Assembly: GCA_030146905.1 (NCBI GenBank)
Contig: JASLAV010000030.1
Span: 1 to 27,040 of the forward strand
Origin: Lentzea sp.
GTDB taxonomy: Bacteria; Actinomycetota; Actinomycetes; Mycobacteriales; Pseudonocardiaceae
Direction of reading: 5' to 3'
Length of the DNA stretch: 27,040 nt
In this document: positions 1 through 27,040 of the stretch, one piece after another
How positions within the stretch are numbered: the first letter of the stretch is position 1
How the letters are laid out: each line of letters begins with the position of its first letter
Position numbers and translations under genes: made by a program
Notes under the pieces: model-generated
What the model was told of the DNA's origin: nothing
Seen by the model: the letters and a program-made list of their open reading frames with translations, nothing else
The model's database searches: none

Positions 1-2
1 AG

Positions 3-470
3 GCGCGCAACGTCGGCGCTCGGGTCGTCGGGCTGGCCGGTGGTGAGAAGCTCGGCCACGTCGTGGACAACGGTGCCGACGCCGCCATCGACTACACGCG
101 GGCGGACTGGGCCGACGGCCTCAAGGACATGACCGTCGTGCTCGACGGGGTCGGCGGCGAGGTCGGGGAGAAAGCACTCGGGACGCTGGGGCCCGGTGGC
201 AGGCACATCGTCTACGGCTGGGCATCCGGCGCGATGACGCAGATCAGCACGGCGGCGTTGTTCGCCAACAGTCTCACCGCGACCGTCGCGTTGGGACCGG
301 GGTTGATGCGGCGTGGTCTGCGTGCCCTCGAAGAGGAGTCACTGGCGGGGCTGGCGAGCGGGCGGTTCGTCCCGCTGGTCAACCCGCCGTTCGCGCTCAG
401 GGACGCCGCCAAGGCGCACGAGGCGCTGGAATCGCGTGCCACGGTCGGGAAGGTGGTGCTCAAGGCGTGA
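3..470 (+). CDS. Quinone oxidoreductase / zinc-type alcohol dehydrogenase family protein (3' part)
   Basis: The reading frame is open from the window edge, so the start lies outside. The visible 155 residues are the C-terminal half of a medium-chain dehydrogenase/reductase: a Rossmann-fold stretch (RVVGLAGGEKL, then GADAAIDY), the VLDGVGG motif, and the usual C-terminal segment ending DAAKAHEALESR-VGKVVLKA, where the family closes the NADPH-binding domain back onto the catalytic domain. Family members reduce quinones or enones with NADPH in the cytoplasm. The substrate cannot be inferred because the N-terminal catalytic domain is not in the window. A strong hairpin follows the stop codon directly, so this is the last gene of its transcript. 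Confidence 0.85.
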   Translation, partial: ARNVGARVVGLAGGEKLGHVVDNGADAAIDYTRADWADGLKDMTVVLDGVGGEVGEKALGTLGPGGRHIVYGWASGAMTQISTAALFANSLTATVALGPGLMRRGLRALEEESLAGLASGRFVPLVNPPFALRDAAKAHEALESRATVGKVVLKA

Positions 471-473
471 AGG

Positions 474-498
474 GGGGCCGTCCGAAGAGGACGGCCCC
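474..498. terminator. Bidirectional hairpin terminator
   Basis: A perfect 10-bp stem (GGGGCCGTCC pairing with GGACGGCCCC) closes a 5-nt loop. It lies between the stop of the oxidoreductase on the plus strand and the stop of the anti-sigma gene on the minus strand. Placement between convergent genes suggests it ends both transcripts. There is no long T tract, as is common in actinomycetes. Confidence 0.8.
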
Positions 499-506
499 TC
501 CCCCGC

Positions 507-1214
507 TCACGCCTGGACCGGTACCTCGACGAACTTCTTGCCCGCGAAGTTCTCGACCACCACCGACTTGACGTCCTTGGGGTCGACCAACGCGGAGCCG
601 TCCAGGTTCGTGCCCTCGGCGGCGCCCTTCTTGGACACCACCCAGGAGCCCGCCTCCTGGCGGCTGCCGTCCTTCGCCACGACGAAGATCCGGCACTTCT
701 CGCCTTCCGGGATACCGCTGATCGCCATGTTCGTCCGCACCCAGCCCGCGGCGGGGACGACCTTGACGGTCATCGACGCCTTGGTCGCCGGGTCGGTGAA
801 CGTGGCGAGCCTGGTGCCCGCCGGGTCCGGTGCCACCGTCGGGGTGGGAAGGGCCGTGTTCGCATCGGGCGAAGTGACCTTACCGACGAAGACTCCGGCG
901 CCCAGGACCACCGCGGCCACGACGGCCGCCGCGGCACCAAGCGCGAACTGACGGCGCCGGACGACGCCACCTCGTTCGGTGCGCACCTGGCGCAAGGTGC
1001 GCTGCAACAACAGGTCGCCGCCTTCCGGCGGCCCGTCCAGCATCGCCTCCGGCGGCACTTCGCCGAGGAAGGCCTCCATGTCGCGGAGTTCTGCGAGTTC
1101 ACGCGCGCAGTCGGGGCAGGACGTCAGGTGCTGGTCCATCTCGCGCACCTCCTGCTCGTCCAGTGCCCCGAGAACGTAGGCACCGAGCAGTTGCGGGTCG
1201 TGCTGCGTGGTCAT
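507..1214 (-). CDS. Zinc-finger transmembrane anti-sigma factor (RskA/RslA type)
   Basis: This 235-aa protein should bind and hold the ECF sigma factor encoded just upstream. The N-terminal domain has the zinc-binding anti-sigma motif H29-xxx-C33-xx-C36. A linker containing PPEAMLDGPP follows, then one transmembrane helix at about residues 90-110 preceded by RRR, then an extracytoplasmic RskA-like domain ending GSWVVSKKG...VVVENFAGKKFVEVPV. The ATG overlaps the sigma stop codon by 4 bp, so the two are translationally coupled, as expected for a sigma/anti-sigma pair. A release signal and protease cannot be read from the sequence. A paralogue that lacks the zinc domain lies 1.8 kb upstream on the same strand. 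Confidence 0.92.
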   Translation of the reverse strand: MTTQHDPQLLGAYVLGALDEQEVREMDQHLTSCPDCARELAELRDMEAFLGEVPPEAMLDGPPEGGDLLLQRTLRQVRTERGGVVRRRQFALGAAAAVVAAVVLGAGVFVGKVTSPDANTALPTPTVAPDPAGTRLATFTDPATKASMTVKVVPAAGWVRTNMAISGIPEGEKCRIFVVAKDGSRQEAGSWVVSKKGAAEGTNLDGSALVDPKDVKSVVVENFAGKKFVEVPVQA

Positions 1215-1762
1215 CCGGCCACCCCCTTCAGTGCGACCTTCTGACCGCCAAAGGTCTCCCTCAAGGCTCGCAACGCGTAATACGATCTCGATTTCACCGT
1301 GCCCGGTGGTACCCCGAGCGCCTCCGCCGCCTCCGTCACGCTGCGGCCGCGGAAGTAGATCTCCATCAGCACGTCGCGGTGGTCGGAGGAGAGCCTGTCG
1401 AGCGCCTCCAGCACCACCACCGAGTCGACCACCTGGTCGGCGTGGTCGCGTGCGATCGGTGGCGTCGTCGGAGACTCGGCCACCTCCTGTGGCCGCGCCG
1501 CCTTCGCGCGCACCCTGTCAGTGACGATGTTGCGCGCCACGGTCAACAGCCAGCCGCGCACCGATCCCTTGCCGTTCACGAGGGCGTCGGGGTGGCGCCA
1601 AGCTCGGACCAGGGTCTCCTGGACCACGTCCTCGGCAGCGGCCCGATCACCGGTCAACCGCGTCGCGTAGGCCAGCAGAGCCCGACCGTGCTCCTCGTAG
1701 AGCGATCGGATCAGCGCCTCGTCGGCCGCGGTCTCCCGTTTCCGGGAGAACAAAGCCGCCAT
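1211..1762 (-). CDS. ECF RNA polymerase sigma factor (SigL/SigK-like)
   Basis: This 183-aa protein has the two-domain ECF layout. Sigma-2 lies at about residues 22-86, with DRAAAEDVVQETLVRAWRHPD for core binding and GWLLTVARNIVTDRVR for -10 recognition and melting. Sigma-4 lies at about 118-170, with the helix-turn-helix SVTEAAEALGVPPGTVKSR. It directs RNA polymerase to a small regulon and is presumably inhibited by the overlapping anti-sigma gene. A TGAACC-N16-CGTGTG promoter lies 63 bp upstream of the start. This is the pattern described for mycobacterial SigL, so positive autoregulation is likely. Assignment to a SigL-like group rests on the promoter and the partner type, not on an alignment. 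Confidence 0.92.
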   Translation of the reverse strand: MAALFSRKRETAADEALIRSLYEEHGRALLAYATRLTGDRAAAEDVVQETLVRAWRHPDALVNGKGSVRGWLLTVARNIVTDRVRAKAARPQEVAESPTTPPIARDHADQVVDSVVVLEALDRLSSDHRDVLMEIYFRGRSVTEAAEALGVPPGTVKSRSYYALRALRETFGGQKVALKGVAG

Positions 1763-1824
1763 CCACCCACTCCTCCCCGCCCGCGAACACCTCTTGCGGG
1801 CGTCCTGTTCAAGACCTCAGCCGA

Positions 1825-1852
1825 CACACGAGCGGAGGCGGGCCTTGGTTCA
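1825..1852 (-). promoter_or_regulatory. SigL-type ECF promoter of the sigma/anti-sigma operon
   Basis: Read on the minus strand, TGAACC (1852-1847) is separated by 16 nt from CGTGTG (1830-1825). This matches the TGAACC / CGTgtc elements reported for Mycobacterium tuberculosis SigL. It lies between the DUF1996 stop and the sigma start, at the right distance for a short 5' UTR. Confidence 0.7.
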
Positions 1853-1879
1853 ACGAGAACTCGAAAGAACCGGGGCATG

Positions 1880-2800
1880 TTAGCGGGGCTGCGCGAGGTG
1901 CCGTGCCAGTTCGGCCATCAGCGCCTCCGGCATGACGTTGATGAACATCGCGTGGTCGGTCGCCGGATCGCGCAGCTCCTCCGGGAAGCTGTCGATCGCG
2001 AACGGCCGGCCGGCGGGGATGTCGTAGCCGACGGTGATGTGCAGCCGCGGGATCGGGAACGTCTTGGGCGGGCACGCGCCGCTCGCCAGCGGGAACACCA
2101 CGTGCGTGCGGTGCGAGGCGCTGTCTGTGTTGTTGCCGTCCCAGCAGCTGCCGAAGTCGTAGCTGCGCAACGTGGTCGCGTTCCCGCACAGCGGGTACTT
2201 CGCGGTGTAGCGGCCCGGCTTGTCGGAGCAGCCCCACCTGGCCCGCGTGTTCGGGCCGTAGCCGTTGGTGAACGCCGACGGGTCACCGGTGATCAGCCGC
2301 AGGAAGCGCGGCATCGGCAGCACGGCGCTCACCGGGCTGCCCTCGTACCGGATCTCCACGCTCCTCGGCTCGAGCACCTCGCCGGAGTTGCCGTGCAGGC
2401 CGCCGCCCTCGGCGTGCGCGTCCGGTCCCGTGCCGTCGGTCAGGCGCAGCGCCGGCCAGTAGTAGGTGGAGAGGTCGCCCTTCTCGCACGTGGTGGGCGC
2501 GGCGGCCAGGGAGTCGTTCGTCGACATCGCGTCGGCCGACTTGTTGCCCACGTACTCGTGCGTGTGGTGCGCGCCGAACCTGACGCCCGGCGACACGACG
2601 GGGTTGTCCGCGTTGAGGTGACGTCCGGCGTTGGTGCCGCAGCGGATGACGACGTTCGGCGTCTCCGGTTCCTGCAGCACCTGGTCGAGCTCGCTGACGT
2701 ACTGGTCGGCGCTCGACGTGCCGTACAGCACGACGGAGGCCACCAGCACCAAGACCGCGACCACCGCGACTGCGACGGTCATCGGTTTGTTCCGGACCAC
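1880..2800 (-). CDS. DUF1996 domain membrane-anchored or secreted protein
   Basis: This 306-aa protein has an N-terminal hydrophobic helix (about residues 7-27) that serves as a signal peptide or anchor. A DUF1996 domain fills most of the rest. Recognisable conserved segments are GAHHTHEYVGN (about 76-86), DLSTYYWPALR (109-119), SYDFGSCWDGNNTDSASHRT (213-232), then PRLHITVGYDIPAG and SFPEELRDPATDHAMFINVMP. The clustered His, Asp and Cys residues look like a metal or catalytic centre, but the biochemical role of the family is not known to me. In fungi and actinomycetes these proteins are typically extracellular. The start is GTG, and an ATG six codons in (2782) is an alternative. It lies between the headless anti-sigma paralogue and the sigma operon on the same strand, so it may belong to the same regulon. 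Confidence 0.85.
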   Translation of the reverse strand: MVRNKPMTVAVAVVAVLVLVASVVLYGTSSADQYVSELDQVLQEPETPNVVIRCGTNAGRHLNADNPVVSPGVRFGAHHTHEYVGNKSADAMSTNDSLAAAPTTCEKGDLSTYYWPALRLTDGTGPDAHAEGGGLHGNSGEVLEPRSVEIRYEGSPVSAVLPMPRFLRLITGDPSAFTNGYGPNTRARWGCSDKPGRYTAKYPLCGNATTLRSYDFGSCWDGNNTDSASHRTHVVFPLASGACPPKTFPIPRLHITVGYDIPAGRPFAIDSFPEELRDPATDHAMFINVMPEALMAELARHLAQPR

Positions 2801-2824
2801 GGCTACAGCTTGCCAATCGGGTCG

Positions 2825-2849
2825 TTGAGACGACAGGCGGCTGTCTCAA
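2825..2849. promoter_or_regulatory. Inverted repeat upstream of the DUF1996 gene
   Basis: TTGAGAC (2825-2831) and GTCTCAA (2843-2849) form a perfect 7-bp inverted repeat with an 11-nt centre, 25 bp upstream of the DUF1996 start. It could be an operator or an RNA hairpin in the leader. The rest of the 225-bp gap shows nothing I can name. Confidence 0.4.
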
Positions 2850-3025
2850 ATCGTCGGTCACCTTCGCCGGCGAGTGGCTCGCAGGCCGGTGAGCAGGTGC
2901 GACCCTCCGCCGCCGGGGCAACCCGCTCGACGTCTCCCACGCGCGGAACCGCCGCCGGGTTCAGGTACCCGGCGGCACAGCGTCTCACCAGGCGGGGGTC
3001 GCCGCCGATCCGGGCGCCCCGCGCG

Positions 3026-3556
3026 TCAGCTCGCCGTCACCAGCGGCAGGCGGTCGTGGTCCACCACGCTGACCCCCGCCACGTCGGCCGCCCGCACCAT
3101 CGCGGACCCCGACAGCGTCACCTCACCCGCGTGCGCCCTCCACGAGCCCGCGGTGAAGCTCTTCCCGTCCCTCGTGTGCACGACCAGCCAGCAGGCTTCC
3201 CCGTCCCGCACGCCGTCGACCGTGGCGACGAGCCTCAGACCGCCCTCGGTGTCCGTGACCCGCACGTCCATGTGCGCGCCCGCCGACGAGGTGCCCTGCA
3301 GGACAGCGTCGGCACCGCCCAGCCCCTGGCCCATCCAGACGCCACCGGCGAGCACGCCGGCGACCACGAAGGTCGCTGTCACGGCCGTGACGCGCGCTCG
3401 GCGGCGCACGGCCTGCTGTCTCTCGTCGCGGACCGTGCCCAGCGTGCGCTGGAGCAGGTGGTCGGCATTCGGGGGAGGCCCGTTCAGCGCGGCCTCCGGT
3501 GGCAGTTCTTCCATCAGCATGTCGTTCTCGTTCAACTCGTTGGTGCCCCAGGACAT
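3026..3556 (-). CDS. Anti-sigma-factor paralogue lacking the zinc-finger domain
   Basis: From the ATG at 3556 this is a 176-aa protein. It aligns with the anti-sigma factor at 507-1214 through the linker (PPEAALNGPP versus PPEAMLDGPP; LLQRTLGTVRDER versus LLQRTLRQVRTER). It shares the transmembrane helix after RRR, and the outer domain (GEACWLVVHTRDGKSFTAGSW versus GEKCRIFVVAKDGSRQEAGSW; GVSVVDHDRLPLV versus SVVVENFAGKKFVEV). The N-terminal HxxxCxxC sigma-binding domain is absent. The start is uncertain: the ATG has no clear ribosome binding site, and an in-frame GTG at 3622 lies only 4 nt past the -10 element and could start a leaderless message. It may act as a decoy, a sensor partner or a sigma-regulated effector, or it may be a decaying duplicate. 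The function is not established. Confidence 0.75.
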   Translation of the reverse strand: MSWGTNELNENDMLMEELPPEAALNGPPPNADHLLQRTLGTVRDERQQAVRRRARVTAVTATFVVAGVLAGGVWMGQGLGGADAVLQGTSSAGAHMDVRVTDTEGGLRLVATVDGVRDGEACWLVVHTRDGKSFTAGSWRAHAGEVTLSGSAMVRAADVAGVSVVDHDRLPLVTAS

Positions 3557-3626
3557 TCGGTGCCGTGCGCAGGCGTACGCGGTAATGGACACGGTCACCC
3601 CGCGCACAGCGGTGACCAACACCTTC

Positions 3627-3654
3627 AAAACGAGTCTGAGAGGAAGTTGGTTCA
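3627..3654 (-). promoter_or_regulatory. SigL-type ECF promoter of the anti-sigma paralogue
   Basis: On the minus strand TGAACC (3654-3649) is followed after 16 nt by CGTTTT (3632-3627). The -35 element and spacing are the same as at the sigma operon promoter (1825-1852), so the same sigma factor probably reads both. Confidence 0.65.
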
Positions 3655-3694
3655 ATCCGGATACATCGAGTTTTCGCGCACTTCCATCAGACGG

Positions 3695-3724
3695 TTGACC
3701 CGACGATCCCGCAGCTCCTAGGCT
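3695..3724 (+). promoter_or_regulatory. Promoter of the GntR-led sugar-acid operon
   Basis: TTGACC (3695-3700) and TAGGCT (3719-3724) are separated by 18 nt. Transcription starting about 7 nt downstream would begin at the ATG at 3732, so the message is probably leaderless. No ribosome binding site precedes that ATG. Confidence 0.6.
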
Positions 3725-3725
3725 C

Positions 3726-3742
3726 TCGTATATGATGTATGA
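3726..3742. promoter_or_regulatory. Putative GntR autoregulatory operator over the start codon
   Basis: This is a 17-bp imperfect palindrome, TCGTATATGATGTATGA, with 6 of 8 base pairs symmetric around 3734. It overlaps the expected transcription start and the ATG of the GntR gene, a position that suits repression by the operon's own regulator. The evidence is symmetry and position only. Confidence 0.4.
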
Positions 3743-4379
3743 CCGGCTGGCGGCACCTCCGGCATCGCGCACGGACTTCGTTCTGGAATCGATCAAAGAA
3801 GCGATTCTCAACGGAAAGCTGAAGCCCGGTCAGGCGCTCGTGGAAACGGATCTGGCTGCCGCGCTCAAGGTCTCCAAAACGCCGGTGCGCGAGGCGCTCA
3901 AGACCCTCACCGGGTCCGGGCTCGTCGTGATGAGCCCCTACAAGGGGGCGTCGGTCCGGACGGTCGACACCGCGATGGCCGCCTCCGTCTACGACGTGCG
4001 CCTGCTGGTGGAGCCGGAGGCGGTGCGCCGCGCGGTCCTGCTCGGCGCCGACTTCGGCGAGGCGGGGAAAGCGCTGGAGGACGTCGGCGACCTGGCGCAC
4101 CGCAGCCTGGCCAACCGCCGGTTCCACCGCGCGCTGTACGCCGGGTGCGGCAACCCGCTGATGGTCCAGATCCTCGACGGGCTGCGCGACCAGGCCGCGC
4201 TGATCACCGTCGCCGGGTGGGGCATCCGCCCGACGTGGGACGACGAGGCGGCCGAGCACCGCGCGATCCTCGCCGCCGCCGTCGAGGGCAGGGCCGATCT
4301 CGCGTTCGAGCTGCTGCGCGGCCACATCAAAGCGTTCGCCGACCGAGTGACCGAGGAGCTCCCCGATGTCGTTCGATGA
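3732..4379 (+). CDS. GntR-family transcriptional regulator, FCD (FadR) subfamily
   Basis: This is a 215-aa cytoplasmic DNA-binding protein. The winged helix-turn-helix covers about residues 12-75, with the typical GQALVETDLAAALKVSKTPVREAL segment. The C-terminal all-helical FCD ligand domain (about 85-210) has His residues in RFHRALYAGCGNP and AEHRAILAA that normally bind a metal and an organic-acid effector. It overlaps the downstream DapA-family gene by 14 bp and heads that operon. It is therefore probably the local repressor, released by a sugar acid or keto-acid intermediate. Two ATG codons in tandem start the gene, and the promoter spacing favours the first. Confidence 0.92.
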   Translation: MMYDRLAAPPASRTDFVLESIKEAILNGKLKPGQALVETDLAAALKVSKTPVREALKTLTGSGLVVMSPYKGASVRTVDTAMAASVYDVRLLVEPEAVRRAVLLGADFGEAGKALEDVGDLAHRSLANRRFHRALYAGCGNPLMVQILDGLRDQAALITVAGWGIRPTWDDEAAEHRAILAAAVEGRADLAFELLRGHIKAFADRVTEELPDVVR

Positions 4380-5271
4380 CCTCTCCGACCAGCTGGCGTC
4401 CGTCGTCGCGATCACCGTCACGCCGTTCGACGCGGACGGGGCGATAGACGAGAAGAGCTACGCCGCGGTCGTCGACCGGATGGTGGACGGCGGCGTCACC
4501 GTCGTCACGGCGAACGGCAACACCAGCGAGTTCTACACGCTGTCGGCCGCCGAGACCGAGCGCGCGCTGCGGATCACCGTGGACACCGCCGGCGACCGTG
4601 CCGCGGTCATCGCCGGTGTCGGGCACGACCTCACCACCGCCGTCGAGGCCGCGCGGTTCGCGGACAGGGCGGGTGCTCGCGGCATCATGATCCACCAGCC
4701 GGTGCACCCGTACGTGTCGCTGGAGGGGTGGGTCGACTACCACCGGGCCATCGCGTCCTCGGTGCCGGAGCTGAGCGTGGTCCCCTACGTCCGCTCCCCG
4801 CGGATCGGCGGCGCGCAGATCGCGGCGCTGGTGGACTCCTGCCCGAACGTCGTGGGCGTGAAGTACGCGGTGCCGGACCCGGTCCGGTTCGCCTCCGTCG
4901 CACGGGACGCGGGGCTGGAGCGGCTGACGTGGGTCGCGGGCCTCGCCGAGCTGTCGGCGCCGGGCTACTTCGCGGTCGGGGCCTCCGGGTTCACCTCGGG
5001 GCTCGCGAACGTGGCGCCACAGCTGCCGGCGCAGATGCTCGGCACCCTGCAGGCCGGCGAGTTCGGTGCGGCGATGGAGTTCTGGGAGTTCGTCCGCGGG
5101 TTCGAGGAGCTGCGGGCCGGCCAGGAGTCCGCGAACAACGTCTCCGTGGTGAAGGAGGCGCTGGCACAGCTCGGTCTGTGCCGCCGCGACGTGCGGCCGC
5201 CCGCGAGCGTGCTGGACGAGGCCGGTCGTTCCGCCGTCGGGGTGGTGCTGAACTCGTGGAGCCTGCTGTGA
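4366..5271 (+). CDS. Dihydrodipicolinate synthase (DapA/NanA) family lyase, probably acting on a 2-keto-3-deoxy sugar acid
   Basis: This 301-aa protein has a class I aldolase TIM-barrel fold. The Schiff-base lysine is K166 in NVVGVKYAVPD and the catalytic tyrosine is Y141 in VVPYVRS. The substrate-loop motif GNTSEFYTL (51-59) replaces the GTTGE seen in true DapA, which argues against lysine biosynthesis. Its start has a GAGGAG ribosome site 7 nt upstream, and its stop overlaps the start of an IlvD/Edd dehydratase. The pair resembles the E. coli YagE/YagF arrangement. The likely reaction is aldol cleavage or dehydration of a 2-keto-3-deoxy-pentonate or -hexonate made by the next enzyme. The exact substrate is open. 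Confidence 0.88.
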   Translation: MSFDDLSDQLASVVAITVTPFDADGAIDEKSYAAVVDRMVDGGVTVVTANGNTSEFYTLSAAETERALRITVDTAGDRAAVIAGVGHDLTTAVEAARFADRAGARGIMIHQPVHPYVSLEGWVDYHRAIASSVPELSVVPYVRSPRIGGAQIAALVDSCPNVVGVKYAVPDPVRFASVARDAGLERLTWVAGLAELSAPGYFAVGASGFTSGLANVAPQLPAQMLGTLQAGEFGAAMEFWEFVRGFEELRAGQESANNVSVVKEALAQLGLCRRDVRPPASVLDEAGRSAVGVVLNSWSLL

Positions 5272-6974
5272 GGTTGCGCAGCGGCGAGTGGTTCGACGGC
5301 GAGGGGCTGCGGGCGTTCTCGCACAACGCCCGGATGCGCCAGCTCGGCATGAACCCCTCCGAGCACCTCGGCAAGCCCGTCATCGCGATCCTGAACACGT
5401 GGAGCGGCATCAACCCGTGCCACATGCACCTGCGCGAACGGGCCCAGCAGGTCGAGCGCGGGGTGTGGCAGGCCGGCGGGTTCCCGCTGGAGTTCCCGGT
5501 GTCCACGCTGTCGGAGACGTTCCAGAAGCCGACGCCCATGCTGTACCGGAACATGCTGTCGATGGAGACGGAGGAGATCCTCCGCTCCTACCCGGTCGAC
5601 GGCTGCGTCCTGATGGGCGGCTGCGACAAGACCACACCCGCGTTGCTCATGGGCGCGGCCTCCGCCGGTCTGCCCGCGGTGTTCGTGCCGGCGGGGCCGA
5701 TGCTGCGCGGTCACTGGCGCGGCGAGAACCTCGCGTCCGGCACGGACATGTGGCGGTTCTGGGACGAGAAGCGGGCGGGGACGATCTCGTCCGGCGACTG
5801 GGCGGAGATCCAGTCCGGCCTGGCCCGCTCCCCCGGCACGTGCATGACCATGGGCACGGCGTCCACGATGACCGCGGCCGCCGAGGCGCTCGGGCTCACC
5901 CTGCCGGGGGCGTCGTCGATCCCGGCGGTCGACTCGGCGCACCACCGGATGGCGGCGGCGTCCGGTGCGCGGGCCGTCGAGATGGTGCGCGAAGGGCTGA
6001 CGATCGGTGACGTCCTGTCCCCGGAGGCCTACGAGGACGCGATCCGCACCGTGCTGGCGCTGGGCGGCTCGACGAACTCGTACATCCACCTGATCGCGAT
6101 GGCGGGGCGGTCGGGGATCGGGCTGACGCTGGACGACTTCGACAGGCTGTCCCGCGAGGTCCCCGTGCTGGCCTCCGTCCAGCCGGCGGGCTCGCACCTG
6201 ATGGAGGACTTCTACTACGCGGGCGGGCTGCGCGGGCTGCTGTCGCGGTTGCGGGAGTCGTTGCACCTGGACCGCGTCACGGTGACCGGGCGGACGTTCG
6301 GCGAGGACCTCGACGGGGCCGAGGTGCACGACTCCTCGGTGATCCGCTCCCAGGACGACCCGGTGTCGCCGGAGGGCGGACTCGCCGTGCTGCGGGGCAA
6401 CCTGGCCCCCGACGGCGCGGTGATCAAGTACGTGGCGGCCGATCCCGCGCTGTGGAGGCACACCGGGCCCGCCGTGGTCTTCCACGGCTACGAGGACCTG
6501 CGGGCGCGGATCAACTCACCGGACCTGCCGGTGACCCGCGACTCGGTGATCGTGCTGGCCGGTGGCGGGCCCAAGGGCGGGCCCGGCATGCCGGAGTACG
6601 GGATGCTGCCCATCCCGGACAAGCTGCTGCGCGAGGGTGTCCGCGACATGGTGCGCGTGTCGGACGCGCGGATGAGCGGCACCTCGTACGGCGCCTGCGT
6701 GCTGCACGTGGCACCGGAGGCGCACGTCGGCGGACCGCTGGCGCTGGTGCGCGACGGCGACCTCGTGACGCTGGACGTCGAGGCGCGGGTGCTGCGCGTG
6801 GAGGTCTCCGACGAGGAGATGGCACGGCGTGCGGCCGCGTGGACTCCGCCGCCGCCGATGTTCGAACGCGGGTACGGCGCCCTGTACTACGAGCACATCA
6901 CGCAGGCCGACAAGGGCTGCGACTTCGAGTTCCTGTCACGTCCCGGCCGCAACCCCGAACCCAACGCGCATTAG
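5268..6974 (+). CDS. IlvD/Edd-family sugar-acid dehydratase
   Basis: This 568-aa protein starts at GTG 5268, which overlaps the previous stop by 4 bp. The three cluster cysteines are C51 in INPCHMH, C119 in GGCDKTTP and C192 in GTCMTMGTAST. The catalytic serine region DARMSGTSYGAC lies at about 466-477, and the C-terminal GCDFEFL is conserved. The order and length fit the pentonate/hexonate dehydratases (L-arabinonate, D-xylonate) better than dihydroxyacid dehydratase for branched amino acids. It would convert an aldonic acid to a 2-keto-3-deoxy acid for the adjacent DapA-family enzyme. Its last codon, TAG, is completed by the first base of the MITE-like element, so the extreme C-terminus may have been changed by that insertion. 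Confidence 0.9.
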   Translation: MRLRSGEWFDGEGLRAFSHNARMRQLGMNPSEHLGKPVIAILNTWSGINPCHMHLRERAQQVERGVWQAGGFPLEFPVSTLSETFQKPTPMLYRNMLSMETEEILRSYPVDGCVLMGGCDKTTPALLMGAASAGLPAVFVPAGPMLRGHWRGENLASGTDMWRFWDEKRAGTISSGDWAEIQSGLARSPGTCMTMGTASTMTAAAEALGLTLPGASSIPAVDSAHHRMAAASGARAVEMVREGLTIGDVLSPEAYEDAIRTVLALGGSTNSYIHLIAMAGRSGIGLTLDDFDRLSREVPVLASVQPAGSHLMEDFYYAGGLRGLLSRLRESLHLDRVTVTGRTFGEDLDGAEVHDSSVIRSQDDPVSPEGGLAVLRGNLAPDGAVIKYVAADPALWRHTGPAVVFHGYEDLRARINSPDLPVTRDSVIVLAGGGPKGGPGMPEYGMLPIPDKLLREGVRDMVRVSDARMSGTSYGACVLHVAPEAHVGGPLALVRDGDLVTLDVEARVLRVEVSDEEMARRAAAWTPPPPMFERGYGALYYEHITQADKGCDFEFLSRPGRNPEPNAH

Positions 6975-7137
6975 GGCCTGTGCCGGAGCCTCGTTCGATG
7001 AGAGTCGAGCCTGAGGTTGGTTCCTGGCGGTGCGGCCGGATGGGCCGCGTACCGCTGTTGTACGTGGGCCGTCCGGCCGTGCCGTCAGGGGCCGCGTCGG
7101 GCCCGGCCATCGCGGACACGGGCTTCGGCACAGGCCC
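6974..7137. mobile_element. MITE-like 164-bp element with 17-bp terminal inverted repeats and TA target duplication
   Basis: The left end GGGCCTGTGCCGGAGCC (6974-6990) is the inverted copy of the right end GGCTTCGGCACAGGCCC (7121-7137), with 16 of 17 positions matching. The dinucleotide TA flanks both ends (6972-6973 and 7138-7139), as expected for IS5-type or IS630/Tc1-type transposition. Inside is a second long hairpin, 7033-7052 pairing with 7060-7079 around a 7-nt loop, with four mismatches in 20. There is no transposase frame. It occupies the whole gap between two convergent genes and supplies the third base of both stop codons. It could also act as a bidirectional terminator. Other copies cannot be checked from this window. 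Confidence 0.65.
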
Positions 7138-8030
7138 TACCCCTTTGATTCGACGGTGCCCAGTCCGCTGGTGGCGAGCCACTCCCGGGCGCGCTGCCAG
7201 TCGTCGGTCTTGTCGAGCTGACCGCGCAGGTAGGCCGTCGTGAGCCGCTGGACGGCCGCGACCCGTTCGGGGTTCTCGTCCGTGGTCTCGGCGACGTCGT
7301 AGCCGGAGACGCCGCCGAACCCGTGCTCCGCGCCGAACAGCGTGAGCAGGTCCTTCTGGCCGGGCGCGAGGTGGTACGGGTCCGCGTGCCAGGCCGGTCC
7401 CATGACGGTCAGGTGCTCGGAGGCGTCCCTGTCACCGGCGACGACGAGCGCGGGGGTGGTCATCTCGGAGAAGTCCGTGTCCGCCATGAACGCGTAGCCG
7501 GTCCGCACCACGTCGGTGACCGCGTCACCGCCCCTGCCGGTGGAGCCGAGCAGCACGCCGGCCTTGATCCGCGGTTCGGCGAGGCTGACGCCCTCTGTCC
7601 TCATGCCGAGGAGCAGGCTCGCCGTGTGACCGCCCATCGAGTGGCCCACGACGGCGATCCTGGTGCGGTCCAGGCGGTTCGCGAGCTGGGGCACGGCGTT
7701 CTCGACCTCGTCGAGGCGGTCGAGGACGTGTGACATGTCCTCGGCCCTCGACCGCCAGAACAGGGGTGCGCCGGGGGTGTCGGCGGGCAGGTCCAGGGTC
7801 CTGCTGCTCAGGTGGGTCGGCTGCAGGACGGCGAAGCCCTGCTCGGCCCAGTGGTTCGCGAGCGGCGCGTAGCCGTTCAGCGAGGAGAGGTGGTTCGAGT
7901 GCCCCTGCCCGTGGGACAGCAGGACGATCGGCAGCTCGTCGCCCGTGACGGGCGCGGAGACCTTGAGCCGCAGGTCGACCGGCCTTCCTGGGATCCGGAG
8001 CACGACGGGGCTCACCGTGAAGACGGTCAT
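7137..8030 (-). CDS. Alpha/beta hydrolase (chlorophyllase / dienelactone-hydrolase-like)
   Basis: This is a 297-aa cytoplasmic enzyme with no signal peptide. The early strand VLLSHGQGHS carries the oxyanion region. The nucleophile elbow is GHSMGGH with S131, the acid is probably D200 in VVAGDRD, and the histidine is H236 in GAEHGFGG. The fold is that of the PAF-acetylhydrolase/chlorophyllase-like esterases, and the substrate is unknown. The ATG has a good ribosome site, AGAAGGGA, and lies behind a TTGACA promoter with two operator-like palindromes, so expression looks tightly controlled. It is divergent from the LacI regulator and convergent with the dehydratase. Confidence 0.88.
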   Translation of the reverse strand: MTVFTVSPVVLRIPGRPVDLRLKVSAPVTGDELPIVLLSHGQGHSNHLSSLNGYAPLANHWAEQGFAVLQPTHLSSRTLDLPADTPGAPLFWRSRAEDMSHVLDRLDEVENAVPQLANRLDRTRIAVVGHSMGGHTASLLLGMRTEGVSLAEPRIKAGVLLGSTGRGGDAVTDVVRTGYAFMADTDFSEMTTPALVVAGDRDASEHLTVMGPAWHADPYHLAPGQKDLLTLFGAEHGFGGVSGYDVAETTDENPERVAAVQRLTTAYLRGQLDKTDDWQRAREWLATSGLGTVESKG

Positions 8031-8058
8031 GACTTTCCCTTCTGGTGCAGCCGCCCAA

Positions 8059-8098
8059 ACGGAGCGACGTTCCGGAACGATACGGAGCGCTGTTCCGT
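8059..8098. promoter_or_regulatory. Tandem operator-like palindromes in the hydrolase promoter
   Basis: Two 17-bp imperfect palindromes, at 8059-8075 and 8082-8098, share CGGAGCG-NN-GTTCCG and start 23 bp apart. The second, ACGGAGCGCTGTTCCGT, fills the -35/-10 spacer of the hydrolase promoter. The first lies just downstream of the -10. This is a classic repressor layout. The divergent LacI gene is the nearest candidate regulator, but the odd-length half-site geometry would also suit a TetR protein encoded elsewhere. Confidence 0.6.
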
Positions 8099-8106
8099 TT
8101 TGTCAA
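8077..8106 (-). promoter_or_regulatory. Promoter of the alpha/beta hydrolase gene
   Basis: On the minus strand a perfect TTGACA (8106-8101) is followed after 18 nt by TATCGT (8082-8077). This leaves a leader of about 40 nt to the ATG at 8030. A housekeeping-sigma promoter is the simplest reading. Confidence 0.65.
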
Positions 8107-8210
8107 CCGCCGGGAGCCCCCGGCGTCCACTCCGGACTCGCGCACGGCACCGGTTCTTGACACCCCGCCCGTCATGATTGGCCGACCGGCAGTTCGAGGG
8201 TGAGGTACAA

Positions 8211-9194
8211 GTGGCAGTCACCATCCGCGACGTGGCGCGCAGGGCGCACGTGTCGGTGGCCACCGTTTCGCGTGCGCTGGCATCGCCGGAACTGGTGCGT
8301 CCCGAGACCAGGTCACGGGTGCTGGCCGCCGCGACCGAGCTCGGCTACCAGCCCAACAGGGCGGCCCGCGGGCTGATCACCGGCAAGACCGGCAACATCG
8401 GCATCGTCGTGCCCGACCTCGGCAACCCGTTCTTCACCGGTGTGCTCAAGGCCGTGCAGGCGCGGGCGGCGCAGGCCGACTACGCGGTGTTCGTGGCGGA
8501 CAGCGACGAGGACCCCGCCACCGAGGCGAAGCTCGTCCACGCGATGGCGAAGCAGGTCGACGGTGTCGTGCTGTGCGCGCCCGGCATGGAGGACTCGCGG
8601 CTGCACGAGATGGCCGGCGCGACCTCGCTGGTGCTGCTGAACCGCCGCCTGCCCGGTGTGCCCGCCGCGTTGATGGACTCGGCGGGTGGGATGCAGGCCG
8701 TCGTCGACCACCTCGTCGCATTGGGACACCGGCGGATCGCTTACCTCAACGGGCCTCGCACGTCATGGTCCAACCAGGAGCGTCGCCGCGGGCTCATGAC
8801 CGCCGTCGTGCGGCACGGGGTGGACCTGGCCGACCTCGGGCCGTTCGCGCCGCGCTACGAGGGCGGTCTGCAGGCGGCGGATCTGGCCGTGGCGGCCGGT
8901 GTCACGGCGATCATCGCCTACAACGACGTCATGGCGCTGGGGGTGCTGGCGCGGTTGCGGGACCGCGGGATCACGGTTCCCGACGACGTGTCGGTGACCG
9001 GGTTCGACGACCTCGCGTACGCGTCGCTGTGCTCGCCCGCGTTGACGACGGTGGCGATGCCGGTGGCACAGGCGGGTCGTACGGCCGTGAACCTGTTGCT
9101 GGACTGGCTCGACTCCGACCGCGCGGAGGTTCCGCAGACCGTGGCGGCGACTCAGCTCATCGTGCGTGGAACGACGGCACCGCCCCGGAAGTGA
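8211..9194 (+). CDS. LacI-family transcriptional regulator
   Basis: This is a 327-aa DNA-binding protein. The LacI helix-turn-helix at residues 4-24 reads TIRDVARRAHVSVATVSRAL, followed by the hinge-helix region. A periplasmic-binding-protein-like effector domain begins at GNIGIVVPDLGNPFF (about 61-75) and ends with the family's FDDLAYASLCSPALTTV segment. I place the start at GTG 8211 because GGTGAGG lies 6 nt upstream and this gives the usual N-terminus. A TTG 33 nt earlier has no ribosome site. No sugar transporter or hydrolase cluster is adjacent, so its ligand is unknown. It is divergent from the alpha/beta hydrolase and may act on the palindromes between them. Confidence 0.92.
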   Translation: MAVTIRDVARRAHVSVATVSRALASPELVRPETRSRVLAAATELGYQPNRAARGLITGKTGNIGIVVPDLGNPFFTGVLKAVQARAAQADYAVFVADSDEDPATEAKLVHAMAKQVDGVVLCAPGMEDSRLHEMAGATSLVLLNRRLPGVPAALMDSAGGMQAVVDHLVALGHRRIAYLNGPRTSWSNQERRRGLMTAVVRHGVDLADLGPFAPRYEGGLQAADLAVAAGVTAIIAYNDVMALGVLARLRDRGITVPDDVSVTGFDDLAYASLCSPALTTVAMPVAQAGRTAVNLLLDWLDSDRAEVPQTVAATQLIVRGTTAPPRK

Positions 9195-9210
9195 GGGGAA
9201 GTGCCGTCGT
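9171..9210 (+). terminator. Hairpin terminator overlapping the end of the LacI gene
   Basis: ACGACGGCAC (9171-9180) and GTGCCGTCGT (9201-9210) form a perfect 10-bp stem around a 20-nt loop that contains the LacI stop codon. This is a plausible factor-independent terminator without a T tract. Confidence 0.55.
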
Positions 9211-9221
9211 CCGCACGCAAG

Positions 9222-9270
9222 GCGGCCCCGGCGGGGCGTCTGGGGGGAGTACGCCGTGAGCCGGGGCCGC
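9222..9270. terminator. Second hairpin between the convergent LacI and acyl-CoA synthetase genes
   Basis: GCGGCCCCGG (9222-9231) pairs perfectly with CCGGGGCCGC (9261-9270) across 29 nt. The remaining gap up to 9388 holds a short AT-richer patch and the 10-bp palindrome CGTACGTACG (9377-9386) just beyond the synthetase stop, but no gene. Confidence 0.5.
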
Positions 9271-9388
9271 GAAGCGGCTGGCCCGAGGGGGGAGGGGGCC
9301 TAGCACCGCTTGGTGTCCCACTCTGCCCTGAGCGGAAGGAAATCGCCAGGGTGGATGTACCTGTTTTTGAATTTCTCGTACGTACGGG

Positions 9389-11170
9389 TTACACGTAGAG
9401 CCCTTCGTACAACCCGGAGTGAAGCCGGTGCACAACGTTGCGCTTGACCTTCAACGTCGGCGTGAGCTCACCTTCCTCCTGGGACAGATCCCTCGTGAGC
9501 AGCACGAACTTCTTCACTTGGGAAACACTGGCGAAGTGCGAGTTCGCTTCGTCGACAACTCCCTGCACGAGGGCCACCACTTCCGGGTGTCCCACCAAAG
9601 ATTCGAGGTCGGACGGCAAGCCGCGCTCCGCGGCCCACGGCGCGATCTCGTCCGCGTCCAGTGTGATCAGCGCCACGCAGTACGGCCTGCGGTCGCCGAA
9701 CATCACCGCGTGCGAGATCCAGCGCGACTGGCGCAGGACGTTCTCCACGTTGGCGGGCGCGATGTTCTTGCCGCCCGCGGTGATGATGATGTCCTTCTTG
9801 CGCCCCGTGATCGTCACGAAACCGTCCGCGTCGATCTCGCCGAGGTCGCCGGTGTGCAGCCAGCCGTCCTGGATCGTCCGCGCCGTCGCCTCCGGATCGC
9901 GCCAGTAGCCCGCGAACACGTGCGGGCCGCGCATCAGCAGCTCGCCGTCCTCCGCCACCTTCATCTCCAGGCCCGCCAGGCCGGACGAGCCGACCGAGCC
10001 GAGCTTGAAGCTGTCCAGCGTGTTCAGGGTGCCGGCGGCGGTGGACTCGGTCATGCCGTAGCCCTCCAGCACCGGCACGCCCGCCGCGTGGAAGAACCGC
10101 AGCACCTCGGGGGAGATCGGCGCGGCACCGGACAGCGCCTGCACGAGCCGGCCGCCGAACACGGCGCGAACGTTGGCGAACAAGGCATCCACCTGTTCGA
10201 ACGCCGCCGCCATCTCGGCGGGGACGGGTTCGCCGGCGGCACGCCGGCGCCGCACTTCGAATCCCAGCTCCACGGCCTGTTCGAGCTGTTCGCGCGGCAC
10301 GGAGGAGGTGACGAACGTGTAGATCTTCTCGAAGATCCGCGGCACCGACGGCAGGTAGGTGGGCCTGACCTCGGCCAGCTCCGGCACGATCGCCGCCATG
10401 TCACCGCCGAAGTACGCCAGTTCGCCGCCGCGGTACATCGTCCCGAACATGACGATCTGCGCGAAGACGTGCGCCAGCGGCAGGAACAGGTAGACGGTGC
10501 CGGTCATCGCCTCGATGCGCGCTTCCTCGGCGAGACGGCACAGCGCGACCCAGTTCCCGCTGGTGAGGACGCATCCCTTGGGCGGGCCGGTCGTGCCGGA
10601 GGTGTAGATGATCAGGCCGGGGTCGTCCGGCCTGATCGCGGCGCGGCGGGCGTCGAGCTCGGCGGCCAGCGGTGAGGTGCGGCCGGTGTCCTGCAACCCC
10701 GCCACGGTGGGGCGGGCACCGGCGGGGTCGATCGTGAGGACCGTGCGCAGCTCGGGGAGTCCTTCCTGGACGGACTCGACCTTGAGGCACTGCGCCTCGT
10801 TCTCCGCCACCACCACGGACGCGCCGGAGTTCCCGACCACCCAGGCGATCTCCTCCGGCGTGCTCGACGGGTAGATCGGCACGACGATGCCGCCCGCCGC
10901 GAGCACGGCCAGCTCGACCGCGGTCCACTCCGGACGGGTGTTCGCGAGCACGCACACCCGCTCCCCGGCCAGCAGTCCGGCGTGGACGAACCCGGACGCG
11001 AGGTCCAGCACCAGCTCGCACACCTCGGCGTAGGTCTGCTCGTGCCACTCACCGTCCCGTTTGAACCGCCACGCCACCGCGTCGCCGTACGACTGCTCCG
11101 CGAGGAACGGCAGGTCGGCTATGCGGCGGACGGCTTGCACCGCGGTCGGGCTGGTGACTCCGGCGGTCAT
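9389..11170 (-). CDS. Long-chain fatty-acid--CoA ligase (FadD15-like AMP-forming synthetase)
   Basis: This 593-aa enzyme activates a fatty acid with ATP and joins it to CoA through an acyl-adenylate. The P-loop is IIYTSGTTGPPKGC (about 187-200). The A5 motif is GYGMTESTAAG (370-380). The hinge/A8 region reads HTGDLGEIDADGFVTITGRK with KDIIITAGGKNIAP after it, and the C-terminal catalytic lysine is in TPTLKVKRNVV. The length and N-terminus fit the soluble long-chain synthetases of actinobacteria. A ribosome site, AGGAGCC, precedes the ATG. It follows the molybdopterin oxidoreductase by 30 bp on the same strand and is probably cotranscribed with it. Confidence 0.93.
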   Translation of the reverse strand: MTAGVTSPTAVQAVRRIADLPFLAEQSYGDAVAWRFKRDGEWHEQTYAEVCELVLDLASGFVHAGLLAGERVCVLANTRPEWTAVELAVLAAGGIVVPIYPSSTPEEIAWVVGNSGASVVVAENEAQCLKVESVQEGLPELRTVLTIDPAGARPTVAGLQDTGRTSPLAAELDARRAAIRPDDPGLIIYTSGTTGPPKGCVLTSGNWVALCRLAEEARIEAMTGTVYLFLPLAHVFAQIVMFGTMYRGGELAYFGGDMAAIVPELAEVRPTYLPSVPRIFEKIYTFVTSSVPREQLEQAVELGFEVRRRRAAGEPVPAEMAAAFEQVDALFANVRAVFGGRLVQALSGAAPISPEVLRFFHAAGVPVLEGYGMTESTAAGTLNTLDSFKLGSVGSSGLAGLEMKVAEDGELLMRGPHVFAGYWRDPEATARTIQDGWLHTGDLGEIDADGFVTITGRKKDIIITAGGKNIAPANVENVLRQSRWISHAVMFGDRRPYCVALITLDADEIAPWAAERGLPSDLESLVGHPEVVALVQGVVDEANSHFASVSQVKKFVLLTRDLSQEEGELTPTLKVKRNVVHRLHSGLYEGLYV

Positions 11171-11200
11171 GGCGGCTCCTGCGCGTCGGGGGATGGCGGA

Positions 11201-13339
11201 TCAGGCGGGCACGACCTGCACTCGGGTGCCGTTCAGCACGGCGGTGCCCGAGAGCGGGTCGATGCGGAGGTCGTCGGTGAGGAGGTTGACGTTCACGCCG
11301 GCGTGCTCACCGGCGACGGTGAGCCGGGTGCCCGGCTGGTCGTGGCCCCAGCCGTGCGGCATCGAGACGACGCCGGGCGCGATGTCGGCGGTGACCTCGA
11401 CCAGCACCTCGACCTTGCCGACGCGCGAGGTGACCTGGGCGGTCCCGCCGTCGGCGAGGCCGATCCTGGCGGCGTCACCGGGGTTGACGAGCAACGTGCA
11501 CAACGGCTTGCCCTTCACCAGGGCAGGCACGTTGTGCATCCAGGAGTTGTTGGTGCGCAGGTGCCTGCGGCCGACGAGCACCATCCCGGTCTCGGGCGTG
11601 CCGAGCGCTTCGAGCACGCGGGGCAGGTCGTCGACGATCGGCCGCGGGGTCAGCTCGATCTTGCCGGACGGCGTGCGCAGGATCTCGGGCAGACGCGGGG
11701 TCAGCGGGCCGAGGTCGACGCCGTGCGGGTTGTCCAGCAGCTGCCGCAACGAGATCCCGTACGCGCCGGTGCGGAGCTTCAGGTCCAGCAGGCGTTCCTC
11801 GCGCGTCTCGCCCTCGGGTTCGAAGTCGGCGCCGAGCTTGCGCTGGAGCTCGGCGAGCTGGAACCGGGCGATGGCGTCCAGGTCCGCCGCGGGACCCATG
11901 CCGCTGAAGATCGTCGTGAGCCGGAAGAAGATGTCCGTCTCGTCGACCCTGCCCTCTTCCAACGGGATCGCCGCGCGCGAGTACTTCGCGACGTTGCGCA
12001 CGGAGTTGTTGAGGAACGCGATGTCGTAGTGGTCGCGGCGGGACGGGGGCGGCGTCGGCAGGATGACGTCGGCGTGCCGCGTGGTCTCGTTCAGGTAGGG
12101 GTCGACGCTGAGCATGAAGTCCAGCGAGGACAGCGCGTCGTTCACGCGGGCCGAGTTCGGCAGCGACAGCGCCGGGTTGCCGCCGATCGTGACCAGCGCC
12201 CGCACCCGGCCCTCGCCGGGCGTCTCGATCTCGTCGACCATCGTGACGGCCGGGTACTCCCCCATCACCTCGGGGTGGCCCTTGACGCGGCTGTGCCAGC
12301 GGCCGATACCGAAGCCACTGCCGCTGCCGGGTCCCCGCCTGTTGTGCGCGGGCAGCGGCCACATCGCGCCGCCCGGCCTGTCCAGGTTGCCGGTGAGGAC
12401 GTTGAGCGTGTCCACCGCCCACGACGCGACGGTGCCGAACTCGACGGTCGTCGTGCCGATGCGCCCGTAGACCGCGGCGCGTGCGGCACCGGCCAGCTCC
12501 CCCGCCAGCGCGCGGATCGTCCCGGCGCCGACACCGGTGCGCGCCGCGACCGCGTCCGGGCTGAACGCCTCGACGTGCGTGCGGACCGCGGTGTGGTCGG
12601 TGACGTGCTCCGCCAGGTCGCGCAGGTTCACGAGGTCCTGCGCGAACAGCTCGTGGATCAGCGCCAGCAGCAGGAACACGTCCGTGCCCGGCTTGATCAC
12701 GACGTGCTGGTCGGCCGCCTGAGCGGTCCGGCTGCGGCGCGGGTCGACGACGACGAACCGCCCGCCGCGCTTCTGCAGGTCCCTGAACCGGCCGGGCGCG
12801 TCCGGGACCGTCCAGAGGCTTCCGTTGGAGGAGAACGGGTCCGCGCCCAGCACGAGCAGGAAGTCCGTGCGGTCGATGTCGGGCACGGGGATGGAGAAGA
12901 CGCCGCCGTACATGTGGCCGACCTGGACGTGCTTGGGCATCTGGTCGACGGTGCTGGCGGTGAAGACGTTGCGGCTGCCCAGCGCCTTGCGCAGCGGTCC
13001 TGCGTACAGGCCGCCCGCGAGGGAGTGCACGACAGGGTTGCCCAGGTACAGCGCGACCGCGTCGCGGTCGGGGAAGTCCTTCAGGCGTTCGTCGACGTAC
13101 CGGAACGCCTCGTCCCAGGTGGCCTCGCGGAACTCGCCGTCGCGCTTGACCAACGGCACGGTGAGCCGGTCGGGGTCGGAGTCGAGCGCGCCCAGTGAGG
13201 CGCCCTTGGGGCAGAGGAAGCCCCTGCTGAACTCGTCCTCGCGGTCGCCGCGCACCTTCGTGATGCGGTCGCCCTCGACCGTCAGCTCCAGCCCGCACGT
13301 CGCCTCGCAGAGCGGGCAGGTCGTGAACACGGTCCTCAT
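11201..13339 (-). CDS. Molybdopterin-dependent oxidoreductase (DMSO reductase / formate dehydrogenase-like)
   Basis: This is a 712-aa cytoplasmic protein. I choose the ATG at 13339 because AAGGGG lies 5 nt upstream and the protein then begins MRTVFTTCPLC; an upstream in-frame start at 13366 adds nine residues. The N-terminal 4Fe-4S motif is C8-xx-C11-xxx-C15 and C43 in FLCPKG. The bis-MGD-binding domains follow (LLVLGADPFSSNGS, GTDVFLLLALIH, GNPALSLPNSARV), and the C-terminal molydop-binding barrel is recognisable in LVNPGDAARIGLADGGTAQV. There is no Tat signal. At the expected molybdenum-ligand position I see TVDQMPKHV, with D132 where formate dehydrogenases have Cys or Sec. The substrate is unknown. 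It lies between a truncated MDR gene and an acyl-CoA ligase. Confidence 0.9.
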   Translation of the reverse strand: MRTVFTTCPLCEATCGLELTVEGDRITKVRGDREDEFSRGFLCPKGASLGALDSDPDRLTVPLVKRDGEFREATWDEAFRYVDERLKDFPDRDAVALYLGNPVVHSLAGGLYAGPLRKALGSRNVFTASTVDQMPKHVQVGHMYGGVFSIPVPDIDRTDFLLVLGADPFSSNGSLWTVPDAPGRFRDLQKRGGRFVVVDPRRSRTAQAADQHVVIKPGTDVFLLLALIHELFAQDLVNLRDLAEHVTDHTAVRTHVEAFSPDAVAARTGVGAGTIRALAGELAGAARAAVYGRIGTTTVEFGTVASWAVDTLNVLTGNLDRPGGAMWPLPAHNRRGPGSGSGFGIGRWHSRVKGHPEVMGEYPAVTMVDEIETPGEGRVRALVTIGGNPALSLPNSARVNDALSSLDFMLSVDPYLNETTRHADVILPTPPPSRRDHYDIAFLNNSVRNVAKYSRAAIPLEEGRVDETDIFFRLTTIFSGMGPAADLDAIARFQLAELQRKLGADFEPEGETREERLLDLKLRTGAYGISLRQLLDNPHGVDLGPLTPRLPEILRTPSGKIELTPRPIVDDLPRVLEALGTPETGMVLVGRRHLRTNNSWMHNVPALVKGKPLCTLLVNPGDAARIGLADGGTAQVTSRVGKVEVLVEVTADIAPGVVSMPHGWGHDQPGTRLTVAGEHAGVNVNLLTDDLRIDPLSGTAVLNGTRVQVVPA

Positions 13340-13372
13340 GCGTCCCCTTCGACGGCTTGTTACCAACGAGTA

Positions 13373-14026
13373 CTAGTCAGCTGCCACCGGGCGCAACCGC
13401 CCGGCCGAGGTCAACCCGAACAGCTCGCTGACCGCTCTGGCGATCATGTCGGGCCTGTCGAGGGTGTGCTCGAAGCGGAACCCGATGACCGCGCGGGAGC
13501 CACCCAGCAACCCCGTCAGCTTGACGGATTCGTCCTGGTCAGGGCCGTAGCAGACGACTCTGCCGAACGGCGCGAGGGCGTCCAGCGACGCCGTGAGGGT
13601 GCCGCCGGGGTCGAGCACCACGTCGGCTTGGTCGCCCTGGTTCGCCCGGATCACCCGTTCGGCGAGCCCGTCGGTGGCGGAGTCGACGGCCACGTCCGCG
13701 CCGAGCCGCACCGCCGTGCGGCGGCCGGACTCGCCGGCACCGGTCGCGATGACCCGCCCCGCGCCGAAGCTGCGGGCGAGCTGCACCGCGAGCGCGCCGA
13801 TCTCGCTCGTGGCGTCGTGCACGACGACCGACTCACCCGGCTCCAGGTGCGCGCACGTGCGGAGGAGGTGCCAGGCCGTCGTGCCCGCTCTGGCCAGCGT
13901 CAGCGCCTGGTCGTCGGTGACACCCGCGGAGACCGGCAGGCGCAGGACGCCGGCGACCACGACCAGGCGCCGTCCGTCCTCCACCAGGACTTCGTCCACC
14001 GCGTCGGCTGTGCGCACGCGACCCAT
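13373..14026 (-). CDS. N-terminally truncated MDR (quinone oxidoreductase-like) protein
   Basis: The 217 residues cover the Rossmann NADPH-binding half of a medium-chain dehydrogenase (TAWHLLRTCAHLEPGESVVVHDA, GALAVQLARSFGAGRVIATGAG, RLGADVAVDSATDG, DVVLDPGG) and the C-terminal tail. Most of the GroES-like catalytic domain, about 80 residues in intact relatives, is missing. Four codons upstream of the ATG there is an in-frame TGA, so no longer start is available. No good ribosome site precedes the ATG. It may be a stable headless protein or a decaying gene. The frame is intact for 217 codons, so I list it as a CDS. It lies 33 bp ahead of the molybdopterin gene on the same strand. Confidence 0.65.
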   Translation of the reverse strand: MGRVRTADAVDEVLVEDGRRLVVVAGVLRLPVSAGVTDDQALTLARAGTTAWHLLRTCAHLEPGESVVVHDATSEIGALAVQLARSFGAGRVIATGAGESGRRTAVRLGADVAVDSATDGLAERVIRANQGDQADVVLDPGGTLTASLDALAPFGRVVCYGPDQDESVKLTGLLGGSRAVIGFRFEHTLDRPDMIARAVSELFGLTSAGRLRPVAAD

Positions 14027-14159
14027 CCCACTTCGTCAGCGGTGGTGGGCTGTAGTGCGGCTTCCACAACAGCTAAGGATTTCCTACGGGGTGAGTCCAG
14101 GTGGGTACGCCCTGTCACGGCCTCTGGCGGCGGTGTGTGCACGGGTGGAGCATGTTCCG

Positions 14160-15119
14160 GTGAACGCCGCACCACGCACCGCAGTCAGGATCGTCGCCGT
14201 CGCGGTCGCCTACTACGCGACCGCGCAGATCGGCCTGCTCCTGGCGCTGGTGAAGGGCCAGGTCACCCCGCTCTGGCTGCCGACGGGGATCTCGGTGGCG
14301 GCGTTGCTGATGTCGGGCCGCGAGATCTGGCCCGGCATCGCGCTCGGCGCGTTCACCACGAACATCGCACTGGACTCCGGGTTCTGGCCGGTCCTGGTGA
14401 TCACGGCGGGCAACACCGCCGCGCCGTTGCTCGCCTGGTACCTGCTGACCCGGTTCGGCTTCCGGCCCGCGCTCGTCCGGCTGAAGGACGCGTTGCTGCT
14501 CGTCTTCGCCGGCGCGCTGGGGGCGATGCTGGTCAGCGCGGTGATCGGCACGGCGGCGCTGAAGACCGGCGACGTGATCGGGTGGCGGGACGTGCCGGCG
14601 GTGGTGTCGGTGTGGTGGACCGGTGACGCGATGGGCGTGCTGGTGTTCACGCCGTTGCTGCTCACGCTGCCCCGGCGGTGGACGGCCCCGCCGCGCAGGG
14701 TCGTCGAGGGCGGGCTGCTGCTGGTGGTCACCGCGGGCCTCGCGTCGGTCGTCACGGTGTCGGAGTCGCGGCTGCTGTTCCTGGTGTTCCCGATGCTGAT
14801 CTGGGCGGCGCTGCGGTTCCAGCACGCGGTCGCCGCGCCGTGCGCCGTGATCATCTCCGTGGCCGCGGTGGTCTCGGCGGCCAGTGGTCTCCTCTCGGAG
14901 GGCGACCTGCCGGCGACGATGATCGTCCTGCAGGCGTTCAACGGGACGGTGGCGCTGACCGGGCTGATCCTGAGCGCGATCACCAGCGAGCGCGACCAGG
15001 CCAGGCAGGCGATCGAGCGCGCGTGCGAGCAGCTGGCCGAGACCGTGTCGTGCCACCAGGAGGAAGGCATGCGCACACGGCTCGGGCGCGTCGTGCCGCC
15101 CGGCTCTCCCGCGTCCTAA
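14160..15119 (+). CDS. Standalone MASE1-domain integral membrane protein
   Basis: This 319-aa protein starts at GTG 14160, with GGTGGAG 9 nt upstream. It has about eight transmembrane helices and matches the MASE1 sensory domain, including the opening motif VTPLWLPTGISVAALLMSGREIWPGIALGAF and the later LIWAALRFQHAVAAP. After the last helix there is a short coiled-coil-like segment (SERDQARQAIERACEQLAETV) and about 25 unstructured residues. No GGDEF, EAL, PAS or histidine kinase domain follows. MASE1 normally feeds such outputs, so this protein either signals through a partner or has lost its output. It meets the LuxR-type regulator tail to tail: the two stop codons overlap. Confidence 0.85.
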   Translation: MNAAPRTAVRIVAVAVAYYATAQIGLLLALVKGQVTPLWLPTGISVAALLMSGREIWPGIALGAFTTNIALDSGFWPVLVITAGNTAAPLLAWYLLTRFGFRPALVRLKDALLLVFAGALGAMLVSAVIGTAALKTGDVIGWRDVPAVVSVWWTGDAMGVLVFTPLLLTLPRRWTAPPRRVVEGGLLLVVTAGLASVVTVSESRLLFLVFPMLIWAALRFQHAVAAPCAVIISVAAVVSAASGLLSEGDLPATMIVLQAFNGTVALTGLILSAITSERDQARQAIERACEQLAETVSCHQEEGMRTRLGRVVPPGSPAS

Positions 15120-17908
15120 CGCGGCTGCATGGTGTCGAGTACTCGGGCCAGTTCCAGCCGTGACGAGACGTGCAGCTTGGCGTAGATCCGCGACAGGTAG
15201 ACCTCGATCGTGCGGGGGCTGTAGTGCAGGGCAGCCGCGATGTCGCGGTTGCGCATCCCCTGCTGCACCAGCCTTGCCACGTTCTCCTCGGCCTCGGTGA
15301 GCAGGCCCGGCGCCTTCGACCGCGCACGGGGCACCTTGGCGCCCAACGCCTTCAGCCGTTTCCCGGCCTGCCGCCGCAGCCCGTGGGCGCCGAGCCGCTG
15401 GAACGTCGTGTAGGCCTCGACCAGCACCGGTACCTCGTCCAGCGCGAGCTGGGCGCGTGCCTTCTCGAACTCCAGCCCGCCCAGCGCCGCCTCGGACACC
15501 GCCTCCCGCACCGCGTCGGCGTCACGGCGGACCATCCCGGTCACGCGCCGCAACGTGGTTCGCGACCACGGCGACACCCGCGCGGACGACACGTCGGCCA
15601 GCCGGGCCAGCGCCTCGCGCGCCTCGGCGTGGCGTTCCCGTCCGAGGTCGAGCTCGATCATCCGCGCGACCAGGACGCACGAGTACGCGGCCTCCAGGTG
15701 CCGGCCGGCGCTGCGTTCGAGCAGTGCGTACGCCTCGTCCAGCCGGCCGCGCGCTATCAGGTACTCGGCCAGCGACACCGCGTACAGGCGGGAGATGTTC
15801 ACCGACCGCGGCGGCGGCAGGGACGCCAGCCTGGCCGCGACGTCGAGCTCGCCGCGCCAGGTGCGGATGGAGAGCTCGACCGCCTGCAGGACACCGAGTG
15901 CCTGGTCGGCCTGCGCCGCCTCGACGTCGGGGAGCCGGCGGCCGACGCCGTCCAGCGCTGCGTCCCAGCGGCCGCCCAGCCAGTCCAGCGCCACCCGTGC
16001 CGCGGCGCGTTCGGCGCGGAACCCGTGCGAGCCGACCCGCTCGGCCAGTTCCTCCGCGCGGCGCAGGCGCCAGGACGCGTCGTGCACGAGGCCCGCCAGC
16101 GCGGTGGTCGAGGCGCAGACGGACAACGCCTGCAGCTCCAGCATCGGCTGGCCGCCTCCGCACGCCAGCGCGCGGTTCGCGTACTCGACGGTGTGGTCGT
16201 GCCGGAACAGCAGGGACGTGAGCATCGCCAGGTGTTCGAAGACGATCACGCCCTCGGCCGGTGAGCTGAGCGGCAGCGCCTCGATGCGCGCGGCTTCGCC
16301 CACGGCGTCGTCGTGGCGGTTCTCGTGGACGAGGAGCACGGCTCGCTGGGCCTGCAGCGAAGCGGGCGCCTCACCGCGGGCGACCTCGGCGTCCGCCAGT
16401 TCCATCGCCTCCGCCGTGCGGCCCACGGAGAAGAGCGACGCGATCACGGCGGTGGCGACGCGCGTGCGTTCCCGACCGGGTTCGAGGGACTTGAGTGCGG
16501 CCAGGCCGGGTTCGACCGCGAGAGCGGGACGGGACGCGCGAGCCAGCACCCTGCACCGCAACGCCAGCAGATCGGTGCGCTCGGGTGCGTTGCGCGGCAA
16601 CAGCTTCAGCGCTTTCGCGCACAACGCGGCTGCCGTCTCCGGCGCGGTCGCGCGTGCCACGGACGCGGCCTCGGCGAGGACCTCGACGGCCACGCGGTCG
16701 CCGGGGACGGCCGACTCGGCGAGGTGCCAGGCGAGCTGCGGCAGGTCGACGGGCAGGCCCTGCTCGCGGTCGTCCAGCAACCGCGCCGAGATCAGCGAGT
16801 GCAGGTGACGGCGCTGGGCCGGACCGACCTCGTGGTACAGCGCCTCACCGACGAGCGCGTGGGAGAAGCGGTACCCGCGTTCGTCGTCGTGCACCACGAT
16901 GTTCGCGCGCGACAGCTCGTCGAACGCCGCGACGACCGTCTCCTCCGGCAGCGACGACACCCGCGCCAGCAAGGGGATCTGGTCGAGCCGCACCCGCCGG
17001 AACACCGCGACGGCGCGGGCGACGAGGTGCGTGTCGTCCTCCAGCGGCGCGACGCGCCTGAGCAGCGCCTCGCGGCGGGTCAGCCGGATCGCGTCCGGCG
17101 ACACCGCGAGCCGGGCGCGGCCGCCGTCGACCGTCACGAGGTCGAGCTCCCTCAGCGAGCGGGCGATCTCGGTGACGAAGAAGGGGTTGCCGTCGGAGCG
17201 GTGCAGGACCTCGCGGGCGAGGTCCTCGTCCACGGCGGTGTCCAGGACCGACTCGACGATGCGGGTGACGGCGGCACCCGACAGCGGCGCCAGGTCCAGG
17301 CGCACGACCTCGGCGTGCTGCTCGACGCGGTCCAGCGACGGAACACCCGCGTGCGAACGACTCGCGGTGACCAGCACGAGCGGTGCCGCCGACACCCGCC
17401 GCAGCACCAGCGTCAGCAGTGCCAGGGAGTCGTCGTCGACGTGGTCGAGGTCGTCCACCAGCAACGCCGCGGGCCGCGTCGCCGTGAGGTCGGTGAGCAG
17501 GCGCACCACCCGGTCGCAGGCGCGGCCGAACCACGTGCCGGAGTCCTCGTCGGCCTCCAGCGCCGCCAGGACCTCCTCGCGGGCCTCGTCCGGCGGCAGC
17601 GACCGGACCAGCGCGACCACGGCGCCGTACGGGATGCGCTTGCCCAGCACGTCCGACGCCGACGCGAGCACCGCGCAGTGGCGTTCCCGCAACCGCCGCT
17701 CGACCTCCGCGAGCAGCGACGTCTTGCCGATCCCCGGCTCGCCGCCGACCTGGACCACGACGAGGCCGGTCGCGGGAGCCTGGTCCACGCGGCCGAGGAC
17801 GACGCGCAGTTCCTCTTCCCTGCCCACGAGCGTGATGACGGCCTCCCGCTGGACCTCGGCTGTGCCGAGTCTTCCACGAGGGCTGGCAGGGGCGGGCGCG
17901 GTGATCAC
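15116..17908 (-). CDS. Large LuxR-family transcriptional regulator with N-terminal AAA ATPase (LAL type)
   Basis: This 930-aa protein has an N-terminal ATPase domain with Walker A GGEPGIGKTS (about 55-64) and Walker B ALLVDDLDHVDD. A long helical TPR-like middle follows, and a C-terminal LuxR helix-turn-helix (about 870-930) reads LTEAEENVARLVQQGMRNRDIAAALHYSPRTIEVYLSRIYAKL. LAL regulators are ATP-dependent activators of catabolic or antibiotic genes, and the target here is unknown. The first GTG at 17908 lies inside a perfect 11-bp hairpin. A GTG at 17827, which gives MGREEELRVV and follows GGGAGG, is a reasonable alternative. It is downstream of the secreted peptidase on the same strand and convergent with the MASE1 gene. 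Confidence 0.92.
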   Translation of the reverse strand: MITAPAPASPRGRLGTAEVQREAVITLVGREEELRVVLGRVDQAPATGLVVVQVGGEPGIGKTSLLAEVERRLRERHCAVLASASDVLGKRIPYGAVVALVRSLPPDEAREEVLAALEADEDSGTWFGRACDRVVRLLTDLTATRPAALLVDDLDHVDDDSLALLTLVLRRVSAAPLVLVTASRSHAGVPSLDRVEQHAEVVRLDLAPLSGAAVTRIVESVLDTAVDEDLAREVLHRSDGNPFFVTEIARSLRELDLVTVDGGRARLAVSPDAIRLTRREALLRRVAPLEDDTHLVARAVAVFRRVRLDQIPLLARVSSLPEETVVAAFDELSRANIVVHDDERGYRFSHALVGEALYHEVGPAQRRHLHSLISARLLDDREQGLPVDLPQLAWHLAESAVPGDRVAVEVLAEAASVARATAPETAAALCAKALKLLPRNAPERTDLLALRCRVLARASRPALAVEPGLAALKSLEPGRERTRVATAVIASLFSVGRTAEAMELADAEVARGEAPASLQAQRAVLLVHENRHDDAVGEAARIEALPLSSPAEGVIVFEHLAMLTSLLFRHDHTVEYANRALACGGGQPMLELQALSVCASTTALAGLVHDASWRLRRAEELAERVGSHGFRAERAAARVALDWLGGRWDAALDGVGRRLPDVEAAQADQALGVLQAVELSIRTWRGELDVAARLASLPPPRSVNISRLYAVSLAEYLIARGRLDEAYALLERSAGRHLEAAYSCVLVARMIELDLGRERHAEAREALARLADVSSARVSPWSRTTLRRVTGMVRRDADAVREAVSEAALGGLEFEKARAQLALDEVPVLVEAYTTFQRLGAHGLRRQAGKRLKALGAKVPRARSKAPGLLTEAEENVARLVQQGMRNRDIAAALHYSPRTIEVYLSRIYAKLHVSSRLELARVLDTMQPR

Positions 17909-17918
17909 GCCCGCCCCT
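17888..17918 (-). terminator. Hairpin between the S33 peptidase and LuxR genes, enclosing the LuxR GTG
   Basis: On the minus strand AGGGGCGGGCG and CGCCCGCCCCT form a perfect 11-bp stem around a 9-nt loop, 9 nt after the peptidase stop. As a terminator it would end the peptidase message. It also buries the purine-rich stretch and the first base of the annotated LuxR start codon. Confidence 0.65.
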
Positions 17919-17927
17919 GGTCACCGG

Positions 17928-19496
17928 TCAGAACGGCTTGGTCGCCGCCGCGATCTCACCGAGGATCTCGCTCAACGACCTGGCCTGCTGCGTGCCCAGG
18001 GTCGCGGCGCCGGGCGGCACGTTCTCCGCGATGTCGGTGCCCGCGCACGTCACCCGCGACGCCGGGAGGATCCCGGACACCAGGTACTTGGTGACCAGGG
18101 CGTCCACGCAGGCGTTGCCGCGCAGCGCGTAGTGCCCGTGCTGGCCGTCGTTCGCCACGTTGATCAGCGGCACGTTCAGGTGCTCCGCCATGACCCGGCC
18201 GTTGGCCAGCGGGGTCTGGGTGTCGCCGTCGGAGTTGATCACGACGCCCGCCGGGTACTCGCGGGTGATGGCGGGGATCTTCTCCGGCCGCTGGAACGAG
18301 CGGAACGTGCAGTTGGTCGGCGCCATGTAGTCGACGGTGCCGCCGTAGGGGTTGGTGTCCCGCCAGCGCTTCATGTCGTTGTAGTAGGTGGTGACGTCGG
18401 TGAACCAGTCCCACTCGCAGGTGACGGCCTGGTAGGTGCCGGGCGAGGTGGGTTCGACGTCGCCCTTCTTCAGCGCGGCGATGATCGCGGCCACCTCGGC
18501 GGGGTCGGCGCCACCGGCCTTGATCGAGGCGATGTGGCGCGAGAACGCGGCCCACGAGCTGCGGTAACGGGTGGCGCCGACGGTGTAGTCGAACGACGAC
18601 ACGTCGGAGTAGCCCCCGTACGGGCCCTCCTTCAGCAGCGCGGCGATCTTGTCGAGCTCACCGCGCACCGCCGCGGCGGTGGTGCCGAGGCCGTAGGTGC
18701 CGTTGCGGGCGGCGGTCCACTCGGTCCACTTGTCCAGGTTGTCGATGATCGCGTCCACGACGTCGACGTCCTGCTCGTGCCACGTCTTCAGCGGGTCGAG
18801 CGCCGAGTCGAGGACGCTGCGGTCGAGCGACTTCGGGAACATCGAGCCGTAGACGGCGCCGAGCTGCGTGCCGTAGGAGTAGCCGACGTAGGAGATCTTC
18901 TTCTCCCCCAGCGCCCCGCGGATGACGTCCATGTCGCGGGCGGTGTTCATCGTCGAGACGAAGCGGCGCATCTCACCGCCGCCGCGCTGGCAGTTGGCCT
19001 CGATCGCGCGGGCCAGGTCCGCCCAGTTCGCGAGCTGCGCGTCCGTCGGGCGGGAGGGGAACTCGTCGTCGGACGGCGTCGAGATGCACCTCAGCTGCGT
19101 GGAACGCCCGACGCCGCGCGGGTCCATGCCGATGACGTCGTAGGTCTTCAGCACCTCCGTCTGGCTGTTGAACCAGTGCACGGCGCCCAGACCGGAACCG
19201 CCTGGCCCGCCGGGGTTGGTCAGCAGCACGCCTCTGCGGCGCGCGGGATCCGACGCCTTCTTGCGCGAGATGGCGATCTCCAGGTTGCCGTTGCCCGGGT
19301 TCTTGTAGTCCATGGGCACGACGACCGTGGCGCACTCGACCCCCGTCGAGGGGTTGACCCAGCCCGCGGGGCACTCGGCCCAGGCGACGGTCTGGCCGTA
19401 GTACTCGTCCAGCGGCCCCGGCGCAGCCTGGGCCGTTCCCACCAGTGACATGAACAGCGGAGCGACCAAAGCCGCCGCACCCCAACGCTTCCTCAC
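17928..19496 (-). CDS. Secreted S33-family peptidase (tripeptidyl aminopeptidase, TAP-like C-terminus)
   Basis: This 522-aa protein has a Sec signal peptide (MRKRWGAAALVAPLFMSLVGTAQAAP, cleavage near residue 25). The alpha/beta-hydrolase core has the oxyanion segment TNPGGPGGSG (94-103), the nucleophile elbow GYSYGTQ with S207, the acid in INSDGDTQTP (D425 or D423), and H456 or H454 in DGQHGHYAL. Four or more cysteines outside the core suggest disulfides. It resembles Streptomyces tripeptidyl aminopeptidases, which release tripeptides from the N-termini of exported proteins or food peptides. The GTG start has GGAGGGG at the right distance. A strong hairpin follows the stop. Confidence 0.92.
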   Translation of the reverse strand: MRKRWGAAALVAPLFMSLVGTAQAAPGPLDEYYGQTVAWAECPAGWVNPSTGVECATVVVPMDYKNPGNGNLEIAISRKKASDPARRRGVLLTNPGGPGGSGLGAVHWFNSQTEVLKTYDVIGMDPRGVGRSTQLRCISTPSDDEFPSRPTDAQLANWADLARAIEANCQRGGGEMRRFVSTMNTARDMDVIRGALGEKKISYVGYSYGTQLGAVYGSMFPKSLDRSVLDSALDPLKTWHEQDVDVVDAIIDNLDKWTEWTAARNGTYGLGTTAAAVRGELDKIAALLKEGPYGGYSDVSSFDYTVGATRYRSSWAAFSRHIASIKAGGADPAEVAAIIAALKKGDVEPTSPGTYQAVTCEWDWFTDVTTYYNDMKRWRDTNPYGGTVDYMAPTNCTFRSFQRPEKIPAITREYPAGVVINSDGDTQTPLANGRVMAEHLNVPLINVANDGQHGHYALRGNACVDALVTKYLVSGILPASRVTCAGTDIAENVPPGAATLGTQQARSLSEILGEIAAATKPF

Positions 19497-19662
19497 CGCG
19501 TTCCCCTCCGTCGTCGGTCAGTGGCGCAACGCTTCCGCAGTCGCGGACCCGGTCGACACCCCCGAAGGTCGGGTGAATTCCCCTCATTTCAGACCATTCG
19601 AGACAGCGCCACGGCCCGGCGGCGCGAGGGGCGGGCGGGGGCTCGATGGGGTAGGAAGAGGT

Positions 19663-20649
19663 ATGGATCCGGTCAAGGCGTTGAAGCAGGTGGCCTTCCA
19701 CCTCGAACGAGCCGGCGAGCCGACCTACCGCGTCCAGGCCTTTCGCAACGCGGCCGCGGTTCTCGCGGACCTCGACCCGGCGGAGGTCGAGAAGCGGGCG
19801 AGGACCGGCACGCTCACGGACCTGAAGGGCGTCGGGAAGTCGACGGCGGGGGTCGTCGTGGACGCGCTGGCGAACCGCGAACCCTCCTACCTGGCGAAGC
19901 TGCGGCACGTCGACATCTCCGGCGGCGAGGAGATGCGCGCGAAGCTGCTGGGCGACTGCCACGTCCACTCCGACTGGTCGGACGGCGGCAGCCCGATCAG
20001 GGACATGGCCGAGGCGGCACGCGACCTCGGCCACGAGTTCATCGTGCTGACCGACCACTCCCCGCGCCTGACCGTCGCGAATGGACTGTCGAGGGAGCGG
20101 CTGGAGAAGCAGCTCGTGGTCGTCGCGGAGCTGAACGCCGAGCTGGCGCCGTTCACGATCCTGACCGGCATCGAGGTGGACATCCTCGACGACGGCTCGC
20201 TCGACCAGGACGAGGACCTGCTGGCACGGCTCGACGTCGTGGTCGCGAGCGTCCACTCGAAACTGAGGATGCCCGGGGCCGAGATGACCAGGCGGATGGT
20301 GAACGCGGTCCGCAACCCGCACGTCGACGTCCTCGGCCACTGCACCGGCCGCCTGGTCGTCGGCAAGGGCAGGCCGGAGTCGGAGTTCGACGCCGAGCAG
20401 GTCTTCGAGGCCTGCGCAGAGCACGGCACGGCGGTGGAGATCAACTCACGGCCGGAACGGCTCGATCCCCCGCGCAGGCTGCTCAGCCTCGCCGTCGACG
20501 CCGGGTGCACGTTCTCGATCGACAGCGACGCGCACGCGCCCGGTCAGCTGGACTGGCTGAACCACGGCTGCGCGCGGGCGGAGGAGTGCGGTGTCACGCC
20601 GGACCGCGTGATCAACACCCGCCCCGCGTCCCGGCTGCTGTCCGGGTGA
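19663..20649 (+). CDS. PHP-domain phosphoesterase with N-terminal PolX-like helix-hairpin-helix
   Basis: This is a 328-aa cytoplasmic protein. Residues 1-80 resemble the helix-hairpin-helix part of family X DNA polymerases (YRVQAFRNAAAVLADLD, then LTDLKGVGKSTAGVV). Residues 95-325 are a PHP domain with a full metal-binding set: H100-x-H102, D107, H132, E171, H198, H226 and D289-x-H291. The nucleotidyltransferase palm present in bacterial PolX is absent, so it is not a polymerase. A nuclease or phosphoesterase acting on DNA ends, or a histidinol-phosphatase-like activity, is possible. The ATG has AGGAAGAGG upstream. The last 38 bp overlap the end of the convergent gene. Confidence 0.88.
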   Translation: MDPVKALKQVAFHLERAGEPTYRVQAFRNAAAVLADLDPAEVEKRARTGTLTDLKGVGKSTAGVVVDALANREPSYLAKLRHVDISGGEEMRAKLLGDCHVHSDWSDGGSPIRDMAEAARDLGHEFIVLTDHSPRLTVANGLSRERLEKQLVVVAELNAELAPFTILTGIEVDILDDGSLDQDEDLLARLDVVVASVHSKLRMPGAEMTRRMVNAVRNPHVDVLGHCTGRLVVGKGRPESEFDAEQVFEACAEHGTAVEINSRPERLDPPRRLLSLAVDAGCTFSIDSDAHAPGQLDWLNHGCARAEECGVTPDRVINTRPASRLLSG

Positions 20650-21190
20650 GGTGCTCGTACCAGGACACCAGCGGGCCGGTGTCGGCCAGCGCGCGGTCCA
20701 GCGCGACCCTGCACAGGTCGCGGACCGGTTCGGGGTCCCACGCCGCGACCAGGTCGTCGAACGACCCGAGCGTGCCGAGCGCGTACCGCTCCAGCCCGGC
20801 GCAGATGGGCACGACGGTGCCGTCCCGCTTGACCACCAGCGGATCCACCCGCACGAACGCCGAGGGGTCCGCTCTCAGCAGCGCGGTGGACGTGACGTCG
20901 AACTGCACCTCGACGGCGTCGTCCTCGGCGACCCGGTTCAGCTCCACGGCCGCGTAGACGAGATCGACCCGATCCACGCCGTACGGCCGTACACGCACCT
21001 TGCGCGCACCCTCGCCCACGGCCTCGGCGGCCATCCCCCGGATCGACGACACGGTGCGCGGCACGAGGTCGATCATCACCGTGACCCGGTGACCTCCGGC
21101 GGCGCACTCACCCACGTCCTCCAGTCCGACCACGAGCTCGGCTCCCGGCACGGCGGCGAGCCAGCGAGGGTCGTGGACCTCGACTCCCAT
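20612..21190 (-). CDS. Radical-SAM-like protein lacking the iron-sulfur-binding N-terminal half
   Basis: This 192-aa protein matches, by eye, the second half of actinobacterial radical SAM proteins. It has a beta/alpha unit (RVTVMIDLVPRTVSSIRGMAAEAVGEGARKVRVRPYG), a strand-helix unit (VEVQFDVTSTALLRADPSAF), and the C-terminal signature RVDPLVVKRDGTVVPICAG followed by LERYALGTLGSFDDLVAAW. The CxxxCxxC motif that binds the SAM cluster is missing, and the 58 bp upstream have no room for it. It may be a fragment or a protein with a new role. The frame is intact and its codon use resembles its neighbours. It shares strand and close spacing with the P-loop gene upstream and overlaps the PHP gene tail. 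Confidence 0.6.
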   Translation of the reverse strand: MGVEVHDPRWLAAVPGAELVVGLEDVGECAAGGHRVTVMIDLVPRTVSSIRGMAAEAVGEGARKVRVRPYGVDRVDLVYAAVELNRVAEDDAVEVQFDVTSTALLRADPSAFVRVDPLVVKRDGTVVPICAGLERYALGTLGSFDDLVAAWDPEPVRDLCRVALDRALADTGPLVSWYEHLTRTAAGTRGGC

Positions 21191-21248
21191 ACCTGCTAGG
21201 AGCGTCGGTGCAGCGAAGAAATACGTCCGTGCCGCTCAGACCACGCCC

Positions 21249-22154
21249 TCAGCCGGTGATGTGCCGCATGACCGCGGCGAGGGACCGCTCGTGTGGTTGA
21301 ACGGTGTCCAGTGAGAGCGCTTCCCCGGCCCAGGTGGGAAAGCGCGCCAGTCGTTGCTGCACGTCGTGCCAGCCACCGGCGTCGTGCCAGCCGGGGATGC
21401 CGCGGCTGCGGCCTTCGAGCCTGGCGCGGTGGATTTGCGGATCGGAGCAGTGGCACACGACCGCGCGGAACTGCGCACCGGCCCGGCGGGCCAGGCTGCG
21501 CCAGCGGTCCCTGGTCGCGACCTGCTCGGTGGGGTGGTCGAGGATGGCGGACTGCCCGGCGGCGAGTTGCCGCAGAGCGAGCGTGGTCAGCACCTCTTCG
21601 GCCATCGCCAGTGGATCGTCGAAGTGGCGGCCGCCGAACGGGGTCAGCGCGCCGAGCAGCCAGTCCGTGGCGAAGACCGGGATCCCCAGTGCGGCGCCCG
21701 CGGCGTCGGCCAGGGTGCTCTTCCCGCTGCCGGGCACCCCGGAGAACACGACCAGCCGGGCATCCGTGGCGGCGGAAGGCAGGTCGTGGCCGGTGAAGTC
21801 GGCCGGCAGCCCCGGTGTCAGATCGGCCGGCACCAGTCCGGTGACCCACGTGGAGGCGATGCGGTGCGGTGGTGCGGCCTCGACGACGCAGGAGACGACG
21901 TCGACGGTGCCGTCGTGACGGCGGATCCGCGCCCGCGCGGTGGTCTCGCCGACGTCGAGACCGACCACGACGACCGGCGCGTAGTGGGCGGCTCGGCCGC
22001 GGGTGACCTCGACGTACCTCTCGGGCGTGACGACGGCGGTGAACTCAGCCGCGAGCACGTCGTCCGCGTCCGCTCCCCAGCCGGGTTTCCCGTCCAGGCC
22101 GTCGAGAACCCACTCCAGCCGCGCCAGCGCAGGACCGGCCGCGAAACGGTGCAC
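21249..22154 (-). CDS. P-loop (AAA_33-like) kinase-type protein with an NTF2/LpqF-like N-terminal domain
   Basis: This is a 301-aa cytoplasmic protein. The C-terminal half is a zeta-toxin/kinase-type P-loop domain: Walker A GVPGSGKST (139-147), a conserved FATDWLLGALTPFG stretch after it, then AILDHPTEQVATRDRWRSLA and CHCSDPQIHRARLEGR, similar to gluconate- or antibiotic-kinase-like proteins. The first 125 residues (LAAEFTAVVTPERYVEV, VVGLDVGETTARARIRR, PPHRIASTWVTGL) resemble the NTF2-like Cpe/LpqF domain found before some serine hydrolases. I choose GTG 22154 because AGGGGGA lies 3 nt upstream; an in-frame GTG at 22238 has no ribosome site. The substrate is unknown. Confidence 0.8.
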   Translation of the reverse strand: MHRFAAGPALARLEWVLDGLDGKPGWGADADDVLAAEFTAVVTPERYVEVTRGRAAHYAPVVVVGLDVGETTARARIRRHDGTVDVVSCVVEAAPPHRIASTWVTGLVPADLTPGLPADFTGHDLPSAATDARLVVFSGVPGSGKSTLADAAGAALGIPVFATDWLLGALTPFGGRHFDDPLAMAEEVLTTLALRQLAAGQSAILDHPTEQVATRDRWRSLARRAGAQFRAVVCHCSDPQIHRARLEGRSRGIPGWHDAGGWHDVQQRLARFPTWAGEALSLDTVQPHERSLAAVMRHITG

Positions 22155-22191
22155 TGTTCCCCCTGGCGAGGTGGTCGAGGCGAGGTGATCA

Positions 22192-22197
22192 AGCCTA
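22192..22197 (-). promoter_or_regulatory. -10 element for the P-loop protein gene
   Basis: TAGGCT on the minus strand lies 37 nt before the preferred GTG start, which gives a leader of about 30 nt containing AGGGGGA. A matching -35 is not clear. The position supports the shorter start. Confidence 0.4.
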
Positions 22198-22265
22198 GCG
22201 AGCCTGCCCGCGGACAGACCGGACGGAGAACCCGACACGACCCGGCGACGGTGCTGGAGGGAGCC

Positions 22266-22291
22266 GGTGGCTGCCCGAAAGGGCAGTCACC
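22266..22291. other. GAAA-capped hairpin upstream of the phosphoesterase operon
   Basis: GGTGGCTGCCC (22266-22276) and GGGCAGTCACC (22281-22291) pair over 11 bp, with one G-T pair on the plus strand, around a GAAA tetraloop. CCCCGGGAGGGG-TTTT follows at once and can form a second short hairpin with a T run. It could be a terminator or a structured RNA; no gene ends close by on the plus strand. The rest of the 255-bp gap holds the promoter-like elements listed separately. Confidence 0.45.
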
Positions 22292-22301
22292 CCCGGGAGG
22301 G

Positions 22302-22323
22302 GTTTTCCGACCGTTCACCCAAC
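22302..22323 (+). promoter_or_regulatory. Possible PHO box ahead of the phosphoesterase operon
   Basis: Two adjacent 11-nt units, GTTTTCCGACC (22302-22312) and GTTCACCCAAC (22313-22323), resemble the direct-repeat PhoP sites of Streptomyces (GTTCACC-type). Only the second unit is a good match. The downstream gene is a secreted phosphoesterase, which suits phosphate-starvation control. A TACTCT at 22364-22369 could be the -10. Confidence 0.35.
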
Positions 22324-22409
22324 CGCCGCCGAACGATCATTGGTGACCGAACCACCTCACCCCTACTCTCGCCGACGGCCCATGTCCGCCCACCACAACA
22401 AGGACAGGC

Positions 22410-23768
22410 ATGTCACGACGCAGGGCTCCCTTGGCCGTGCTCTCCACCGTCATCGTCACGGCGGCCACACTCACCGCCTCCACCGCCGCCCACGCGGCCA
22501 CCACCACGTTCACCCCCACCGCCGACACCTACGTCGACAACTCCGCCACCGGCACGAACCACGGCACGTCCGGCCAGCTCGGCACCGACAACTCGCCGGT
22601 CAAGCGGACGTTCCTGAAGTTCACCGTCTCCGGTCTCACCGGCTCGGTCAGCAACGCCAAGCTCCGCCTCCACACCGACGACGTCTCCGGCTCGGAAAGC
22701 CCGAACGGCGGCACGTTCCGCGCGACGTCGAACGTCAGCTGGACCGAGACGGCCGTCACCTGGAACAACCAGCCCGCGATCGACGGGGCGACGCTCGGCT
22801 CGCTCGGGCAGGTCGTGCGCAACGCCTGGTACGAGGTCGACGTCACCAGCCTCGTCACGGGCAACGGCACCTACAGCATCGCCATCACGTCCAGCAGCAC
22901 GGACGGCGCCGACTACGACTCCCGCGAGTCCGGCTCGACCGCGCCGCAGCTCGTGGTCACCGACGGCGTGACGCAGCCTCCGGGCGACCCGGTCTGGGTC
23001 GGCGCGGGCGACATCGCCGACTCCGGTTCCGGTGACACCGCCACGGCGGCGTTGCTCGACGGCATCGCGGGCACGGTCTGGACCACGGGCGACAACGTCT
23101 ACCCGGACGGCACCGCCTCGCAGTTCTCGACCTACTACGAGCCCACGTGGGGCCGCCACAAGGCGCGCACCAGGCCCTCGCCCGGCAACCACGACTACCA
23201 CACCAGTGGCGCCACCGGGTACTACAACTACTTCGGGGCGCAGGCCGGGCCGTCCGGCCGCGGCTACTACTCCTACGACCTCGGCGACTGGCACATCGTG
23301 TCGCTGAACTCCAACATCAGCATGTCGGCCGGCAGCGCGCAGGAGCAGTGGCTGCGCCAGGACCTGGCGGCGAGCACGAAGCCGTGCACCGCGGCCTACT
23401 GGCACCACCCGCTGTTCACCAGCGGTGCCAACCACGCGCCCTCGACGGCCACCCGGCCGTTGTTCCAGGCGCTGTACGACTACAACGCGGACGTCGTGGT
23501 GTTCGGGCACAACCACCAGTACGAGCGGTTCGCCCCGCAGAACCCCAACGGCGGGCTGGACACCGCACGCGGCATCCGCACGTTCGTCGCGGGCATGGGC
23601 GGCGCGGGCGCGTACGGGTTCGGCACGATCAGGCCGAACAGCGAGGCGCGCAACACCGGCACCCGCGGCGTGCTGAAGCTGACGTTGCACAGCGGCAGCT
23701 TCGACTGGCAGTTCGTCCCGGAGGCGGGCAAGACCTACACCGACAGCGGCACCACCAACTGCCACTGA
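22410..23768 (+). CDS. Secreted metallophosphoesterase with N-terminal DNRLRE/CBM96-like domain
   Basis: This 452-aa protein has a Sec signal peptide (cleavage near AHA-A30). Residues 30-185 form a DNRLRE-type beta-sandwich (FTPTADTYVDNSATGTNHGT, LKFTVSGLTG, WYEVDVTSLV), probably for carbohydrate or cell-wall binding. Residues 195-450 are a calcineurin-like phosphoesterase with GAGDIAD (D201), TTGDNVYPDG (227-233), PSPGNHDYH (257-264), YWHHPLFTSG (330-339) and VFGHNHQYER (364-373), the binuclear metal set. It resembles purple-acid-phosphatase-like extracellular enzymes. AAGGACAGG precedes the ATG. It is first in an operon with an MFS transporter (19 bp gap) and a beta-propeller protein. Export plus a transporter suggests scavenging of a phosphorylated compound. 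Confidence 0.9.
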   Translation: MSRRRAPLAVLSTVIVTAATLTASTAAHAATTTFTPTADTYVDNSATGTNHGTSGQLGTDNSPVKRTFLKFTVSGLTGSVSNAKLRLHTDDVSGSESPNGGTFRATSNVSWTETAVTWNNQPAIDGATLGSLGQVVRNAWYEVDVTSLVTGNGTYSIAITSSSTDGADYDSRESGSTAPQLVVTDGVTQPPGDPVWVGAGDIADSGSGDTATAALLDGIAGTVWTTGDNVYPDGTASQFSTYYEPTWGRHKARTRPSPGNHDYHTSGATGYYNYFGAQAGPSGRGYYSYDLGDWHIVSLNSNISMSAGSAQEQWLRQDLAASTKPCTAAYWHHPLFTSGANHAPSTATRPLFQALYDYNADVVVFGHNHQYERFAPQNPNGGLDTARGIRTFVAGMGGAGAYGFGTIRPNSEARNTGTRGVLKLTLHSGSFDWQFVPEAGKTYTDSGTTNCH

Positions 23769-23787
23769 CGGACCGCTGGAGGCCGAC

Positions 23788-24990
23788 GTGTACCTGTCCA
23801 CCATCGACAAACCCAAGACGGCGAACTGGAAAGGGCTGAGCGGCAACGTCTTCGCGCTCGGCACGGTCAGCCTGATCACCGACGTCTCGTCGGAGATGGT
23901 GGCGGCGGTCCTGCCGCTGTACCTGGTCATCGGCCTCCAGCTCAGCCCGGCCGCGTACGGGCTGATCGACGGCGTCTACACCGGCGCCACCACGCTGCTC
24001 AGACTCGCGGGCGGCTACCTCGCCGACCGCACCGACCGGCGCAAGGCGGTCGCGGGCTTCGGTTACGGCATCTCGGCCGTCGCCAAGCTCGGGCTGCTGG
24101 CCGCGGGCAACTCCCTGACCGCGCTCGGGTTCGTGATCACGGCGGACCGCGCGGGCAAGGGCTTGCGCACGGCGCCACGGGACGCGCTGATCACCCTGTC
24201 CACCCCCAGCGGTGACCTGGGCCGGGCGTTCGGCGTGCACCGGGCGATGGACGGCATCGGCGCGTTCGCCGGGCCGCTGGTCGCCATGGCCGTGCTCGCC
24301 GCCTCCGCCCAGTCGTTCGACGCCGTGTTCGTCACCAGCTTCTGCATCGCCGCGTTCGGCGTGCTGGTCCTGGTGCTGTACGTCAAAGACCGGCCGGAAC
24401 CGCTGCAACGCAAGGAACCCCTGAAGCTCGCGCTGCTGAAGGACCCCGCCGTCCGCCGGATCGTGCTGGCCGCGTCGTTGCTCGGCCTGGTCACGATCGG
24501 CGACGGGTTCGTGTACCTGTTGCTGCAGAAGCGCGAGGGGCTGGCGTTCGGCTGGTTCCCGTTGCTCGCCGTCGGCACGAGCCTGGTCTACCTGCTGCTC
24601 GCCGCACCACTGGGCGCGCTCGCCGACAAGGTCGGCAGGCTCAAGGTCATGCTGGCCGGCTACGGCGCGCTGACCGTCGTCTACCTGCTCCTGCACGGAC
24701 CTCTGGGCGGCTGGCCGCTCCTCGTGCTGGTCGTGGTGCTCTACGGCGTCTTCTACGCGTGCACGGACGGCGTGCTGATGGCGCTCGCGGGCCCGGTGCT
24801 GCCGGAACGCCTGCGCACCACCGGCATCGCGCTGATCCAGAGTGGACAGGCGCTCGCCTACCTCGGTTCCTCCGTGCTGTTCGGCCTCGCCTGGCAGTTC
24901 CTCAGCCCCGAGGCCGCCACCAGGATCGCCGCGGTCGCGGCCGTCCTGGCCATGATCACCACCGCCGCACTGCTGGGACGACGCAGATGA
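23788..24990 (+). CDS. MFS transporter
   Basis: This 400-aa inner-membrane protein has about 12 hydrophobic helices. A motif-A-like loop, DRTDRRK (80-86), lies between helices 2 and 3, and a related loop, ADKVGRLK, is in the second half. The first helix contains ITDVSSEMVAAVLPLYL, typical of a group of uncharacterised bacterial MFS permeases. The GTG start has GGAGG 6 nt upstream. It follows the phosphoesterase by 19 bp and overlaps the next gene by 4 bp (ATGA), so the three are cotranscribed. The substrate is not evident; export or uptake of the phosphoesterase product is a contextual guess. Confidence 0.9.
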   Translation: MYLSTIDKPKTANWKGLSGNVFALGTVSLITDVSSEMVAAVLPLYLVIGLQLSPAAYGLIDGVYTGATTLLRLAGGYLADRTDRRKAVAGFGYGISAVAKLGLLAAGNSLTALGFVITADRAGKGLRTAPRDALITLSTPSGDLGRAFGVHRAMDGIGAFAGPLVAMAVLAASAQSFDAVFVTSFCIAAFGVLVLVLYVKDRPEPLQRKEPLKLALLKDPAVRRIVLAASLLGLVTIGDGFVYLLLQKREGLAFGWFPLLAVGTSLVYLLLAAPLGALADKVGRLKVMLAGYGALTVVYLLLHGPLGGWPLLVLVVVLYGVFYACTDGVLMALAGPVLPERLRTTGIALIQSGQALAYLGSSVLFGLAWQFLSPEAATRIAAVAAVLAMITTAALLGRRR

Positions 24991-25943
24991 ACAAACGCCT
25001 CGTGATCACCCTGATCGCCGCCGTCCTGCTCGGAGGCGTCGCCGTCGGCTACACCGCTCTCTCCGGTGCCGCGCCCGACAACGCCGCGCAGTCCGTTCCC
25101 ACCGGCGCGGGGCCGCGTCTGATGGTCCTGAGCAACGGCAGGCTCTCCACGGTGTCCCGCACCGATCCGGCCGGATCGCGCGAGGTCACCGAACAGCGCT
25201 GCGACCGCGTCTACTCCGCCGCGGGCACGATCTCCTGCCTGCGGCCGGTCGGCGCCCTCAAAGCGGGTGAGCTGGCCGTGCTCGACAGCGACCTGAAGGA
25301 GCTCAGAACGGTTCCGCTGACCGGTTTCCCGAACCGCACGCGGGTGTCGGCGAGCGGCAGGATGGTGGCCTGGACCCTGTTCGTCGACGGGCACTCCTAC
25401 GCGGCCAACGGGTTCTCCACCAGCACCGGCGTCCTCGACACGAAGACCGGGACGCTGGTGCGGTCGCTGGAGGAGTTCACCGTCGAGGGCATGCCCCAAC
25501 GGCCCGTCGACACGAACTACTGGGGCGTCACGTTCACCGCCGACGACAACCGCTTCTACGCCACCATGTCCACCGGCGGGCACCGCTACCTGCTCGAAGG
25601 CGACTTCGCGGCACGCAGGGTCCGCCCCATGACCGACCTGGACGACGTCGAGTGCCCGTCGCTCTCCCCCGACGGCACCCGCATCGCCTTCAAGAAGGCG
25701 GTCGACGGCGACCCGCAGAAGGGCTGGCGGGTGTCCGTGCTCGACCTGGCGACGAAGGAGATCACGCCGCTCGCCGAGACCCGCAGCGTCGACGACCAGC
25801 CGGCCTGGGTCGACGACAGGACGGTCGCGTACGGCATCCAGCGCGACGACGGCCTGAACGACGTCTGGTCCGTGCCCGCCGACGGCACCGGCACACCCGC
25901 GGTGCTGGTCCCCGAGGCGAGCTCTCCCGCTCCGATCGGGTAG
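24987..25943 (+). CDS. Membrane-anchored TolB/PD40-like beta-propeller protein
   Basis: This 318-aa protein starts at the ATG that overlaps the transporter stop. An N-terminal hydrophobic helix (about residues 4-26) acts as signal or anchor. The rest is predicted beta-propeller with PD40/WD40-like blades such as CPSLSPDGTRIAFKKAVDGD and QPAWVDDRTVAYGIQRDDGLNDVWSVPADG. Such proteins usually bind peptides or partner proteins outside the membrane, and no enzyme motif is visible. It is translationally coupled to the MFS transporter and may serve it or the secreted phosphoesterase. The stop lies 4 bp from the end of the convergent DUF4157 relic. Confidence 0.85.
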   Translation: MNKRLVITLIAAVLLGGVAVGYTALSGAAPDNAAQSVPTGAGPRLMVLSNGRLSTVSRTDPAGSREVTEQRCDRVYSAAGTISCLRPVGALKAGELAVLDSDLKELRTVPLTGFPNRTRVSASGRMVAWTLFVDGHSYAANGFSTSTGVLDTKTGTLVRSLEEFTVEGMPQRPVDTNYWGVTFTADDNRFYATMSTGGHRYLLEGDFAARRVRPMTDLDDVECPSLSPDGTRIAFKKAVDGDPQKGWRVSVLDLATKEITPLAETRSVDDQPAWVDDRTVAYGIQRDDGLNDVWSVPADGTGTPAVLVPEASSPAPIG

Positions 25944-25947
25944 CGCC

Positions 25948-26400
25948 TCACTCGGCGGGGGCTTCCTCTTCCTCCTCCGCCCGCTGCACGAACGTCTGCG
26001 CCGTCTCCTCCTCGGCAGGCTCTTCCTCGCGCTGCACGGCACCTCATCGTGGCTGCCGTGGTCGGCGCAGCGCTGCACCGGAGCGGCGGGAGCGGACATG
26101 ATCCGATCGGCGTTGGCCACGCCCTCGCGTTCGAACCGGTCGGACGGGTCGCTGACCTTGACGCCGCTGCCGTTGTCCGAGCCCTCGACCGGCCCGGACC
26201 GCTGCTGCACCACGTGCGTCAGCTCGTGCGCCAGCACGTGCTTGCCGGAGTCCGAGGCGGGGTCGTACCTGCCGCGCTGGAACACGATGTTGGAGCCGAC
26301 GGTGTAGGCCTGCGCGTTCACGGACTTCGCGGACTCGTGCGCCGACGACCCGGTGTGCACCCTGACGTCGGAGAAGTCCTGCCCGAAACGGCCCTCCATG
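25948..26400 (-). pseudogene. Broken DUF4157 (eCIS core metalloprotease-like) gene, 5' truncated and frameshifted
   Basis: From 26400 the minus strand encodes MEGRFGQDFSDVRVHTG, then AQAYTVGSNIVFQRGRYDP, LAHELTHVVQQRSGP and FEREGVANADRIMSAPAAPVQR. These are the hallmarks of DUF4157, including the HELTH zinc-protease motif. The usual N-terminal stretch before MEGRFG is missing. After APVQRCADHGSHDEV the frame runs into basic low-complexity sequence, while the neighbouring frame reads VQREEEPAEEETAQTFVQRA and ends EEEEEAPAE-stop at 25948. That is the acidic, VQR-repeated tail these proteins normally have. One base appears lost near 26035-26045. DUF4157 genes mark eCIS loci, where they are linked to cargo or assembly. 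The frameshift could also be a sequencing error. Confidence 0.75.
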
Positions 26401-26674
26401 CCGACACCACGACGTCCAGCGACGGCTTCAGCCCACCGCCCAGCGCGCTCCACACGTCCGCGAACGACCGGTCTTCCGGCGGCGGCAGCGCGACCGTCAT
26501 CGGCACGGGCAGTGCGAGCTCCGCCAGGGTGCCGCCGAGCAGACCCGGTGACACGGCGTCGTACCCGATGAGGTCCGAACCGCGCAACGCCTCGTCGCGG
26601 ACCAGGCGGCGCAGTGCCTCGTCAACCTCGTGGATCACGCCGTCCACCACCGCGCGCCCACCACCGCGAACCAT
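26399..26674 (-). pseudogene. Internally deleted DUF4255 / Pvc16-like eCIS gene
   Basis: The frame from the ATG at 26674 (or GTG at 26638) reads VIHEVDEALRRLVRDEALRGSD, the N-terminus of DUF4255 proteins. It then passes directly to YDAVSPGLLGGTLAELALPV, followed by VPMTVALPPPEDRSFADVWS and ALGGGLKPSLDVVVSA, which is the C-terminal part of the same family. From memory of the family, the roughly 100 residues that normally separate these parts are gone, with the junction near 26570. The frame then runs out of phase into the DUF4157 relic at about 26400. Pvc16-type proteins cap or complete the inner tube or sheath of contractile injection systems. No sheath, tube, baseplate or ATPase gene is in the window, so this is a remnant. 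Confidence 0.65.
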
Positions 26675-26845
26675 CAACGCAGTGACGTCCCGATGGACAG
26701 AGTTGGCTGCCCCAACGGGCAGCCGCGAACACCGCGAGCAGGATTGGGCAAGAGTCGAGCAGTATTGATCTCCCGTCATCCCTGTTCAGCCCGATCTAAT
26801 GAGTGCATCGCCAGAACAGCGACACCAGACAAGAGGTAGGAACAG

Positions 26846-27040
26846 ATGAGCGTCGAGCACGGATTCCACGCCACCCTGACCGCGCGCCCCGGCAAGGGCG
26901 ACGAGGTCGTCGAGTTCCTGCTCGGCGCGCCGTCGCTGGCCAACGACGACTGCAAGGTCTTCCTGGTCGGCCGCTCGACAGGCAACCCCGACGTCGTCCA
27001 CGTGACCGAGGGCTGGACGACGGCGGAGGCGCACAGCGCG
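26846..27040 (+). CDS. Antibiotic biosynthesis monooxygenase (ABM)-like protein (5' part)
   Basis: The gene starts at ATG 26846, with GTAGGAACAG upstream, and remains open to the window edge, giving 65 residues. The sequence MSVEHGFHATLTARPGKGDE, the following VVEFLLGAPSLANDDCKVFL and VVHVTEGWTTAEAHSA fit the ferredoxin-like ABM fold: a first strand, a PGKGDEV helix start, then the strand reporting an experience or outcome and a W before the second helix. Members are small monooxygenases or dimeric stress proteins. The role is unknown. The 170 bp before it contain no gene or clear promoter. Confidence 0.75.
   Translation, partial: MSVEHGFHATLTARPGKGDEVVEFLLGAPSLANDDCKVFLVGRSTGNPDVVHVTEGWTTAEAHSA

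Follow-up and report, generated by a model that had tools for sequence, protein, structure and literature searches.

The Remnant of a Lost Extracellular Contractile Injection System in Lentzea and a Conserved Palindrome as Its Candidate Operator

Our analysis of a 27,040-nucleotide stretch of DNA from Lentzea sp., called the window throughout, leads us to conclude with high confidence that it still carries pieces of an extracellular contractile injection system (eCIS), a phage-tail-like injection machine, that was once resident at this locus and has been lost from it. Traces of the system survive on both sides of a block of three host genes, and each of them contains a copy of the same palindrome. 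Relatives have a more complete homologous cluster at the same locus. The remnant led us to a conserved palindrome that stands before eCIS operons and before a few unlinked cargo-like genes.

The gain and loss of eCISs are usually deduced from presence and absence. At one homologous locus in a single genus we find the cluster, empty sites and one half-erased copy, so that one course of loss can be read from its junctions. An eCIS scar is in itself a known kind of object; what is added here are the resolved junctions and a candidate operator.

Results

Two damaged eCIS marker genes

A Pfam search identified two eCIS marker fragments, DUF4157/eCIS_core and Pvc16_N/DUF4255, on the minus strand at 25944-26734 of the window (Table 1). 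Both families had been named in an earlier note on this DNA, and both matches exceed the curated Pfam cut-offs. DUF4157/eCIS_core (PF13699) scores 110.6 bits against a cut-off of 22 (E 4.3e-32, profile positions 10-78 of 79), and Pvc16_N (PF14065) scores 36.9 bits against a cut-off of 27 (E 4e-9, profile positions 102-171 of 180). Aligned at the DNA level with seven relatives (79-90% identity), the DUF4157 piece spans about 25947-26400 and the Pvc16 pieces 26400-26734. The E-values, together with synteny, rule out chance or spurious open reading frames at 25944-26734.

As the same note had stated, both genes are damaged: the disabling changes are two deletions and the broken C-terminal frame of DUF4157. 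The core domain of the DUF4157 remnant is nearly complete; it begins at ATG 26399 and its HELTH motif is intact. Measured against L. terrae, the N-terminal 93 or so codons of the gene are missing. In the C-terminal tail the frame is broken at about 26030-26050, and the open reading frame therefore continues through antisense TolB to 24858. The two markers had also been described as fused. They do adjoin, by way of a deletion, but they are not fused, because they lie in different reading frames (Pvc16, 26318-26779; DUF4157, 24858-26453; offset 326 nt). This rules out an in-frame fusion protein. The stubs presumably make no working product.

Table 1. Coordinates of the features of the remnant and its surroundings in the window
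Feature	Position	Strand	Evidence or remark
AAA_33 kinase-like gene (ORF 21249-22238)	21239..22224	-	now where the ~19 kb left half of the eCIS stood
Left scar, ~57 bp of the upstream region of the sheath gene	22225..22282		matched in eCIS-bearing relatives; no alignment in 13 eCIS-less loci
Palindrome CTGCCCGAAAGGGCAG, candidate operator of the lost sheath operon	22271..22286		
Host block, metallophosphatase-MFS-TolB-like	22410..25943	+	splits the eCIS halves in 8/10 eCIS-bearing relatives
DUF4157 (eCIS_core) gene remnant	25944..26400	-	Pfam, alignment to relatives, frames
Deletion junction 1	26400		positions 40803 and 43179 of G003 fall together on window 26400
Pvc16/DUF4255 remnant, C-terminal portion of the Pvc16_N domain	26400..26565	-	Pfam PF14065 E 4e-9; 84-90% DNA identity to 7 relatives
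Deletion junction 2	26556..26571		~250 bp gone inside Pvc16, frame kept; overlapping alignment blocks
Pvc16 5' end (start about 26647) and upstream region	26566..26734	-	alignment; continuous with the ABM gene upstream region, which G022 shows too
Palindrome CTGCCCCAACGGGCAG, candidate operator of the lost Pvc16-AAA-DUF4157 operon	26707..26722		
ABM-domain gene, truncated by the end of the window; adjoins the scar on its right, as it does Pvc16 in G022	26846..27040	+	

The same locus in relatives

We scanned genome contigs with the TolB-like neighbour of the remnants (24987-25940, 93% identity to its L. waywayandensis counterpart, a similarity that points to Lentzea or a near relation of it as the host) and obtained 37 loci. 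Seven of these have both markers on the right-hand side of TolB, either next to it or with another gene in between, and the stretches joined in the window are 2.3-2.4 kb apart there. Searching the genus, we found DUF4157 and Pvc16 sequence at this locus in 10 of 24 Lentzea genomes, one of the 24 being a record titled Nocardia sp.

The structural genes are seen in L. terrae (genome G003, locus L003). Its Pfam inventory comprises a sheath, two gp19 tubes, CIS_tube, a VgrG-like hub, PAAR, gp25, Baseplate_J, Tail_P2_I, AAA and DUF4157; the Pvc16 homologue was assigned by homology only. The left extremity of the cluster carries a HisKA_3 kinase and two GerE/LuxR-type regulators. We identified neither a tail fibre nor a tape measure in this cluster, in which a repetitive stretch of about 3.3 kb has no assigned gene. 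The phosphatase-MFS-TolB block splits the cluster, with about 19 kb of structural genes on its left and about 3 kb of DUF4157-AAA-Pvc16 on its right. The structural genes missing from the window thus stood to the left, beyond the host block, and not to the right, where the earlier note had suggested that a degraded cluster might extend beyond the 27 kb. The sheath to the left of the block also rules out an orphan Pvc16-AAA-DUF4157 module without structural genes.

Two eCIS-bearing genomes, G021 and G022, lack the block, and in them the sheath and DUF4157 sides adjoin; G021 retains about 40 bp of the block's upstream region. At this locus G024 carries no eCIS, and just the end of TolB is left. 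Across the loci concerned, the block is absent or nearly so in G022 (L138/L139), G021 (L140/L141) and G024 (L144), and in the first two this absence lies between the eCIS halves.

An eCIS missing from this locus is not necessarily missing from the genome: G005, G008, G009 and G019 carry sheath genes and DUF4157 elsewhere. More divergent DUF4157 genes occur in G005, G008, G009, G013 and G019 (L046, L047, L048, L050 and L051), on contigs that also hold sheath genes, and these loci probably represent second eCIS types. The strain from which the window comes may likewise have a second eCIS elsewhere in its genome, outside the 27 kb.

The left side of the scar

The scar is larger than first described, since a stretch of about 57 bp survives on the left, beyond the three-gene host block. 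Host homology ends at about 21238 and restarts at about 22225, and the 986 bp between these points correspond to the AAA_33 gene. Homologues of this gene, with 83-90% protein identity, are present in 12 of the 24 Lentzea genomes, at other places.

That the window holds no structural genes had been noted before, and our search agrees. Blastn (E<=1e-4) found no homology in the 27 kb to the structural half of seven relatives, in a database where contig ends truncated two of these seven halves and which did not include the 57 bp left remnant. The sheath, tube and baseplate genes of a functional eCIS are absent from the window. We also found no tRNA gene that could mark an integration site, and no effector leader motif, within the window.

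No other scar was detected in 13 eCIS-less Lentzea loci by blastn (E<=1e-4) with a database that lacked the 57 bp next to the sheath gene; that stretch, compared separately, had no match in the same 13 loci, and these contained no palindrome. G024 showed no scar when compared with the window and searched for the palindrome only.

Deletion junctions and the right border

Junction 1 marks the loss of about 2.37 kb relative to L. terrae, comprising the AAA ATPase gene, the 5' part of DUF4157 and the 3' part of Pvc16, and its two sides are joined out of frame. In the alignment to relatives the eCIS AAA ATPase gene is missing at this point. Relative to G022 the break lies at coordinates 24493/26832, a loss of 2.34 kb, and against all 10 eCIS-bearing genomes the junction falls on the same window base to within 3 bases.

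To the right, 26571-27034 aligns with G022 without a break at 82%, from the Pvc16 upstream region into the ABM gene. We therefore dropped the idea that the right border is a deletion; judged from this alignment, it looks inherited. On the right-hand side of TolB the ABM-domain gene is an accessory element (loci L002, L005, L007, L008, L010, L034), found in some eCIS-less relatives and in the eCIS-bearing G022, and absent elsewhere.

Selection on the remnants

For the DUF4157 and Pvc16 C-terminal pieces, we sorted by codon position the changes that only the window shows. Positions 1 and 2 account for 10 of 13 such changes, against 5/20 in the window's own TolB (p 0.005) and 15/39 in the same pieces of seven relatives (p 0.025). 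There is no excess over the TolB genes of the relatives (53/94, p 0.23), from which the window's own TolB itself stands apart (p 0.014). Relaxed selection as proof of decay was accordingly dropped once the relatives' TolB genes served as the control.

These codon-position changes, no higher than in the relatives' TolB genes, would also suit a domesticated remnant, a small functional protein consisting of the DUF4157 core domain and translated from ATG 26399. Junction 1 sits one base before this ATG, and the domain and its HELTH motif are intact. We nevertheless regard domestication as improbable: the tail frame is broken, the reading frame runs on through antisense TolB, and no such truncated gene, nor the same truncated arrangement of the two markers, was seen at the locus in the 24 genomes of relatives.

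A palindrome at eCIS operons

Each of the two scars contains one copy of the pattern CTGCCC-N4-GGGCAG. These are the only two in the window, against an expectation of 0.01; none of 100 shuffles had two. In the ten eCIS-bearing Lentzea genomes the palindrome stands before the sheath gene and before Pvc16, in its strict form in nine and with 5-bp arms in all ten. G012 and G013 have an extra copy beside DUF4157, ahead of a cargo-gene leader (the G013 copy falls within the called open frame), and G022 has an extra copy within the left half. No copy was found in 272 kb of 13 eCIS-less loci.

Genome-wide, the ten eCIS-bearing genomes contain 33 sites, 21 of them in cluster regions, versus 18 for a reversed control pattern. 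The other 14 genomes contain 23 sites versus 38 for the control, as chance would give. Three of the 12 non-cluster sites in eCIS-bearing genomes (L170:4997, L171:5056 and L172:4986) have a leader-like LQxxAGNxAV segment within 700 bp, a motif that we defined in this analysis from these same sequences. Two of the three are orthologous, one in each of the sister species G011 and G020; at the third, in G003, the gene start is unsure because the called open frame spans the site. No LQxxAGNxAV segment lies near any of the 23 sites in the other 14 genomes. A fourth unlinked site, in G021, is ahead of a frameshifted gene with a similar leader, as judged by eye.

The palindrome extends beyond the genus. 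When 297 Pseudonocardiaceae genomes were searched for the sheath, 123 had a match; we used the best 30 sheath loci, and the start could be located in 29. The best palindrome match is at least 10/12 in all 29 measurable loci (2.3 expected) and at least 11/12 in 27 of them (0.1 expected), counts that are not independent because the sequences are related. These matches lie 124-172 bases upstream of a YLSPG-like motif. Outside Pseudonocardiaceae, four of eight genomes had a sheath match, at nine loci; among the four that were measurable, one reached 10/12 and none 11. From these sequence comparisons we lean toward regarding the palindrome as a candidate operator of a Pseudonocardiaceae eCIS regulon, located ahead of the sheath operon, of Pvc16-AAA-DUF4157 and of effector genes, unlinked ones among them.

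Cargo-like genes in and away from the cluster

Beside DUF4157 there is a variable cargo slot, occupied by large leader-bearing genes that differ by species (L011:11036-13417; in L012 and L013, between TolB and DUF4157; L142/L143, which are G023). L003 and L023 have nothing in this slot. The product of the L011 cargo gene has no Pfam match, and its C-terminus appears HNH-like by eye.

Two genes lie apart from their clusters. In G022 a 694-aa open frame (L173:11037-13121) combines a leader-like segment with a DUF4157-like region, about 6 kb from a palindrome site and far from the cluster. In G021 a cargo-like gene unlinked to the cluster (L175:282-3999) follows a palindrome, with its leader and body in different frames.

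Trees and the history of gain and loss

Two trees of flanking sequence place the window next to a genome that has an eCIS cluster. The first, built from the flanking 4-kb region of 23 of the 24 Lentzea genomes and the window, with the long-branched G015 left out and the root at the midpoint, pairs the window with G022 (support 100/99); here G022 is represented by 2144 of 3978 bases and sits on a long branch, and by path length the window is closer to other rows. The second used window 19650-21190 in 21 genomes and the window, G015 included (the stretches compared for G013, G020 and G023 did not include the region). It gives the same pair (99/99), with G022 nearest by path. G022 carries its cluster at the same place. 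This partner, together with the clusters of other relatives at the locus, supports the proposal of the earlier note that the window holds the scar of a lost eCIS cluster.

A further possibility is that a stray eCIS fragment was inserted into a lineage that never had the system. The eCIS-less relatives examined do have clean sites on either side of the block, but in the window remains of the two halves sit at both places where they would be expected, together with both palindromes, and the paired genome has the cluster in place; we judge a stray insertion very unlikely. An assembly or sequencing artefact, such as a collapsed or chimeric contig, is the least credible explanation of all, as two separate deletions and a different gene in the left half are hard to obtain from one misjoin and the flanks align over kilobases.

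The eCIS label requires five changes on the first flank tree and four on the second. Several well-supported groups in trees of eCIS genes agree with the first flank tree: G011+G020 and G012+G018, and in the sheath tree also G003+G013. The AAA/Pvc16 tree splits G003 from G013 (89/93), contrary to the first flank tree (100/100). The shared groups suggest that eCIS inheritance in Lentzea looks largely vertical, with repeated loss. In a tree of the host block the window falls within a set of nine rows, one of them with an eCIS, drawn mainly from eCIS-less species (98/99), which hints that recombination across the block may have had a part in the window's history. Clean loss of both halves with the block kept would require two exact excisions, so allele replacement by recombination with an eCIS-free copy is likely to be a second route of eCIS loss. 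The remnants are 79-90% identical to the relatives' copies, compared with 86-89% for the host block, and the loss therefore need not be old.

Discussion

Overall, we propose that the ancestor of the window carried a whole eCIS, which would have disappeared by stepwise illegitimate deletion. Comparison with relatives shows that the left half is gone, with the AAA_33 gene in its place, and that on the right the deletions of about 2.37 kb and about 250 bp took the ATPase gene and much of both markers. The two surviving palindromes would then be orphaned operators that once co-regulated the structural and Pvc16-AAA-DUF4157 operons, perhaps through GerE/LuxR-type regulators such as those at the far end of the L. 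terrae cluster. If this is true, the operator could be used to find dispersed cargo or effector genes and to recognize lost eCISs from orphaned operators, as in the window.

Among openly licensed papers we found none that pairs extracellular contractile injection with Lentzea. None of the matches listed concerns scars or remnants of eCIS loss, by their titles and the starts of their abstracts, and none of those listed concerns an eCIS operator of this kind (promoters, palindromes).

Comparison with known systems

The statements that follow draw on parts of the papers cited. The closest comparison for the intact cluster is the Streptomyces CIS (S. coelicolor sco4242-sco4263; PMC10066040, PMC10020575): L. 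terrae similarly encodes a sheath, tubes, a VgrG-like hub, PAAR, gp25, baseplate J, an AAA ATPase, DUF4157 and a Pvc16/DUF4255 homologue. It differs in that the tail fibre and tape measure were not identified in L. terrae, that host genes divide the cluster in most eCIS-bearing Lentzea (8/10), and that the window is left without a structural gene. Promoters, bldA dependence and the regulator gene sco4263 have been described for the Streptomyces system (PMC10066040, PMC10020575); the parts of these two papers drawn on here mention no operator or palindrome.

In the survey of Geller et al. (2021; PMC8213781), as far as the parts drawn on go, DUF4157 is the eCIS core domain, DUF4255 is the tail terminator, and GerE-domain regulators are described. 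Like the tail terminator Pvc16/Afp16 (DUF4255; PMC8213781), the window copy has a Pvc16_N domain, but it has an internal deletion of about 250 bp and its C-terminus is gone. The window copy of DUF4157, truncated at the N-terminus and broken in its tail, differs in these respects from DUF4157/PVC-metallopeptidase (PMC8213781). It is alike in that the remnant core domain retains HExxH and that, in several Lentzea clusters, a cargo-like gene lies beside DUF4157.
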